Assembly: GCA_017618075.1 (NCBI GenBank)
Contig: JAFZUY010000027.1
Coordinates: forward strand, 16,410 to 80,409
Source of the DNA: Lachnospiraceae bacterium
GTDB taxonomy: Bacteria; Bacillota; Clostridia; Lachnospirales; Lachnospiraceae
Length of the DNA stretch: 64,000 nt
Reading direction: 5' to 3'
Shown: positions 1-64,000 of the stretch, piece after piece
Position numbering within the stretch: the first letter of the stretch is position 1
Layout of the letters: every line of letters starts with the position of its first letter
The notes under the pieces: generated by a model
Told to the model about the DNA's origin: nothing
The model's database searches: none
The model's input: the letters and a program-made list of their open reading frames with translations, nothing else
Program-made: the position numbers and the translations under genes

Positions 1-3000
1 TTCCGAAATAAGTCACTCTTCTGGTGCCAGGGTAACCAGTGTAATCGCCGGTAACGGATGAATCTGTCTTGCAATAAGTCATCATCACGCCATTATAGAA
101 ATGGTAATTTACACCACCAATCTCAGCTATTCCGTATGTAATTACCTGACCGTCTCTGACATATGCCCACTGATTTCCAACCTGATACCACTTATTGTTC
201 TCTACGTTGGTTGCAATGGTCTTTACGTACTCTCCAACCGAATATCCGTTAACATTTGTGTACTTAAACTGATAAAGATTCTTTCCGATTACATATGCTT
301 CATAATCACAAGTATAACCATATTCCGTCGCATAATACTTCTTACCGCCAATGGTCACAAATTCATTCTTTGCAATCTTTCCGTTTGACTTAATAACATA
401 ACCGTTAATAATGGTATTTTTAACATACTTTCCGTCATTTCCTACGTAGTAGTTATCCGGAGTTTTCTGATTCCTAAGCATAAATCCACCGGAACCGATA
501 TAATAATCACCAACCCATGCATTACGTACTAAAGAACCGTTTTTATAATAGTAGTATCTTCCGCCGTAAAGCTGCCATCCGTCCTTCGTACTCTTCTTTA
601 CAGCAATACCGTCTGCATTATAATAAACTCCATCATACCAGCCGTTGGCAATCATGAAGCCTTCATAATCAAAGGCATATTCAGTCTTATTAATCGTTTT
701 AACACCATCGTAAAGCATTGAACCGTTCTGGATATAAATCCATTTCATATCCACCTTATACCAACCGGTCTTGGTAACCTGTCTGCCGTCAGCACCATAA
801 TACTTCTGATTATTAACCGTATTCTTTACCATTGCTCCGGTATAATCAAAGAAGTATTTTCCATCGGCTAATTGAAGTTCTTCTCCGGTAACAAAATTAC
901 CATTCTTTACATAATACCAGGTTCCCTGAACACTGTTCCAGCCTTCTTTTGCAGTTGCTGCCCACGAACCATCAGGATTAAGGATATAAAGCTTGTCATT
1001 ATAGTTGATAGGGCCTGTCATCATTCGACCATCATAATCAAAATAATAATATTTACCACCAATGTTCTTTTCGCCTTTAGCAAGATTTCCATCATTATTT
1101 TCTACATAGTATGTATTATAGTTTAATTTTACCCAGCCTTTTGTTGCCATAGTTCCGTCAGCATTAAAAGCATAGTATGCATTCGCAATCTTTCTGACCT
1201 GTCCACGAACAACACATCCGTATGAATCAAAATAGAAATACTTGCCGTTTATGGTTCTCCATGCATTCTTTACAAGCGTTCCGTTCTCATAATATACGGC
1301 ATAATTCTCGTATACATCATAAAACAGATTGTTCGGATTACTTATCTTCTTTGCAACGCCGTCAGAACCTAAGCGATAAATATCATTTCCATCCAGGACA
1401 TAGCAGGATCTCATCATTCTTCCGTCATCGTAAGAGTATTCGTTAAAGAAATACTTTGTACCGGCAATTGTCTTCCAGCCCTTAACTTTCGCTCCATCTG
1501 CGCCATAGTAATACCAGTTGCCATTATCCAGTCTCCATTTGTTTACATAAAGATGTCCGTCTGCGTCGGCATAATATTGAAAATAGCCCAGATAAGAACC
1601 GTTTCCATCATAACGGCTCATACTGAAAATTACATCCGCATACATATGACCGCTGTAATCAAAGGCATAGTAAAAACCGCCTATTTTCTTAATCTGATTG
1701 GTAACTACGCTTCCGTTCTCGATATAGTACCAGTTCTTGCCAAACTGGCACCATCCATTTGTGGGAGCTTTGGTGGCAATACCGTTTTCATCCGAAATAT
1801 AAGTTACTCCATTAATAGTAGCTGAACCATTAACATTAAGAGAACCATAACCATTGAAAAGATACAGTTTTCCGTCTATAGTCTGAACGAAATCACTGGT
1901 AGATGCCTTTCCCTCCGCTCCATAATAGTACTCAGTTCCCCAATCAGAGATGTACCATTCATTTACATAAAGGGAGCAATCAGCCTTGGCACGGTAAGAA
2001 TAACCATCAGAAGAATAAGTATCGTCACACAGCACTTTTCCGTTATACGTCCAGAAATAATACTTTCCACCTTCCGGAAAGACCTTACATTCCTCATAAC
2101 TGCCATCTGCCTTTAAATAATACCAGTCTTCTCCGGCCTTGGTCCAACCGCCTTTTTTCAGCGCATATGCTTTGCCATACTCGTCAGATACATATATAAC
2201 ACCGTTTATTTCCATCTCTCCATATGTACAAAGGTATCCGCCGCCATAGAATAAATATTTAACTCCGTCTATTGTTAAAACAGCATCTCCTACGTTTGCA
2301 CGTCCGCCTGCTCCGTAATAACACTTACTTCCATATTCGGATTCGGGCACATACCAGGAATTGACATAAAGGTATCCGCCTTTTTTTGCACGATAATAAC
2401 AAATATTGTCTTCATCCTCATTATAAAAACCAAATATTATATCGTCATACATTATTCCGGAATAATTAAATCCGAAATAATCATTTCCGATTTTTTTAAC
2501 CTGACCTGTTACTGCAACACCGTTTTCGTAATACTTATAGGTTCCGTCGCTTTGCTTTTCCCAGCCATTGGTAACAGTACCGAGTTCATTAGCTATCGAT
2601 ACTTCTTCTTCAGTATCAATTTCTTCTGCTTCAACTTCGTCAATTTCTGAATCTAATGCATCTTCTTCAGTTTCTGAAACTTCTACGTCAGCTTCTTCAG
2701 TTTCAACATCCTCTGCATCTTCTGCATCAACTTCGTCAGTTTCTGTATCCTCTACGTCAACTGTTTCAATTTCTGCATCTTCTGCTTCTGCATCTTCCAC
2801 ATCTTCTGCTTCTTCAGCATCAACCTCTTCAGTTTCCGCATCTTCTGCATCAACCTCTTCAGTTTCCGCATCTTCTGCATCAACCTCTTCAGTTTCCGCA
2901 TCTTCCGCTTCAACTTCAGTAGCTTCTGCTTCTTCAACTTCAGCAGCTGCAACTTCCTCAATTTCATCCAATGCAATATCTTCGGTCAGATCCGATTCCA

Positions 3001-3151
3001 CTACTTCGGAATAAGCAGAGTCAACTGTTTCAGCATCGTCCGGCACTTCCTTTGCAAACGAAATCGTACTGAATGAAGTTGAAAGCATAGCAGTCGCCGA
3101 AACAAATGCTATTGTTTTCACCATTGCATTCTTCAAATCCCTTTTTCGCAT
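1..3151 (-). CDS. Secreted cell-wall/glucan-binding repeat protein, 3' end outside window
   Basis: The reading frame is open from an ATG at 3151 to the window edge (about 1050 codons, no stop), so the C-terminus is missing. The start is supported by an AAAGGAGG ribosome site. Residues 1 to about 33 form a signal peptide (MRKRDLK, then a hydrophobic stretch ending SFA). Residues about 37-193 are extremely acidic and low in complexity (DAE, ETEEVDAE units). The rest is a long array of roughly 20-residue aromatic/glycine modules (WYYY..G, YYF...G.M, DGxxxK), the pattern of choline/glucan-binding cell-wall repeats. No catalytic domain is visible in the part seen; one could lie downstream. It most likely acts as an adhesin or scaffold held non-covalently on the cell wall or exopolysaccharide. 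It is monocistronic on this side, with tRNA-Arg upstream on the same strand. Confidence 0.85.
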   Translation of the reverse strand, partial: MRKRDLKNAMVKTIAFVSATAMLSTSFSTISFAKEVPDDAETVDSAYSEVVESDLTEDIALDEIEEVAAAEVEEAEATEVEAEDAETEEVDAEDAETEEVDAEDAETEEVDAEEAEDVEDAEAEDAEIETVDVEDTETDEVDAEDAEDVETEEADVEVSETEEDALDSEIDEVEAEEIDTEEEVSIANELGTVTNGWEKQSDGTYKYYENGVAVTGQVKKIGNDYFGFNYSGIMYDDIIFGFYNEDEDNICYYRAKKGGYLYVNSWYVPESEYGSKCYYGAGGRANVGDAVLTIDGVKYLFYGGGYLCTYGEMEINGVIYVSDEYGKAYALKKGGWTKAGEDWYYLKADGSYEECKVFPEGGKYYFWTYNGKVLCDDTYSSDGYSYRAKADCSLYVNEWYISDWGTEYYYGAEGKASTSDFVQTIDGKLYLFNGYGSLNVNGSATINGVTYISDENGIATKAPTNGWCQFGKNWYYIENGSVVTNQIKKIGGFYYAFDYSGHMYADVIFSMSRYDGNGSYLGYFQYYADADGHLYVNKWRLDNGNWYYYGADGAKVKGWKTIAGTKYFFNEYSYDDGRMMRSCYVLDGNDIYRLGSDGVAKKISNPNNLFYDVYENYAVYYENGTLVKNAWRTINGKYFYFDSYGCVVRGQVRKIANAYYAFNADGTMATKGWVKLNYNTYYVENNDGNLAKGEKNIGGKYYYFDYDGRMMTGPINYNDKLYILNPDGSWAATAKEGWNSVQGTWYYVKNGNFVTGEELQLADGKYFFDYTGAMVKNTVNNQKYYGADGRQVTKTGWYKVDMKWIYIQNGSMLYDGVKTINKTEYAFDYEGFMIANGWYDGVYYNADGIAVKKSTKDGWQLYGGRYYYYKNGSLVRNAWVGDYYIGSGGFMLRNQKTPDNYYVGNDGKYVKNTIINGYVIKSNGKIAKNEFVTIGGKKYYATEYGYTCDYEAYVIGKNLYQFKYTNVNGYSVGEYVKTIATNVENNKWYQVGNQWAYVRDGQVITYGIAEIGGVNYHFYNGVMMTYCKTDSSVTGDYTGYPGTRRVTYFG
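2821..2910 (-). repeat. Three tandem 30-bp repeats encoding an acidic decapeptide
   Basis: Positions 2821-2850, 2851-2880 and 2881-2910 are near-identical 30-bp units, the third differing only near its end. On the minus strand they encode DAETEEVDAE-type decapeptides inside the acidic linker of the surface protein. Being a multiple of 3, the unit can expand or contract without a frameshift. Confidence 0.9.
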
Positions 3152-3180
3152 AATTTCCTCCTTTATACATTGACATTAAT

Positions 3181-3204
3181 GTTGTTTTTTGAATTTAAAA
3201 CAAC
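3181..3204 (-). other. Dyad in the 5' leader of the surface-protein gene
   Basis: GTTGTTTT and AAAACAAC form a perfect 8-bp inverted repeat with an 8-nt loop, 30-53 nt upstream of the start codon at 3151. A possible minus-strand promoter (TTGTCA, 18 bp, TATAGT) lies just upstream. It could be a leader hairpin or a binding site; the sequence does not decide. Confidence 0.35.
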
Positions 3205-3284
3205 TATATAAATTTTAACATTTTTTTGACAAAAAATGCGCACTAAGCTTCAAAAAAAAGGACGAAATTAGTTCGGTGTATTCG

Positions 3285-3320
3285 TCAAAATAAATAACAG
3301 CAGGATGAAAATCCTGCTGT
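3285..3320 (-). terminator. Rho-independent terminator after tRNA-Arg
   Basis: On the minus strand a perfect 10-bp stem (ACAGCAGGAT/ATCCTGCTGT, 3297-3320) with a 4-nt loop is followed by a T-rich tail, 13 nt after the tRNA 3' end. Confidence 0.75.
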
Positions 3321-3332
3321 CTATTCTTTACC

Positions 3333-3406
3333 CGTGCATTAGAGGATTCGAACCCCCGACCTTTTGGTCCGTAGCCAAACGCTCTATCCAGCTGAGCTAA
3401 ATGCAC
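3333..3406 (-). tRNA. tRNA-Arg (anticodon ACG)
   Basis: Full cloverleaf on the minus strand: acceptor GTGCATT/AATGCAC, D-stem GCTC/GAGC, anticodon loop CTACGGA (anticodon ACG at 3372-3370), T-loop TTCGAAT, discriminator G. No CCA is encoded. A34 is expected to be edited to inosine by TadA, as is normal for bacterial tRNA-Arg(ACG). Confidence 0.95.
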
Positions 3407-3462
3407 ATTTTTAAACGCAAATGATATTTTATCGTATGCTTCTCTAATTGTCAAGGATAAAC

Positions 3463-3495
3463 TTGGGAGCCGATATTTTGGCTGTCGGCTCCCAA
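3463..3495 (-). terminator. Strong hairpin after the HdeD-like gene
   Basis: A 13-bp stem (TTGGGAGCCGAYA pairing with TRTCGGCTCCCAA, one G-T type position) with a 7-nt loop sits 45 nt downstream of the minus-strand stop at 3540. The tail is only weakly T-rich, so it is a probable rather than classic terminator. Confidence 0.6.
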
Positions 3496-3539
3496 TTAAT
3501 GTGTCTTTAATTTTATGTCAAATCAACTTATTCGATAAA

Positions 3540-4106
3540 TCAGTCTTTTGTATTAAAGAACATATTTACGATGTTCTGAATACCCGCATAGATAAGAATT
3601 GCACCAAAGATAACCACGAATACTACTGTGCTGATCTTTGCAAGTACCGCAAGATAAATAAGTCCAACACCGAATACGATGCTTAAAAGGCCGAGAATCA
3701 AAGGAACAAACCATGCCTTGGTTGATTTCTTTTTGCTGGAAAATGCGGCTTTAAGTTTATAAAAACCTTCAACGATTAAGTATAAACCAAACATTACGCC
3801 TACTACGATAAGCAAAAGGTTTTCAATCTTAAAAGCAACATCGGAGATAAGAAGAATTATCGCTGCAATTAAGGCGAGTGCGCCGATAATAAGTTCTTTT
3901 ATCTTCTCTTTGGTATTCTTGGCAAATGCAATGATATTGATAATAGCTACAACGCCCAAAATACCTGCTGCAACCCATTTGAAGATGTTGTTTACCATAC
4001 CTGCAATAGGTGCTCTGAACCATATTACAACGATACCGAGAACAATAAATGCTATTGCCGATAAAAGCAAATACGGTGACCTTGATGATTTTTTCTCACC
4101 ACTCAT
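3540..4106 (-). CDS. HdeD/DUF308-type multi-spanning membrane protein
   Basis: 188 residues with six predicted membrane segments in three hairpin pairs, the fold pattern of the DUF308/HdeD family. HdeD is linked to acid resistance in enterobacteria, but the biochemical role of the Firmicute members is unknown to me. The N-terminus is basic and cytoplasmic (MSGEKKSSRS). It lies 12 bp after the CapA-like gene and is probably the last gene of that transcript, being followed by a strong hairpin. A function in envelope stress is only a family-based guess. Confidence 0.75.
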   Translation of the reverse strand: MSGEKKSSRSPYLLLSAIAFIVLGIVVIWFRAPIAGMVNNIFKWVAAGILGVVAIINIIAFAKNTKEKIKELIIGALALIAAIILLISDVAFKIENLLLIVVGVMFGLYLIVEGFYKLKAAFSSKKKSTKAWFVPLILGLLSIVFGVGLIYLAVLAKISTVVFVVIFGAILIYAGIQNIVNMFFNTKD

Positions 4107-4118
4107 TTTTTAACCCTC

Positions 4119-5447
4119 CTAATACTCTTTTGTTATCCAGGTTTCCCTCTCGCCTTTGTTATACAAATCTCCCCACACTTTTTCACAGAGATCTTCGCAG
4201 TTTTCTATCGTAAAAGTGGGATCGTTTGAAGCAAGAATGGTGTTCTTCCTTTCCTCTTCAGTATATTCACTTAAAGGACATGTGTAAATACTCTGATATC
4301 CGCCCTTGCCAATGTTGGCAACCAAAGGCTCCACGCCGTATCTTGAAATAACGACTTCACCGGAAGCGTTTTTCGTGAGTTCAACCTTTGCCATACCGCC
4401 TACAGCCTGCTCGTATACACCATTTCTGACTGCTCTGGTACCTGTAACGTAATTGCCGAGCGAATAGTAAACAAGCATTTCATCACCGTCGTTAGGGTCT
4501 GTATACCATTCGATAGGCTGAATAACATGAGGATGTGCGCCGATTATCAGATCTACGTCTCTTTCAAGAAACCAGTTGCACCAATACTTCTGATCGTTTG
4601 ATGCAAAAAGCTGATACTCGTTGCCCCAGTGGATTAATACAACTACGAAATCTGCCACTTCGTGAGCCTTTTTGATATTCCTGTCCATTAAATCGGCATC
4701 AATCAGATTAACCGCAAAAGGCATATCGTCGGGCTGAGGCATTCCGTTAAGTCCGTATGTATAGTTTAGAAGCGCAATCTTCATTCCGTTCTTTTCAAAA
4801 ACGGTAATTTCATCCTGCTGCTCTTTGGTTTCATTTACGCCGAGAACCATAATATCCGGATATTTCTTCCAGAAATTGATGGTGTTCATTAGACCCTGTT
4901 TCCATTTATCCATTGTATGGTTGGTGGCATGAAGAATCACATTAAAACCTGCCTTGGCTTCTGCATCGCCTACTTCCTCTGCTGTATTAAACATAGGATA
5001 ACCTGAAAAGCCCATATCTTCGCCGGCAAATACTATCTCTTCGTTGACGATTCTTATATCAGCCGCCTGAATATCGGGTAAAATTCTCTCAAACAGATGG
5101 TCGTAGTTCTTGGTACCGTCATCCTTAAATCCGGACTGCGTAACATTCAAATGCATGAGCATATCGCCAACCATCATTATCTGAAGATTCTGGCTTATCT
5201 CCACAGGTACATTCTTTTCAAGTTCCGCCCATTCGGCAGGAGTAACGGCAGATTCATATGTCGGAAGTACTTTGACTTCGGCAATCGTACCGGGTGTCTT
5301 GACGTTAAAATTAAAATCTATATTGCTGATAAAATATGCAGCAATAAGTCCAATCAACGCAACCAAGCATACTCCTACCGCTACGGCTACAACCTTGTAT
5401 ATGGAATTGGATTTTTTCTTTCTTCTTTTTCTTCTCCTGTCGGCCAT
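4119..5447 (-). CDS. CapA/PgsA-family metallophosphatase-like membrane protein
   Basis: 442 residues. A very basic N-terminus (residues 2-12) and one membrane segment (about 18-40) anchor an extracellular domain of the CapA (poly-gamma-glutamate capsule) family. Calcineurin-like motifs visible: GDMLMH at 94-99, NEE at 135-137, NHTMD at 176-180, HWGNEY at 273-278 and GAHPHVIQ at 303-310. CapA relatives take part in poly-gamma-glutamate synthesis or export, but no capB/capC genes are nearby, so a polymer substrate cannot be assigned. The gene lies between DUF4364 and the HdeD-like gene in the same orientation. Confidence 0.85.
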   Translation of the reverse strand: MADRRRKRRKKKSNSIYKVVAVAVGVCLVALIGLIAAYFISNIDFNFNVKTPGTIAEVKVLPTYESAVTPAEWAELEKNVPVEISQNLQIMMVGDMLMHLNVTQSGFKDDGTKNYDHLFERILPDIQAADIRIVNEEIVFAGEDMGFSGYPMFNTAEEVGDAEAKAGFNVILHATNHTMDKWKQGLMNTINFWKKYPDIMVLGVNETKEQQDEITVFEKNGMKIALLNYTYGLNGMPQPDDMPFAVNLIDADLMDRNIKKAHEVADFVVVLIHWGNEYQLFASNDQKYWCNWFLERDVDLIIGAHPHVIQPIEWYTDPNDGDEMLVYYSLGNYVTGTRAVRNGVYEQAVGGMAKVELTKNASGEVVISRYGVEPLVANIGKGGYQSIYTCPLSEYTEEERKNTILASNDPTFTIENCEDLCEKVWGDLYNKGERETWITKEY

Positions 5448-5472
5448 TTCTATTCCCCGTCCATAATTTATT

Positions 5473-5988
5473 TTAGAAAAGATTTTCAGTTAAGAACTGA
5501 TAAATCTCCTGATTCTTTTCCTGCCAGTTATCGCAGATTGCGGCAGCCATTTTTTCGCTCGGAACAGTCATCTTAATCGTACAAAGCTCGGTATCCCTGT
5601 CTTTTGCCCAAAGGATTGCTTCGTACTCGCCATATTGATTCTTGTAATAATCCGATACGATGGATGCTTCTCTTCTAAGCTCAGTTGAATTGACCTTCAA
5701 ATATTCCTGAATGTCACATTTAATCTCAGAACTTATATCTCCTAAAAAATACTGAAGAGACTCCATTCCCTCTTCGGTAATGGAGATAAGTGTTTTATTG
5801 TGGTTTTCTTTGACGGCAAGGAAATTCTGATCTTCGAGAGCTTTTACATGCCCCTGAATCTTCAGAAAATCCGTGTATTCCTTTTCGACGAAAAACGTAC
5901 TTATCTGAATTAAAGTCAAAGGTTCTGCCGCCGATTTTAACATATACAAAATCATCAGTTTGTATAATGTGTCGGAATTGTAATTCAT
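5473..5988 (-). CDS. DUF4364 family protein
   Basis: 171 residues, soluble. The N-terminal 70 residues look like a winged helix (TLIQISTFFVEKEYTDFLKI, then ALEDQNFLAV and ITEEGMESLQYF), which matches the DUF4364 family common in Clostridia. The C-terminal half (about 95-171) contains a mixed alpha/beta region of unknown role. It probably binds DNA or protein as a regulator, but no target is evident. The start lies 13 bp downstream of the malic enzyme stop, so the two are likely cotranscribed. Confidence 0.75.
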   Translation of the reverse strand: MNYNSDTLYKLMILYMLKSAAEPLTLIQISTFFVEKEYTDFLKIQGHVKALEDQNFLAVKENHNKTLISITEEGMESLQYFLGDISSEIKCDIQEYLKVNSTELRREASIVSDYYKNQYGEYEAILWAKDRDTELCTIKMTVPSEKMAAAICDNWQEKNQEIYQFLTENLF

Positions 5989-6001
5989 ATAATCCCCTGC
6001 A

Positions 6002-7156
6002 TTAAATATTGTTCTTTACTGCCTCACATACCACACTTGCAACGGTAGGATGGAAAGGCGGAACGATAATATTGTTTTCGTTTAATTCATCATCGGGTAT
6101 AAGACTTGCAATAGCTGTTGCAGCAGCAAGTTTCATTTCCTCTGTTATCTGTTTTGCCCTGCCTTCGAGCGCACCCTTAAAAATACCCGGGAAAGCAATA
6201 ACATTGTTAACCTGATTCGGAAAATCGGATCTTCCTGTGCCAACTACCTTTGCTCCCGCAGCCTTTGCCACATCGGGCATTATTTCGGGAACGGGATTTG
6301 CCATTGCAAAAATGATTGCATCCTTGTTCATTGAGGAAACCATTTCAGCGGTAACAATGTTCGGAGCACTTACGCCTACAAAAACATCTGCGCCCTTTAA
6401 AGCATCTGCGAGAGTACCGTTTGCTCCTTCAAGGTTTGTAACTTCCGCCATCTTCTCCTGCATCCAGTTAAGGTTCGGATAATCCTTGGAGATGATGCCC
6501 AATTTATCACACATTGTTACGTTTTTAAATCCGTATCTTAAAAGAAGTTTGGTAATTGCAATACCTGCGCTTCCTGCACCGTTTACAACTACTTTACAGC
6601 TTTCTTTATCCTTGCCCGTTACCTTAAGAGCATTGATAAGTCCTGCAAGCACTACGATTGCCGTACCATGCTGATCGTCATGGAAAACAGGTATATCAAG
6701 CGTAGCTTTAAGTCTCTCTTCTATCTCAAAACATCTCGGAGCGGAAATATCTTCAAGGTTAATTCCGCCGAAGTTGGGAGCAAGATAAGTAACCGTTTTG
6801 ATTATCTCTTCGGTATCCTGCGTATCTATACAGAGAGGCACAGCGTTTACACCGCCAAACTCTTTGAAAAGCACTGCCTTTCCTTCCATAACAGGAATGC
6901 CTGCGCTCGCACCGATATTACCAAGTCCCAATACTGCGGAACCGTCGGAAATAACAGCTACGGTATTGGCTTTGCCCGTATATCTGTAGGCTTCTTCCTT
7001 ATCCTTTGCAATTATCTTGCAGGGTTCTGCTACACCGGGAGTGTATGCAAGTGCAAGTGCTTCCTTTGTTTTTACTTCTACTTTGCTTTTGGTTTCGAGT
7101 TTGCCCTGCCACTCTTCATGAAGTTTTAAGGCTGTTTCTGCTTGTGTCATTTTCAT
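6002..7156 (-). CDS. NAD(P)-dependent malic enzyme (oxaloacetate-decarboxylating)
   Basis: 384 residues, the usual length of the short bacterial malic enzymes. It converts malate to pyruvate and CO2 with reduction of NAD(P). Visible motifs are YTPGVAEPC near the N-terminus, [20 protein letters not shown], the metal-binding segment with [11 protein letters not shown], and the Rossmann motif [12 protein letters not shown]. The second Met (7150) has better spacing (8 nt) from the AGAGG ribosome site than the first (2 nt), so the protein may begin two residues later. The cofactor preference cannot be read with certainty. It sits between hslO and DUF4364. Confidence 0.93.
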
Positions 7157-7210
7157 AACCTCTTATTATTCTATTTCCCCAAAACAATACATTACAGTCT
7201 TAAACCGTTT

Positions 7211-8086
7211 CTATTTCGCGTACTTAAGCAATTCCACGAGTTCATCCTTTGTGAACTTGTAATCGGTATTGCAGAAATCGCAGTGAAGATTGATTGAATC
7301 TTCCTCTTCGACTATTTTAGAAAGTTCTTCTTTGCCGACACTTATAAGTGCCTTTGATACTCTGTCTTTCGAGCAGTTGCACTTAAATCCGACAGGAATT
7401 ATATCAATGATTTTAGGCTCCAGGCCTTCGCATAAAATCTCAAGTATTTCCTTAGGTCCCTTTCCTTCGTCTAAAAGAGTCGTAACCGAAGAAATATTTG
7501 AAAGATTTTTTTCTACTTTTTCTATTGTCTCTTCAGATACACCGGGCATTAACTGTAGTATAAATCCGCCCGCCTGTTTTACGGTATTATCCCTGTTCAT
7601 TAGGACACCCAGGCCTACACTCGAAGGAATCTGCTCGGAGCTTGCAAAATAGAAAGTCAAATCTTCGGCGATTTCTCCTGTCTGAAGCTCTGTCTGACCT
7701 GCATAAGGCTCTTTTAATCCAAGGTCTTTTATGACGTCTAAGAAACCTACTCCTACAGCACCCGCCACATCCAGTTTTCCGACTTTGTTCGCAGGTAAAA
7801 TCACATTCGGATTTCCGACATAACCTTTTACAAATCCTTTGGAATCAGCCGTTACCGTGATGCCTTCAATCGGTCCGTCCGATTCGATTTTAAGTGTCAG
7901 TATATCTTTATCACTTTTTAACATCGAGCCCATCATAGATGCTGCCGTCATCATTCTTCCGAGCGCTGCGGTACAGACAGGTGAAGTATTGTGTCTTTTT
8001 CTGGCTTCTTCAACCATGTCTTTTGTATAAGCAGTGAAAACTCGTATCTGTGCGTCAGCAGCCGTGGCCCTAACAATTATATCCAT
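7211..8086 (-). CDS. hslO: Hsp33 redox-regulated chaperonin
   Basis: 291 residues, full family length. Hsp33 is a cytoplasmic holdase turned on by oxidation of a C-terminal zinc centre. The four cysteines are present: CNC at 236-238 and CDFC at 269-272. The N-terminal domain carries GRMMTAASMMGSMLKSD and the GPIEGITVTADSKG region typical of the family. It follows the methyltransferase gene by 9 bp and is probably cotranscribed with it. Confidence 0.95.
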   Translation of the reverse strand: MDIIVRATAADAQIRVFTAYTKDMVEEARKRHNTSPVCTAALGRMMTAASMMGSMLKSDKDILTLKIESDGPIEGITVTADSKGFVKGYVGNPNVILPANKVGKLDVAGAVGVGFLDVIKDLGLKEPYAGQTELQTGEIAEDLTFYFASSEQIPSSVGLGVLMNRDNTVKQAGGFILQLMPGVSEETIEKVEKNLSNISSVTTLLDEGKGPKEILEILCEGLEPKIIDIIPVGFKCNCSKDRVSKALISVGKEELSKIVEEEDSINLHCDFCNTDYKFTKDELVELLKYAK

Positions 8087-8095
8087 TATATTTCC

Positions 8096-8890
8096 TTACT
8101 TTCCCGATTCTTTTGCAATGACGAATATTCTCTCGGATGTTTCTTTTACGGGGGTGAATCCTTCTGCGTCGAATGCGTCGACGAAGATTAAGCCCGCTTC
8201 TTTTAAAAACGTTTTTATCTCATCGAGAGTATAGCCTCTCTGGTAATGATATTCGTCAAATCTTCTGTATAAATTCTCTTCGCCCTCGATTTCGACAGGC
8301 ACGAAGAAGGTCATTTCGTATTCATTGATATTGCTCTCTTCGTCAAAGCAGTTAGACCATATAAAAGATGCGTCCTCTCCGCTCTCGGCTATCGTCGAAT
8401 CGCTGACAACATTTTTATACTTGTACACCGTATTGAAATCAAATATAAAAAGTCCGGCAGGGTCAAGATAATTGTTTACAAGCGAAAAGGTCTGAATAAT
8501 GTCTTCGTCCGTTAACACGTAGTTGATTGAGTCAAATACACTCACGATTGCGGCTACGGTTCCGTAGAGTTCAAACTCTCTCATGTCCTGATTTAAGTAC
8601 AATATATCGGACACCTTGTCAAAAGGATTGTTAAGCTTTGCTACGTGAGAATTTTTCTTGCCAAGTGCCACATTTAACATCTCTATGGAATTGTCAATTC
8701 CGATCATGTCAAATCCGACCTCGGCGAATTTCATCGTAAAATTGCCCGTTCCGGAGCCTAATTCACATAGAATTCCGCCGTTTATTCCGGCATCGTAAAG
8801 CGTTTTTTTGACGAATTCAAACCAGTCATCGTAGGGAACATCTTCCATTAATTCGTCATATATTTTTGAAAATTCTGTATATGCGTTCAT
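8096..8890 (-). CDS. Class I SAM-dependent methyltransferase
   Basis: 264 residues. Motif I (ILCELGSGTGNFT, about 40-52) and an acidic residue ending the next strand (MIGIDNS) form the SAM site of a Rossmann-type methyltransferase. The N-terminus (YTEFSKIYDELMEDVPYDDW) is typical of the Clostridial family often annotated simply as class I methyltransferase. The substrate is unknown. It starts 1 bp after the stop of the COG2426 gene and is followed closely by hslO. Confidence 0.88.
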   Translation of the reverse strand: MNAYTEFSKIYDELMEDVPYDDWFEFVKKTLYDAGINGGILCELGSGTGNFTMKFAEVGFDMIGIDNSIEMLNVALGKKNSHVAKLNNPFDKVSDILYLNQDMREFELYGTVAAIVSVFDSINYVLTDEDIIQTFSLVNNYLDPAGLFIFDFNTVYKYKNVVSDSTIAESGEDASFIWSNCFDEESNINEYEMTFFVPVEIEGEENLYRRFDEYHYQRGYTLDEIKTFLKEAGLIFVDAFDAEGFTPVKETSERIFVIAKESGK

Positions 8891-8891
8891 A

Positions 8892-9410
8892 CTATCCTAA
8901 AAAATGGAATATCGATCCAAGTGCACCGTATGAAAGAAGCGACATAATAATTGTTGCGAGAATAAGTCCGCAAAGTTCTGCCACTACTGCCTTCCAAAGC
9001 TTTACGTCAAAGAGTGCCGCCATGAGGGAACCCATCCATGCACCGGTTCCGGGAAGCGGAATTCCTACGAAAAGCATGAGTCCCAAAAACTCGCCTTTCT
9101 TAAGCGCATCGCTCTTTTTGTTTGCTCTGTTTTCAAGCCATTCGGCGAATTTGTCGATTTTAAGAAAATGCATTTTTTTCATCAGCTTTAAAACTCTTTT
9201 GATAAAAAGAAGAATAAAGGGGATGGGAATAATGTTTCCGCCGATACAAAAAGCGATTGCTTTCCAAAGCGGAACATTAAGTATACTTGAAACAATAAGA
9301 CCGCCACGAAGTTCTATAAGAGGAATCATGCTGACAATAAAGCAGATCCAAACGGGCGCGATATGATGGTCAAGTAATGTTTGCACAAGTGCGTCTCTGA
9401 GTGCTGTCAT
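8892..9410 (-). CDS. Small multidrug export family (COG2426) membrane protein
   Basis: 172 residues with four to five hydrophobic segments and the family segments PLIELRGGL, IPIPFILLF and GIPLPGTGAWMGSL. These match PF06695, named after an efflux phenotype; real transport substrates are not established. The gene is followed after 1 bp by the methyltransferase and preceded by a 71-bp spacer holding a GC-rich hairpin. Confidence 0.85.
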   Translation of the reverse strand: MTALRDALVQTLLDHHIAPVWICFIVSMIPLIELRGGLIVSSILNVPLWKAIAFCIGGNIIPIPFILLFIKRVLKLMKKMHFLKIDKFAEWLENRANKKSDALKKGEFLGLMLFVGIPLPGTGAWMGSLMAALFDVKLWKAVVAELCGLILATIIMSLLSYGALGSIFHFLG

Positions 9411-9446
9411 AATAAGTTCGCGAAGTGCGAAATCCTTTCGTTATTT

Positions 9447-9480
9447 TCGGAGCCGGCACGTTTTGCGAGCCGGGCACCGC
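9447..9480 (-). repeat. GC-rich hairpin element, member of a dispersed family
   Basis: On the minus strand this reads GGTGCCCGGCTCGC, a 4-A loop, then CGTGCCGGCTCCG. GCCCGGC can pair with GCCGGC through one bulge. It starts 2 bp after the hisC stop and shares its GTGCCCGGCTC core with elements near 40918 and 56955. The T-tail is poor, so it may be an RNA processing or partial termination element. Confidence 0.5.
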
Positions 9481-9481
9481 T

Positions 9482-10540
9482 TTATTTTACTATCTCTCTA
9501 AGTGCTTCAAACAAAGCCTTCATTTCTTCGTCTGTTCCGATTGAAATTCGAAGATAATTGTCTATTCTGGGAATACTGAAATGACGAACCAGTATTCCTT
9601 TTTCTCTTAAGGCTTTGTAGATATCGTTTGCGTTAACCTTGGGATGTGTTACAAACACAAAGTTTGCGCTGCTTTCGGGGAATGAAAAGCCCAATTTCTT
9701 AAACTCTTCTACACTCCACTCTCTTGTTTTAATAACCTTGTCGCAGCATTCTCTGAAATATTTTTCATCCTTTAAAACCGCAGATGCAAGTCTTAATGAA
9801 GGCTCATTCATTGTATAGGAGTTGATTGAGAACTTAATTGCTTTAACCTTTGCAATAAGCTCTGCGCTCGCAAATGCCATACCTATACGAAGACCTGCAA
9901 GATTTCTTGATTTGGAATATGTCTGAGTTACGATTAAATTATCGTACTTGTTTATCAGAGATACAGCCGATTCTGCGCCGAAATCAACATATGCTTCATC
10001 CACTATAACAATCGAATCCCTGTTGAATTTAAGCACTTCTTCAATCTGACTTAAAGGCAGAGCCTTACCTGTCGGTGCGTTGGGATTGGCGATTACTATT
10101 CCGCCGTTCTCTTTTCTGTAATCGTTAATATCGATTGAAAGATCTTCTTTTACGGGAACAAGTTCCTTGGGAAATCCCGCAAACTCAGCCCATACCTCAT
10201 AAAAGGAATAAGTGATATCAGCAAAAAGTACGGGAAGCTTTGAGTGGAAAAATGTCAGGAACAATGTGCATATTACATCATCAGATCCTACACCTGTGAA
10301 AATCTGCTCTCTGGGAAGTCCCATATATTCGCTTAATGCTTCCTCAAGCGCATCACAGTTAGGCTTCGGATATCTTCTTAAACAGTCGTAATCCTCGGCC
10401 AGTTTTTTTAACTCATCCTTTACAACGCCCGAGGGAGGATAAGGATTTTCGTTTGTATTAAGTTTAATAAGATTTTCAATCTTGGGCTGTTCTCCCGGAA
10501 TATACGGGGTAACGTTTCTTACGTATTCTCTCCAGTTCAC
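9482..10540 (-). CDS. hisC: Histidinol-phosphate aminotransferase
   Basis: 352 residues, class II PLP aminotransferase that converts imidazole-acetol phosphate and glutamate to histidinol phosphate. Visible are NPNAPTG at 152-158, DEAYVDF at 181-187 and the PLP lysine in TYSKSRNLAGLRIG (K210). The N-terminal LNTNENPYPPS is typical of HisC. It is separated by about 28 kb from hisF/hisH, so histidine genes are dispersed. HisC-like proteins can also act on phenylalanine or tyrosine precursors; that is not excluded. Confidence 0.92.
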   Translation of the reverse strand: MNWREYVRNVTPYIPGEQPKIENLIKLNTNENPYPPSGVVKDELKKLAEDYDCLRRYPKPNCDALEEALSEYMGLPREQIFTGVGSDDVICTLFLTFFHSKLPVLFADITYSFYEVWAEFAGFPKELVPVKEDLSIDINDYRKENGGIVIANPNAPTGKALPLSQIEEVLKFNRDSIVIVDEAYVDFGAESAVSLINKYDNLIVTQTYSKSRNLAGLRIGMAFASAELIAKVKAIKFSINSYTMNEPSLRLASAVLKDEKYFRECCDKVIKTREWSVEEFKKLGFSFPESSANFVFVTHPKVNANDIYKALREKGILVRHFSIPRIDNYLRISIGTDEEMKALFEALREIVK

Positions 10541-10584
10541 TTATTTCACCTCATCAGTCAGTTTTGCCGAAACCGTTTCTTTGG

Positions 10585-10803
10585 CTATTCATCTAAGATT
10601 TCCTGGTATTCGGCATCTTTCGCATCTGCATCGGAATGAAAGGCATCAAGTGCGTCCTGAGCCTTATCTTCCTGCGAAGCCATACCTTCAACGGTATTTG
10701 CGGCATCTTCTGCAGGATTGCTGCAGCTGCAGCCTGTAACGGGCATTATAAAACTTGCGCATACAAGCAGACTTAATAAAAAGTATTTGAAATTTTTCTT
10801 CAT
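10585..10803 (-). CDS. Small predicted lipoprotein between purL and hisC
   Basis: 72 residues from the ATG at 10803, which has an ACGGAGA ribosome site. A longer upstream frame overlaps purL and is spurious. Residues 1-24 form a lipoprotein signal peptide with lipobox VTGC (Cys25), followed by a short hydrophilic, Ala/Asp/Glu-rich helix. No family is recognised. It lies 34 bp after purL and 44 bp before hisC, so it is probably cotranscribed with metabolic genes it has no obvious link to. Confidence 0.75.
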   Translation of the reverse strand: MKKNFKYFLLSLLVCASFIMPVTGCSCSNPAEDAANTVEGMASQEDKAQDALDAFHSDADAKDAEYQEILDE

Positions 10804-10837
10804 AAAAATCTCCGTTCTTTTAAAGACCAAAGTAAAA

Positions 10838-13800
10838 TTACTTAAAGTACTTAACACCCGATTCGAAGATCTTAAGATCCTGCTCGCCGTAAATGTTGAT
10901 TGCAACACCGTTGTCACGACGCTCTGCATGAGCCATCTTGCCGAGTACTCTGCCGTCGGGTGATGTGATACCTTCGATGGATTCGAATGAACCGTTGATG
11001 TTGTACTCTTCATCCATGCTTACATTACCGAAGTTGTCGCAGTATCTTGTAGCTACCTGGCCGTTTGCAAAGAGTTTCTCGATTAAGTCCTTGGGTGCTA
11101 CGAATCTTCCTTCACCGTGTGAAGCGGGTGATGTGTAAACTCCGTCAAGCTCTGCCAACTGAAGCCAGGGAGACTTGTTGGATACAACCTTTGTATAAGC
11201 CATCTTGGAGATGTGACGGTTGATTGTATTGAATGTAAGTGTAGCGGAATTTTCATCCTGGCCTGTAATCTTTCCGTTAGGTACAAGACCGAGTTTGATA
11301 AGAGCCTGGAAACCGTTACAGATACCGAGTGCAAGACCGTCTCTGTTGTCAAGTAAGTCTGTTACAGCTTCTTTGATTGCTTCATTCTGGAAAGCTGTAG
11401 CGAAGAACTTGGCTGAACCGTCGGGTTCGTCACCTGCGGAGAATCCGCCGGGGAACATGATGATCTGTGCGTTCTTAATTTCTTTTACGTATTCGTCCAC
11501 ACTTTCCTTAATCATAGCTGAATTAAGGTTTCTGAATATCTTTGTTGTTACGGTTGCGCCTGCTCTCTCAAATGCTCTCGTTGAATCGTATTCGCAGTTT
11601 GTACCGGGGAATACGGGAATAAATACATGGGGCTTTGCAACCTTGTTCTTGCAGATATATACGCTTTCAGCCTTGTATGAAGGTCTGTCAAGTTTTGTAT
11701 AATCTTCTGTAACTCTTGAGTGGAATACCTTTTCAAGAGGTTTCTTGTATGACGCAAGAACATCGTCAAGGCTGACCTTAACCGAATTGATTTCGATGTC
11801 TTTGTCTGTTACATTACCGATTGTTGTAGCGAATTCATCGTTAATTGCTTCAGTCATTTCGCAAAGGATGCTGCCCATCTCATTTGAGAAAAGTGACTTA
11901 ACATCTGCTACGTCAATCTTTACTCCGAGACCGTTACCGAAGGCCATCTTAGCGGCTGCGGGAACGATGCCGTATGCATCTGTAACATATGCAGAAACGA
12001 TTTTCTTATCTTTTATGAGTTTTGCAACTTCATCGTAAAGAGCAAGTACCTTGTCAAATACAGGGATTGAATTCTCGTCCTTCGGAATTCTGAAAATAAC
12101 AAGTGAGTTGCCTGCTTTCTTAAGTTCGGGTGTGATAACTTCGTCGTTCTTTGCAACGTCAACTGCGAAAGAAACGAGTGTGGGCGGAACGTCGATATCC
12201 TGGAATGTTCCGGACATTGAGTCCTTACCGCCGATTGAAGGAAGTCCGTAAGCCATCTGTGCCTTAAATGCTCCAAGGAGTGCTGCGAAAGGCTGACTCC
12301 ATCTTGAAGGAACTTCGCTCATTCTTCTAAAGTATTCCTGGAATGTAAATCTGATCTTGTTTACATCACCGCCTGCTGCGCAAATCTTACTCATGGATTC
12401 TGTTACGGCGTAAATTGCACCGTGGTAAGGTGACCATGAAGAAAGATAAGGATCGAAGCCGTAGCTCATCATTGTAACCGCATCGGATTTGCCCTTCATA
12501 ACGGGAACCTTTGCAACCATTGTCTGGATTTCCGTGAGCTGGTTGGCACCGCCGTAAGGCATAAGAACCGTACCTGCACCGATGGATGAGTCAAACATTT
12601 CTACGAGACCCTTCTGTGAACAGGTGTTAAGGTCTGCAACACTTTCGATAACTGCGGTCTTAATATCATTGTTGGCAAGAGCTTCTTCAACCTTTTTGTT
12701 GGCTGCCTTGTCAAAATAATTGTCTGCTTTGCTCGGTGATTCAACTTCTACATTTGTAGCCTGATGAGCACCGTTTGTGTTAAGGAATTCTCTCTTGATA
12801 TTAACGATTTCTTTGCCTCTCCAGACAAGTACAAGTCTGGGATCTTCGGTAACATCCGCAACCTTGATTGCTTCAAGGTTTTCTTCCTCAGCATATTTAA
12901 GGAACTGGTCAAGATCCTTGGGATCGAGAACTACTGCCATTCTTTCCTGTGATTCGGAAATGGAAAGTTCTGTTCCGTCAAGACCTTCGTATTTCTTGGG
13001 TACAAGGTCAAGGTTAACTCTTAAGCCGTCTGCAAGTTCACCGATAGCTACGGAAACACCGCCTGCACCAAAGTCATTACATTTCTTTATAAGTGCGGAA
13101 ACTTCTTCTCTTCTGAAGAGTCTCTGAATCTTTCTTTCTGTAGGAGGATTACCTTTCTGTACTTCTGCACCGCAGGTCTCTATTGACTGAACGGTATGTA
13201 CCTTTGAAGAACCTGTTGCACCGCCACAACCATCTCTACCTGTTCTTCCTCCTAAAAGAACGATAACATCGCCGGGATCTGAAGTCTCACGAATTACGGC
13301 ACGTCTGGGAGCTGCGCCCATAACTGCACCGATTTCCATTCTCTTTGCAACATAGTTGGGATGGTAAATTTCTTTTACGAGACCGGTTGCAAGACCAATC
13401 TGGTTACCGTATGATGAATAACCTGCTGCTGCACCGCGGACAAGCTTCTTCTGTGAAAGCTTACCCTTAAGAGTCTCGTTAACCGAAACTGTAGGATCTG
13501 CGGCACCTGTAACTCTCATTGCCTGATATACGTATGTTCTTCCTGACAACGGGTCACGGATTGCACCGCCAAGACATGTAGCAGCGCCACCGAAGGGTTC
13601 GATTTCTGTAGGATGGTTGTGTGTCTCATTCTTAAAGTTGATAAGCCACTCTTCGTTTACAACCTTACCGTCTTCGTATTCAACATCGATGGGAACAACG
13701 ATTGAACAAGCGTTAATCTCATCGGATTTTTCCATATCTTCGAGCTTGCCGTCTTTTTTAAGCTTTTTCATAGCCATGAGGGCAAGGTCCATAAGGCATA

Positions 13801-14617
13801 CATACTTCTTGGAGTTGTCGCCGTATACGTCTTTTCTAGTTGAAAGATATTCATTGTATGTATCTTCAAGAACGCCTGCATAGTCGCCCGCAAGGAACTT
13901 AACATTCTCAAGTTCTGTGGAGAATGTGGTATGGCGGCAGTGGTCTGACCAGTATGTATCAAGTACTTTAATTTCAGTAAATGTCGGATTTCTTTTTTCG
14001 TCATTTGCAAAATACTCTCTGATAAAAGCAAAATCCTTATATGTCATAGCAAGTCCGAGTGAATCATAAAGTTTCTTAAATTCATCTTCGGGCATTGTCG
14101 TAAAGTTTTCAAATACAGAAACATCATCGGGTGTTGCGAATACGCTCTGTAATGTCTCGGGCTTTTCAATCGAAGCTTCTCTCGAATCAACGGGGTTGAT
14201 GCAGTAAGCTTTAATCTTTTCAAACTCATCATCACTTACACTGCCTTCAAGCACATATGTAATTGCTGTCTGAATTGTAGGATTCTCTTCTGCGTTTAAG
14301 AACTGAACGCACTGAACTGCTGAGTCCGCTCTCTGATCGTACTGACCGGGAAGGTACTCTACACTGAAAATCTTATCTGTAGGATTTGTATCAAATTTCT
14401 CCAGATAGTAATTATCTACGGGAGGCTCCGAGAATACAGTCTTGCAAGCCTTTTCAAATATTTCGTCTGAGATATTCTCAACATCATAACGTATCAAATA
14501 TCTAACGCCTGTTACACTTGAGATTCCAAGGTATCCCTTAATGTCATTAAAGAGTTCCTTTGCCTTTACCGCATAATCGGGCTTTTTTTCTACATAGATT
14601 CGTCTAACTGTACTCAT
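10838..14617 (-). CDS. purL: Phosphoribosylformylglycinamidine synthase, single-chain form
   Basis: 1259 residues, the large fused form. It converts FGAR, glutamine and ATP to FGAM in purine synthesis. The central synthetase part contains SDHCRHTTF, FKNETHNHPTEIEPFGGAATCLGG and GGRTGRDGCGGATGSS. The last 270 residues or so are the class I glutamine amidotransferase (PGTNCEYDS, FPGGFSAGDEPDGS, nucleophile Cys in LGICNGFQAL, then SHGEGRF). Because the amidotransferase is built in, separate purQ/purS are not needed. The ABC importer lies 110 bp upstream. No PurR box or purine riboswitch was recognised in that spacer. Confidence 0.97.
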   Translation of the reverse strand: MSTVRRIYVEKKPDYAVKAKELFNDIKGYLGISSVTGVRYLIRYDVENISDEIFEKACKTVFSEPPVDNYYLEKFDTNPTDKIFSVEYLPGQYDQRADSAVQCVQFLNAEENPTIQTAITYVLEGSVSDDEFEKIKAYCINPVDSREASIEKPETLQSVFATPDDVSVFENFTTMPEDEFKKLYDSLGLAMTYKDFAFIREYFANDEKRNPTFTEIKVLDTYWSDHCRHTTFSTELENVKFLAGDYAGVLEDTYNEYLSTRKDVYGDNSKKYVCLMDLALMAMKKLKKDGKLEDMEKSDEINACSIVVPIDVEYEDGKVVNEEWLINFKNETHNHPTEIEPFGGAATCLGGAIRDPLSGRTYVYQAMRVTGAADPTVSVNETLKGKLSQKKLVRGAAAGYSSYGNQIGLATGLVKEIYHPNYVAKRMEIGAVMGAAPRRAVIRETSDPGDVIVLLGGRTGRDGCGGATGSSKVHTVQSIETCGAEVQKGNPPTERKIQRLFRREEVSALIKKCNDFGAGGVSVAIGELADGLRVNLDLVPKKYEGLDGTELSISESQERMAVVLDPKDLDQFLKYAEEENLEAIKVADVTEDPRLVLVWRGKEIVNIKREFLNTNGAHQATNVEVESPSKADNYFDKAANKKVEEALANNDIKTAVIESVADLNTCSQKGLVEMFDSSIGAGTVLMPYGGANQLTEIQTMVAKVPVMKGKSDAVTMMSYGFDPYLSSWSPYHGAIYAVTESMSKICAAGGDVNKIRFTFQEYFRRMSEVPSRWSQPFAALLGAFKAQMAYGLPSIGGKDSMSGTFQDIDVPPTLVSFAVDVAKNDEVITPELKKAGNSLVIFRIPKDENSIPVFDKVLALYDEVAKLIKDKKIVSAYVTDAYGIVPAAAKMAFGNGLGVKIDVADVKSLFSNEMGSILCEMTEAINDEFATTIGNVTDKDIEINSVKVSLDDVLASYKKPLEKVFHSRVTEDYTKLDRPSYKAESVYICKNKVAKPHVFIPVFPGTNCEYDSTRAFERAGATVTTKIFRNLNSAMIKESVDEYVKEIKNAQIIMFPGGFSAGDEPDGSAKFFATAFQNEAIKEAVTDLLDNRDGLALGICNGFQALIKLGLVPNGKITGQDENSATLTFNTINRHISKMAYTKVVSNKSPWLQLAELDGVYTSPASHGEGRFVAPKDLIEKLFANGQVATRYCDNFGNVSMDEEYNINGSFESIEGITSPDGRVLGKMAHAERRDNGVAINIYGEQDLKIFESGVKYFK

Positions 14618-14727
14618 CTTTTTCCTCCGTAATAAATATATTTATAAGTTTGAATAAATTTCTTTATAAGCGTGCCCGCGGTGTATTGCGTGGTCGCCGC
14701 TCCCCCATTTCCTTGGCTGCCCGCTTT

Positions 14728-15477
14728 TTACAGTACCTTTGCCAAAAACTGTTTAAGTCGTTCGGACTTGGGGTTGTCGAAGAACTCGGCTGCAGGGCCT
14801 TCTTCTTCGATGAAGCCGTCTGCCATAAAGATAACGCGGTTTGCGATTTCTTTGGCGAATGCGATTTCGTGGGTAACGACTACCATGGTCATATTTTCTT
14901 TTGCAAGTTCACGCATTACTTCGAGAACTTCGCCTACCATCTCGGGATCGAGTGCGGATGTGGGCTCGTCAAAAAGCATTACATCGGGTTTCATGCAAAG
15001 TGCACGAACAATTGCGATACGCTGCTTCTGGCCGCCTGAGAGCTGATTCGGATATGCCTTAGCTCTGTCTGCAAGTCCTACTCTCTCCAAAAGTTTCATA
15101 GCTTCTTCTTCGGCTTCTGCCTTGGATTTACCCTGAAGCTTTATAGGTCCCAAAGTAAGGTTTTTTAATACCGTCATATGAGGGAATAAATTAAACTGCT
15201 GGAATACCATTCCCATTTTCTGACGATGTTTGTTGATGTCTGTTTTCTTGTCGGTGATATCAATTCCTTCAAAAAGAATCGTTCCGCCTGTGGGTTCCTC
15301 CAGTCTGTTAAGACAGCGTAAAAATGTGGATTTACCGGAACCTGAAGGACCTACCACGAATATAACATCACCTTTGTAAATATCTATCGATACTCCGTTA
15401 AGAGCGTGTAAATCGTCAAAATGTTTTGAAAGATTGTCAACACTTATAAGGAGCTGTTTTTCGTTATTATCGCTCAC
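14728..15477 (-). CDS. Polar amino acid ABC importer, ATPase subunit
   Basis: 249 residues, GlnQ/ArtP-type ATPase. Walker [10 protein letters not shown] at 43-51, Q-loop in MVFQQFNLF, signature LSGGQ at 146-150, Walker B VMLFDEP at 166-172 and switch His in VVTHEIAFA. It overlaps the permease gene by 11 nt, and with the binding protein forms a complete three-gene importer. The substrate (glutamine, arginine, cystine or similar) cannot be fixed from sequence alone. Confidence 0.94.
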
Positions 15478-16153
15478 TGCTTCTCAACCTCCTCTCCAAT
15501 TTCTTAAGAAGGAATGATAAAAGCATTACTATGCCTAAATAAATTGCGGCAACGGATAAAAGAGGAATAAACGGACTGTAAGTCTGACTTCTTATGATGT
15601 CCGCTCCTTTTGTTAAATCTTCGAGTGCTATATAACCTGCAACCGAAGTCTCTTTTAGGAGAACTATGAACTCGTTGCCGAGTGCGGGAAGTACATTCTT
15701 AAAGGCCTGCGGAATTATGATATGCCACATGGTCTGAATGTAATTAAATCCGAGAGATCTTCCTGCTTCCATCTGTCCCGGATCTATGGACATAATTCCG
15801 CTTCGGATTATTTCCGCAACGTACGCGCCGGAGTTGATACCGAACGCTACAATAGCGACAAAAACTTTGTCAATTCGAACAGATCCGAAGATAACAAAAT
15901 AAATAATCAAAAGCTGAACTACAACGGGAGTTCCTCTTATAACCGTCAGATAAATATTCGCCAGAAAATTGAGTATTATAAGCTTTCCCGTCTTTTCATA
16001 AGTCGAACGGATTATTGCTACGACAAAGCCGATAGCGATACCGATTAAAACGGCAAAGAGAGTTACTCTCAGAGTAACTCCCAAACCGTTTACAATGTAT
16101 TTCCATCTGTTGTCTTTTATGAAGTTTAAATAAAAACCATCAAAAAACGCCAT
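15467..16153 (-). CDS. Polar amino acid ABC importer, permease subunit
   Basis: 228 residues of the HisMQ permease family with about five membrane helices. The cytoplasmic EAA loop is visible as [22 protein letters not shown], which docks on the ATPase. Only one permease gene is present, so the transporter is probably a homodimer in the membrane. It begins 8 bp after the binding-protein gene and overlaps the ATPase gene. Confidence 0.94.
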
Positions 16154-16161
16154 ATGAACAC

Positions 16162-16893
16162 CTAGTTGTCGGCAGAAATGTATTTGGCCACAATCTCATC
16201 AAGCTTACCGGAATCCTTTAATTTCTTAATAGCTGCATTTACGTCGTTAAGTAACTTATCGTTGTCCTTAGCGATTGCAATTGCATATTCCTCGTAGGTA
16301 AATGCTTCGTCAACAATCTTTAAGCCGTCGTTCTGTGATACATAAACCTTTGCGGGCTCGTTGTCGATAATAACCGCATCGATTTTGCCCTGAAGAAGTG
16401 CCTGAACTGCTTCAAATCCCTTGTTGTAACGTTCAAGTGTTGCATCTTCAATGTCTTCGGCATAAATGTCGCCTGTTGTACCAAGCTGAACACCGATTGT
16501 CTTGCCGACTAAATCGTCGGGTGAAGTAATATCGGAATCATCTTTTATGATGATAACCTGAGCTGCAGTTGCATAAGGATCTGAGAAGTTGATGTTTTTA
16601 AGTCTGTCTTCCGTGATTGTAAGACCTGCTGCTCCCAAATCTGCTTTTCCTGTATATACAGAAGTGATAACCGAATCGAATGCCATATCCTCAATAACGA
16701 GTTCTTTCCCTAACTCATCAGCGATTGCCTGGCAGATTTCAACGTCTATTCCTACTATTTTGTCCCCTTCATGAAACTCGTAAGGAGGAAACTCTGCGTT
16801 TGTTGCCATAACGAGTTCATCTTTTTTTGACGTACAAGCCGCAAGTGAAGCAATCATAAGTAAACCTGCAGCTAAGCATAAAAACTTTTTCAT
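16162..16893 (-). CDS. Amino acid ABC importer, substrate-binding lipoprotein
   Basis: 243 residues from the ATG at 16893; an upstream in-frame extension overlaps groEL and lacks a signal sequence. Lipobox LAAC places the lipidated Cys at 20. The mature part is a family 3 binding protein: EFPPYEF, GIDVEICQAIADELG, DLGAAGLTITEDR, GVQLGTTGD and DAVIIDNEPA. It should bind a polar amino acid outside the membrane and deliver it to the permease. It follows groEL by only 31 bp, with a short GTCGAA/TTCGAC dyad between them and no clear terminator. Confidence 0.93.
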   Translation of the reverse strand: MKKFLCLAAGLLMIASLAACTSKKDELVMATNAEFPPYEFHEGDKIVGIDVEICQAIADELGKELVIEDMAFDSVITSVYTGKADLGAAGLTITEDRLKNINFSDPYATAAQVIIIKDDSDITSPDDLVGKTIGVQLGTTGDIYAEDIEDATLERYNKGFEAVQALLQGKIDAVIIDNEPAKVYVSQNDGLKIVDEAFTYEEYAIAIAKDNDKLLNDVNAAIKKLKDSGKLDEIVAKYISADN

Positions 16894-16907
16894 GAAATCA
16901 CCTCTCT

Positions 16908-16921
16908 GTCGAATTTTCGAC
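16908..16921. other. Short dyad between groEL and the importer operon
   Basis: GTCGAA and TTCGAC form a 6-bp perfect inverted repeat with a 2-nt centre, right after the groEL stop. It is too short and lacks a T-run for a proper terminator; it may be an mRNA processing site or chance. Confidence 0.3.
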
Positions 16922-16924
16922 TTT

Positions 16925-18580
<1,656 letters not shown>

Positions 18581-18865
18581 TTATTCTACTATAGCAAGAA
18601 TATCCGACTGTTTTACGATGATAACTTCTTCGTCATCAATCTTAACTTCGGTTCCCGAGTATTTGGAGTAGATTACCTGATCGCCAACCTTAACTTCCAT
18701 TTTTACTTCTTTGCCGTCTGCAAGGATTCCGGGGCCTACTGCAATAACCTCAGCCTGCTGGGGTTTCTCTTTGTTCTGACCGGGGATCACGATGCCTGAC
18801 TTTGTGGTCTCTTCTGCGATTAACTGCTTCAATACAACTCTGTCGCCTAATGGAACTAACTTCAT
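18581..18865 (-). CDS. groES: Co-chaperonin GroES (10 kDa)
   Basis: 94 residues. N-terminal PLGDRVVLK, mobile-loop region EETTKSGIVIPGQNKEKPQQ and C-terminal EVIIVKQSDILAIVE are typical. It caps the GroEL ring. A GGAGG ribosome site precedes the ATG. The gene is only 27 bp after the PseB-like gene, leaving little room for its own promoter. Confidence 0.97.
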   Translation of the reverse strand: MKLVPLGDRVVLKQLIAEETTKSGIVIPGQNKEKPQQAEVIAVGPGILADGKEVKMEVKVGDQVIYSKYSGTEVKIDDEEVIIVKQSDILAIVE

Positions 18866-18892
18866 AATTGTATCCTCCTTAAAATTTTAGCT

Positions 18893-19891
18893 TTATTTTA
18901 ACGTATTTAATCTCTCTCTGATTTCCTCAACGGTAAGCCACCAGGTATTGTTGCCCGATGAATATGAAAATCCTTCTTCAACCTTTTTGCCTTCGTTTGA
19001 AGGAAGCATTCTCTTTGCGAAAATCATCTGAGGGTATACGATGAAATGCTTGTCAAATTCGTATGTTGTGAAAGAATCCTCTGTGGTAATCATTATCTCG
19101 TGAAGCTTTTCGCCTTCTCTGATGCCGACTTCCTTTTTGGAACAGCCGGGAAGCATTGCCTCAGCAAGATCGGTGATCTTAAAAGAAGGAATCTTTGAAA
19201 TAAATGTTTCGCCGCCCTTTGATTCGTTAAGAGCTTTGATTACAAGTTCTACACCTTCTTCGAGAGAAATCCAGAATCTTGTCATTCTGAAATCTGTGAT
19301 GGGAAGTTCCGTAGCGCCCTTGTCGATTAAATCCTTGAAGAAAGGAATAACCGAACCGCGGCTGCCTGCTACGTTACCGTAACGAACGATCGAGAAACAG
19401 ATATCCTTTTCGCCTACATATGAGTTGGCTGCTATGAAAAGTTTGTCGGAAACAAGTTTTGTACCGCCGTAAAGATTTACGGGGTTAACTGCCTTGTCTG
19501 TGGAAAGAGCAACTACTTTTTTAACGCCCGAATCAAGTGCAGCATCAATTACATTCTGCGCTCCGTGAATATTTGTCTTGATTGCTTCCTGAGGGTTGTA
19601 TTCGCATGCGGGAACCTGCTTTAAGGCTGCAGCATGAATAACAAAATCAACGCCCTCCATCGCGCGTTTTAATCTGTCTTTATCTCTGACATCACCTATG
19701 AAAAATCTGAGTTTTGAAAACTTGTCGGGAAATTCCTTTTTGAAATCATTCTGCATGATGAACTGTTTAAATTCGTCACGTGAATAAATGATAATTTTCT
19801 TAGGATCGTAATTGTTTAAAACATACTTTGTAAAGGCCTTACCAAACGAACCCGTACCGCCGGTAAGAAGGATAACTTTGTCGTTTAACAT
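18893..19891 (-). CDS. pseB: PseB-like UDP-N-acetylglucosamine 4,6-dehydratase
   Basis: 332 residues, extended SDR family. Cofactor motif TGGTGSFG at 11-18, active-site region with STDKAVNPVNLYGGTK (the S-T-D-K variant typical of 4,6-dehydratases), and RYGNVAGSRGSVIPFF. PseB removes water from UDP-GlcNAc with C5 inversion, the first step toward pseudaminic acid or related 2,6-dideoxy-type sugars. No other pse or glycan genes lie beside it, so the end product is unknown; CapD/FnlA-like roles are possible. It heads the transcript that continues into groES-groEL. Confidence 0.85.
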   Translation of the reverse strand: MLNDKVILLTGGTGSFGKAFTKYVLNNYDPKKIIIYSRDEFKQFIMQNDFKKEFPDKFSKLRFFIGDVRDKDRLKRAMEGVDFVIHAAALKQVPACEYNPQEAIKTNIHGAQNVIDAALDSGVKKVVALSTDKAVNPVNLYGGTKLVSDKLFIAANSYVGEKDICFSIVRYGNVAGSRGSVIPFFKDLIDKGATELPITDFRMTRFWISLEEGVELVIKALNESKGGETFISKIPSFKITDLAEAMLPGCSKKEVGIREGEKLHEIMITTEDSFTTYEFDKHFIVYPQMIFAKRMLPSNEGKKVEEGFSYSSGNNTWWLTVEEIRERLNTLK

Positions 19892-19945
19892 TCTTCTTGT
19901 TCCTTTCGGATTTTACTGTTCTGAATCAGTCCGCAACAGACATAT

Positions 19946-19975
19946 ATTATAGCATAAAACGGGCATTTGTGTAAA
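19946..19975 (-). promoter_or_regulatory. Promoter of the pseB-groES-groEL transcript
   Basis: Minus-strand -35 TTTACA (19970-19975), 18-bp spacer and a perfect -10 TATAAT (19946-19951), 55 nt before the ATG at 19891. No CIRCE (TTAGCACTC-N9-GAGTGCTAA) or obvious CtsR site is present. Confidence 0.6.
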
Positions 19976-19979
19976 TAGA

Positions 19980-21362
19980 CTATCTCTTTTTGCACCCTCT
20001 AAACAAAACCACCGCGATGGCTGCCACAAGGCCGATGCAGATAATAAGTCCGCCTATAAGAAATACCTTAAGTAAGGTATCGCCTTCTTCCTCTTTTACG
20101 GGCTCCTTTTCAGGCACGGTTTCAGGTTCTGCAATGCTTTCGGTTTCTACTTGTATCTCAGGTTCTTCAACCTTTTCTTCAACAACCGGAGTAATGACGT
20201 AAACTTCTGCTCCGCAATCTGAACAAACGCCCTTTGAAAGGCCTTCTTTTTCGGTGGTGGCTTCTTCGATTACGCTTAACTCGCCGAGCTTATGATTCTT
20301 TAATGTGTAATCGGCTTTGTAAGAATATTCGTTACAGTCATTGCATTTATATACTGTATATCCGAATTCGTCGCAGGTGCTTTCAATTACCTCTTTGGAA
20401 AAGTTTCCTCCTTCGCAGTAATGAGGAAGCAGGTCCTTAGAGTAATCTTTTATTTCATTACGCGTAAAGTCAGACGAATTGCCGACATACTCGTAGGTCC
20501 AGTTCATAACTTCGCCTATAAAGTCCTTACAGTATGCTCTTCTGTCGGTATTGTCTTCGAAGAAGGTAATCATGCCTTCTACTCTGGTATTGTTAATATA
20601 TCCTGCGTAATTGTTTCCTAAGGGATAAAGAATGTACATTCCGACCAGTCCGCCGTCATGAACATATCCGTGGTCGGAATCGTATCCGTCTATTTTAATA
20701 AAGCATTTGTCGACATCAAGATATCCTGCGGAATATCCGCCGCCCATAAACTGCTCGTCCCTGTTTTCCTTGTCGTGGTCGATACAGATTAAAGTCACAT
20801 CTGCATTGGTGGATGTAATCGAACCGTCTCCGCCGTATCCGACGATTCCACCGACGCCGAACATCTTAGCAGATACATCAAGTCTTAATGTTCCGTCAAT
20901 GCTGCAGTTTTCGATGCTGCTTTTCTCCGCAAAGCCTGCTATCGAGCCGATAAAGCAGGGCTCTTCTTTGTTTACGGTTACATTTATTCCCTTTAATGTT
21001 AGATTCTTAACTGTTGCGTTTTCAAGTACGCCGAAAAGACCTGCGAAACTTGTGTCGTAAGTCTTGTAGTTTCCGTCGTATGTTGTACGAATTTCAGTTG
21101 ATGTGGATTTGACCGACAGATTTAAAATCGCGTGGTTGTTGCCGTCGAAGTTACCCGTAAAATCTATCGGAGTCCATTCGATGCCCGCCATATCGATATC
21201 GTTCATTAAAATATAATCCGCATTTGTATTCTCAGATACGGCCAGTAAATCATCCACAGTATAAATATTTATCGCTTCGGCTTTGGCGCTGATCCTAAAA
21301 GACATAAATGCCAAAACGAAGAAAGCCATTGTTGTCAGTAATAATTTAAAATATTTTTTCAT
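19980..21362 (-). CDS. Membrane-anchored surface protein with repeat-rich ectodomain
   Basis: 460 residues. Signal peptide (1 to about 28, ending ISAKAEA), then an ectodomain beginning YTVDDLLAVSENTNADYILMNDIDM, a pattern seen before GLUG-type or right-handed helix repeats. Two CxxC pairs occur late in the ectodomain (CNDC, CSDC), a zinc-ribbon-like module common in Clostridial surface proteins. A Glu/Pro-rich linker follows (about residues 385-425), then one membrane helix and a basic tail (RGCKKR). Function unknown. It starts 4 bp after the PIG-L gene stop and shares its C-terminal membrane-anchor design, so the two may work together at the surface. Confidence 0.75.
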   Translation of the reverse strand: MKKYFKLLLTTMAFFVLAFMSFRISAKAEAINIYTVDDLLAVSENTNADYILMNDIDMAGIEWTPIDFTGNFDGNNHAILNLSVKSTSTEIRTTYDGNYKTYDTSFAGLFGVLENATVKNLTLKGINVTVNKEEPCFIGSIAGFAEKSSIENCSIDGTLRLDVSAKMFGVGGIVGYGGDGSITSTNADVTLICIDHDKENRDEQFMGGGYSAGYLDVDKCFIKIDGYDSDHGYVHDGGLVGMYILYPLGNNYAGYINNTRVEGMITFFEDNTDRRAYCKDFIGEVMNWTYEYVGNSSDFTRNEIKDYSKDLLPHYCEGGNFSKEVIESTCDEFGYTVYKCNDCNEYSYKADYTLKNHKLGELSVIEEATTEKEGLSKGVCSDCGAEVYVITPVVEEKVEEPEIQVETESIAEPETVPEKEPVKEEEGDTLLKVFLIGGLIICIGLVAAIAVVLFRGCKKR

Positions 21363-21366
21363 GATC

Positions 21367-22962
21367 TTAACGTCTTCTCTTCCTGCGTCTCTTTTTCTTT
21401 TGATTATTGCTTACTATGAAATACGCCGCGAATCCGCCTGCCATTAAAACAATTACAACTATCGCAACGATAACAAAGATTTCGGTTTCGGATAGCGAAG
21501 CCTCATCCTTGGTCTTTTCTTTGTCTTTGCTGTCAGTTTCTTTTTCGGCCTGCTCTTTTTCGAGGGCTTCTTTTTCAAGACGAGCCTTCTCCTCTTCTTC
21601 AGCCTTTTTCTTTTCTTCTTCGAGACGAAGTGCTTCCTCTTCTTCGAGTCTTATTCTTTCCTGTTCGTCATAGGAAACAAGATTTTCCATAAGGTCGTTC
21701 TTTGCAACGTCGGGACCGACATTTGATTTATAAAGTCCCCATTTTGCTGCAGAGTAAGGACCGTAATCATCTACGGAAAAATCACACCACTGCTGTGTCT
21801 GATGGCAGAGGTATGCCTGTCTTGCAACATCAATTGCTCTCTTGCCGCCAAAGCTCTCTAAGGGTGCTCTCATATCAAGCAACGTGGGGTCGTCCGAATT
21901 TAAATGAACATAGAATTTAGGAACAGTCCATGTGCCGTACTTTGAAATGCTGTCGGGATCGTAATTTTCATCAGCCGCATTATCCACTGCCTTAATAGTA
22001 TTGGTGGCCATAAATATATGCTGGCCGTGACCGTACTCGCCCTTTAAATAATCCTGCGTAACGACTACCTGAGGATGAACTCTTCTTATAATCTGAGTTT
22101 CAAACAAAGCCGCCTCGTTTTCGTTTATCGACTGAGCCGCGCCTTCATAGGTCGTGGAATAAGCATCCTCGAAGATACCCATTATCGGATAATACTTTGC
22201 TCCCGCAAGCCACAAACCGTTTAACTTTTCATGTTCTCTGATGGGCTCGTATGTATTCCAGTGCGTGGTAAAAAACGCAAACTGAACACGCATATTCTTT
22301 TCTGCCTGGTAAATAGGCGTAATACCGCCAAGGAAAATCTGCTCGTCATCGGAATGTGTGGAGAAAGCAAGAATATCTGCTTCTTCGCAGGGAGGCTCCC
22401 ATTTCTGAACCCAGACGGGAACATCCGCGCTTTCAAAAGCAATGATATCGGACATTCTCATTTTATTAAGACCCTTAATCGGAGTCTGGTCTCCGGCATC
22501 GGGGATTACTATTGTAAGTTCGTTTGTTTCCTCGGGAAGTTCAATGTATTCGTGAAGGAAATTGTACTTACCGTAAGTGTAAGAATTATCACCGATTTTT
22601 AAAGTCCATTCGGGAACCATGCAGTCCCAGATTATGTACAGACTGTGCATTTTCGTTTCGCTTGAAACGGTGATTAGTGTTCCCTCATCAAGTTTGATGC
22701 TTGTTGAGTATCTTTCGTCATGAAGAACGGACGAATCCTGTCCCGAAGAAATTGATATGTTAAGCGGAAGTGCATTGTGATAATAGCACTTGCTCTCATA
22801 TAAATCCGTGCCCGCATCTTTGTTTGGCTCTATTGAAGTATCTACAGGCACTCTTATTGCGGCAAACACGTTTAAAGGAAGCATTAAAAATGCAAGCATT
22901 AAAGGTGCTGTCGAAATTAATATTTTTTTGATTGATTTTTTTATGATTTCTTTTATATACAT
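21367..22962 (-). CDS. PIG-L family deacetylase with coiled coil and C-terminal membrane anchor
   Basis: 531 residues from the ATG at 22962. An upstream in-frame ATG (22989) would leave only about 4 nt of leader after the TATAAT at 23000-23005, so the shorter form is preferred. Order: signal peptide (1 to about 35), an extracellular N-domain, a PIG-L LmbE-like deacetylase domain with THSDDE at 202-207 (variant of the usual HPDDE) and GHGQH as the second metal motif, then a highly charged Glu/Lys coiled coil, one membrane helix and a basic KKKRRRKRRR tail. The family removes N-acetyl groups from sugars using zinc. The substrate is probably an extracellular glycan, but this is inferred. Confidence 0.82.
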   Translation of the reverse strand: MYIKEIIKKSIKKILISTAPLMLAFLMLPLNVFAAIRVPVDTSIEPNKDAGTDLYESKCYYHNALPLNISISSGQDSSVLHDERYSTSIKLDEGTLITVSSETKMHSLYIIWDCMVPEWTLKIGDNSYTYGKYNFLHEYIELPEETNELTIVIPDAGDQTPIKGLNKMRMSDIIAFESADVPVWVQKWEPPCEEADILAFSTHSDDEQIFLGGITPIYQAEKNMRVQFAFFTTHWNTYEPIREHEKLNGLWLAGAKYYPIMGIFEDAYSTTYEGAAQSINENEAALFETQIIRRVHPQVVVTQDYLKGEYGHGQHIFMATNTIKAVDNAADENYDPDSISKYGTWTVPKFYVHLNSDDPTLLDMRAPLESFGGKRAIDVARQAYLCHQTQQWCDFSVDDYGPYSAAKWGLYKSNVGPDVAKNDLMENLVSYDEQERIRLEEEEALRLEEEKKKAEEEEKARLEKEALEKEQAEKETDSKDKEKTKDEASLSETEIFVIVAIVVIVLMAGGFAAYFIVSNNQKKKRRRKRRR

Positions 22963-22999
22963 ACTTCTCTCTCTTTTATGATTAATCATCCTAATAAAG

Positions 23000-23022
23000 A
23001 TTATATAATTTTAAAGAATATA
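23000..23022 (-). promoter_or_regulatory. Probable -10 region for the PIG-L operon
   Basis: A perfect TATAAT on the minus strand (23000-23005) with a weak TTGATA-like -35 at short spacing. Its position helps decide the start codon at 22962. Confidence 0.45.
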
Positions 23023-23076
23023 TCAAGGTTAAAAGGTACTAAAAAAAGAATGCGAAAAACATTTTTAAAAAATATA

Positions 23077-23105
23077 TTGACAAATATTTAACGGCATGTT
23101 ATCGT
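23077..23105 (+). promoter_or_regulatory. Promoter of the SPFH-RHH operon
   Basis: Perfect -35 TTGACA (23077-23082), 17-bp spacer, -10 TATCGT (23100-23105). The leader of about 105 nt begins with a set of phased direct repeats. Confidence 0.55.
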
Positions 23106-23109
23106 GATG

Positions 23110-23148
23110 ATATCAAAATGATATCAAGAAATATCAAACATATATCTT
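23110..23148 (+). repeat. Phased ATATC(AA) direct repeats next to the SPFH promoter
   Basis: ATATCAA cores begin at 23110, 23121 and 23131, with a weaker ATATC at 23142: spacings of 11, 10 and 11 bp, about one helical turn each. They start 5 bp downstream of the -10 element. Such an array is a plausible operator for a ribbon-helix-helix protein, and one is encoded in the same operon (24249-24440). Confidence 0.6.
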
Positions 23149-23217
23149 AGTCAGCGATACATTTTGATTTTCGCTCCATAAGGCAGCGAAAGGTTGAATT
23201 TTTTTGGAGGAACAATT

Positions 23218-24210
23218 ATGGATAAACTCAACAAAAACAATTACACAATTCAGGAGAGAGAACTTCGTCCGGCATCCGGAATATTAATGCTCTTCTTAAA
23301 TATAATAGCCATTTGCATCGAAGTTGCTTTCTTCTTCGTAGGATGCGGACTCGCCGCAGCAGGCAGCTACTTCACAATAGTAGGAATTCTGATAATTTTA
23401 CTTTGCGTAATATTCTTCATTATCTCCTGCATACTCTTCGGAGGACTTAAAACAGTTAAACCCAATGAAGCAATGGTACTTACACTCTTCGGTAAATATC
23501 ACGGAACCATCAAAAAATCCGGTTTCTTCCTTGTAAATCCTTTTGCAAGCGCATTCAACCCCGGACTTACAACCGTGACACAGCCCAACGGCCAGAGAAT
23601 TACCGTAGGTTCAAAGACAGTATCAATGAAGGTCAGAACTCTCGACAACCAGAAACAGAAAGTTAACGATATTCTCGGTAACCCCATCATCATCGGTGCA
23701 GTAGTTATCTGGAAAGTCGTAGATCCCACAAGAGCCGTATTCGCAGTAGAAAACTACAATAACTTCCTTTCAATCCAGTGCGACTCTACCATCAGAAATA
23801 TTGCAAGACTTTATCCTTACGATGATATAGATGACAATGACGGAATCGATGAAAAGACACTCCGTGGTTCATCACAGGAAATTGCTGACAGAATGAAAGA
23901 AGAACTTCAGACACGTGTTGCTGACGCAGGTATCGAAGTAATCGAAGTACGTATCACTCATCTTTCATATTCTGAAGAAATCGCAGCAGCAATGCTCCAG
24001 AGACAGCAGGCAGTTGCAATTATCGCAGCAAGAAAGAAAATCGTTGAAGGTGCTGTAAGCATGGTAGAAATGGCTATCGATCAGCTTTCTGAAAACCAGA
24101 TCGTAAACCTTGACGATGAAAGAAAAGCTCAGATGGTAAGTAACTTAATGGTTGTTCTTTGCGGCAACAAGGAAGCACAGCCCATCGTTAACAGCGGATC
24201 GATTTATTAA
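23218..24210 (+). CDS. SPFH/Band 7 membrane scaffold protein
   Basis: 330 residues from the ATG at 23218, which has a GGAGG site 6 nt upstream. Two N-terminal membrane helices (about 22-75) are followed by the SPFH domain (VKPNEAMVLTLFGKYHGTIKKSG, then VVIWKVVDPTRAVFAVENY and EVRITHLSYSEEIAAAMLQRQQA) and a helical C-terminus. Such proteins oligomerise in membrane microdomains and often support proteases or transporters; no partner protease is adjacent. It is followed after 38 bp by an RHH gene. Confidence 0.9.
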   Translation: MDKLNKNNYTIQERELRPASGILMLFLNIIAICIEVAFFFVGCGLAAAGSYFTIVGILIILLCVIFFIISCILFGGLKTVKPNEAMVLTLFGKYHGTIKKSGFFLVNPFASAFNPGLTTVTQPNGQRITVGSKTVSMKVRTLDNQKQKVNDILGNPIIIGAVVIWKVVDPTRAVFAVENYNNFLSIQCDSTIRNIARLYPYDDIDDNDGIDEKTLRGSSQEIADRMKEELQTRVADAGIEVIEVRITHLSYSEEIAAAMLQRQQAVAIIAARKKIVEGAVSMVEMAIDQLSENQIVNLDDERKAQMVSNLMVVLCGNKEAQPIVNSGSIY

Positions 24211-24248
24211 GCAACGTTAACCCTACGCTTTAGGAAAAGGTGAGTATT

Positions 24249-24440
24249 ATGGGAAATACAGATAAAAAAAATACAGATAATTCCGCTTTGGAAAAAAAGC
24301 AGATTCTGCTTCGCCTTTCTCCTTCTTTGCACAGCGACCTTGCCAAATGGGCAGAGGACGATTTCAGATCTATAAACGGTCAGATAGAATATCTCCTTTC
24401 AGAAGCAGTTAAAAAGAGAAAAGGTACTGATCAGAAATAA
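24249..24440 (+). CDS. Arc-like ribbon-helix-helix DNA-binding protein
   Basis: 63 residues from the ATG at 24249 (AAAGGTGA site); a GTG nine bases upstream is less likely. The centre, KKQILLRLSPSLHSDLAKWA followed by DFRSINGQIEYLLSEAV, is the beta strand plus two helices of the Arc/MetJ fold. It should bind DNA as a dimer. In this pair with SPFH it may autoregulate through the phased repeats at 23110. It could alternatively act as an antitoxin-like regulator, but no toxin gene is present. Confidence 0.8.
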   Translation: MGNTDKKNTDNSALEKKQILLRLSPSLHSDLAKWAEDDFRSINGQIEYLLSEAVKKRKGTDQK

Positions 24441-24457
24441 GCTTTAAACAAAAAAAT

Positions 24458-24492
24458 AACTGCCCGGCACTTAAATGTGTCGGGCAGTTTTA
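24458..24492. terminator. Bidirectional terminator between the RHH gene and lysC
   Basis: A 13-bp stem (AACTGCCCGGCAC pairing with GTGTCGGGCAGTT, one G-T pair) with a 6-nt loop. T-rich on the right and A-rich on the left, as expected between convergent genes. It shares the GCCCGGCAC core with the terminator at 28728. Confidence 0.85.
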
Positions 24493-24509
24493 TTTATTGT
24501 AAATACTAA

Positions 24510-25718
24510 TTATTCATCAAGACCGAAGATGTCGTGAATTGCGTTAGCTGCTTTCTCTGCATCATTTACGTCGATAAGAACGGTTACTCTGATTTCGGAA
24601 GTTGAAATCATCTTGATGTTGATGTGCTCGTTGTAGAGGCACTCAAACATCTTCGCTGCAACACCGGGGTTAGACATCATGCCGGCACCTACGATTGATA
24701 CCTTTGCAACATTCTTTTCCATTTCGATGTTCTGATATTTAAGTCTTGCCTGATTCTCTTCAAGAACCTTAAGAGCATCTTCACCGAAGTTTCCGTCTAC
24801 AGTAAATGAAATATCCTTTGTATTGTCACGACCTACTGACTGTAAGATCATATCTACGTTTACGTTTGCCTTTGCAAGAGCATCGAATACTCTGAATGCA
24901 GTACCGGGCTTATCTTCAAGACCGATAATTGAAATTCTTTCAGCACTTTTATCTACGGCTACGCCGCTAACAAGCATTTTTTCCACTTTAACATCCTCCT
25001 TAACGATTGTTCCTTCCTCATTTGTAAGGGATGAACGAACTACCAAAGTAACTCCGTATTTCTTTGCCATTTCAACTGAACGGTTGTGTAATACTCCCGC
25101 ACCGAGTGTGGCAAGATCGAGCATTTCATCATATGTGATTTCGTTTAACTTTCTTGCTTTCTTAACAATTCTCGGGTCTGCTGTGTATACACCGTCAACG
25201 TCTGTGTAAATTTCGCACTTGTCTGCACGGAGTGCAGCTGCGATTGCAACAGCAGTTGTATCTGAACCGCCTCTTCCGAGTGTGGTATAATCGTCATATT
25301 TATTTACGCCCTGGAAACCTGTGATGATAACAATCTTACGGCTTTCAAGTTCGTGTGAAATTCTTTCGGTATCAATTCTTTTAAGTCTTGCATTTCCGTA
25401 ATTGGAAGTTGTATGCATGGACACCTGGAAAGCATTTAAGCTGATTGCAGGTACGCCAAGGTTCGCCATCGCCATAGCCATCAAAGCAACGCTTGTCTGT
25501 TCGCCTACTGTAAGGAGCATATCAAGCTCTCTTCTGGATGGGTTGGGATTAATATCTTTTGCTTTTTCAATGAGTTCGTCGGTCATCTTTCCCATTGCCG
25601 AAAGAATAACTACTACATCATTACCTGCATTGTAATCTTCAATACAGCGACGAGCTACGTTATAGATTCTCTCTTTGTTGGCAACAGAAGTACCGCCAAA
25701 TTTCTTAACGACTAACAT
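24510..25718 (-). CDS. lysC: Aspartate kinase
   Basis: 402 residues, first step of the lysine/threonine/methionine pathway. VKKFGGTSVAN at the N-terminus binds ATP, TLGRGGSDTTAVAIAAAL is the nucleotide segment, and two ACT domains fill the C-terminal 140 residues (VSGVAVDKSAERISI; NVAKVSIVGAGMMSNPGVA), the likely site of feedback control. It is the last gene of the hom / ApgM-like / lysC set, 78 bp after its neighbour, and ends at a bidirectional terminator. Confidence 0.96.
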   Translation of the reverse strand: MLVVKKFGGTSVANKERIYNVARRCIEDYNAGNDVVVILSAMGKMTDELIEKAKDINPNPSRRELDMLLTVGEQTSVALMAMAMANLGVPAISLNAFQVSMHTTSNYGNARLKRIDTERISHELESRKIVIITGFQGVNKYDDYTTLGRGGSDTTAVAIAAALRADKCEIYTDVDGVYTADPRIVKKARKLNEITYDEMLDLATLGAGVLHNRSVEMAKKYGVTLVVRSSLTNEEGTIVKEDVKVEKMLVSGVAVDKSAERISIIGLEDKPGTAFRVFDALAKANVNVDMILQSVGRDNTKDISFTVDGNFGEDALKVLEENQARLKYQNIEMEKNVAKVSIVGAGMMSNPGVAAKMFECLYNEHINIKMISTSEIRVTVLIDVNDAEKAANAIHDIFGLDE

Positions 25719-25796
25719 TTTTTCCTCCTTGAGTTAAGATTTTATCCCCAAAACATCACTATTTTAATTCCATTTAATCCATTTTTCAACAAAAAA

Positions 25797-26570
25797 CTAC
25801 TCTGCTTCCAAAAAATGATTGGAAAGAAGGTATCCTTCATCATAAAAGAAACCCTTTTCGAGTGCTGTTTTTTCCGAAAATACGGGGTCTCCGTCCTCTT
25901 CCACGGATGAATCGTATAAAAGATAAGGAACGGCTTCTTTTGAATTGCTTCCGAGTCTTACAGGCGTCGGGAATCCGGGCATCAAAAGGAGTCTGAATTC
26001 AGCATCCCTGCCCTGCATCTCTTCTACCAAAGGTCCTACGATATAAGCATCAATGCTTTCAATCGCGGAAATCTTTTTCTCAAGATCCTTGTTTTCGCCT
26101 GCAACACCGGGTGCCTTTACATGAATCATCACGAGATCCATATCATCGTCAAAGAACGCTTTTACAGCCGCATCTTTTTTGCCGGCGTAACTGGTTGATA
26201 AATCTCCTGTCGCACCTTCGGCTTCCATTACGGACAGATTTATTTTCTCCGCTACAGTCTTTATCTTATCATCGGCTGTAACAATTGCGCCTTTTTTACC
26301 CGTGTTCGTATAAAAATCAAAGGATGTCTCCGAAGGTTCATCCTTTAATATATTTTCAATGAGTGAGGGATTATATCCGAGTACAGAAAGAATTGCAACG
26401 TCGGAGGAGGCATCCATTCCTTTGGGAATTGTATGAACGATGCCAAGTTCCGAAACTCTTGCAAGTGTATCGGCATGCGATGTCTTGGCTGCAAAAAGAG
26501 GAGTCTTTCCGCCAAGTTCCTCGAGAGGTTCATCCGACATACCGTCACATATTATAACTACATACTTCAT
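25797..26570 (-). CDS. Shortened ApgM-family (proposed homoserine kinase-like) protein lacking metal ligands
   Basis: 257 residues against about 400 for the family of archaeal-type phosphoglycerate mutases and their bacterial relatives proposed as homoserine kinases. Ends match well: CDGMSDEPLEELGGKTPL (D9 kept), SSDVAILSVLGYNP (S56 kept). The middle substrate domain (about 130-150 residues) is gone, the match resuming at GAIVTADD and EAEGATGDLSTSY. The metal-binding segments are altered: DEAGH has become GVAGE (155-159), PDH has become PGF (198-200) and RTH has become GSN (207-209). By comparison with the superfamily, five of seven metal ligands are lost. It is probably inactive as a mutase or kinase and may be a regulatory or altered-function protein in threonine synthesis. 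Family consensus is from memory. Confidence 0.75.
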   Translation of the reverse strand: MKYVVIICDGMSDEPLEELGGKTPLFAAKTSHADTLARVSELGIVHTIPKGMDASSDVAILSVLGYNPSLIENILKDEPSETSFDFYTNTGKKGAIVTADDKIKTVAEKINLSVMEAEGATGDLSTSYAGKKDAAVKAFFDDDMDLVMIHVKAPGVAGENKDLEKKISAIESIDAYIVGPLVEEMQGRDAEFRLLLMPGFPTPVRLGSNSKEAVPYLLYDSSVEEDGDPVFSEKTALEKGFFYDEGYLLSNHFLEAE

Positions 26571-26600
26571 TTTTACTACCTGTCAAAAACTTCAGACCGC

Positions 26601-27809
26601 TTAGCAGTCTAAAATACGAATATAATTGATTATCGATGCTTCGTAATTGTCTTTGATTTTAAAGAATTCTTCTTCGGAAATCTTTGCGCTTACAAATCCG
26701 ATTTCATCAGCTTCCGAATCAAGAACTTTCTCTGCTGCAAGACTCTTTGAAATCTCTTCGAAAGAATCTTTCTTTACACGAACGAAATAACTGAAGTATT
26801 TTTCACTGTCTTTAGCAAGAACTGCATCTTCATCCTTCCAGAGACATTCGATTGTTTTCCCCTTATTAACGGCACAGTCAACAATATCTGCCACGATTGC
26901 GGATGCGGTAGCAAGCTTGCCTGCTCCCTGACCATAAAAGAGCGTATCGCCAACCATGTTTCCTTTTACCATAATTGCATTAAACACGCCGCGAACCATT
27001 GAAAGAGGATGCTTATCATTAACTAAGAAAGGAGCAACAATACACATGCACTTTCCGTCTTCCATACGGCTTAAACCGAGAAGCTTAATAGAGGAGTTAA
27101 GTTTCTTGGCATATTCAAAATCCGCCTTGTCGATATTCGTGATACCTTCCGTGCGGATATCCTGATAATGAACAGTTTTGCCACAGCTTAAAGATGTGAG
27201 GATTGCAATCTTTCTGCATGCGTCGTATCCGCATACGTCCGCTTCGGGGTTCTGCTCGGCATAGCCCTTAGCCTGTGCTTCCTTAAGCACTTCGTCATAA
27301 TCGCAGTTCTCTTCATCCATCTTCGTAAGCATATAGTTCGTCGTACCGTTTAAGATACCTGTAATGCTTTCGATTTTCTCTGCGGTGAAGCTTGTGTGAA
27401 GCGGTCTGATGATGGGAATACCGCCGCCTACGCTGGCTTCAAAAATATATGTACAGTTATTTTCTTTTGCAATTTTAAGAAGCTCAGGGCCGTGTTCTGC
27501 CACTACAGCCTTATTGGATGTACACACACTCTTACCCGCAAGAAGAGCTTCCTTGGTAAATTTATATGCCGTCCCGATTCCGCCCAAAGCTTCCACAACG
27601 ATATCAACTTCGGGGTCATCTACGAGAATTTTATAATCTTTTATGAACTTGTCCTGATGAGGATCGCCCGGAAAATCCCTTAAATCAAGTATGTACTTGA
27701 CAGATACCTCATCGCCGGCTTTCTCGCTGACTTCTTTTTTGTTTTTGTCGATTATTTCCACAACACCGCTGCCGACAGTGCCGTATCCCATAACAGCAAC
27801 ACTTATCAT
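26601..27809 (-). CDS. hom: Homoserine dehydrogenase
   Basis: 402 residues from the ATG at 27809, which has an AAAGGAG site; an upstream in-frame extension overlaps the promoter. It reduces aspartate semialdehyde to homoserine. Nucleotide-binding motif VMGYGTVGSG at 6-15, catalytic region GGIPIIRPL, then GILNGTTNYML and YAEQNPEADVCGYDA. The last 70 residues resemble a reduced ACT-type domain (YFSYFVRVK). First gene of an operon with the ApgM-like protein (30 bp gap) and lysC. Confidence 0.95.
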   Translation of the reverse strand: MISVAVMGYGTVGSGVVEIIDKNKKEVSEKAGDEVSVKYILDLRDFPGDPHQDKFIKDYKILVDDPEVDIVVEALGGIGTAYKFTKEALLAGKSVCTSNKAVVAEHGPELLKIAKENNCTYIFEASVGGGIPIIRPLHTSFTAEKIESITGILNGTTNYMLTKMDEENCDYDEVLKEAQAKGYAEQNPEADVCGYDACRKIAILTSLSCGKTVHYQDIRTEGITNIDKADFEYAKKLNSSIKLLGLSRMEDGKCMCIVAPFLVNDKHPLSMVRGVFNAIMVKGNMVGDTLFYGQGAGKLATASAIVADIVDCAVNKGKTIECLWKDEDAVLAKDSEKYFSYFVRVKKDSFEEISKSLAAEKVLDSEADEIGFVSAKISEEEFFKIKDNYEASIINYIRILDC

Positions 27810-27850
27810 AACTATCTCCTTTATGACAAAATAATGCCAAAACAACAGAA

Positions 27851-27879
27851 ATTATATCATTTTTGCAAGTGTTTGACAA
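27851..27879 (-). promoter_or_regulatory. Promoter of the hom operon
   Basis: Minus-strand -35 TTGTCA (27874-27879), 17-bp spacer, -10 TATAAT (27851-27856), 42 nt before the hom start. Confidence 0.6.
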
Positions 27880-27902
27880 GTTGAAAACAAGTTTGACACT
27901 TG
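27866..27902. other. Inverted repeat spanning two divergent promoters
   Basis: CAAGTGT (27866-27872) and ACACTTG (27896-27902) are perfect inverted arms around a core with two TTTGACA-type copies. The dyad covers the -35 elements of both hom (minus) and the DUF6062 gene (plus), so one regulator could control both; this is inference. Confidence 0.4.
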
Positions 27903-27921
27903 TCCCCTTAGGTTGTTAAAA
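27893..27921 (+). promoter_or_regulatory. Probable promoter of the DUF6062 gene
   Basis: Perfect -35 TTGACA (27893-27898), 17-bp spacer and a weak -10 TTAAAA (27916-27921), 31 nt before the ATG. Confidence 0.4.
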
Positions 27922-27951
27922 TGTATAAAAGAAAATTTCAGGAGGCTTCCT

Positions 27952-28719
27952 ATGAAAGAAAAATTATATACAATACCCATGAACGATGCCGTAAACGCCA
28001 AGGATGAATGCCCTTTCTGCTTCGTGGAAAGAGATGTTGAGCAGGATCTTTTGGACCTCGTTTTAGGCTCCGGTTCGTCCTATATGGAAGCCGATATGAG
28101 AGAAAAAACAGACAAGGCCGGTTTTTGCAAAATGCATTTTAAAAAGATGTTTGATTACGGCAATACTTTGGGAAATGCATGGATCTTAAAAACCCATTAC
28201 ATGGAGATGCGCCGTCAGATGAAGGATGCCATGGATGCATACAAGCCCGGTAAAACTCCTTTTATGGCAAAGTTTACCAAGTCTTCGGGTGCGGAAATGA
28301 GAAACTCTGTTGCCGCATGGGCCAAAGCCAAGGAAGAATCCTGCTACATCTGCAATTCATTCAATGAAATGTATGAAAGATATCTCGATACTTTCTTTGT
28401 AATGTATAAAAAAGATCCCGAATTTGTAGAGAAGATTAAAAATTCAAAAGGCTTTTGTATCACACATTTCGGAGATGTCTGCGAAGCCGCGGAAAGCAGA
28501 CTAAACGACAAGCAGAAGGAAGAATTCTTCAACATGCTCTTCCCTCTGATGCAGAAAAACATGGACCGTCTTCAGGAAGATGTTTCTTGGCTCATCGAAA
28601 AATACGATTACAGAAATAAAGATGCCGACTGGAAGAATTCTAAGGATGCCATCCAGAGAGGTATGCAGAAATTAAAAGGCGGCTATCCTGCCGATCCGGT
28701 ATATCAGCAAAAGAAATAG
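27952..28719 (+). CDS. DUF6062-like cysteine-rich protein
   Basis: 255 residues from the ATG at 27952, directly after a perfect AGGAGG site. No signal peptide or membrane segment. Cysteines come in two similar sets: CPFC (20-23) with GFCKMHF, and CYIC with GFCITHF, in a duplicated CxxC ... CxxHF arrangement that suggests two metal-binding half-domains. I match it to DUF6062 from memory, a Clostridial family without known function. It is a single-gene transcript, divergent from hom. Confidence 0.65.
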   Translation: MKEKLYTIPMNDAVNAKDECPFCFVERDVEQDLLDLVLGSGSSYMEADMREKTDKAGFCKMHFKKMFDYGNTLGNAWILKTHYMEMRRQMKDAMDAYKPGKTPFMAKFTKSSGAEMRNSVAAWAKAKEESCYICNSFNEMYERYLDTFFVMYKKDPEFVEKIKNSKGFCITHFGDVCEAAESRLNDKQKEEFFNMLFPLMQKNMDRLQEDVSWLIEKYDYRNKDADWKNSKDAIQRGMQKLKGGYPADPVYQQKK

Positions 28720-28727
28720 ACATAAAA

Positions 28728-28755
28728 AAGCCCGGCACCATAAAGTGTCGGGCTT
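28728..28755. terminator. Bidirectional terminator, GCCCGGCAC family
   Basis: An 11-bp stem (AAGCCCGGCAC pairing with GTGTCGGGCTT, one G-T pair) with a 6-nt loop between convergent genes ending at 28719 and 28760. A-run on the left, T-rich on the right. Nearly the same core as the terminator at 24458. Confidence 0.85.
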
Positions 28756-28759
28756 AATT

Positions 28760-30364
28760 TTATCTGTCCCATTTATCACACAGCGAGTTGATCTGGTCTG
28801 CGAATTTCGCAAGGTCTTTGTTCGCACCGCCCTGGTTTCTGTCGATAACCTGTAATAGTCTGTTTCCTGCTGCAAGGAGTCTTGCAAATACCTCGGATAC
28901 TCTCTTGGCAGGGTCTTTTTTGACAACGGGTCTCGGAGATGCCTCGTATTCGATTTCGTCAGCCATCAGATCGTAGATGGTTCCGGAGTAAGGAGCATAT
29001 GTATCAAATCCGTACTCATCTCTTAAGCAGTCCGCAAACATATTGCAGACGGAATCTTCACCGTGAACAAGAAATACTTTGTTGGGCTTTCTCTTAAAGG
29101 CGCTTACCCAGTCAATAAGTCCGCCCTTATCCGCATGACCGCTCATTCCGGCTAATACTTCGATATGTGCATTTACTTCAATCGGTTCACCGAAAAGCTT
29201 AACTTCTTCGATACCGTCAACAAGCATTCTTCCTAATGTTCCGTTAGCCTGGTAACCTACGAAGAGAATTGTACACTCTTCTCTCCAAAGGTTGTGCTTT
29301 AAATGATGTCTGATACGGCCTGCTTCACACATACCTGATGCGGAGATTATAACCTTTGGCTCCGAATCAAAGTTGATTTCCTTGGATTCGTCGGATGTGA
29401 TGGTTAAGTTAAGCCCCGGGAATACCAGAGGGTTGATACCCTGTCTTACCAGTTCCATTGCCTCATCTGAGAAACAGTTGTAAATATTCTTCTGGAATAC
29501 TTCGGTTGCTTCAACGGCTAAGGGTGAATCCACGAATACCTTAAAATCATCGTGCCCCGTTATCATTTTGGCTGCTTTAATCTGTCTTAAGAAATAAAGC
29601 ATTTCCTGCGTTCTGCCGACCGCAAACGAAGGAATAACAACATTTCCGCCTCTGTCAAAAGTTCTCTGAATGATATCCGCGAGTTCTCTGACATAATCCG
29701 GCTTGTCTTTTGAATGATATCTGTCACCGTATGTGGATTCCATTACGACATAATCGGCTTCATCGGTATATGTCGGATCTTTTAGGATGGGATCGTTTAT
29801 ATTTCCGAGGTCACCCGAGAAAACGATTTTCTTGGTAACACCCATTTCTGTAATCCAGATTTCAATACTCGATGAACCGAGCAAATGTCCTACATCGGTA
29901 AATCTGAAGGATATACCCTCGCAGAGATCATATTCTGCATTATATGCAAACGGAAGGATTTTACGAATGATTCCTTCGGCATCTTCCATTGTATAAAGCG
30001 GTTTTACGTCAAAGTCCTTTGCGCCTCTTTTAGCCTTTCTGCTCTTCCATTCTGCTTCCTGCATCTGAATATGCGCGCAGTCACGAAGCATTATACTGCA
30101 AAGATCTCTCGTGGCCTCGGTAGCAATAACTTTTCCTTTGAACCCCTTGGAATATAAAAGAGGCAGAAGTCCCGTATGGTCAATATGCGCGTGCGTAAGA
30201 AAAACATAATCAATATCGCACTCTGCACAGGGGAGCTCGGCATTTTCAAACACATTAATACCCTGCTCCATACCATAGTCAACCAGAATCCATTTGCCGC
30301 ACGCTTCAATGCAGTGACAGCTTCCGGTTACCTCGTGATCCGCCCCGATAAAATGAAGTCTCAT
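28760..30364 (-). CDS. MBL-fold beta-CASP ribonuclease-like protein
   Basis: 534 residues. Zinc motif THAHIDHTG (H58, H60, D62, H63), GHLLGSSSIEIW, FSGDLGN and the late SGHADKGGLIDW place it in the beta-CASP branch with YSH1/CPSF-73-like RNA nucleases. Such enzymes cut or trim RNA. It lacks the C-terminal domain of RNase J. The last 60 residues form a helical, charged tail. Cellular target unknown. It stands alone, with convergent DUF6062 downstream. Confidence 0.88.
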   Translation of the reverse strand: MRLHFIGADHEVTGSCHCIEACGKWILVDYGMEQGINVFENAELPCAECDIDYVFLTHAHIDHTGLLPLLYSKGFKGKVIATEATRDLCSIMLRDCAHIQMQEAEWKSRKAKRGAKDFDVKPLYTMEDAEGIIRKILPFAYNAEYDLCEGISFRFTDVGHLLGSSSIEIWITEMGVTKKIVFSGDLGNINDPILKDPTYTDEADYVVMESTYGDRYHSKDKPDYVRELADIIQRTFDRGGNVVIPSFAVGRTQEMLYFLRQIKAAKMITGHDDFKVFVDSPLAVEATEVFQKNIYNCFSDEAMELVRQGINPLVFPGLNLTITSDESKEINFDSEPKVIISASGMCEAGRIRHHLKHNLWREECTILFVGYQANGTLGRMLVDGIEEVKLFGEPIEVNAHIEVLAGMSGHADKGGLIDWVSAFKRKPNKVFLVHGEDSVCNMFADCLRDEYGFDTYAPYSGTIYDLMADEIEYEASPRPVVKKDPAKRVSEVFARLLAAGNRLLQVIDRNQGGANKDLAKFADQINSLCDKWDR

Positions 30365-30469
30365 ATTAAATTTTGCCCCCTTAAAACCCTGAAGTATTCC
30401 TACCTCACATCATAGTTTATTTTACCAAATTTTGAGTGATTTTTCAATGAACGAATTATCCGTTTTAAG

Positions 30470-31072
30470 TTAAAAACCTATCTTTCCCGTAAAATAGTAA
30501 GCCATGCAGATGGCAAATGTGCCGACCAACATAAGGATTATGGAAATATACCATTTCCCGCCCTTGTTATAGCCGTAAAAATCGTCCCATTTTTTCTCTT
30601 CGTTTTTAACCACCAGAACTTTGTAGTAATAAAGAATTCCGTACAAAATAACCGGAAGCATGCCAAAGAGTGAATACACGAACGAAAGACTTCTTCTTTC
30701 AAGGATCGTAAAAGTAACAATCGCGATAAGCGGATTGATTAAATGCATCCAGAGTTCACGTCCCGTAAGAACTATTTTGTATCCGATTGTGGGGCCTAAA
30801 AATACAAGCACGGTAAGCATTGTAACCGTCACTGCTGCCGTTCCGGTATATTTAATCATCCACACAATAAATGAGTTCGGGAAAATGATGATTAAGAGGG
30901 AAGCAATCGCAAGATGCACATTACTTAAGAACGTAAAATATTTAAGCGGTCTTTTACCGTTTTTTAATTTCCATCCCTCGTCATTTTTAAAAGATATGAT
31001 TGTAAAAAACACCATATCCGCGAAAACAATCAGATTTAAAATTATATCAATTATCTGTTTTACATTTGCCAT
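30470..31072 (-). CDS. Six-helix membrane protein (Pr6Pr/FAR-17a-like)
   Basis: 200 residues with about six membrane helices. The segments LKYFTFLSNVHLA and LWMHLINPLIA resemble conserved signatures of Pr6Pr/FAR-17a-type proteins, which include lipid hydrolases in eukaryotes; this match is weak. Function unknown. The gene starts 15 bp after the small hypothetical gene upstream, suggesting cotranscription. Confidence 0.6.
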   Translation of the reverse strand: MANVKQIIDIILNLIVFADMVFFTIISFKNDEGWKLKNGKRPLKYFTFLSNVHLAIASLLIIIFPNSFIVWMIKYTGTAAVTVTMLTVLVFLGPTIGYKIVLTGRELWMHLINPLIAIVTFTILERRSLSFVYSLFGMLPVILYGILYYYKVLVVKNEEKKWDDFYGYNKGGKWYISIILMLVGTFAICMAYYFTGKIGF

Positions 31073-31087
31073 AAGATTTATTTTTTC

Positions 31088-31390
31088 TTATTCTTTTTTG
31101 TCCGGCGCTTTTGCCACTATTTCCCTGTATTCTCTGCTGTTCATAAAATTCGCCACGCCATACAAACTGTCAAACGAATTTTTAGATGCCAGCAAGTCTT
31201 CGTAGAGCATATCGAGTATTTCGGAATCCTTGTTTTTAACCTTTTCGAATTCCGCAAGAACTATATAAAAATAATAATTCAGCAGTCTTTTATTGTTTCT
31301 CATCCAATGAAAAACAGGGCAGATATTAATAAAAATCATTATTGCCAGATGCTTTTTATACAGCGCATTCGAATTATTTTTATTCGACAT
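31088..31390 (-). CDS. Hypothetical protein, 100 residues
   Basis: No family recognised. A short hydrophobic stretch (HLAIMIFINICPVFHW, about 14-29) could be a single membrane segment; the rest is charged and helical (FEKVKNKDSEILDMLYEDLLASKNS). Its close spacing with the six-helix membrane gene supports it being real. It is preceded by the terminator of the glycosyltransferase gene. Confidence 0.55.
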   Translation of the reverse strand: MSNKNNSNALYKKHLAIMIFINICPVFHWMRNNKRLLNYYFYIVLAEFEKVKNKDSEILDMLYEDLLASKNSFDSLYGVANFMNSREYREIVAKAPDKKE

Positions 31391-31464
31391 AACAATCCCC
31401 TTTTAAACATTTATCTCCCAACCATAAATGCGATTTTATACATATATTATTTTATCATAAAAAA

Positions 31465-31488
31465 GACCGGAGAAATATATACTCCGGC
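31465..31488 (-). terminator. Terminator after the GT39-type gene
   Basis: On the minus strand CCGGAG and CTCCGG pair around a 9-nt loop, followed by TCTTTTTT. It lies 25 nt downstream of the stop at 31513. Confidence 0.75.
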
Positions 31489-31512
31489 CCGAATTTACAA
31501 ATACTTTACATA

Positions 31513-33156
31513 TTATTCAAATTGTTTTTTATATACCTCGCAGATTGTGTTTCCGTAGGATTTTATTTCTTTTATGAGCGTGTGATCTTTCTTTAGTTCG
31601 TTATAGGCTTCTTTTGAATACATATTCGCGTAGGTCGTATTTACTATTACGTAATCGGCCTCTTTATAATCGTCTTTTATTTCGATTCTGAGTTTGTTTA
31701 AATTGATTAACTTGTCGTAATTTCTCTCGATTCCCCAGAGAGTCGGATTGTTTAGACACCCTACCGAAAACTCTTTTTCTTCGCGTTCAAGAATGGTGTT
31801 TAGCGCTTCTTTGATTGATAAATCCCAGTAGTCGAGTTCGAATCTTTCTTCGATGTTTTCACCTGCAAGCACATTGTAAAAAGAATGCTCCTGCGGGTAA
31901 TTTACACCGATTCCGAAAGCACAGCTTAAAAGATAAGTTGCGGTTGCTACAGGAATGACTGCAGCAAGTTTTCTTTTCTTTAAAAATTTGTGTATTCCGA
32001 CCAGACCGTGAACCATGAGTAAAACAAGCGAAGGATATACAAAATAGAAATGTCTCCAGCCGTTATATACTCTCGTGCCTGATATTACGGCAAATGCAAG
32101 TGGTACGATACCGCAGATTGTAAAGACTATTGTCCGGATGCTTTTCGATCTTTTTTCTTTTCCCATAAAAAGACCTGCAAATGTCAGGACAACACCGGAT
32201 GCAAGAAGTAAAAGATGCACGGTCGGCGTTGTGATTCCAATCATCCTTATCAAATATTTATGCGGTGTTCCCGTGACATTGTGATAAAGCATAATGCCGT
32301 TATAAAGCACGTAATCGTTCCACCTGTTAAAGTCCAGGGCAAAGGTTAAAAGATATATGAAAAACTTTATTATTCCGCTAAAGCTTGCGGGTGTCAGACT
32401 TACAAAAAATACAATCCAGAACACTATGCAGGAAGCGGTTTTTATGATGGTTTTTGCATTTAATTTTTTTTGTACCAAAAGGTAGAAGAACGCATATATT
32501 CCCATCACGCCAAACGGCCATGCGCCTACGATTTTCGTGTTCATCGCAAATGCGCCTGCAAGTGCAAAAAGAATTACGTCGCACCATGCGCATCTTTTAG
32601 CGACTTTATAGCCGAAATACATAATCATAAAAACGGCTGATAAAAGAACCATGTCTTTGTTGTTGTAATGACTCTCCGCAAACATCCTCGGAGTAAGCCA
32701 GAACAAAAGAACTGCAGCCATTGCAAAAGGTGCATCTTCATATATTTCTTTTACAAGAAAATACAGACAGAGCATGCCTAAGAATACTAAGAAAAAGGTA
32801 TACGCATGCCATATCGCACTTCCGAGATTGATGTTGTCTTTTTCAATCAGATAAATAAACCAGACGGGATAATAAAGCGCCGTTCCGTGATCCTTTTCAA
32901 TGGATTCACTAATCGGAATTATGCCGTTTGTTTTAAAATCATTTGCAAGTGAAGAATTCGGTGCAATATGATTTGTATACTCTAATATGTTTGAATATAA
33001 AATTTCCTTTTCGCTTTTCTCGTCCAGATAGCTTCCGTATCCGAAAGACGTTATAAATCCGATTATAAAAATAAGTGAAAGGAATAAAATCTGTGTCTTT
33101 CTGTTGTTTAAAAAATCAATAATTTTGTTTGTTCGTGTCGCGTTATTTTCTGTCAA
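31513..33156 (-). CDS. GT39/ArnT-like membrane glycosyltransferase
   Basis: 547 residues, with about 11 membrane helices. The first extracellular loop carries the acidic LDEKSEKE motif in the place of the catalytic DE of the dolichyl/undecaprenyl-phosphate sugar transferases (GT-C fold), and YNNKDMVLLSAVFMI and RMFAESHYNN fit the family. It should move a sugar from a lipid carrier to an extracytoplasmic acceptor. No polymer locus surrounds it, so acceptor and sugar are unknown. The last 100 residues form a soluble extracytoplasmic domain. Confidence 0.78.
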   Translation of the reverse strand: MTENNATRTNKIIDFLNNRKTQILFLSLIFIIGFITSFGYGSYLDEKSEKEILYSNILEYTNHIAPNSSLANDFKTNGIIPISESIEKDHGTALYYPVWFIYLIEKDNINLGSAIWHAYTFFLVFLGMLCLYFLVKEIYEDAPFAMAAVLLFWLTPRMFAESHYNNKDMVLLSAVFMIMYFGYKVAKRCAWCDVILFALAGAFAMNTKIVGAWPFGVMGIYAFFYLLVQKKLNAKTIIKTASCIVFWIVFFVSLTPASFSGIIKFFIYLLTFALDFNRWNDYVLYNGIMLYHNVTGTPHKYLIRMIGITTPTVHLLLLASGVVLTFAGLFMGKEKRSKSIRTIVFTICGIVPLAFAVISGTRVYNGWRHFYFVYPSLVLLMVHGLVGIHKFLKKRKLAAVIPVATATYLLSCAFGIGVNYPQEHSFYNVLAGENIEERFELDYWDLSIKEALNTILEREEKEFSVGCLNNPTLWGIERNYDKLINLNKLRIEIKDDYKEADYVIVNTTYANMYSKEAYNELKKDHTLIKEIKSYGNTICEVYKKQFE

Positions 33157-33209
33157 TTTAATTACCCTCTTTTAGTAAAAATCTTAAGCCCCCAAGGTAA
33201 TAGTTTTAT

Positions 33210-33746
33210 TTAGTATATCACTTTATCTGTTTTGATGTCGAAGCGATCGTGTAATGTATCTTCGATTAAGCATTCCTCGAAACATGCTCCGACTTTGCAG
33301 AAATCATATGTCATAAATTTTGACAAGTATTTATCGTAATACCCTTTGCCATAGCCTATCCTGTAACCGTTTTTATCAAAACATATTCCGGGAACAATGA
33401 TTAGGTATTTTTCATTTTCCTTCGGAATAAACACAGGACAGCTTTCTTCGGGTTCCCTTACATTAAAGTTTCCTAACTGAAGTTTGGATAAATCATCCAC
33501 CTCATAAAAGTTCATTTCTTCCTTAGTGCATCTCGGAAAATATATAGGAATATTTATCTCTTCAAATACGCCTATGACATCAACTTCATACTTTTTCGGC
33601 GCATAGAGTAAAACTGCCGAAAAAGAATTCTCTTTTATGAGTTTTAGGAGTTCTTTTGTTATTTCAAAGGACTCTTCTTTTCTTTTTTCGTCAGGAATAT
33701 TCTTTCTTATATCCGAATATTTAATTCTCAGTTCCTGTTTGTTCAT
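33210..33746 (-). CDS. 5-formyltetrahydrofolate cyclo-ligase
   Basis: 178 residues, family length. It converts 5-formyl-THF to 5,10-methenyl-THF using ATP. The signature RIGYGKGYYDKYL near residue 130 and the N-terminal KQELRIKYSDIRKNI are typical. It lies 53 bp downstream of the glycosyltransferase start (same strand) and 45 bp after dtd. Confidence 0.93.
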   Translation of the reverse strand: MNKQELRIKYSDIRKNIPDEKRKEESFEITKELLKLIKENSFSAVLLYAPKKYEVDVIGVFEEINIPIYFPRCTKEEMNFYEVDDLSKLQLGNFNVREPEESCPVFIPKENEKYLIIVPGICFDKNGYRIGYGKGYYDKYLSKFMTYDFCKVGACFEECLIEDTLHDRFDIKTDKVIY

Positions 33747-33791
33747 ATTTATTAAATCTCGGTTTAACTTTAAGAGCAGTTATTTAGACAA

Positions 33792-34238
33792 TTACAGTTT
33801 TTCCGAATCAAGTATTACGGTAAAAGGACCGTCATTTAAGAGTTCAACCTTCATGTCGGCGCCAAAGATGCCTTTTTCTACCTTCTTACCACTCTTCTTA
33901 CATTCGTCGATGATGTATTCATAAAGTGCATTGGCCATATCAGGTCCGCCTGCATCCGTAAAAGAAGGTCTGTTACCTTTTTTACAGTCGGCGTAAAGAG
34001 TAAACTGTGATATTAAAAGCAGTTCGCCGCCCACATCTTCCAAAGAAAGATTTGTCTTGCCGTTTTCGTCTTCAAAGATGCGAAGGCCTAACATCTTTTT
34101 TATGAGCTTATCCGCAATCTCCTTGGTATCAGTTCCGGATACACCTATAAGTACCAGAAAGCCCTTATTTATCTGACCAACTATTTGGGAATCTACGGTA
34201 ACGCTTGAATGCGTTACTCTCTGAATAACAAATCTCAT
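33792..34238 (-). CDS. dtd: D-aminoacyl-tRNA deacylase
   Basis: 148 residues. It frees D-amino acids and glycine wrongly attached to tRNA. Conserved motifs: [16 protein letters not shown] at the N-terminus, [20 protein letters not shown] and the C-terminal [15 protein letters not shown] with the Gly-free NDGPFT cross-subunit motif. It sits in a same-strand cluster with the folate ligase gene. Confidence 0.95.
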
Positions 34239-34306
34239 TTTTAACCTCGTCTAAAGTTTTTCACTGTTTTTATTCTAATTTTCTCTGTAATGCTTCGTCA
34301 AGAAAT

Positions 34307-35146
34307 TTATAATACCGCGATGAATATACCTGTGATAATTATAAGCGCGCAGACAAGCTTATATGTAATGTTCTTTTCCTTGAATATAAATTTGCCTGCG
34401 AGTATCGTTACAAGGCAACAGCTTTGTTTTATGAGCGTCATAACGGTCACTCTAGATTCAGGCATACTGTTTGCTATAAAGAGTGCTCTGTCGCCGATTA
34501 CAAACATTATTGCGAGTATCCAGATCCAGTAGTTTTTAATCGCGCTTTTAAATTTGATTTTCTCTCTGGTGACGATGATGAAGATGATGTAATAAAGCAC
34601 CATAAAAAGCATGTACCAGAACTGAAGCTGATTGCTTGAAACATGCTTTGTGAGTATTTTATCCATTACTCCCGATATCGCGTTAAACAGGCACGAAATC
34701 ATCGTGAAGCAGACAATTTTAAAACTTACTTTCTCGTCTTTTAAGTTTTTCTTTCTCTCGCATAAAAGAACGCCCACGCATACGAGTACGGAACCGATGA
34801 TTGTGGTAAGCGTCATTTCTTCGTGTAGGATGATAATACCTAACGCAGAGGCAAATACAACGCGGGATAAGTCTATAACGCCGTAAAGACTTACAGGCAT
34901 CTGTTTTATGGCCTTAAACGATAAAATCCATGCTATGAATATAATAAGCGATTTAAAGGCGATAGGAAGTAAGAATATCCAGTCCACATGCATCGCTTCT
35001 TTTATGCCGGGAAGCACTATTATAAAAGACAAGAGCGTATATAAAATAAGCACTTCCAGTACAGTATTCTTTTCAAGTGATTTCTTCTTTACGATTTCTC
35101 TGCCGCCTTTTAAAAGGCCGTAAAGAAGTACAAGCCAAATCCACAT
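34307..35146 (-). CDS. EamA/DMT superfamily transporter
   Basis: 279 residues with about ten membrane helices in two repeats of five; the first repeat ends VLHEEMTLTTIIGSVLVCVGVLLCERKK and the second ends with FKEKNITYKLVCALIIITGI. Drug/metabolite transporter family; substrate unknown. Possibly the last to be read in its own unit: the dynamin-like gene upstream ends in a clear terminator at 35164-35193. Confidence 0.88.
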   Translation of the reverse strand: MWIWLVLLYGLLKGGREIVKKKSLEKNTVLEVLILYTLLSFIIVLPGIKEAMHVDWIFLLPIAFKSLIIFIAWILSFKAIKQMPVSLYGVIDLSRVVFASALGIIILHEEMTLTTIIGSVLVCVGVLLCERKKNLKDEKVSFKIVCFTMISCLFNAISGVMDKILTKHVSSNQLQFWYMLFMVLYYIIFIIVTREKIKFKSAIKNYWIWILAIMFVIGDRALFIANSMPESRVTVMTLIKQSCCLVTILAGKFIFKEKNITYKLVCALIIITGIFIAVL

Positions 35147-35163
35147 ATTAAACCTTTTTGCAT

Positions 35164-35193
35164 AAAAAAAGAGGGCATTTATGTAATGCCCCC
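35164..35193 (-). terminator. Terminator after the dynamin-like gene
   Basis: On the minus strand GGGGCATT and AATGCCCTC-type arms form an 8-bp stem with a short loop, followed by seven T residues. It ends the transcript that stops at 35212. Confidence 0.85.
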
Positions 35194-35211
35194 TTATTAT
35201 TTGATTTTGAA

Positions 35212-37776
35212 TTATTCTTCGTCTTCGTCCGCCTCGTCGGTATCGTTAACATCGATGGGCTTGTCTTCTTTGTCCTCGCCCCAGATTCTCATGTTAAGCT
35301 CTTTATCCTTCTTCTCGACGAGATCAAGCACTGCCTTAGCCTTAGCCTGCTCTGCGCTTGCCTTTTCCTCATCCTTGATGAGAAGTTCGAGGTTTGCGGA
35401 AATGATATCGATGTTGTTCTTGAATTCCTGAACAAGCTCTGCTGTCTTGTCAATTGCAACCTTGGTGATTTCTTCGATGTATGAATCGAACTGAACCTTG
35501 GTTGTATTCGCGAACATTGTCTCAACGTCGTTCTTGTAAGACTTCTTATCGTTGGTAGAGAAGATGAAGATTGCCTTCTGCTTGTTGATGTACTCATCCA
35601 TCTTCAAAGCCTTTAAGCTTGAAGGAGGAACCTGAGTATCGGCAACGTTCGTGATTCTCTTGATAATCTCTTCATCGATTCCTTTATAACCTGAAATCTT
35701 CTTGATGATGATACCTTTGAGTTCGTCAATCTGCTGGATTAGAATTCTTCCACGGTTGTTCTTGTAGTTATCATCGATTTCCTGAAGATATCTGTTAAGT
35801 TCGTTTCTGATGATGTTGTTCTTCTCTTCGAATACTTCGGGACGAAGAGCAATCCATTTCATCTTGTCTGCAATCTTGCCTGCCTGAATCTGACGGTTAC
35901 CCATTACAGTGTATAACTGGTTGATATCATCAATCTGGAATACCATGTTCTCGGTAGTCATATTGGTAAGATAATCTGCATAGGCTTCATCAATATCCTT
36001 AACCATGCTGGTCTTCATCGTATTGATGTTTCTCTCGATTTCTTCCTTGGACAGTCTTGCCTGATTCTCAATTACTTCGTAGTCTTCACGGATGAAATCT
36101 ACGACGCTCTTGATGCCGTCGTAAAGACCTTTGGCCTTAACAGCAAGTGCATATTTACGACCGTACTGGATGATCTCTTTTTCAATCGCATACATACCGG
36201 AGTTAACGTAGATTCTCTGAAGGATGGGATAAAGACTGGAGTCCTCAGGATTGTTACACTTCTTAAGTTCTTCGAAGCAATCCTTGATAAGAGCCTTTGT
36301 CTCGTTATCCGAACGTGCAAGCTTGTCAAGCTTGAAGTACATACCTGTATCTACATCTACCTGGATGTTGTCTACTCTGAAAGGATCGTCAACGGGATCG
36401 TTGTTGATTTCGTTCTTGTGGTTAGCCAGCCATCTTCTTTCGTCTTCCGTATCGACGTTGTTGCCGATAGCCTTTGCAATGTATGCTGCCTTGGATGATA
36501 CGAAGAAGAGTCTTTCCTTGGAAAGGTCAATCTGCTGTGCCTCTTCGTTGTAAATCTTGTCTGTTTCCTTGAGAGTAACTTCGACTTTCTTTTTCTTCAA
36601 AAGCTGAAGGTCTGTAAGTGACTTTGTATCAGCCTGGTTGATTACGTGAAGCGATCTCGTAAGGTCGATGGTTGTAGCTTCGTTTTCTCTGTTGCTTGAA
36701 TTAATCAGGTTGTAGAGAATCGAGTTACCTGTACCTTCCATCTTGGTCGGCTCGTATAAAACGATTAAGATGGAGTTGGTCTGCTGAGCAAGTGCTTTCT
36801 GAAGTACGAGCAGGTGCTCATTGGAGTTCGAGTCGGTACCGGGTGTATCGTAGAAGGTGAAGTTGATGTTCTCGTCCAAAGGAATCGGAAAGCTTACTTC
36901 GATGATACCGTCGATATATTCTTCGTTCTCGTCAGTTCCCATATTGGGAATGTCGTTTAATTTCTTAAGTACCTGGTATAACTGTTCATGCTGCTGAAGT
37001 CTGAACATGATAGCGGAGTTAACTTCGGAATTGATCTTCTCCTGAGTAATCTCGCATTCGCCGTCAGCATGGAAAGCAAATCTCTTTTTCTCTGCATCCC
37101 AGACAATGTTTGCGATAACCGATGTATCGGGATCGCTGCCTTTTTTGATTACAAACGAAACAGCGGGCTCCTTGGCGTTCTTGATTCTGAACATCTTGGC
37201 CGTCTCGGAGTTGATACTCTCGGGAAGAATTCTCTTGCCGATTAACGCATTGATGAATGTTGACTTACCGGAAGAATATGTACCGACCAGGCAAAGGTTA
37301 ACGTCCGAATTGTTAAGTCTTGCTTTCTTGGATTCAAACTCTGTCTTTCTTTCAACAAATGATTTTCTGATGTCGGAATTCTGAAGTTCGTTATCGAATG
37401 TCTCAAGAGTTGCATCACAAAAATCCGCAATAGCGGTATAAATCTCCGTTACGGAAGGAAGTTCGATGAACTGTGTAACCTTAAATCTGTCTTCGTTAAC
37501 GGATTTGTTGTATTCTCTGACTTTTTTTACAAAGTCTTCATAGTCAACCTTGGTTCCCTTGAAAACCAGATTGACATTGTCTCTTAAAAATTGTTCCCAA
37601 ATATCATCAAAGAATTTATTGCCGTGATTCTGGAGCAGGAATTCGCCGTTGTCAGGTCCGTACTGATTGAGCCAGGGACACATGGCATAAGGAATCTCCA
37701 CGAACTCGCCCTTTGCTTTGGCAAGAAAACGAATCTCCTTCTTCACAGGATGATACATTATCATTAATTCTTTCAT
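35212..37776 (-). CDS. Bacterial dynamin-like GTPase
   Basis: 854 residues; the ATG at 37776 has a GGGGAGG site. An N-terminal region of about 155 residues precedes the GTPase domain: G1 GTYSSGKST at 165-173, G3 DTPGTDSN, and NQAD in the place of the usual T/NKxD. A long helical stalk follows (about 550-830, with coiled-coil character), ending in an acidic tail (DTDEADEDEE). No membrane segment is evident. Bacterial dynamins remodel or protect membranes, often as two-gene pairs; here there is only one gene. It has its own promoter and terminator. Confidence 0.85.
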   Translation of the reverse strand: MKELMIMYHPVKKEIRFLAKAKGEFVEIPYAMCPWLNQYGPDNGEFLLQNHGNKFFDDIWEQFLRDNVNLVFKGTKVDYEDFVKKVREYNKSVNEDRFKVTQFIELPSVTEIYTAIADFCDATLETFDNELQNSDIRKSFVERKTEFESKKARLNNSDVNLCLVGTYSSGKSTFINALIGKRILPESINSETAKMFRIKNAKEPAVSFVIKKGSDPDTSVIANIVWDAEKKRFAFHADGECEITQEKINSEVNSAIMFRLQQHEQLYQVLKKLNDIPNMGTDENEEYIDGIIEVSFPIPLDENINFTFYDTPGTDSNSNEHLLVLQKALAQQTNSILIVLYEPTKMEGTGNSILYNLINSSNRENEATTIDLTRSLHVINQADTKSLTDLQLLKKKKVEVTLKETDKIYNEEAQQIDLSKERLFFVSSKAAYIAKAIGNNVDTEDERRWLANHKNEINNDPVDDPFRVDNIQVDVDTGMYFKLDKLARSDNETKALIKDCFEELKKCNNPEDSSLYPILQRIYVNSGMYAIEKEIIQYGRKYALAVKAKGLYDGIKSVVDFIREDYEVIENQARLSKEEIERNINTMKTSMVKDIDEAYADYLTNMTTENMVFQIDDINQLYTVMGNRQIQAGKIADKMKWIALRPEVFEEKNNIIRNELNRYLQEIDDNYKNNRGRILIQQIDELKGIIIKKISGYKGIDEEIIKRITNVADTQVPPSSLKALKMDEYINKQKAIFIFSTNDKKSYKNDVETMFANTTKVQFDSYIEEITKVAIDKTAELVQEFKNNIDIISANLELLIKDEEKASAEQAKAKAVLDLVEKKDKELNMRIWGEDKEDKPIDVNDTDEADEDEE

Positions 37777-37832
37777 GAATGCCTCCCCAAATGTCTGTTA
37801 GGGTGAATATCTATTAATCCACACCATTTTTT

Positions 37833-37861
37833 ATTATATACTTTATAGTGTCAAAAATCAA
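37833..37861 (-). promoter_or_regulatory. Promoter of the dynamin-like gene
   Basis: Minus-strand -35 TTGATT (37856-37861), 17-bp spacer and -10 TATAAT (37833-37838), 57 nt before the start codon. Confidence 0.45.
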
Positions 37862-37914
37862 ACGATATTCTAAACTTTGAACCCTATTTCTTTACACTTT
37901 TTTGCAAAAATTTT

Positions 37915-38592
37915 CTAATTCACATTTTCAATCTGCCAGTCGATGGGAGAAAGACCGTTTTCCCGTAAAAAATCGTTGGCTTTTTTGAAGTGTCCGCAGT
38001 CGAAAAATCCTCTGTATGCAGAGAGGGGTGAAGGATGCGGAGCCGTCAGAATCAGATGGTTTGGATTGTTTAAAATCTCTTTTTTCGAAATCGCCGACTT
38101 ACCCCAGAGCATAAAAACTATCGGCCGGTTCTGCTCGTTTAAAATCTTTATTGTCGCATCGGTGAATCTTTCCCAGCCTATTCCCTGATGTGACTGAGGC
38201 GAATGAGCCCTGACCGTCAGCACGGCGTTTAACAAAAACACTCCCTGTCTGGCCCATTTTTCAAGATATCCGTTATCCGGTATGTAACAACCCAGTTCCC
38301 TGTTTAATTCCTCGTAAATGTTTTTCAGCGAAGGCGGTATTTCTATGCCTTTTTGCACCGAAAAACATAGTCCGTGAGCCTGCCCGACATCATGATAGGG
38401 GTCCTGTCCGAGTATCACGACCTTGACATTTTCAAGCGGAGTAAAATGATATGCGTTAAAAAGATCCTGTTTGGGCGGGAAAACCGTATGATTCCTGTAT
38501 TCGTCGAGAAGTTTTTTGTAAAGATTAATATAATATTCTTTGCTGAATTCTTCTTTTAGGGCCTTTTCCCACTCTCCTGTGATAGGCGGCAT
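37915..38592 (-). CDS. ung: Uracil-DNA glycosylase, family 1
   Basis: 225 residues. It removes uracil from DNA in base excision repair. Water-activating motif GQDPYH at 62-67 (D64), KWARQGVFLLNAVLTVRAHS with the uracil-binding Asn, and HPSPLSAYRG with catalytic H185. It starts 1 bp after the hisF stop, so ung is translated from the histidine transcript. Confidence 0.97.
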   Translation of the reverse strand: MPPITGEWEKALKEEFSKEYYINLYKKLLDEYRNHTVFPPKQDLFNAYHFTPLENVKVVILGQDPYHDVGQAHGLCFSVQKGIEIPPSLKNIYEELNRELGCYIPDNGYLEKWARQGVFLLNAVLTVRAHSPQSHQGIGWERFTDATIKILNEQNRPIVFMLWGKSAISKKEILNNPNHLILTAPHPSPLSAYRGFFDCGHFKKANDFLRENGLSPIDWQIENVN

Positions 38593-38593
38593 A

Positions 38594-39355
38594 TTATAAC
38601 CTCACGGGTATTCCTTCGTTTGCAAGGAATTTCTTTACTTCACGAATTTCAAGTTCCTTAAAGTGAAAAAGACTTGCTGCAAGCGCTGCATCGGCTTTTC
38701 CTTCTGTCAATGCATCCTTAAAATGCTCCATGGTACCTGCACCGCCCGAAGCTATAACGGGAATCGAAACATTTTCAGCAATGGTTCTGGTTAATTCGAT
38801 ATCGTAGCCGTTCTTCGTACCGTCGCAGTCCATACTGGTAAGCAAAATCTCTCCGGCACCGAGTTCACAGGCTTTTATGGCCCATTCAAGCGCATCTATG
38901 CCCATATCGACACGTCCGCCGTTTTTATAAATATTCCAGCCGCTTCCGTCCGCTCTTCTCTTGGCATCTATGGCCACAACAACGCACTGTGAACCGAATT
39001 TATCCGCAGCTTCTGCGATTAAATTAGGGTTCATGATTGCGGCAGAGTTAACGGCCACCTTGTCGGCGCCCTCTCTTAAAATCTTTTTAAAATCATCGAC
39101 GGTTCTGATGCCGCCGCCTACGGTGAACGGAATAAATACGCTTTCCGCAACCGCTCTTACCATGTCAACCACTGTATCTCTCGCATCAGAGCTAGCGGTA
39201 ATGTCCAGAAAAACAAGCTCATCCGCACCTGCTTTGTCATAAGCAAGCGCACATTCAACCGGGTCTCCGGCATCTATCAGATTGACAAAATTTACACCTT
39301 TTACAACGCGTCCGGCATTAACGTCGAGACACGGAATAATTCTTTTTGTATGCAT
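38594..39355 (-). CDS. hisF: Imidazole glycerol phosphate synthase, cyclase subunit
   Basis: 253 residues, TIM barrel. With HisH it makes imidazole glycerol phosphate and AICAR from PRFAR and ammonia. The two catalytic aspartates are D11 ([15 protein letters not shown]) and D130 ([10 protein letters not shown]). Phosphate-binding GGGIRTVDD and [10 protein letters not shown] are present. It directly abuts hisH with no gap. Confidence 0.97.
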
Positions 39356-39964
39356 TTAAGCCTCCAGGAAATTCTTTAAGATCTTAAGTCCCACCGCCGA
39401 GCTCTTCTCGGGATGAAACTGTGTGGCATATATATTTCCCCACTCCACTGCTGCGTGGACAGTCGTACCGTATTCTGTGGTTGCTGCAACGATTTTTTCA
39501 TCCTGCGCCTTAAGATAATACGAATGGACGAAATAAACGTAGCTTCCCTTTACAACTTTCTTAAAAAGTATGCTTTTCTTCGGAAAATCAAGGGAATTCC
39601 AGCCCATGTGCGGAATCTTTCTGTCGTCTCCTTCGGGGAGTCTTAAGATTTTACCCTTCAAAAGTCCGAGTCCCTCGATACCGGGACTCTCTTCGCTTGA
39701 TTCAAACAAAAGCTGAAGTCCGAGGCAGATTCCAAGGAGCGGTTTGCTCTCATCCACTACAAGTTCTTTTATGATTTCGGTAAGGCCGTATTCGTTTAAC
39801 TTACCCATCGCATCTCCGAATGCTCCAACGCCCGGAAGAATCAGTTTGTCGGCCTTTTTAAGCACTTCCTTGTCTCTCGTAATCACGCAGTCATATCCAA
39901 GTTTAATTACCGCTTTTTCAACGCTTTTGATATTGCCTGCATCGTAATCAATTATAGCTATCAT
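39356..39964 (-). CDS. hisH: Imidazole glycerol phosphate synthase, glutaminase subunit
   Basis: 202 residues, class I glutamine amidotransferase. The triad is Cys80 in LLGICLGLQLLF, with His184 and Glu186 in QFHPEKSS. It feeds ammonia to HisF. It is the first gene of hisH-hisF-ung. The remaining his genes except hisC are not in the window. Confidence 0.97.
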   Translation of the reverse strand: MIAIIDYDAGNIKSVEKAVIKLGYDCVITRDKEVLKKADKLILPGVGAFGDAMGKLNEYGLTEIIKELVVDESKPLLGICLGLQLLFESSEESPGIEGLGLLKGKILRLPEGDDRKIPHMGWNSLDFPKKSILFKKVVKGSYVYFVHSYYLKAQDEKIVAATTEYGTTVHAAVEWGNIYATQFHPEKSSAVGLKILKNFLEA

Positions 39965-40074
39965 ATATCCTCCGAAAGTGTATTTTTCTGTCTGAAAAAA
40001 GCAAATAAAAAACCTCGGCTGTCAATCCATCGGTTAAAAAAATTTGTCTGAAACCGAAAAACCGCCGTTAAAAT

Positions 40075-40131
40075 AAAAAAATACACATGACAATTATAAC
40101 ATAGTCATGTGTAAAAAACAGTATTTACTGT
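40075..40131 (-). terminator. Tandem terminators after tRNA-Pro
   Basis: Two minus-strand hairpins follow the tRNA. The first pairs ACAGTA with TACTGT (40118-40131) and runs into TTTTTT. The second pairs ACACATGAC with GTCATGTGT (40083-40112) and runs into ATTTTTTTA. Confidence 0.75.
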
Positions 40132-40142
40132 AATAAAAAAAA

Positions 40143-40217
40143 TCGGAGTGACAAGATTTGAACTTGCGACCTCTGCCTCCCTAAGACAGCGCTCTAGCCA
40201 AACTGAGCCACACCCCG
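40143..40217 (-). tRNA. tRNA-Pro (anticodon AGG)
   Basis: Cloverleaf on the minus strand: acceptor CGGGGTG/CACTCCG, D-stem GCTC/GAGC, anticodon stem CTGTC/GGCAG with loop TTAGGGA, T-loop TTCAAAT, discriminator A. The C1-G72 pair and CGGGGTG end are typical of tRNA-Pro. The anticodon (40182-40180) starts with A34, which is unusual for bacterial tRNA-Pro, where GGG or TGG is normal. Confidence 0.93.
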
Positions 40218-40284
40218 ATTGACGCGATTTTTCAATCCGCAACGACTATTATATCCAAACACCACACCTAAGTCAAGTAAAAAT

Positions 40285-40887
40285 TTAATTTGTTTTTGCG
40301 ATGCTTTCAAGATACTCTTCAACCTTCACGTAAATCTCCTCCAGACCCCTCTTGTCCTCGGCCGAAAACGGTATAATTACAGTGTTTTTGTCGCATTCAA
40401 GCTTCTTTTTAATGATTGATACCTGTTTGCTTACTGCACCCTTTGATATTTTATCCGCCTTTGTGGCTATAACTATCGGATCAAAGCCGTTTGCAACGAT
40501 CCAGTCGTACATCTGAACGTCGTTTGCACTCGGCTCGTGTCTTATATCCACGAGAAGAAAAACAGCCTTTAGTGTGGGCGATTTCTTTAAGTATCTCTCA
40601 ATCATCTTGCCCCACTGTTCCTTGACGGATTCCGAGACCTTTGCATAGCCGTAACCGGGTAAGTCAACGAGATAAAATTCGGAATTAATGTTGTAATAGT
40701 TGATTGTCTGTGTTTTACCGGGCTGCGAGGATATTCTGGCATACGATTTTCTGTTCATAAAAGCATTTATAAGCGAAGATTTGCCGACATTACTCTTGCC
40801 TGCAAAAGCAAATTCGGGGAGCGAATTATTCGGAAGTCTTGAGCTTACACCGCATACGGTTTCAAGATTTATGCTTTTTATTTTCAT
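40285..40887 (-). CDS. engB: Ribosome-biogenesis GTPase EngB/YsxC
   Basis: 200 residues, family length. It aids assembly of the large ribosomal subunit. G1 GKSNVGKSS at 30-38, G3 DLPGYGYAKV, G4 ATKADK and G5 FSAED are all present. It lies 91 bp after clpX in the common order tig-clpP-clpX-engB (lon is absent here), separated by a terminator and a GC-rich hairpin. Confidence 0.96.
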   Translation of the reverse strand: MKIKSINLETVCGVSSRLPNNSLPEFAFAGKSNVGKSSLINAFMNRKSYARISSQPGKTQTINYYNINSEFYLVDLPGYGYAKVSESVKEQWGKMIERYLKKSPTLKAVFLLVDIRHEPSANDVQMYDWIVANGFDPIVIATKADKISKGAVSKQVSIIKKKLECDKNTVIIPFSAEDKRGLEEIYVKVEEYLESIAKTN

Positions 40888-40917
40888 GCCTTAATCCTTT
40901 CGATTTTTACAAAGCCT

Positions 40918-40943
40918 GGCACCCTTCGGGAGCCGGGCACTGA
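40918..40943 (-). repeat. GC-rich hairpin element upstream of engB
   Basis: On the minus strand it reads TCAGTGCCCGGCTCCCG, then AAGGGTGCC, followed by AGGC and TTTGTAAAAA. GCCCGGC pairs with GCCAGGC (one mismatch) and CCC pairs with GGG. The 26 bases are identical to 56955-56980 on the other strand. It ends 31 nt before the engB start and may be a leaky terminator or RNA element. Confidence 0.7.
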
Positions 40944-40948
40944 TGAAT

Positions 40949-40977
40949 GAAAAAGGGGCAATTTCTTGCCCCTTAAT
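40949..40977 (-). terminator. Terminator after clpX
   Basis: AAGGGGCAAG and TTGCCCCTT pair on the minus strand around a tiny loop, followed by TTTTT, directly after the clpX stop. Confidence 0.8.
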
Positions 40978-40978
40978 A

Positions 40979-42301
40979 TTACGCTGTTACGGTTTCGGTC
41001 GAAACGTTAACCGCTTCTCCTTTTCTTATCACCACAGGTTCGGATAAACCTAGAATGGAATCCTTGGTGATATGGCACTCTGCAATGGTATCGTCCGAAG
41101 GAATTTCGAACATTACCCTTGTCATAACCTTTTCCATAATGGATCTGATACCTCTCGCACCGGTCTTACGTTCGTAAGCTTCCTTGGCGATTTCTTTTAC
41201 GGCATCCTCATCAAAGAAAAGATTTACGTCGTCAATCTTAAACAAAGCCGTATACTGCTTAATCATGGAGTTTTTCGGCTCTTTTATGATCTTAACAAGT
41301 GCTTCCTCATCGAGGCCCTCTAATGCCACATTAATGGGCACACGGCCTACAAATTCGGGAATAAGTCCGAATTTTACGAGGTCCTGAGGTGCAACTTCCT
41401 TGAAAAGATTGCTCTTTTCGAGGATATTGTTTTTAACGATTTCGGAATTGAAACCGATTGACTTTTTGTTGAGTCTCTGCTCGATAATATTTTCGAGTCC
41501 GTCAAACGCACCGCCACAGATAAACAGAATATTTGTTGTATCGATGGGGATGAGTTCCTGCTGGGGATGCTTTCTGCCGCCCTGAGGGGGAACGGATGCA
41601 TTCGTGCCTTCGATTATCTTTAAAAGTGCCTGCTGAACGCCTTCACCCGATACGTCTCTGGTGATGGATACATTCTCGCTCTTTTTGGTAATCTTGTCGA
41701 TTTCATCGATATAAACAATACCGTACTCTGCTCTTGCAACATCATAATCCGCAGCCTGAATCAGCTTAAGAAGGATGTTTTCAACGTCTTCACCTACATA
41801 GCCTGCTTCGGTAAGTGTAGTCGCATCACAAATGGCAAAAGGCACATTAATGATCTTTGCAAGCGTCTGTGCAAGATATGTTTTACCGGAGCCCGTAGGT
41901 CCGAGCATAAGTATATTGCTCTTCTGGAGTTCCACATCAAGATCTGCCTGAGTGGTAACTCTTTTGTAATGATTGTAAACGGCTACAGACAGGACTATCT
42001 TTGCTTCTTCCTGTCCCACCACATAATCATCAAGAAACTCTTTTATCTGCTTGGGCTTTAAAAGGTTGATATTTAAATTTGTTTTACTAAAATCGTAATC
42101 CGATGCTTCAAACAAATCTTCTTCCATGCCTTCTTTTGCCTGAAGTTTTAAGATATCATTGCATGTGGAAATACATTCGTCGCAAATATATATTCCGCCC
42201 GGTCCTGCTATCATCTGGCCGACCTGGCTCTGTGTCTGTCCGCAGAAAGAACATTTTACCTGTTTGCCGTTTTTGTCGGAATCATTTCTTTTGTTTGCCA
42301 T
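40979..42301 (-). CDS. clpX: ClpXP unfoldase subunit ClpX
   Basis: 440 residues. AAA+ ATPase that unfolds tagged proteins for ClpP. N-terminal zinc finger with C17, C20, C40 and C43; Walker A GPTGSGKT at 134-141; Walker [10 protein letters not shown]; ClpP-docking IGF tripeptide in KKSIGFNSE; sensor region GRVPI. It starts 1 bp after clpP and ends in a terminator. Confidence 0.98.
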
Positions 42302-42302
42302 A

Positions 42303-42902
42303 TTACTCCTGTTTGCTCTCTTCTCTCGAAGAAATTACAAGGTCAATAAGACCGTATTCCTTAGCTTCTTCTGCAGTCATCCAGTTATCACGGTCGGTAT
42401 CTTTTGCGATAACGTCGAGAGGCTGGTTACAGTTTTCAGCAAGGATTTTGTTCAGCTTTTCCTTAGTCTTTAAGATGTGCTTTGCAGCAATCTCAATCTC
42501 GGTAGCCTGTCCCTGAGCACCGCCCAAAGGCTGATGAATCATAATCTCAGCATTGGGAAGAGCCATTCTCTTACCTTTTGCACCGCCTGAGAGTAAGAAT
42601 GCTCCCATTGAAGCTGCCATGCCGATACAGATTGTGGAAACATCGCACTTGATGTACTGCATTGTATCGTAAATAGCAAAGCCTGCGGTTACGGATCCTC
42701 CGGGAGAGTTGATATAAAGCTGAATATCCTTTTCGGGATCTTCCGCTTCAAGGAAAAGAAGCTGTGCAACTACTAAAGATGCAGTCACTTCGTTTACTTC
42801 CTCTCCGAGGAAAATGATTCTTTCTTTTAAAAGACGTGAGTAAATATCATAACTTCTCTCGCCTCTGCTTGTCTGTTCAATGACATAAGGTACAAGACTC
42901 AT
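42303..42902 (-). CDS. clpP: ClpP protease subunit
   Basis: 199 residues. Serine protease tetradecamer. Catalytic triad Ser98 (GMAASMG), His123 (MIHQPLGG) and Asp172 (DTDRDNWM), at the positions expected from E. coli ClpP. Lies 23 bp after the trigger factor gene and 1 bp before clpX. Confidence 0.98.
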
Positions 42903-42925
42903 AAAATGCTCCTTATTCTAAGATA

Positions 42926-44329
42926 CTATTCTTCTGTCTTCTCTTCAGCTGCTTCTTTCTTAGCCTTGGTTGCCTTCTTAGGCTTCTCTTCGCCTTCTTC
43001 AGCTACTTCTTCTTTAGCCTTTTTTGTTGCCTTCTTAGCAGCCTTTTCCTTTGCGTTCTCTGTTATGAAGTCAATAGCCTTCTGCATAGCGATGTCTTTT
43101 TTGATTGCATCTTCGTTGCCTGCGCCGAGGGTTTCTTTAACCTTCTCAACATCCATCTTGTAGTTGTCTGCAATCTTTTTGATTTCAGCTTCAACATCGT
43201 CATCTGTAACTTCGATGTTTTCTGCCTTAGCTACTGCTTCAAGAACGAGCTGTGTCTTAATCTTCTGTTCTGCCTGAGGTTTGATCTGTTCCATCATAAT
43301 CTCGGCATTCATTCCTGTATACTTGAAGTACTGATCGATGCTCATGCCCTGATATCTTAATCTCTGAGCAAACTCATCGAGCATCTCTCTCTGCTGTGTT
43401 GCAAGCATCATCTCGGGAATTTCGATTTCGGAATCTTCGATGATTGCATTTACTGCAGCATCTTCTTTAGCCTTCTTTGCATCATCTGCCTTCTTGTCGG
43501 AAAGGTTCTTCTTAACAGATTCCTTGTACTCGGCAAATGTATCGTAACTGGAAACATCACTTGCAAAATCATCATCAAGATCAGCAAGCTGTTTTTCCTT
43601 GATTTCATGGATTTTTACCTTGAATACAGCAGGCTTTCCTGCAAGGTTTGCAGCCTGGTAATTCTCGGGGAATGTAACGTTAACGTCAAATTCGTCATCG
43701 ATGTTCTTGCCGATGATCTGATCTTCGAAAGTATCGATGAATGAATGAGAACCGATTTCAAGGTTGTAGTTCTCACCCTTGCCGCCTTCAAAAGCAACGC
43801 CGTCAACAAAACCTTCAAAGTCGATGGTTACTGTATCGCCGCTCTTTACTTCTCTTTCAACGCTGACGATTCTTGCAGCGTTCTGTCTTTCTTTTTCGAT
43901 GGCTTCGTTAACTTCGTCTTCGCTTACTTCGACATCAATCTTGTCGATTTCTACACCTTTATATTTTCCAAGCTTGATTTCAGGCTTTAATGCAACTTCT
44001 GCACTGAAAACGAAAGACTTTCCTGCTTCCATTTCCACTACTTCAATCTTGGGAGCGGAAACGATTTCAAGTTCCTTGATTGCTTCGTCATATGTCTTCT
44101 CGTAAGCATCGGGAATGATAATGTTGGCTGCGTCCTCATAAAAGACTTCCTTGCCGTACATCTTTTCAATCATTGCTTTGGGAACCTTTCCCGCACGGAA
44201 TCCGGGAACGGAAATTCTCTTTTTATTTTTCTGATATGCTTTTTCGCAAGCAGCATCGAATTCTTCTGCAGAAACATCAATGATCAGCTTTGCCATACTA
44301 CCTTCAAGCTTTTCAACCTTATAGCCCAT
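42926..44329 (-). CDS. tig: Trigger factor with an extended charged tail
   Basis: 467 residues from the ATG at 44329 (GGAG site 11 nt upstream; a TTG further upstream would overlap that site). Ribosome-associated chaperone and prolyl isomerase. Ribosome-binding signature SVPGFRAGKVPKAMIEKMYG near residue 42, PPIase domain (GDTVTIDFEGFVDG ... FPENY), then the helical chaperone arms. The last 45 or so residues are Lys/Ala/Glu repeats (EKAAKKATKKAKEE, KKATKAKKEAAEEKTEE), longer than in most trigger factors. Confidence 0.95.
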   Translation of the reverse strand: MGYKVEKLEGSMAKLIIDVSAEEFDAACEKAYQKNKKRISVPGFRAGKVPKAMIEKMYGKEVFYEDAANIIIPDAYEKTYDEAIKELEIVSAPKIEVVEMEAGKSFVFSAEVALKPEIKLGKYKGVEIDKIDVEVSEDEVNEAIEKERQNAARIVSVEREVKSGDTVTIDFEGFVDGVAFEGGKGENYNLEIGSHSFIDTFEDQIIGKNIDDEFDVNVTFPENYQAANLAGKPAVFKVKIHEIKEKQLADLDDDFASDVSSYDTFAEYKESVKKNLSDKKADDAKKAKEDAAVNAIIEDSEIEIPEMMLATQQREMLDEFAQRLRYQGMSIDQYFKYTGMNAEIMMEQIKPQAEQKIKTQLVLEAVAKAENIEVTDDDVEAEIKKIADNYKMDVEKVKETLGAGNEDAIKKDIAMQKAIDFITENAKEKAAKKATKKAKEEVAEEGEEKPKKATKAKKEAAEEKTEE

Positions 44330-44419
44330 TTTAAATAAATCTCCTTTCAAAAGCGTGATTATATCACAGTCAATTGATTATTATAACATAACCGTAGGTT
44401 TTTGTAAAAGAAAAGTTGC

Positions 44420-44971
44420 TTAAAACTGTTTATATACCAAGGATTTGAGTAATCCGTCCGCGGTCTCTTCATCAAGAATTGTTTTTACAATCTCACCGGC
44501 AAAAGCGATGGAGGTTCCCATGCCTCTTGAGGTGATAATATTTCCGTCATGCGCAACTTCTTTGGCAGGTATATTTGCACCTGCAAGTTCACCCTCTACA
44601 GTAGGATAACAAACTGCTTCCTTATCGTTTAAATAGCCTTTGTGAGCAAGGATTGAAGGAGCTGCACAGATAGCGCAGACAAGCTTGTTTGCTTTAATAA
44701 ACTCATCCAGTCTTTTTAAAAGATACTGATTGGCTTCAAGTCTCTGTGTACCGATCTTTCCGCCCGGTAAAATCATACAGTCGTATTCTTCGAAATTAAT
44801 GTCCGATATCATGTAATCTGCCTTAACTTTAATACCGTGACTTCCGTTTATTTCCAAATCGTCTTCTGTTGAAATCATATCACAGACAATCTTGGCTCTT
44901 CTTAAAACATCAACTACGGTAAGACCTTCGATTTCTTCAAATCCGTCTGCAAGGAAAATAGCTGTTTTCAT
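44420..44971 (-). CDS. DJ-1/PfpI family protein
   Basis: 183 residues, DJ-1 fold. The nucleophile elbow carries Cys102 (CAICAAPSILA) with Glu15 in FEEIEGLT as its usual partner, matching the YajL/DJ-1 branch often annotated as thiazole-synthesis ThiJ or protein deglycase. Its true activity is debated in the family. It ends 90 bp upstream of tig on the same strand. Confidence 0.92.
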   Translation of the reverse strand: MKTAIFLADGFEEIEGLTVVDVLRRAKIVCDMISTEDDLEINGSHGIKVKADYMISDINFEEYDCMILPGGKIGTQRLEANQYLLKRLDEFIKANKLVCAICAAPSILAHKGYLNDKEAVCYPTVEGELAGANIPAKEVAHDGNIITSRGMGTSIAFAGEIVKTILDEETADGLLKSLVYKQF

Positions 44972-45065
44972 ATATATCCCTCCGTTAAATCATTATTAAA
45001 CACACTAAACCGCATTATTATTTTACTTTTCTTTCGTATCATAATCAAGAAAATAATACCGACAA

Positions 45066-45097
45066 AAAACTGCCGCAGGAAATCCTGCGACAGTTTC
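45066..45097 (-). terminator. Terminator after the large solute-binding lipoprotein
   Basis: AAACTGTCGCAGGA and TCCTGCGGCAGTTT pair on the minus strand with one mismatch and a 2-4 nt loop, followed by TTTT, 15 nt after the stop at 45112. Confidence 0.85.
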
Positions 45098-45111
45098 GTT
45101 TCTTTTATGAT

Positions 45112-47637
45112 TTATTTCTTTTCGTTGATGTAAATCTGAAGTCTGGACTGAATAATCGATGCTACTTCATCGGCACTCTTCTGTCCTTCGAAATAACCTT
45201 GGGTTTCTTCATCGATGATGTTGTTTAATTCTTCATCCCAGGTATACAGACCTTCCACATTTACTACAAAGTTTTTAAGTTTGGCAACCTCTTCCTTGGT
45301 AAGAGGCTCAATTGTTTCTTCATGGTCTATAAGCCAGTATTTTTGTTCTTCGTAAACCTTATTGCCGTTTTCGTCCAGGTAATATGAAGGCTCGGTTGCT
45401 TTTTCTGCCATAAGATCAAATTCTTTTTCAACCGAAGGGATACCCCAGCCGATAGTCTCATAATACTCATGTTCGAAGCAGGTCTTGATGAAGTCCCATG
45501 CGGCCTCTTTGTGTTTACTCTTGTTCGAAATACCCATAACGGTATCAATATTAAGAACTGCAGTGTCTTTGCCTGAAAGAGGAACACCTATAAGCTCGGG
45601 AATCTCTCCGAATCTGTACTTTGCATTCCAGTTGTAATTGGAAAAGTCATCAACATACACAAAATTGAGCAGTGAATCGTTGTTTCTGTATTCGTACATA
45701 TATGATGAGTAGTCGTAGTTTTCCCAGTAATCCTGGCTGATTTCCTTGGGATATGTGTTTGCATATTCTAGAAGTTTTGAAAATTCAGGTGAGTCAAATG
45801 AACATTTTCCGGTCTTGGGATCAAGGAATTCATTCATGCTCATACTCATAAACATGCTCATAACAGAAGTTCTTGTCATGTCACTTGAAAGAGCTTTTTT
45901 GCCGGTAGTTTCCTCCCATTCGATAACATCATCAAGGTTCATGCCTTCTTTGTAAAACTCTTTCTTTACCTGCATTGCCTCAATTGAAAACGTAGGGAAT
46001 ACGCAGTAAAGCTTGTCATCTTTGGCAAATATCGTCTGAGCGTTATGAACGAGGTCTTCTTTCTTAACTCCGTCGCTGTTGGCCATTAAAGGAGTTAAGT
46101 CTGTAAATACGCCCTTGTCAATGAGGTTGGTTACATCATATGCTTCGGGAACAATGATATCCGGAGCATTGCCGCCGGAAAGATCCGAATAGAATCTCTT
46201 TCTGCCTGCAGACCAGTCATCAGAAGTATTTAACTCCGAATAATCTACAAGTTTAATTCTGTATTTATCATTGTTCTTGTTGTAATTAATTATCTGGCTG
46301 CTGATATAATATGAACCGTATACCGTTCCGAGAGTAATGATTTCTTTTTCTACTACATCTTCGGCTGGAACTTTTTCATACACTACAAGGCCGTTTCCGT
46401 TTTCGTTTTCAACAGTCATCAAAAACTGTTCTGCACTTGCGAAATATACCGAACCGTAAAAATCGTTCGGATTGATATCGGAATCATAAAAGTTTACAAC
46501 TTCGGTTGCTTCCTTGTCACCGACATTTATTCCCATTATTGAGGAATTGGTTGCATAATAGAAATCAAACCCGTTTCCGTCTATCAGAGTCTTTTCGGAT
46601 ATAAGAGAATTAAGCGAAGTTTCTTCGGTTGCATTACCCTGATTGTTCAATTTGTAGGTTTTACTTGTATAGTTATCGCCTTCCCATGAACCTATCGAAA
46701 AGATAAGTTCGCCTTTGTCATCCAGGCTGGAGTTTGATATATAACCCTCCTGAAGATCGGGCTTATAATTAAATTTCTTATTTAAGTCCTTGTCGTAACC
46801 TGTTACGGACTGCTCGGAAACAACATAAGAATTACCGTCTTTATCAACATACAGATCTCTTACGTAAAAATACTGTTCATTGTTGCTGTCTACATTGATT
46901 TCTTTTAATAAAGTTCCGTCAAGAGAATATTTTCTGAATTTATATGCCTCTTCGTATGTCGTCTCATCATATGAAGAAACTATGGCATAAATGTTCTCTG
47001 CACTGTCAACGCCCCAGCTCTGGCCGCTGAAGTATTCGCCGCCGTCAAGTGCGATATCGTAATAACTGATATCGTTCTCGTTGGCAAAAGAAGCAATGTG
47101 AAGCGTTGTTTTGATTTCATAATCTCCATCATAATAAACGTCATCATAACCGGGTCCTAAATAAACAGGTTCTTCAATATCTTCAGGTCCTTCATTAGGT
47201 TCTTCCGACTCAACATCCATAGGTCCTAAATCATCAGGTCCTTCCGACTCAACATCCACAGGTTCGCTTTCATCGATTACATCTAAAGGTGTCTCATCTT
47301 CGGTTTCTTCAACCTCGTATAAAACAGGATCATCGGAATAAACCGGACCGTCATAATCGGGATAATCATACTTAACGCGTGCTACATAATATTTATCATT
47401 TGCCGCCTTAAATCCGTCAATATAATCAAATCCTTCTAAGTATATGGTCTTTGCTTCTTTAAATACGGCATTCTTGTTAACCTTTTCTGCTGAAGCTACT
47501 ATATTGGCGTTACTGTTATTCTGTCCTTTTCCGTTTAATATATTGGATATGGCATCTTTAGGATTAAAGGTACAGCCTGCGAGAGTAAGTACCATTGTCA
47601 TGCATAAAGACACCGACATAAGCTTTTTAAGTCTCAT
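45112..47637 (-). CDS. Large lipoprotein: propeller-like N-domain plus ABC solute-binding domain
   Basis: 841 residues from the ATG at 47637 (AAAGGAGA site). Lipobox LAGC (Cys22). After a Ser/Asn linker come about 60 very acidic residues (ESEPVDVESEGPDD-type repeats). Residues about 150-440 hold repeated strand motifs (YVRDLYVDKDGNSYVVSEQ, LDDKGELIFSIGSWEGDN) like a beta propeller. The final 400 residues are a family 1 type solute-binding domain (GNAPDIIVPEAYDVTNLIDKG, then AAWDFIKTCFEHEY). No permease or ATPase genes are adjacent, so it may be a sensor or an orphan receptor. Substrate probably an oligosaccharide, inferred only from fold. Confidence 0.8.
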   Translation of the reverse strand: MRLKKLMSVSLCMTMVLTLAGCTFNPKDAISNILNGKGQNNSNANIVASAEKVNKNAVFKEAKTIYLEGFDYIDGFKAANDKYYVARVKYDYPDYDGPVYSDDPVLYEVEETEDETPLDVIDESEPVDVESEGPDDLGPMDVESEEPNEGPEDIEEPVYLGPGYDDVYYDGDYEIKTTLHIASFANENDISYYDIALDGGEYFSGQSWGVDSAENIYAIVSSYDETTYEEAYKFRKYSLDGTLLKEINVDSNNEQYFYVRDLYVDKDGNSYVVSEQSVTGYDKDLNKKFNYKPDLQEGYISNSSLDDKGELIFSIGSWEGDNYTSKTYKLNNQGNATEETSLNSLISEKTLIDGNGFDFYYATNSSIMGINVGDKEATEVVNFYDSDINPNDFYGSVYFASAEQFLMTVENENGNGLVVYEKVPAEDVVEKEIITLGTVYGSYYISSQIINYNKNNDKYRIKLVDYSELNTSDDWSAGRKRFYSDLSGGNAPDIIVPEAYDVTNLIDKGVFTDLTPLMANSDGVKKEDLVHNAQTIFAKDDKLYCVFPTFSIEAMQVKKEFYKEGMNLDDVIEWEETTGKKALSSDMTRTSVMSMFMSMSMNEFLDPKTGKCSFDSPEFSKLLEYANTYPKEISQDYWENYDYSSYMYEYRNNDSLLNFVYVDDFSNYNWNAKYRFGEIPELIGVPLSGKDTAVLNIDTVMGISNKSKHKEAAWDFIKTCFEHEYYETIGWGIPSVEKEFDLMAEKATEPSYYLDENGNKVYEEQKYWLIDHEETIEPLTKEEVAKLKNFVVNVEGLYTWDEELNNIIDEETQGYFEGQKSADEVASIIQSRLQIYINEKK

Positions 47638-47742
47638 AATTCTAGTCTCCTTTCTCATACTTTGTTAATTATATAACAATATGCACGAAAAGTATAGTGT
47701 AAAAAACTCACAATTAGTCCATTATTTGTCTTTGGTTTTTCG

Positions 47743-48513
47743 TTATTTTGATTTTTTATCTGAAAGAATAATCTTTCTCATAGCCTCTACGGCTATCTTT
47801 ACGGAGGCGGAAGTATCTTCGCTCATAGTCTGGTCAAGCCCTGCTTTTTCTCTCTCCTGATTCCATATAACGTGGAAACAGGAACCGCTTCTGCATTTTA
47901 ATGCACTTGATACCACAAAAAGAGTCGATGATTCCATCTCGGAAGCCTTAACTCCGAGTCTCTTCCATGCTTCCCACTTTTGCAAAAGCTCATATGCTAC
48001 CGGCATTTTCTCGGGTGAATGCTGTCCGTAAAATGAATCCTTGCACTGCACCACACCGACATGCGTTCTTTTGCCCATTTCTAAAGAAGCCTCACGAAGC
48101 GCATTGGTAATATCCAGATCCGCTACCGCAGGAAACTCTATCGGAGCATATTCAACGGAAGTATGTTCATATCTGATTGCGCCCGTAGCAACGACAATAT
48201 CTCCGGACATTACATCCAGATCGATACCGCCGCAGGTACCTGTTCTTATAAAAGTATCGGCACCAAGGTTGTGCAACTCTTCTACCGCAATAGATGTAGA
48301 AGGTCCGCCTATTCCTGTGGAACAGGCTGTAACCTTTACTCCCTCAAGATATCCGGTATAAACATTAAACTCTCTGTTATATGCCACCTGCTTTGCATCA
48401 TCAAACAATTCAGCAATGGCAGGAATTCTGCCCGGATCTCCCGCGAGAATGCAGTACCTTCCTATATCACCTTCAACACAATGAATATGAAACTGTTTTT
48501 CCAACTCCTGCAT
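47743..48513 (-). CDS. udp: Nucleoside (uridine) phosphorylase
   Basis: 256 residues, NP-I family. It splits uridine with phosphate into uracil and ribose 1-phosphate. Motifs: [10 protein letters not shown] (phosphate binding), [28 protein letters not shown], and [14 protein letters not shown], which binds the ribose. [13 protein letters not shown] fits uridine rather than purine phosphorylases. 21 bp downstream of thrS and possibly read from its T-box transcript. Confidence 0.9.
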
Positions 48514-48534
48514 AATAACCCCTCTTAAAATACA

Positions 48535-50292
48535 TTAATGTTTCTTTGTTGCTATGTCTTCCTTAATCATATCAATAAATTCGTCGAATTTAACCGTTAC
48601 AGTCTCCTGTTCGCCGTGAAGTCTGAAAGATACGTTTCCTTCCTCGGCTTCCTTCTTACCGATAACGGCAATGTAAGGAACCTTCTGAATCTGTGCTTCT
48701 CTCATCTTGTAACCGAATTTCTCGCTTCGATCGTCTGATTCAACTCTTACATTTGCGTCGTAAAGAGCATATTTAAGTTTCTTTACGTACTCGTTAAGTT
48801 CATCATCGTCATTCTTTATAGGCAGAATCTTGACCTGAACGGGAGCAAGCCACGTAGGAAGGTTGCCCTTCGTTTCCTCAAGGATGTAAGCCATAAATCT
48901 GTCGATTGAACCGAGGATTGCTCTGTGAAGTACAACGGGTGTCTTCTTTTCGCTGTCCGCATCAATATACGTAAGCTCAAACTTTGCAGGTAAGCAGAAG
49001 TCAAGCTGGCATGTTGAAAGTGTGATTTCGTTACCGATAGCAGGTTTAACATTTACGTCAAGCTTCGGTCCGTAGAATGCTGCTTCACCGATTTCTTCCG
49101 TATATTCGATACCGATCTCGTTTAATGTCTCACGAAGAGCCTGTTCAGCTTTGTTCCACATCTCATCATCGGGATGATACTTCTTTGTATCTGCCGGGTC
49201 TCTAAGTGAAAGCACGCATCTGTAATCCGTAATACCGAAATCTTCATATGTTGAGAAGATAAGATCGCATACACCTTTAACTTCGTCTTTAATCTGATCG
49301 GGTGTTACGAAAATATGAGAGTCGTTCTGACAGAAATGTCTTCCTCTTTCAATACCCTTAAGTGTTCCCGAAGACTCAAATCTGAAATCGTGAGCAATTT
49401 CGGCAAGTCTTATAGGAAGTTCCTTGTATGAATGAGGCTTGTTTGCATATATTCTCATATGATGAGGGCAGTTCATGGGACGAAGAACAAAGTTTTCGCC
49501 TTCAACTTCCATCGGAGGGAACATATTCTCTTTATAATGATCCCAGTGACCTGAAGTCTTGTAAAGTTCAACAGTACCTACACAGGGTGTAAGAACATGC
49601 TGATAACCAAGTTTCTGCTCTTTTGTTCTGATGTAATTTTCAAGCTCCTGCCATACAAGATAACCGTTGGGAAGGAACATCGGAAGGCCTCTGCCGACTA
49701 AATCGTCCGACATGAAAAGACCCATGTCCTTGCCTATTTTACGATGGTCTCTTTCTTTTGCTTCTTCAAGAAGTTTAAGATGTTCTTCGAGTTCTTCGGG
49801 TGTAGGGAAACAAACACCGTATACACGCTGAAGTACCTGATTTTCTGCATCACCCTTCCAGTAAACACCTGAGTGCTTTACGAGTTTGAAGTTACGGCAA
49901 AGTTTAACATTGTCTACGTGAGGTCCCCTGCAGAGATCTGTATAATCTCCCTGATCGTAGCAGGTAATATTGCCGTCTTCCATATTTGAAAGAAGGTCCA
50001 TTTTGTAAGGATCGTCCTTAAAGAGTTCAAGAGCTTCGGCTTTTGTGATTTCTCTTCTGTAAATCTTGATGCCAGTCTTGGCAACCTTCTTCATTTCTTT
50101 TTCGATTTTCTCGATATCCTCGTCGTTAAGTACTGCATCTCCGAGATCCATATCATAGTAGAAGCCCTCGTCTACAACGGGGCCTACCCAGAATTTTGCA
50201 TTCGGATACAAATGCTTTACTGCCTGTGCCATAAGATGAGCACATGAGTGGTTGAGTACATGCAAATTTTCGTCTTCTTTGAAATTGACCAT
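48535..50292 (-). CDS. thrS: Threonyl-tRNA synthetase without the TGS domain
   Basis: 585 residues against about 640 for typical ThrRS. It begins directly in the editing domain (LNHSCAHLMAQAV, then CRGPHVDN), lacking the N-terminal TGS domain of about 60 residues; the 84 nt between the T-box terminator and the ATG cannot encode it. Catalytic core present: MNCPHHMRIY, the motif 2 region with GRHFCQNDSHIF, and motif 3 VVLHRAILGSIDRF. The C-terminal anticodon domain is complete. Regulated by a T-box. It is a divergent Clostridial ThrRS type. Confidence 0.95.
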   Translation of the reverse strand: MVNFKEDENLHVLNHSCAHLMAQAVKHLYPNAKFWVGPVVDEGFYYDMDLGDAVLNDEDIEKIEKEMKKVAKTGIKIYRREITKAEALELFKDDPYKMDLLSNMEDGNITCYDQGDYTDLCRGPHVDNVKLCRNFKLVKHSGVYWKGDAENQVLQRVYGVCFPTPEELEEHLKLLEEAKERDHRKIGKDMGLFMSDDLVGRGLPMFLPNGYLVWQELENYIRTKEQKLGYQHVLTPCVGTVELYKTSGHWDHYKENMFPPMEVEGENFVLRPMNCPHHMRIYANKPHSYKELPIRLAEIAHDFRFESSGTLKGIERGRHFCQNDSHIFVTPDQIKDEVKGVCDLIFSTYEDFGITDYRCVLSLRDPADTKKYHPDDEMWNKAEQALRETLNEIGIEYTEEIGEAAFYGPKLDVNVKPAIGNEITLSTCQLDFCLPAKFELTYIDADSEKKTPVVLHRAILGSIDRFMAYILEETKGNLPTWLAPVQVKILPIKNDDDELNEYVKKLKYALYDANVRVESDDRSEKFGYKMREAQIQKVPYIAVIGKKEAEEGNVSFRLHGEQETVTVKFDEFIDMIKEDIATKKH

Positions 50293-50375
50293 GGTTCTTC
50301 TCCTTATAAAAAATGGTTTGAATCATGCCTTCCGCATAATATACGCGCGGCATGGATTGTTCTTGTGGATAAAAT

Positions 50376-50612
50376 ATAAAAAAATAACACCCACATAATA
50401 TCCCATCGGATACTAAGGGTGCCATAAGCACGGTTCCACCTTAATTTTTCACTCTTTGAGTCTTTAACGTAACAGCACGGAGACGCTTACTTCTTTCAGC
50501 GTTCGGCTCCAAAGTGGTCTTCATATCAGTCCGGTTAGGCACCTCTCAGCAAATGTTGCCCTCTCTGTGAACTTTCCCTGACACTACTCTCTTTTTCACA
50601 GCCTTTAAACAT
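50376..50612 (-). promoter_or_regulatory. T-box riboswitch upstream of thrS (threonine)
   Basis: Minus-strand leader of about 240 nt filling the 418-bp gap between thrS and the divergent DUF2156 gene. The conserved T-box AAGGTGGAACCGTG is at 50442-50429. It is followed by a terminator stem, CACCC (50421-50417) with GGGTG (50392-50388), an inner AGTATCC/GGGATATT stem, and a T-run. Upstream, stem I shows AGAGAGGGCAAC ... GAGGTGCCTAACC and a specifier ACC followed by A (50518-50515) before CTTTGGAGC. ACC is a threonine codon, matching the downstream gene. Uncharged tRNA-Thr should switch it to antitermination. Confidence 0.93.
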
Positions 50613-50616
50613 TATC

Positions 50617-50645
50617 AATATAATAGACATAAAGTTTTTTGTCAA
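50617..50645 (-). promoter_or_regulatory. Promoter of the T-box/thrS transcript
   Basis: Perfect -35 TTGACA (50640-50645 on the minus strand), 17-bp spacer, -10 TATATT (50617-50622). Confidence 0.7.
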
Positions 50646-50666
50646 TAGTACCATCTGTGATATAAT
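50639..50666 (+). promoter_or_regulatory. Divergent promoter of the DUF2156 operon
   Basis: -35 TTGTCA (50639-50644), 16-bp spacer, perfect -10 TATAAT (50661-50666). The -35 overlaps that of the thrS promoter by five bases on the other strand. Confidence 0.65.
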
Positions 50667-50710
50667 TATGAAGATAACGGAAAGGGATATTCCTCATAAA
50701 ATTTGAATAA

Positions 50711-51622
50711 ATGATTGATTTTAAAAGTGTTACAATACAAGACAAGCCTTTAATAAACCGTTTTCTTCGTGAATACGGTTCATCTTCGTGTCAGCATTCC
50801 CTGTATCTTTTAACCGGACTTTCAATGAAATACGGCGACGAGTATGCAATTATCGAAGATGTTCTTTTTATTCACAGAAGCAAACTTGATACTCCTCATA
50901 AAAGAGTCTATCTGGCTCCGCTCGGCAATATCGAAAGTGATTTTAAGAAATATGTGGATATTCTTTTTGAAGATGCCAAAAGCTATAACGCGAAACTTTC
51001 GTTTTTTACAGTGACTGAAAATTTCAAAATCCTTCTTGGCGAAAATTATCCTGATGTTTTTGAATACGAGGAATCCAGAGATTACGATGAATATATTTAT
51101 TCCGTAGAGAATCTCTCTGTTCTCCCGGGCCGCACCCTTGCTCCTAAAAGAAACAGGGTCCGCGCATTCTACTCTTCTTACGAAGGTCAGATAAGAATCG
51201 AAAATATCACAAACGACAATATTACAGATGTTTTTCTATTCCAGAAAGAATGGATTACACAAAGACTTTCCGAAGGATATGACGAAATGCTTGCCAGAGA
51301 AAATGAAGCCATCAAGTTTTATCTTTCAAATTACGACGAACTCGAATTCAAAGGAATCGTTGTATATATAAAAGGAACCGTGGTCGGCTACGCAGCGGGT
51401 GTATCCTTAAACGACGAGTGTATGGATGAGGTCATCGAAAAAGGCCGAAAAGATATAGTCGGAATCTACCAGCTTCTCTGCAATGAATTTGCCACTATCG
51501 TCTGCAAAGGCTATAAATATTTAAACCGCGAGGAAGACCTGGGCGTTGAAGGTTTAAGACGCGCAAAGACTTCATATGAACCGCTCTATATGTTAAAGAA
51601 ATATATTGTTGAGGAAAAATAA
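50711..51622 (+). CDS. DUF2156 (aminoacyl-PG synthase C-domain-like) protein
   Basis: 303 residues, no membrane segment. The sequence resembles the soluble C-terminal domain of phosphatidylglycerol lysyltransferase (double GNAT fold): IDFKSVTIQDKPLINRFLRE at the start and NREEDLGVEGLRRAKTSYEP at the end are hallmarks. The family may transfer an aminoacyl or other group; the acceptor is unknown here because the membrane flippase half is absent. It overlaps the next gene by one base (TAATG). Confidence 0.85.
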   Translation: MIDFKSVTIQDKPLINRFLREYGSSSCQHSLYLLTGLSMKYGDEYAIIEDVLFIHRSKLDTPHKRVYLAPLGNIESDFKKYVDILFEDAKSYNAKLSFFTVTENFKILLGENYPDVFEYEESRDYDEYIYSVENLSVLPGRTLAPKRNRVRAFYSSYEGQIRIENITNDNITDVFLFQKEWITQRLSEGYDEMLARENEAIKFYLSNYDELEFKGIVVYIKGTVVGYAAGVSLNDECMDEVIEKGRKDIVGIYQLLCNEFATIVCKGYKYLNREEDLGVEGLRRAKTSYEPLYMLKKYIVEEK

Positions 51623-52116
51623 TGTTAGGTGGAATTTTAAAAAAAGAAACCTGCGCAGCCTGCAGATTCTGCTGCTCTTTTAGGAGGACTTCTCTTTGGG
51701 AAGCTCCTGTTTTTACTTATGAAAGTATGCTTGCCTTAAAAGACGATCCGGATTTTGACGGAAGCGACTTAACGGTATACCTGGAAGATTACACCTATGC
51801 CAAATATGATTTAAGCAATAAATACAAAACCGATGACCCGAACGAAGAAGTTCCCTGCCCGTACCTTGGTGAAAACGGCTGTACATTATCCGAAAAGGAA
51901 AAGCCCTGGGACTGTAAAATCTGGCCGCTTCGGGTAATGAACAAAGACGGCGAAATCGTTATTGCTCTCACACCGACCTGCCCTTCAATAAACCGTCTTG
52001 ATTTCGAGACCGTCAAGGAATTCGTTGATACGAATCTTAAAAAAGATATAATAGAATATGCGAACAATCATCCTTTTTTGATTAAGGAATACCGTTCGGA
52101 TTATCCGATTATATAA
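51622..52116 (+). CDS. YkgJ-type cysteine-cluster (zinc/iron chelating) protein
   Basis: 164 residues. The N-terminal CAACRFCC cluster (C11, C14, C17, C18) and the later CPYLGENGCTLSEKEKPWDC segment fit the CxxCxxCC family (UPF0153). The cysteines probably bind a metal ion. Function unknown. The stop/start overlap with the DUF2156 gene implies translational coupling and a joint role. Confidence 0.8.
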   Translation: MLGGILKKETCAACRFCCSFRRTSLWEAPVFTYESMLALKDDPDFDGSDLTVYLEDYTYAKYDLSNKYKTDDPNEEVPCPYLGENGCTLSEKEKPWDCKIWPLRVMNKDGEIVIALTPTCPSINRLDFETVKEFVDTNLKKDIIEYANNHPFLIKEYRSDYPII

Positions 52117-52150
52117 AGCGAACTTATTATTCTTTGTAGGAGGAGAATTT

Positions 52151-53920
52151 ATGCATAAGTTGAAAAAACTGTCTGTGCTTCTTTTAACAGGAGTACTGAC
52201 AATATCACTTTCGGGATGCCTGGGAAACACTCCCGAACCGACAGTCGATTTTTCAAATCCGGATCCTAAAACAAACACCACACAGAACGCAACCTTACCG
52301 GATAAAGATAATACTGCCACTGAACCCGATACAGACGTTACTGTTCCCGACAGCCCTGAAGTACAGGCAGAAGTAGTCGCCGTACAGTCCGGCGAAGCTG
52401 TAGTCTACAACGGAAATATTCTTTTCAGAGAATATCATCCTTACCAGATGTACTCCACGGGACTTTTCGGAAAATTCACCAGAAACTCTCTTACATGGAG
52501 TTCAACAGGTAATCTTTGTACCTTTGATCCCAAAAATCCCGATAAGGAACCGACAGTTCTTTGCGAAGATACGGGTTACGGAGATATGTATCTTGTAAAC
52601 GGAAATACTTTATATTCACAGGCAGCCTGCGAGGGTGAAGATTATTCAAGACTTAATCAGAGCGTATACAAACTCGACCTTAATACTCTTAAGTCTGAAG
52701 ACATCTGTTCAGGTGAGATTTGCGGATTCTCTCCCGACGGAACTCATTTTACCGTTTATGATTACTCACTTGATCCTTATATGATGCATTACCGAGTTTA
52801 TGATACATCCAATACAGCCAAGGAAACAGCTCATTTCGTATCAGGCCAGGATACAATTTACCTTGGCATGGATAATGAAAATATGTATCTGTTAAATGCT
52901 ACAGATTCATCCGAAGGATACTATGTAATTCAGGTAGGATTTGACGGCAGCGAATACTACCTGGCAGAATGCAACTTCGCTGATGTTCTCGGAGATGAAA
53001 TGAGTTACTCCTATCCCGAATATTACGATACATTTGCAAATACTTCCGACAGTATTTCATTTACCGCAGATTTTTATGAAGGAACAGGTCATTTCTACTT
53101 TGCAAGTATTGATGTTAATGTTTCGATTGCAAAAGGCGAAGATCCTTCCACTACACCGATTTTTAAAGCAACTCTGACTGACTCCACAAAGGAAGACGAT
53201 CCTAACGTAGGATTTCCTGCAGCAATTGACGGCTTTGAAAAATGGCCCGGATATGAATCAGGCCGCGGTTTTGCAAAAGTAATTCAGTATTATGAAACCT
53301 TTGATGAAGGAACATTCTTTGCATTAGCCGACAGCCACCGCTATCCTCAGGAAGACGTGGGCTGGAGAGAATGCTACATGTTTATTAACATGGAATACTG
53401 CTTTGTTCCCGCAGGTTCAAAAGAATATGTTGTTATAGACAAAATGTATGATTACCTTGGAGAAAGAGGAAATCTTTCAAAGTATGATTACGATGAAACA
53501 ATGCCTACACTGTATGTTTACGCAGGATTCTTTTATGATGAAAATAAAGAACTTGTAGGCGTATATTACGAGCCCATTGAAATTTCCGGACCCGAAGGAC
53601 CTATCGAGGAAAGCATGTTCTTCTATATTGCAGACATCGCCGAAGATTTCTATTATGAATATCCCGACTGGAGCAAAAATATGGAAGACGATGATTTTAT
53701 GATAGTAACAAATCTCGATGAGTTTACCAAAGAAGTATATTCCTGGACCGCAGATGATTATAATGGCAATAATCTTAAAGCAGCGGAATACGATTATGAA
53801 GGATATCTCGTATTCGCTCCAGGTGATTATTCATTCGAACAGTTCAACTCATTCATGTGCCATATCGGATTTGACTCCGAAGGAAATGTAAATTACATAA
53901 GACCAGTGATTATGGAATAA
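52151..53920 (+). CDS. Large predicted lipoprotein of unknown function
   Basis: 589 residues, start supported by TAGGAGGAG. Lipobox LSGC (Cys23) followed by a Thr/Asp/Pro/Asn-rich linker of about 60 residues. The rest is an acidic, aromatic-rich extracellular domain (YEYPDWSKN, VYSWTADDYNGNNLKAAEYDYEGY) that resembles propeller-type lipoproteins but matches no family I recognise. It lies 34 bp after the Cys-cluster gene and ends at a hairpin. Confidence 0.72.
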   Translation: MHKLKKLSVLLLTGVLTISLSGCLGNTPEPTVDFSNPDPKTNTTQNATLPDKDNTATEPDTDVTVPDSPEVQAEVVAVQSGEAVVYNGNILFREYHPYQMYSTGLFGKFTRNSLTWSSTGNLCTFDPKNPDKEPTVLCEDTGYGDMYLVNGNTLYSQAACEGEDYSRLNQSVYKLDLNTLKSEDICSGEICGFSPDGTHFTVYDYSLDPYMMHYRVYDTSNTAKETAHFVSGQDTIYLGMDNENMYLLNATDSSEGYYVIQVGFDGSEYYLAECNFADVLGDEMSYSYPEYYDTFANTSDSISFTADFYEGTGHFYFASIDVNVSIAKGEDPSTTPIFKATLTDSTKEDDPNVGFPAAIDGFEKWPGYESGRGFAKVIQYYETFDEGTFFALADSHRYPQEDVGWRECYMFINMEYCFVPAGSKEYVVIDKMYDYLGERGNLSKYDYDETMPTLYVYAGFFYDENKELVGVYYEPIEISGPEGPIEESMFFYIADIAEDFYYEYPDWSKNMEDDDFMIVTNLDEFTKEVYSWTADDYNGNNLKAAEYDYEGYLVFAPGDYSFEQFNSFMCHIGFDSEGNVNYIRPVIME

Positions 53921-53939
53921 TAATTATTTAGCTAAATGA

Positions 53940-53973
53940 AAAACTGCAAGCCGAAAAGCCTGCAGTTTTTTTT
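53940..53973. terminator. Bidirectional terminator between two lipoprotein genes
   Basis: AAACTGCAAGC and GCCTGCAGTTT pair (one mismatch) around CGAAAA, with eight T residues to the right and A-rich sequence to the left, between convergent genes. Confidence 0.8.
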
Positions 53974-53994
53974 GAGGAGATTAAAGGATATGGT

Positions 53995-54456
53995 TTAAAA
54001 TGTATGGACATCAAAAATAATGGCATCCTTTCCGTTAAAACGAAGATCTTTAATCTGAAGTTTTGTTGAAAAATCTTTAACAAACGCGTTGGAACAATAC
54101 CAGTCACTGCCCTGAACCAAAGACATATCTACTTCCGTCATTGATGGCACGGGAGATGTTTCCTGCCACCATCCGTCATAATCATTTAAGAGTCTTTGTG
54201 CTTCCGTTTCATCGATATATATGATTCCCCTGTATCCCTGGTCTTTACCGGAAATATCCATCCACAGAACCTTCTCGGCCATCCAATAACCCTCGTAGTC
54301 CGTAGAAGTAATTCCCTTTATGGAATCCATATAACGATTGGTGAAAATTCTATCCGTATGATGGTCCGTCACCTCCACCATCTGAGACTGACAGGCTGTA
54401 AAGCACATTATTACACTAATCAGAAATGCGAATATATATTTATTAACTCTTTTCAT
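53995..54456 (-). CDS. Small predicted lipoprotein, 153 residues
   Basis: Signal peptide with lipobox FTAC (Cys22), then about 130 residues of mixed sequence with no recognised family (EGYWMAEKVLWMDISGKDQGYRG region). Lies 22 bp after the DUF4173-like gene in the same orientation, so probably the last gene of that operon. Confidence 0.65.
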   Translation of the reverse strand: MKRVNKYIFAFLISVIMCFTACQSQMVEVTDHHTDRIFTNRYMDSIKGITSTDYEGYWMAEKVLWMDISGKDQGYRGIIYIDETEAQRLLNDYDGWWQETSPVPSMTEVDMSLVQGSDWYCSNAFVKDFSTKLQIKDLRFNGKDAIIFDVHTF

Positions 54457-54478
54457 TTACAATTCTGCCTTTTTTCAT

Positions 54479-56044
54479 CTAGTTATTATTTAAAGCCTTT
54501 GCTGCATTATACTTAGCAAAGTTAAATGTACGGAAATCTTTTGATAACTCGTAGTTTTTGTAACGACGGTCAAATCTGTTCATGGTCTCTTCCAGCTTTT
54601 CTACAGAATCAAGCCTGTCTCTGTGTGCCATGATTACAGGAATCGCATCTTCCGAAAGATTTAAAACCACATACTGCTCGCCTGTATGATGGCTTAAGTT
54701 ATACTCAGCTATATATGTATCAGGACGGCTCATGGAGAATAAAATCCATGTTGCTGCGATTACAACCATTGAGTATTTTACGAAGGGCATCTTCTCCTGA
54801 TAAATTAGTATTACTGCACCTGTGATTGCAAGAAGAATAACTGCAAGTGCCCAGAGTACATATACTCTTAAGAAGGTAAGCCCGTATGCTCCGATGTAAA
54901 GGATCATTCTGTATGCACTTGAGAAAAGCATTATATATGTGCAGGAACAGATGAATGTAAGCATTAATTTAAGTACTTTGTTGTCTTTCGAAAACTTTCT
55001 GCAAATAAGCACAAGTATAAGGTTTATAAGGCAGACAAATACGAGCTGGAAAAATCCTTCGTGTGCATAGTCTGCATATGTATATCCTTTAGGCAGCGTA
55101 CCAAATCCAAGGAAAAGATATATAACCTGGATTCCTGAATACAGACCATAAAAGACAAGCAGTACCGCACTGATGGTTATCGAAATCACGGGGTTTGCAT
55201 TACGTTTATCTGCAACCGGTGTCTCAAGCCAGCCCTGTCTTGCGCAGAGTCTTTTTATGAGCGCATATCCGGTAAAGAATATTAATATTGTAAGTACTAC
55301 CATCCAGGTAAAATCTTTGTCAATCTTAAAAGAAAAGATTTTTCTGAAGGTTTCAAGGAATACAATATCCGATGTTAAAAGAAGCGGAAGTATTACGCAA
55401 AGAAGCGGAACGGATATTGCAAGACCGAGCAAAACATAAAGGATTGTGGTGTTCTTTTTTCTTACCTTTTCTTCTTTTTCGCCCTTGTCCTTTGCTATGC
55501 GGACAATATCAAGTATCGGATCCAAAACAAATGCAATCGATGATACTATAACCGAACCGACAGCCAGGAAATATCTTGTTGCGTCCCATGTCTTTTCATC
55601 ATAGAGGTTGTACAGAAAGAGAATAAAGAACAGGCCGCACATGAATATTTTGTCAAATACAAGAAGAGGAATACTCGTCGTCATACAGACATTAATCGAG
55701 AGAAGTGTTATAAGTGCGATTAATACATACGAGAATGTTTTTATCTTCTCTTTTGTTGCTTTTAAGAACAGGCAGTAAACAACTATTGTTGCTATTGCAA
55801 AGAGCGGAAATGTTATTCCGTTGGTGTTTTTATAAAGACAGAATGTATAAAAGATTGCATATATTGCGCAGAGGATAATTCTTTTAATATATTCGTTTTT
55901 ATTGTCTATTAAATCTTTAGCTTTCTGTAAAAATCCGTCGTTAATTGCTTCGGATGTTTCGACTATTGTTTCTTTTATGGGGTCTGCTGCAACTTTTACC
56001 GTAGCTTCCTCATTGAAATTCTCAGTATAATTCTCGTTTTCCAT
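54479..56044 (-). CDS. DUF4173/DUF4153-like polytopic membrane protein
   Basis: 521 residues with about 12 membrane helices and a cytoplasmic N-terminus of 60 residues. The end of the hydrophobic part, RPDTYIAEYNLSHH, followed by LNLSEDAIPVI, is the signature I associate with the DUF4173 family. Function unknown. It follows the HTH gene by 2 bp and belongs to the DUF2975-HTH-DUF4173-lipoprotein operon. Confidence 0.75.
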   Translation of the reverse strand: MENENYTENFNEEATVKVAADPIKETIVETSEAINDGFLQKAKDLIDNKNEYIKRIILCAIYAIFYTFCLYKNTNGITFPLFAIATIVVYCLFLKATKEKIKTFSYVLIALITLLSINVCMTTSIPLLVFDKIFMCGLFFILFLYNLYDEKTWDATRYFLAVGSVIVSSIAFVLDPILDIVRIAKDKGEKEEKVRKKNTTILYVLLGLAISVPLLCVILPLLLTSDIVFLETFRKIFSFKIDKDFTWMVVLTILIFFTGYALIKRLCARQGWLETPVADKRNANPVISITISAVLLVFYGLYSGIQVIYLFLGFGTLPKGYTYADYAHEGFFQLVFVCLINLILVLICRKFSKDNKVLKLMLTFICSCTYIMLFSSAYRMILYIGAYGLTFLRVYVLWALAVILLAITGAVILIYQEKMPFVKYSMVVIAATWILFSMSRPDTYIAEYNLSHHTGEQYVVLNLSEDAIPVIMAHRDRLDSVEKLEETMNRFDRRYKNYELSKDFRTFNFAKYNAAKALNNN

Positions 56045-56046
56045 AA

Positions 56047-56307
56047 TTAGTCCTCCCTGACATATTCGAATAAATCACCGGGCTGGCATTCAAGGATTTC
56101 GCACATTTTTATAATCGTGTTGACCTTGATAGCTTTTGCCTTGCCGGTTTTTAAAATCGACATATTCGCCTGAGTTATTCCGACTTTGGCCGCAAGTTCC
56201 CCGACACTCATCTTACGTTTCGCAAGCATTACATCGATGTTAAACACAAGACGTCCGTTAACTTCAACCTCTTCTATATTTTCAAGATCGTTTTTATTTC
56301 TTCCCAT
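56047..56307 (-). CDS. YozG-like HTH transcriptional regulator
   Basis: 86 residues. A Cro/CI-type helix-turn-helix spans about 25-75: KRKMSVGELAAKVGITQANMS then KAIKVNTIIKMCEILECQPGDLF. Small regulators of this kind usually accompany a DUF2975 membrane protein, as here (12 bp downstream of it). It may act on the palindrome at 56875-56893 in its own promoter. Confidence 0.88.
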   Translation of the reverse strand: MGRNKNDLENIEEVEVNGRLVFNIDVMLAKRKMSVGELAAKVGITQANMSILKTGKAKAIKVNTIIKMCEILECQPGDLFEYVRED

Positions 56308-56319
56308 ATCACACCACCA

Positions 56320-56799
56320 TTAAATCGTAAGGTCGTTCTCTTCCTTCATTACAGATGCTTTATCCACCAAATGTGAAAGTGCTGCAGTGACTACCGAAAA
56401 TGCTGTTCCGCAGAAGCATATGATAAGTGCAATGCCCATCACAAAAGGATGCGACATATCAAGTAAAAGAAAGATTCCGTTGATGGCAAAGTAATAAACA
56501 ACGTCTATTAATGCCATAAAAGATACCCATTTAAGATGTTTTGCATTTTCCTTTGAAAACGAATTGTCTTTTCCGATGTTCGTCGAAACAAACCATCCTA
56601 AAAGCAAAACCACGTAGCAGGGAATTGCGGATACCCAGATTGAGATTAACCAGGGTAAAGTATTTTTCTCGGCGAACGAATTCTGTTCAACCAGATATCT
56701 TAAAAAATGAGGAATGATTCCTGCGTAAATAATCAGTCCGCAAACCGCTGTTCCGATAATAATGAATTTCAACCAAAATGCCAGTTCTTTCTGCTTCAT
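56320..56799 (-). CDS. DUF2975 membrane protein
   Basis: 159 residues, four membrane helices, basic start (MKQKELAFWLK). Typical DUF2975 layout with the first and last helices flanking a soluble turn (STNIGKDNSFSKENAKHLKW). Unknown function, often next to a small HTH regulator and suspected to control it. First gene of its operon, preceded by a GGAGG site. Confidence 0.8.
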   Translation of the reverse strand: MKQKELAFWLKFIIIGTAVCGLIIYAGIIPHFLRYLVEQNSFAEKNTLPWLISIWVSAIPCYVVLLLGWFVSTNIGKDNSFSKENAKHLKWVSFMALIDVVYYFAINGIFLLLDMSHPFVMGIALIICFCGTAFSVVTAALSHLVDKASVMKEENDLTI

Positions 56800-56839
56800 A
56801 AAGCACCTCCGCGCCTTCTTTTAAGTTCTTACAAAATGA

Positions 56840-56868
56840 AATATACACTCATAAAAGATATTTGTCAA
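56840..56868 (-). promoter_or_regulatory. Promoter of the DUF2975-HTH operon
   Basis: Perfect minus-strand -35 TTGACA (56863-56868), 17-bp spacer, -10 TATATT (56840-56845), 41 nt before the first start codon. Confidence 0.65.
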
Positions 56869-56874
56869 TATATT

Positions 56875-56893
56875 TTTATCGAATTTCGATAAA
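56875..56893. promoter_or_regulatory. 9-1-9 palindrome upstream of the DUF2975-HTH promoter
   Basis: TTTATCGAATTTCGATAAA is a perfect inverted repeat with a single central base, 6 bp upstream of the -35 element. Its inner 15 bases (56877-56891) differ at only one position from 61808-61822 in the PadR promoter. Likely a regulator site. Confidence 0.65.
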
Positions 56894-56950
56894 TTTATTT
56901 TATTTTGCGAAAAATGTATATTGAATCGCCACGCACATAAAGCAAAAAAA

Positions 56951-56996
56951 CAGGTCAGTGCCCGGCTCCCGAAGGGTGCCCGACTCTAACCTGCAG
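56951..56996 (-). terminator. Terminator after DUF3021, member of the GC-rich hairpin family
   Basis: On the minus strand CAGGT ... ACCTG closes an extended imperfect stem whose core pairs GGGCACCC-TTC-GGGAGCCGGGC, followed by seven T residues. It contains the 26-base sequence (56955-56980) repeated at 40918-40943. Confidence 0.8.
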
Positions 56997-57020
56997 TTTC
57001 ATTTCTTTTCTTTTATGAGA

Positions 57021-57431
57021 TTAACTTAATTTCTTGTTCATTTTCGATACTTTTATGCGGATAGGAATATATACAATCGCCCATATAAAAACAAATGCAG
57101 CCGCGAATATTACTGTGAATATCCAGATCTTATCCCATGAAATCCATCCGTTTAAAAGATAAAAGCCGAGATAATCGATATAAAGCACCGAGCCCTGGAT
57201 AAGTGCGGCGAAGCCTTTGGGAAGCTCTTCTATCTGATGCACTATCGATACACCCGCCGCGATAAAAGCAAGGGCCGATGTGGATAAAACACCGATTAAA
57301 ACTTCAGACGGCGTAAGGCTTTCAATCTTTCCTGCTCTCCAGAGAATATACCAGATTATAGCTGTGATGGCAGGGCCGGCCCAGGCAAACATAAATCCTC
57401 TTTTTACAAATTCCCCTATATATTTTTTCAT
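57021..57431 (-). CDS. DUF3021 membrane protein
   Basis: 136 residues, four membrane helices (the second pair starts LPKGFAALIQGSVLYIDYL). DUF3021 proteins commonly follow a LytTR regulator and may sense a membrane signal. It overlaps the LytTR gene by 4 nt (ATGA), showing translational coupling. Ends in a strong terminator. Confidence 0.82.
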   Translation of the reverse strand: MKKYIGEFVKRGFMFAWAGPAITAIIWYILWRAGKIESLTPSEVLIGVLSTSALAFIAAGVSIVHQIEELPKGFAALIQGSVLYIDYLGFYLLNGWISWDKIWIFTVIFAAAFVFIWAIVYIPIRIKVSKMNKKLS

Positions 57432-57868
57432 AAACCAAATCTCCTTTTTACGTCAGCAAAACATCTTCTCGAAATGCATTCAGTATAACCGCTTGCAAAC
57501 TCCGCATCCACGGCACCCGATAAAAGTACTTTAAATCTCGCAATCTTTTTGCCGTTTGCAATGGCGGATTTATTTATCTTTATAAAGTCGTTTGGAAGCA
57601 CGCTTTCAAGTTCATACAGACGTTTTTTTACAATATATCTTTTACCCGCCGTATCAAGCGCATAAGTCTTTTCATCTTCAACGAAGAAGCATTCTATTTC
57701 TTCCAGAGTTAAAATCTTTATTTCGTCCTCAAGATAGCCCGTGATATGGTCAGCCGAATTTTCTCTTGTGACTATTTTTTCAATTTCATCAATCATGGAA
57801 GTGCGCTCGTGTACATTGGCCACGACTTCTTCATTACATTTCGGATCAATATTTAATCTGAAAATCAT
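57428..57868 (-). CDS. LytTR-domain DNA-binding regulator
   Basis: 146 residues with no receiver domain. The LytTR domain fills about 45-146: IKILTLEEIECFFVEDEKTYA, then RYIVKKRLYELE and DFIKINKSAIAN...FASGYTECISRR. Stand-alone LytTR proteins with DUF3021 partners usually control their own operon and a membrane function. Overlaps both neighbours by 4 nt. Confidence 0.88.
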   Translation of the reverse strand: MIFRLNIDPKCNEEVVANVHERTSMIDEIEKIVTRENSADHITGYLEDEIKILTLEEIECFFVEDEKTYALDTAGKRYIVKKRLYELESVLPNDFIKINKSAIANGKKIARFKVLLSGAVDAEFASGYTECISRRCFADVKRRFGL

Positions 57869-58953
57869 TTTGTTTCCTCTTTTTTATCTTTTTTAATTCC
57901 CAAAACCATCCATCTGTATACGGGAATTCTTGATATTATTTCGTATAAAAGATATGCAATTACAAAGGATGCAACCGCACTTAATATATATGCAAGCACA
58001 GGATGAAGCAAGCCGGGCTTAGCAAGATAAATTGCCACCACACATATTCCAAGATAATGGAATACGTAGAGTCCGAAGCTTCTTTTACTCATCCATTTTG
58101 TAAAGGCATTTTCGAAATCTCCGAACTTTGCCATTCCGCCAAGTATTGCCAGGCTCATAAAATACGCGAAGCTTGCAAATAAAGGTGTGCGGTTAACAGG
58201 TTTGTCTGCATAGTTTGCGCCAAAGTTAATGATGCAGAAAGCAATGCCAGTAGCAAGTGCAAGTCCCAAGAATAAAGGGAAGTATTTTTTCAATTTCTCT
58301 ATTACTTCGTCATGTGAAAATACGAAGTAACCGAGGAAGAAAAGTATTCCATAAAATCCGAATCTGTATACGCAGATAATCGGTGTATTAAGAATAAGTC
58401 CTGCTGCCCATACAGGGATTAATAAAAGTATTATTACTATAAGATTTGTTTTACCGCAAAGTTTCCAGAGACGGTCTTTGTCAATAAGTCTGACTAACAA
58501 GAGTAACATTGAGAAAAGCCACAATATCTGAATATACCAGAGCACTCCTATACCGCTTAAAACCATTATAATATACGCGATGGGTGCAGGAACCGTCTGC
58601 ATCAAGTTGACTGCATCGCTGTTTCTCGTATTAAGATAACCCTGAATAAACTGAAATGCGAAAAGACCGATTGTGCCGGGTACGAGAAGTTTGCGTGTTC
58701 TCGATCTCGCAAATTCTTTGCCGGTGTGTTTTTCAAGATAAAGTCTTGAGCAAATACCCGATACGATAAAGAGTATCGGCATAATCCAGGGATAAACAGC
58801 GTACTGGAATACATCGTAATACTGCACATCAAGGTTTGTGATTTTACCTACAACGCCTTGAATGCCTTCCGCATTGTACATGTAAAACACATGGTAAAAT
58901 AAAACCACAACAACCGTCATCCATCTTATATTGTCCAAATATTTCTTTCTCAT
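57865..58953 (-). CDS. Acyltransferase family 3 membrane protein
   Basis: 362 residues, about ten membrane helices. Starts RKKYLDNIRWMTVVVVLFYHVFYMY, with the RW and H typical of the acyltransferase 3 family (O-acetylation of surface glycans). The catalytic His is within FYHVFYM. Substrate unknown. First gene of the acyltransferase-LytTR-DUF3021 operon, all joined by 4-nt overlaps. Confidence 0.87.
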   Translation of the reverse strand: MRKKYLDNIRWMTVVVVLFYHVFYMYNAEGIQGVVGKITNLDVQYYDVFQYAVYPWIMPILFIVSGICSRLYLEKHTGKEFARSRTRKLLVPGTIGLFAFQFIQGYLNTRNSDAVNLMQTVPAPIAYIIMVLSGIGVLWYIQILWLFSMLLLLVRLIDKDRLWKLCGKTNLIVIILLLIPVWAAGLILNTPIICVYRFGFYGILFFLGYFVFSHDEVIEKLKKYFPLFLGLALATGIAFCIINFGANYADKPVNRTPLFASFAYFMSLAILGGMAKFGDFENAFTKWMSKRSFGLYVFHYLGICVVAIYLAKPGLLHPVLAYILSAVASFVIAYLLYEIISRIPVYRWMVLGIKKDKKEETK

Positions 58954-58966
58954 TATGCTTTCCCTT

Positions 58967-58987
58967 AATCACTAATCATTCGTGATT
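58967..58987. other. Dyad in the acyltransferase operon leader
   Basis: AATCAC and GTGATT form a 6-bp inverted repeat with a 9-nt centre, 14-34 nt upstream of the start codon at 58953. It could be a LytTR or HTH site or an mRNA hairpin. Confidence 0.3.
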
Positions 58988-59136
58988 TTCCTTTCTTGAT
59001 TGCATAATACTATCGAAAAATCGTTTTGTCTTAAGCTTTCGGTATTCGGTTATTTTTTAAAGGTAAACGGTATTTTTGTCGCCTCTTTTATTATATCGCT
59101 TATTTGTATGTGGTTAATATATTTTTTACATAAAAA

Positions 59137-59162
59137 AAATGGTGGATTGCTCCACCACTTTA
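59137..59162 (-). terminator. Terminator after the M56 gene
   Basis: AAAGTGGTGGA and TCCACCATTT-type arms pair on the minus strand (about 10 bp) around a short loop, followed by eight T residues, 12 nt after the stop at 59174. Confidence 0.88.
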
Positions 59163-59173
59163 AAAACTAATCT

Positions 59174-61264
59174 TTAGTTTTTATAATAATCCTTCATATC
59201 TTTCGATAGGCCATTAACTGTAAGTGCCAAACCAAGATGCGGGCCTGTTGATAATCCGGTATTACCCAATTCTCCTATGATGCTTCCTGCTTTAACATCA
59301 GCACCTTCTTCAACCGATATGCTGTTCAAATGTGTGTATTCTATTACTGCATTGGATGAAAGAAGTTTTATCGTATTTCCTTTTTTCTGGTCAAAGCCTG
59401 TATAGAACACAGTACCATCTGCAATCGCATATACAGGATCGCCTGTTTCTCCCGGTATGTCTGTTTCCGGATGATCGTTCTCATCATATCCCCTGGATAT
59501 TACGGTACTCGTTGTCGGCCATACCGAGAAGCCTTCAAACTCATCGGTTATTACTTCCATACTGACAATGGCTGTATCTGTAAGCCAGTCATCCGAATTA
59601 CTGCTAAAGAGGCTCCTTGATACTGTTTCGTATGCAATATCAGGGTTGTTTGTAAGAACAACAAACTTTCCTATGCAGGCAGCACCAGGGTCCTTGCCTA
59701 CAAGTGTCATTTTGTATTTGTAGACCTGATCTCCTTCTACAACGTACTGTCCGTCAACACATTCAAATTCTACTAATGCCGGAAAGTCTAATTCTATTTC
59801 ACCATCCGAACCCATAGCCGACGGAGGTATTTCAACCGAGAAATGTATTGTCTGGATATCTTTCTCATCAATATCGCCAGGTTCGTCTATTCCGTCTCTT
59901 GCTATCCTAAACAGATAGCTTCCTATTCCTGTCTTGCCCCACTCTGCAGTAACAATATAGGTATAGTTCGAATCCGGGGAAACAGCCAATGTGTTCGTTT
60001 TCATATCATAATCAGCTACGTCAAATGGACCGCCCTTAAAGTTTAATTCATCATAATATTCCACTTTAACATTGGTAGGCTTGTCCGAATAGCCTAAATA
60101 AAGAAGGTTTTGACTATCATCACCATGTAAAGTAACTACTATTTGCTCCAATTCTTCGTTTGACTTTTTTATCCCGGGGGTATCTGAATAAACTACCGTT
60201 GCATTTTTTACTGTTTCGGGATCTGCAAATCCTACACAATCTGCAGTAAGCATCTCATCATTGTCAAATCCAAAATACACTTCCGGAGGGTTCTTTTTAA
60301 GTTTTTTGCCCGGAGGATTTGTAAGGAAACAAACCGCTACAACAACTATCGCAACAAGCGCGATTATAATAATCCAGAATGCAGGTTTCTTGTAATTAAG
60401 AACTCCTTTTACTCTGCCCTTGACATTGTTCTCTCCGAAGGCAAGGGGACATGCTGAAATCCTTCGTCTTTGAACAGCGCAGTCAAGGAGCGCTTGTGAA
60501 TATAATGAGAGATAGTTTTTGTCTTTATCTTTAATTACCTTTTCGTCACATGCCGCCTCGATGTCTTTGCTAAGAAGAACATATGCAAGCCAGCAGAGCG
60601 GATTAAACCAGTAAATTGATAAAAGAATGAATCCTAAAGGTTTCCACCAGTTATCATGTCTTTTGATATGCGCATTTTCATGTGCACAAACATATTCAAT
60701 CGTATCCCAGTCAAGGTTCGAAGGAATATATATCACAGGTTTAAATATACCGAGGATAAACGGTGATTTTATTTCATCACAAACCATTATGCGACGACGG
60801 ACTTCCCTGGTCCTTACGCTGACAGGAGTCGCTGTTCTAACCTGTTTTTTTATTTTTATGTAGCTTACAATCGCATATATGAACATTGCAACCATACCGA
60901 CAATCCAGATAACTGTAGCAATCGATACGATTATTTGCATCGGATTAATGCTTGCTTCAGGCTGCGGTGCGAAAGTCTCTGTAATGATAGGATTTACAGC
61001 TTCGTTAACAATCGTAAATCCTGTGTTAATAGCCGGTGACTGATTTGAAACGATGCTTTGTGATACCACTTCACTGCTTGGAATCAGACTCATCGCACTC
61101 TCTATAGAAAACGGAATTAAAAGCCTTAATGCAACTAATCCCCATAAAAGACACGCAATCCATTTGGGTGCTTTGCTAAGCAACAGCCTTAATGCAACTA
61201 CCGCGAGGATTAACCATCCTGCAGTAAAACTTATATTCAAAATCTTAAGAAATATCGTACTCAT
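59174..61264 (-). CDS. BlaR1-type M56 peptidase with C-terminal M23-like domain
   Basis: 696 residues. N-terminal membrane helices (four in the first 135 residues) and the cytoplasmic zinc peptidase motif HENAH at 195-199 define a BlaR1/MecR1-like M56 protein; a further helix lies near 288. The large extracellular part ends in an M23 (LytM-like) domain: H598 and D602 (HPETD), YTHL with H645, and STGPHLGL where the second His of the usual HLH is replaced by Gly (678). This should break the zinc site, so the domain may bind rather than cut peptidoglycan. Likely a cell-wall sensor that inactivates the BlaI repressor encoded 52 bp upstream. Confidence 0.85.
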   Translation of the reverse strand: MSTIFLKILNISFTAGWLILAVVALRLLLSKAPKWIACLLWGLVALRLLIPFSIESAMSLIPSSEVVSQSIVSNQSPAINTGFTIVNEAVNPIITETFAPQPEASINPMQIIVSIATVIWIVGMVAMFIYAIVSYIKIKKQVRTATPVSVRTREVRRRIMVCDEIKSPFILGIFKPVIYIPSNLDWDTIEYVCAHENAHIKRHDNWWKPLGFILLSIYWFNPLCWLAYVLLSKDIEAACDEKVIKDKDKNYLSLYSQALLDCAVQRRRISACPLAFGENNVKGRVKGVLNYKKPAFWIIIIALVAIVVVAVCFLTNPPGKKLKKNPPEVYFGFDNDEMLTADCVGFADPETVKNATVVYSDTPGIKKSNEELEQIVVTLHGDDSQNLLYLGYSDKPTNVKVEYYDELNFKGGPFDVADYDMKTNTLAVSPDSNYTYIVTAEWGKTGIGSYLFRIARDGIDEPGDIDEKDIQTIHFSVEIPPSAMGSDGEIELDFPALVEFECVDGQYVVEGDQVYKYKMTLVGKDPGAACIGKFVVLTNNPDIAYETVSRSLFSSNSDDWLTDTAIVSMEVITDEFEGFSVWPTTSTVISRGYDENDHPETDIPGETGDPVYAIADGTVFYTGFDQKKGNTIKLLSSNAVIEYTHLNSISVEEGADVKAGSIIGELGNTGLSTGPHLGLALTVNGLSKDMKDYYKN

Positions 61265-61316
61265 TTTTCTTCCCTTCTTTTAACTCAAGCCTAAAAACAC
61301 ATCTTAAGAAATCTCA

Positions 61317-61679
61317 TTAATTCTTCTTAAATTCATCAATCATCTTTTGAATTTCATCCGCTTCTTTTGCCGTCAGTTTTTTATTTGAAATAAAAGCAGC
61401 AACAAATGCAGGCAAAGATCCTGAATATGAATCTTCCACTATCTGCTTACTCTTGGCAGAATAAAATTCTTCCTTTGAAATAAGCGAAGTAACTATTCCG
61501 TCTTCATTCTGAAATAAACCCTTTTCGCAAAGCTTACGAAGCACGGTATATGTAGTGGACTTTTTCCACTCCAGTTCTTTCTCACAAATCTTAACAAGTT
61601 CGCCGCTTGCTACGGGTTCATTAGCCCATACCAGATCAGCAAATCTTTCCTGTACTACTCCAAGTTCCATGTCTATCAT
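61317..61679 (-). CDS. BlaI/MecI/CopY-family repressor
   Basis: 120 residues. Winged helix at about 5-70 (VQERFADLVWANEPVASGELVKICEKELEWKKSTTYTVLRKLCEKG), the typical BlaI signature, then a dimerisation tail with FVAAFISNKKLTAKEADEIQKMI. It should repress its own operon until cleaved by the M56 partner. A promoter with an overlapping dyad lies just upstream. Confidence 0.93.
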   Translation of the reverse strand: MIDMELGVVQERFADLVWANEPVASGELVKICEKELEWKKSTTYTVLRKLCEKGLFQNEDGIVTSLISKEEFYSAKSKQIVEDSYSGSLPAFVAAFISNKKLTAKEADEIQKMIDEFKKN

Positions 61680-61718
61680 TTTAGTTTCTCCTTTGGTCTA
61701 TTCCTGTAAACCAAATTT

Positions 61719-61747
61719 AGTTTATCGCAATAAACCAAGTTTGTCAA
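61719..61747 (-). promoter_or_regulatory. Promoter and operator of the BlaI-M56 operon
   Basis: Perfect minus-strand -35 TTGACA (61742-61747), 17-bp spacer, -10 TAAACT (61719-61724). The dyad GTTTAT-CGCA-ATAAAC (61720-61735) overlaps the -10 and spacer, a good place for a BlaI-type repressor. Confidence 0.65.
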
Positions 61748-61799
61748 CAGAAAAATTCTAAAAAATTTATAAGTGTTTCCGGCAAAAACAAAATAACGC

Positions 61800-61837
61800 T
61801 TGACTAGTATCGAATATCGATATACTATATTGATAGT
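61800..61837 (+). promoter_or_regulatory. PadR-operon promoter with two palindromes
   Basis: -35 TTGACT (61800-61805), 17-bp spacer, -10 TACTAT (61823-61828). The spacer contains TATCGA-ATA-TCGATA (61808-61822), and ACTAT-ATTG-ATAGT (61824-61837) covers the -10 and the transcription start. Both are expected repressor targets. Confidence 0.65.
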
Positions 61838-61883
61838 CGACATTGTAGATATTCTATATATCATTGTATTAGGAGGTAAAGCT

Positions 61884-62216
61884 ATGAGCGAAATTGATAA
61901 AACTCTTTTATCCGGAAGTATGGGAACAATGCTCTTAAAACTTTTATCAGAAAAAGACATGTACGGTTACGAAATGATAGAGACCTTAAGAGAGCGTTCT
62001 CAAAATGTTTTCGAGTTGAAGGCAGGTACCCTATACCCTCTCCTTCATTCTTTTGAAGCCAAAAATTATCTTACTTCATATGAAAAAGAAGGATTCGGAA
62101 AAATCAGAAAATATTATTCCATTACCAAAGAAGGCAAAAAATATCTTAAGAGAAAACTGGAAGAATGGAATACTTATAACACAGCTGTTTTGAAGGTACT
62201 TTCTTTTAGCATCTGA
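61884..62216 (+). CDS. PadR-family transcriptional regulator
   Basis: 110 residues from the ATG at 61884, which has a TAGGAGG site; an upstream extension runs through the promoter and is spurious. PadR winged helix: GTMLLKLLSEKDMYGYEMIETLRERS, then ELKAGTLYPLLHSFEAKNYL and YYSITKEGKKYLKRKLEEW. Paired 13 bp away with a HAAS-SEDS membrane gene, as PadR regulators often are with HAAS/DUF1700-type proteins. Confidence 0.93.
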   Translation: MSEIDKTLLSGSMGTMLLKLLSEKDMYGYEMIETLRERSQNVFELKAGTLYPLLHSFEAKNYLTSYEKEGFGKIRKYYSITKEGKKYLKRKLEEWNTYNTAVLKVLSFSI

Positions 62217-62229
62217 CGGAGGAATTACT

Positions 62230-63675
62230 ATGACTAAAGAAGAATACTTGAACACTCTAAAAGATCAAATCAGGGATAAGCATGCCAAAGAGTTCGTCTG
62301 TGAAGAATATAAAACACATATTGAAGATCAAATAGATGCTTATGTAAATGACGGCATGAATAACGAACAGGCAACTATTGCGGCCGTTAAAGATATGGGA
62401 GACCCTGTAAATGTTGGCGCAAGTCTGGACAGAATACATCGTCCGCATATGGAATGGAAATTTCTTGTATTTATTATTGCAATAAGTCTTATAAGCCTTG
62501 CAATCAAGATGTATTTAAATATTTATTCTTATGGCGGTTCTATTAATTTTTTTACACTTTATTTTAATCAGTGGACTGTACAATTAATAACAACAATTAT
62601 CGGAATATTCTTTATGTTGTTTTTTTATCGTCTGGATTATACTGTTTTGAACGGAAAAAGCCGAATAATCGGTATATGCTTTCTTTTTGTAATCACTTTA
62701 TTTGCCGGTGTATTTGGACAAAAGCATAGCGGAATACTGTCTCACCTCTATATTGGACATTGGGCAACATATCTTAAATCTTTTATCCTTTTGTTCATTC
62801 CTATATTCGGCGGAATACTGTATGAATACCGCGGTAAGGGAATATCAGCTATCATAAAAATCATCCTCTGGATGGTTGCTCCTTTGATATCACTGCGAAT
62901 AATGGATTTTAATGCACTCTTTATCATCTGGGTTATTGTCTTTTCGGAAATAACTTTGCTTTGGATTGCAATAGGTAAGAACTGGTTTACTGCAAAAAAA
63001 CATATTTCTATCCCGTTTTCTATATTGCCTTTTATCTGTTTTTTGTTTATATATGTTCTTCCTTTTATTCAAAATGCTCTTTTAAGAAGAATACAAGTTG
63101 CAGTAATGTGGCGTTTTGAAAAATATTTTTTTGGCAAATTGTCTCCAGAAACTTTGTCAGCTATGGAAAAGATATTTCTCTTCATTGCTAATATGATTGA
63201 CAGACAGAAGATATCGAATTTTACTAATGTTAAAAATGTTTTTCAAAACAGCAATTATTTTGGTAGCAGTGTTTCCGCACTAAGTTATATGGATAACAAG
63301 CCTATTTACAGATCAGATCTGCTCTTGGGTAAAATATCTGCTCATTTCGGAATTGTTTTAATGCTGGGGATTGTCATTTTAACGTTTATTCTGTCGGCAT
63401 ACATACTGTATATATCTATCAGACAAAAGAATAAACTCGGCTTTATCGTCGGAATTGCTTGTTCTCTGGCTCTTGGTTTTGAAAGTATAACTAACATTCT
63501 GACAGTATTGGGTATTGTCGGGCTCAGCGATTCAATTCTGCCATTCATCGCCGATGGCGGAGGAATTCTCATATGTCATTACATCTTCGCAGGATTGGTT
63601 TTGTCGGTATACAGATACAAAGACATCCGAAAAGAAAAGAAACAAATAAAGGTCAACAAGGTACTTAGTGACTAA
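62230..63675 (+). CDS. HAAS-domain membrane protein with divergent SEDS (FtsW/RodA)-like region
   Basis: 481 residues. The first 70 residues are the helical HAAS/DUF1700-like domain (TKEEYLNTLKDQIRDKHAKE, then NNEQATIAAVKDMGDPVNVG). The rest has about ten membrane helices. Segments YRSDLLLGKISAHFGIV and LPFIADGGG, and a final GLVLSVYRYKDIR, resemble the DfIFa and lPFiSyGG motifs of SEDS peptidoglycan polymerases, with a changed consensus. Whether it polymerises glycan or only regulates is unclear. Confidence 0.7.
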   Translation: MTKEEYLNTLKDQIRDKHAKEFVCEEYKTHIEDQIDAYVNDGMNNEQATIAAVKDMGDPVNVGASLDRIHRPHMEWKFLVFIIAISLISLAIKMYLNIYSYGGSINFFTLYFNQWTVQLITTIIGIFFMLFFYRLDYTVLNGKSRIIGICFLFVITLFAGVFGQKHSGILSHLYIGHWATYLKSFILLFIPIFGGILYEYRGKGISAIIKIILWMVAPLISLRIMDFNALFIIWVIVFSEITLLWIAIGKNWFTAKKHISIPFSILPFICFLFIYVLPFIQNALLRRIQVAVMWRFEKYFFGKLSPETLSAMEKIFLFIANMIDRQKISNFTNVKNVFQNSNYFGSSVSALSYMDNKPIYRSDLLLGKISAHFGIVLMLGIVILTFILSAYILYISIRQKNKLGFIVGIACSLALGFESITNILTVLGIVGLSDSILPFIADGGGILICHYIFAGLVLSVYRYKDIRKEKKQIKVNKVLSD

Positions 63676-63681
63676 AAAAAG

Positions 63682-63712
63682 AAACTGTAAATCAGATTAA
63701 TGATTTACAGTT
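63682..63712. terminator. Bidirectional terminator between the SEDS-like gene and the tRNA cluster
   Basis: AAACTGTAAATCA and TGATTTACAGTTT form a perfect 13-bp stem with a 6-nt loop. T-rich tails on both strands terminate the plus-strand gene and the minus-strand tRNAs. Confidence 0.9.
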
Positions 63713-63722
63713 TCTTTTTTTC

Positions 63723-63808
63723 TGCCGGCGACCGGAATCGAACCGGTACGGGAGGTTAGTCCCGCAGGATTTTAAGTCCTGTGCGTCTGCCAGTTCCGCC
63801 ACGCCGGC
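63723..63808 (-). tRNA. tRNA-Leu (anticodon TAA)
   Basis: 86-nt class II tRNA with a long variable arm on the minus strand: acceptor GCCGGCG/CGCCGGC, anticodon stem CAGGA/TCCTG with loop CTTAAAA (anticodon TAA), T-loop TTCGATT, discriminator A. Confidence 0.95.
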
Positions 63809-63828
63809 ATGACTTATTTATAAATAAA

Positions 63829-63901
63829 TGGGGCCTACAGGGCTCGAACCTGTGACCCTCTGCTTGTAAGGCAGATGCTCTCCCAGCTGAGCTAAGACCC
63901 C
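63829..63901 (-). tRNA. tRNA-Val (anticodon TAC)
   Basis: Cloverleaf on the minus strand: acceptor GGGGTCT/AGGCCCC, anticodon stem TCTGC/GCAGA with loop CTTACAA (anticodon TAC), T-loop TTCGAGC, discriminator A. Confidence 0.95.
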
Positions 63902-63925
63902 ATGTATCGATATGTTAAAACTTAA

Positions 63926-63999
63926 CGACCCAGATCGGACTCGAACCGACGACCTCCGCCGTGACAGGGCGGCGCTCTAACCAACTGAGCCACTAGGCC
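63926..63999 (-). tRNA. tRNA-Asp (anticodon GTC)
   Basis: Cloverleaf on the minus strand: acceptor GGCCTAG/CTGGGTC with G-T pairs, anticodon stem CCGCC/GGCGG with loop CTGTCAC (anticodon GTC), T-loop TTCGAGT, discriminator G. The cluster is read Asp-Val-Leu and may continue beyond the window. Confidence 0.94.
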
Positions 64000-64000
64000 A

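Follow-up and report, generated by a model that had tools for sequence, protein, structure and literature searches.

A group of gut Lachnospiraceae keeps a shortened, apparently inactive ApgM-type protein between hom and lysC

Results

A shortened gene between hom and lysC

The window is the whole stretch of 64,000 nucleotides that was analysed, from the genome of a Lachnospiraceae bacterium. A short open reading frame lies in it between two genes of the aspartate pathway, all three on the minus strand.

24510..25718, minus strand: lysC, aspartate kinase, the downstream gene
25797..26570, minus strand: short ApgM/TIGR02535-type putative pseudoenzyme without the middle domain, 257 aa
26316..26363, minus strand: linker, residues 70-85, replacing the inserted middle domain (from alignment and model stretches)
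26601..27809, minus strand: hom, homoserine dehydrogenase, the upstream gene (counted from the second ATG)

The short frame starts at ATG and contains no internal stop, and it is located with threonine-pathway genes. NCBIfam TIGR02535 matched the window protein in two stretches with 210.1 bits, below the family cut-off of 446.3; in the search of the window genome these stretches corresponded to model positions 1-69 and 229-396, and positions 70-228 were unmatched. NCBIfam apgM (TIGR00306) and PRK04200 also gave two stretches each, below cut-off. Pfam PF10143 was matched at positions 1-33 of 170 only, as against 1-170 in the full-length protein of G029. The missing part, which spans about residues 70-229 in full-length relatives, is the inserted middle domain. 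What is left belongs to the core of the alkaline phosphatase superfamily (Pfam PF01676, 92.6 bits, cut-off 24.3), and AlphaFold gave a confident alkaline-phosphatase core for the short protein (pLDDT 92.8), predicted to be complete. The sequence-only reading of this DNA had assigned the two ends to the ApgM/proposed homoserine kinase family and described a deleted middle domain in an intact frame with conserved flanking genes; the two TIGR02535 stretches, the truncated PF10143 match and the uninterrupted 257-aa frame beside hom and lysC bear this description out. A second ApgM-type gene was not found with TIGR02535 in the window genome (89% complete). The only further match sits in a 534-aa frame, which we take to be gpmI-like.

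The short form is shared by eleven genomes of the genus

The genus was sampled in 31 genomes, and an intact short form was present in 11 (G000, the window genome, and G004, G006, G007, G008, G009, G010, G013, G020, G023 and G026), with lengths of 255-259 aa and identities down to 54%. A twelfth, in G015, is broken across two contigs. In the rest of the genus the gene is full-length and scores above the family cut-off in seven genomes, has a broken frame in G030 and is missing from 11. In G030 the full-length ApgM gene is read as two overlapping frames (L101:4607-5826, minus strand), a frameshift or an assembly error.

It had been proposed to see whether relatives share the deletion. They do: because 11 of the 31 genomes carry an intact short form, a sequencing slip or a lone deletion is ruled out. 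A small group of gut Lachnospiraceae keeps a shortened enzyme between two amino-acid pathway genes. Family-wide, a match was obtained in 205 of 397 Lachnospiraceae genomes, and G000 is the only short-looking one among the matches listed, where shortness was judged from the best E-value per genome; the remaining three of the weakest matches (G116, G281, G333) come from frames of 414-493 aa. G355 (L208, G355:C182) carries a second, partial and divergent ApgM-type frame, a 280-aa ORF, beside its full-length one; this second frame keeps all five ligands within its span.

The metal site is lost throughout the clade

The metal sites printed for iPGM are Asp426/His430/His485 and Asp37/Ser86/Asp467/His468, in C. 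elegans numbering (PMC5382265), and according to PMC9765024 BT2402 conserves the zinc sites, for which D9 is given as an example. Seven ligand positions were mapped onto the iPGM sites by our own alignment; the equivalents in G029 are D299, H303 and H353 (metal 1) and D9, S56, D343 and H344 (metal 2). In the window protein the corresponding residues are as follows.

26544..26546, minus strand: D9, ancestral metal-2 ligand, kept (alignment)
26403..26405, minus strand: S56, ancestral nucleophile/ligand, kept (alignment)
26094..26108, minus strand: GVAGE, residues 155-159, the former DEMGH metal-1 motif (D to G155, H to E159)
25971..25976, minus strand: GF, residues 199-200, the former D and H of the PDH metal-2 motif (D to G199, H to F200)
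25944..25946, minus strand: N209, the former His of RTH (metal 1; alignment)

By alignment the window protein thus keeps two of the seven ligands. The three altered metal segments of the sequence-only reading (DEAGH to GVAGE, PDH to PGF, RTH to GSN) were recovered at G155/E159, G199/F200 and N209, and the alignment rules out ligands at shifted positions. Its claim that D9 and S56 remain is right for the window protein but does not extend to the clade: D9 is Glu in G008, G010 and G026 (3/11 short forms) and in the N-terminal piece of the split G015, and S56 is lost in G004, G007, G009 and G026 (4/11).

Each short form keeps one to four of the seven ligands (n=11), so that three to six are lost. 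None of the 11 retains an equivalent of H303 or H353, and only one retains that of H344. The most ligands, four, are kept by G007, which branches deepest within the short clade: D9, the Asp of DEM and both residues of the DH in PDH. A complete metal site, of either kind, was seen in 0/11 short forms; G007 comes closest, with three of four ligands at site 2 and the Ser lost. The option of a single-metal enzyme, also raised from the sequence, is disfavoured by this absence of any short form with all ligands of either site. The split G015 has the same kind of ligand losses. In the 22 full-length proteins compared, all seven ligands are present in 21, with S to T in the other one, and 41 residues invariant in 17 full-length proteins fall within the deleted part. 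As judged by sequence, a dead active site in the short form is strongly supported.

Single origin and purifying selection

In the ApgM tree the 11 short forms make up one clade (support 100/99), adjoined by G029 and then by G016; both of these nearest relatives are full-length with ligands intact. The hom tree groups ten short-form genomes with the split G015 (97/93), and the lysC tree groups nine with G015 and G029 (96/95). G030 (two frames, not mended) and G015 were excluded from the ApgM tree and from dN/dS, and the hom and lysC genes of G015 were kept in the trees. The hom gene of G010 and the lysC gene of G007, both cut by contig ends, were left out, and no lysC was obtained from G001, G013 and G016. 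The gene-less genomes sampled in the hom tree (6/11) fall outside the short clade; therefore, the short form was not an intermediate in their loss of the gene.

Selection was estimated by Nei-Gojobori counting on 15 close pairs of short forms (dS 0.09-0.62). These gave dN/dS of 0.072-0.218, indicating purifying selection. The values were 0.010-0.087 for hom in the same 15 pairs, 0.005-0.032 for lysC (10 pairs) and 0.030-0.048 for full-length ApgM (three close pairs). The other 40 short-form pairs gave 0.083-0.266 where computable (35/40), with dS saturated at 1.4 or more. Since dN/dS of the short form lies above that of hom and of close full-length pairs, constraint is partly relaxed; it is looser than in the enzyme yet clearly present. 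The short form has a single origin and has been retained under selection. The earlier view that this is not simple decay is upheld by the one origin, the 11 intact ORFs, the dN/dS range of the close pairs and the confident predicted fold. With catalytic residues lost clade-wide and purifying selection detected, the short form is classed from its sequence as a pseudoenzyme. A regulatory pseudoenzyme, one of the options of the sequence-only reading, would fit these results.

Constraint has moved away from the metal site

Conservation was compared in a thinned set of seven short forms (G000, G006, G007, G008, G009, G010, G026). Alignment columns no more than three residues from a ligand show lower conservation than the rest in short forms and higher conservation than the rest in full-length proteins. 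Constraint in the short forms has moved. The segment GPLVEEMQGRDAEF (179-192) has a conservation of 0.88 in the thinned short forms, compared with 0.61 in five other full-length proteins of the genus and 0.27 in ten of other genera, while over the whole protein the thinned short forms (0.61) stand below the five full-length ones (0.80). The other best-kept stretches of the short form (43-51, 84-93, 213-221) show no gain in conservation over those five. Within the segment lies a clade-specific motif.

26004..26015, minus strand: QGRD, residues 186-189, clade-specific and invariant, also present in G029 and G016

In all, 92 positions are invariant among the 11 short forms. Nineteen residues, QGRD included, are invariant in the 11 short forms and in G029 and G016, and each appears in no more than 20% of a further 15 full-length proteins. 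Because these 19 are shared with G029 and G016, a constraint unrelated to catalysis seems older than the deletion. The residues were chosen after the fact, shared ancestry explains part of the pattern, and G029 and G016 are the only two full-length anchors; with two such anchors, the pattern supports a function that may have been gained before catalysis was lost.

Regulation around hom

An ACT-domain protein (NF003361) was found in 12 of the 31 genomes, in all 12 at most 90 bases upstream of hom, as in the following three.

L098:8261-8758, minus strand: ACT-domain protein upstream of hom
L100:3887-4363, plus strand: ACT-domain protein upstream of hom
L154:6387-6830, minus strand: ACT-domain protein upstream of hom

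It occurs in each of the six genomes outside the clade that have a full-length gene or a broken frame, and in six gene-less genomes; it was not found in the 12 short or split genomes, in G029 and G016 or in the five other gene-less genomes. This absence is a correlation with one clade and not proof of replacement. An altered regulatory tail in Hom was rejected as a candidate, since a Pfam ACT domain was detected in 0/10 Hom proteins, inside or outside the clade. No RNA leader was found on the hom operon at Rfam gathering scores. Elsewhere in the window a T-box leader (Rfam RF00230, 110.6 bits) lies at 50412-50608 on the minus strand.

Threonine synthesis in the genus

A separate thrB was looked for, as had been advised from the sequence. 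Neither ThrB (TIGR00191) nor type II homoserine kinase (TIGR00938) was over cut-off in any of the 31 genomes; in control genomes TIGR00191 was over cut-off in 11/14 and TIGR00938 in 1/14. Threonine synthase (thrC) was over cut-off in 28/31 genomes, including 11/11 gene-less and 9/11 short-form ones, and was not found over cut-off in G000 (89% complete), G006 (96%) and G015 (86%). With no ThrB or type II match over cut-off and thrC kept, homoserine kinase is therefore unaccounted for in 20 genomes. This is in line with the 50 genomes, mostly of Clostridia, reported in PMC9026213 to be without ThrB and ThrB2. The absence of a recognised enzyme suggests that a hidden homoserine kinase is present in the genus.

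Discussion

Like TIGR02535/ThrB2 proteins of the BT2402 type, the short form occupies the slot between hom and lysC, has homologous N- and C-terminal parts and the same predicted core fold, and belongs to one gene tree with them. Unlike them it is without the inserted domain, has lost three to six of seven ligands and scores below the family cut-off. It differs from archaeal-type cofactor-independent phosphoglycerate mutase (PH0037, 2zkt; Thermoplasma, 3idd/3kd8) in the same absence of inserted domain and metal site. As in pseudoenzymes generally (dead regulators or scaffolds), the active site is lost and the fold and selection are kept. Archaeal-type iPGM in bacteria has been surveyed in PMC2964296; in open-licence PubMed Central literature, no report was found of a short or dead form of the ApgM/TIGR02535 family, or of a pseudoenzyme in the ApgM family or beside homoserine dehydrogenase.

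The role of TIGR02535 proteins in threonine synthesis is itself unsettled. According to PMC7311316, BT2402 mutants require threonine in minimal medium, growth of an E. coli thrB mutant is not restored by BT2402 (a personal communication) and phosphotransfer to homoserine is left uncertain. The failed complementation beside a genetic need could mean that full-length TIGR02535 proteins share an ancestral non-catalytic role in threonine synthesis and that the family may not be a homoserine kinase at all, and the presence of thrC in 28/31 genomes, among them 11/11 gene-less and 9/11 short-form ones, would agree with this. We regard it as improbable, as every metal ligand is kept in 21 of 22 full-length proteins, pointing to catalysis there, and as thrB and thrB2 are described in PMC9026213 as complementary in occurrence. 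Remaining enzyme activity of the short form on homoserine or some other phosphate ester, with a single metal or without any, would fit its predicted complete core, the D9, D of DEM and DH of PDH kept by G007 and the D9 and S56 of the window protein. The absence of a complete site in all 11, the loss of the His303 and His353 equivalents in 11/11 and of His344 in 10/11, the loss of Ser56 in 4/11 and D9 in 3/11, and the 41 full-length-invariant residues in the deleted part make this very unlikely.

A further alternative is slow decay: another homoserine kinase would make catalysis dispensable, and the protein would be a stump heading to loss, held by its operon context. One genus shows three states (seven full-length plus G030, 11 short plus G015, 11 absent), the short form changes at a higher rate than hom, lysC and the full-length pairs, and in C. 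phytofermentans an archaeal-type iPGM gene with an in-frame stop is mentioned in PMC2964296. Against it, all 11 short ORFs have remained intact at identities as low as 54%, dN/dS in close pairs is 0.072-0.218 with 92 invariant positions, one stretch is better conserved than in full-length relatives, and the sampled gene-less genomes (6/11) lie outside the short clade in the hom tree. Hence decay also appears unlikely.

The best explanation overall, to which we give a probability of roughly 0.6, is a pseudoenzyme kept for a non-catalytic job, probably as a pathway partner. In one ancestor within the genus, the inserted domain of the ApgM-type protein between hom and lysC was lost entirely and its two-metal site for phosphotransfer decayed, as alignment and tree show. 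The leftover alkaline-phosphatase core is predicted to fold still and is kept by purifying selection. We infer that the short form owes its survival to a second, non-catalytic job that the full-length ancestor had acquired earlier, and to which the 19 residues fixed before the deletion and still fixed may belong. Operon and clade history together suggest that the short form is probably a partner in the hom-lysC pathway, with a binding or regulatory role; the operon position, inherited from the full-length gene, adds no new support for this role. The likeliest job would be the binding of homoserine dehydrogenase, aspartate kinase or a small pathway ligand, which could scaffold or regulate the flow to homoserine and threonine. 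Another, unrecognised enzyme would phosphorylate homoserine in short-form genomes with threonine synthase.

More tentatively, the ApgM-type protein may at first have been bifunctional, still catalytic and already a partner of Hom or LysC, and then have shed its catalytic half to become only a regulatory subunit, with an undescribed homoserine kinase doing the chemistry; QGRD and the other residues would have been fixed in the first step, in the clade from which the ACT-domain protein is absent.

The genus is a natural experiment: closely related genomes, most of them with thrC, carry the gene full-length, in a catalytically dead version or not at all. Comparing them tells a catalytic role apart from a non-catalytic one and indicates where to look for a hidden homoserine kinase.

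Candidate kinases

No kinase beside thrC was recognised by eye in 14 neighbourhoods. Matches to type II homoserine kinase were of APH type only and weak, and this family was rejected. One such protein, of 249 aa, occurs in 26/31 genomes (12/12 short or split, 9/11 gene-less, 5/8 full-length or broken), that is, in 21 of the 23 genomes with a short, split or absent ApgM; its best NCBIfam match, TIGR02172, is far below cut-off. It is a possible hidden homoserine kinase, as a lead only. At L143:4774-5523 (plus strand) its gene lies beside adhE (over cut-off), an adjacency read in some genomes only. A second weak APH-type match, of about 314 aa, is patchy among the 31 genomes.

Among other GHMP matches, the two scanned are galactokinase-like and below every galactokinase cut-off. 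Gene-less G011 has no second GHMP gene, and this speaks against a general homoserine kinase role for the galactokinase-like protein. At L187:3579-8001 (plus strand), with the same order in L183, L184, L185, L188, L190 and L192, the galactokinase-like gene is accompanied by what are presumably a channel-like gene and dapF and by a gene for a PLP enzyme of the cystathionine gamma-synthase type; for a sugar kinase this is an aspartate-family setting.

TIGR00191 gave one match per genome in 30/31, all below cut-off, and these were rejected as ThrB replacements. Seven of the 30 were inspected (L086-L092): two that were scanned are IspE over its cut-off (TIGR00154), and the other five were called IspE from sequence and neighbours. 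IspE is fused to a DUF1934 domain at L086:3032-4384 (plus strand) and L088:2663-3964 (minus strand), with IspE over cut-off in one of the two proteins tested. Fusion-sized IspE frames of 437-453 aa occur in 13/31 genomes and mark the clade of the 11 short ApgM genomes with G029 and G016.
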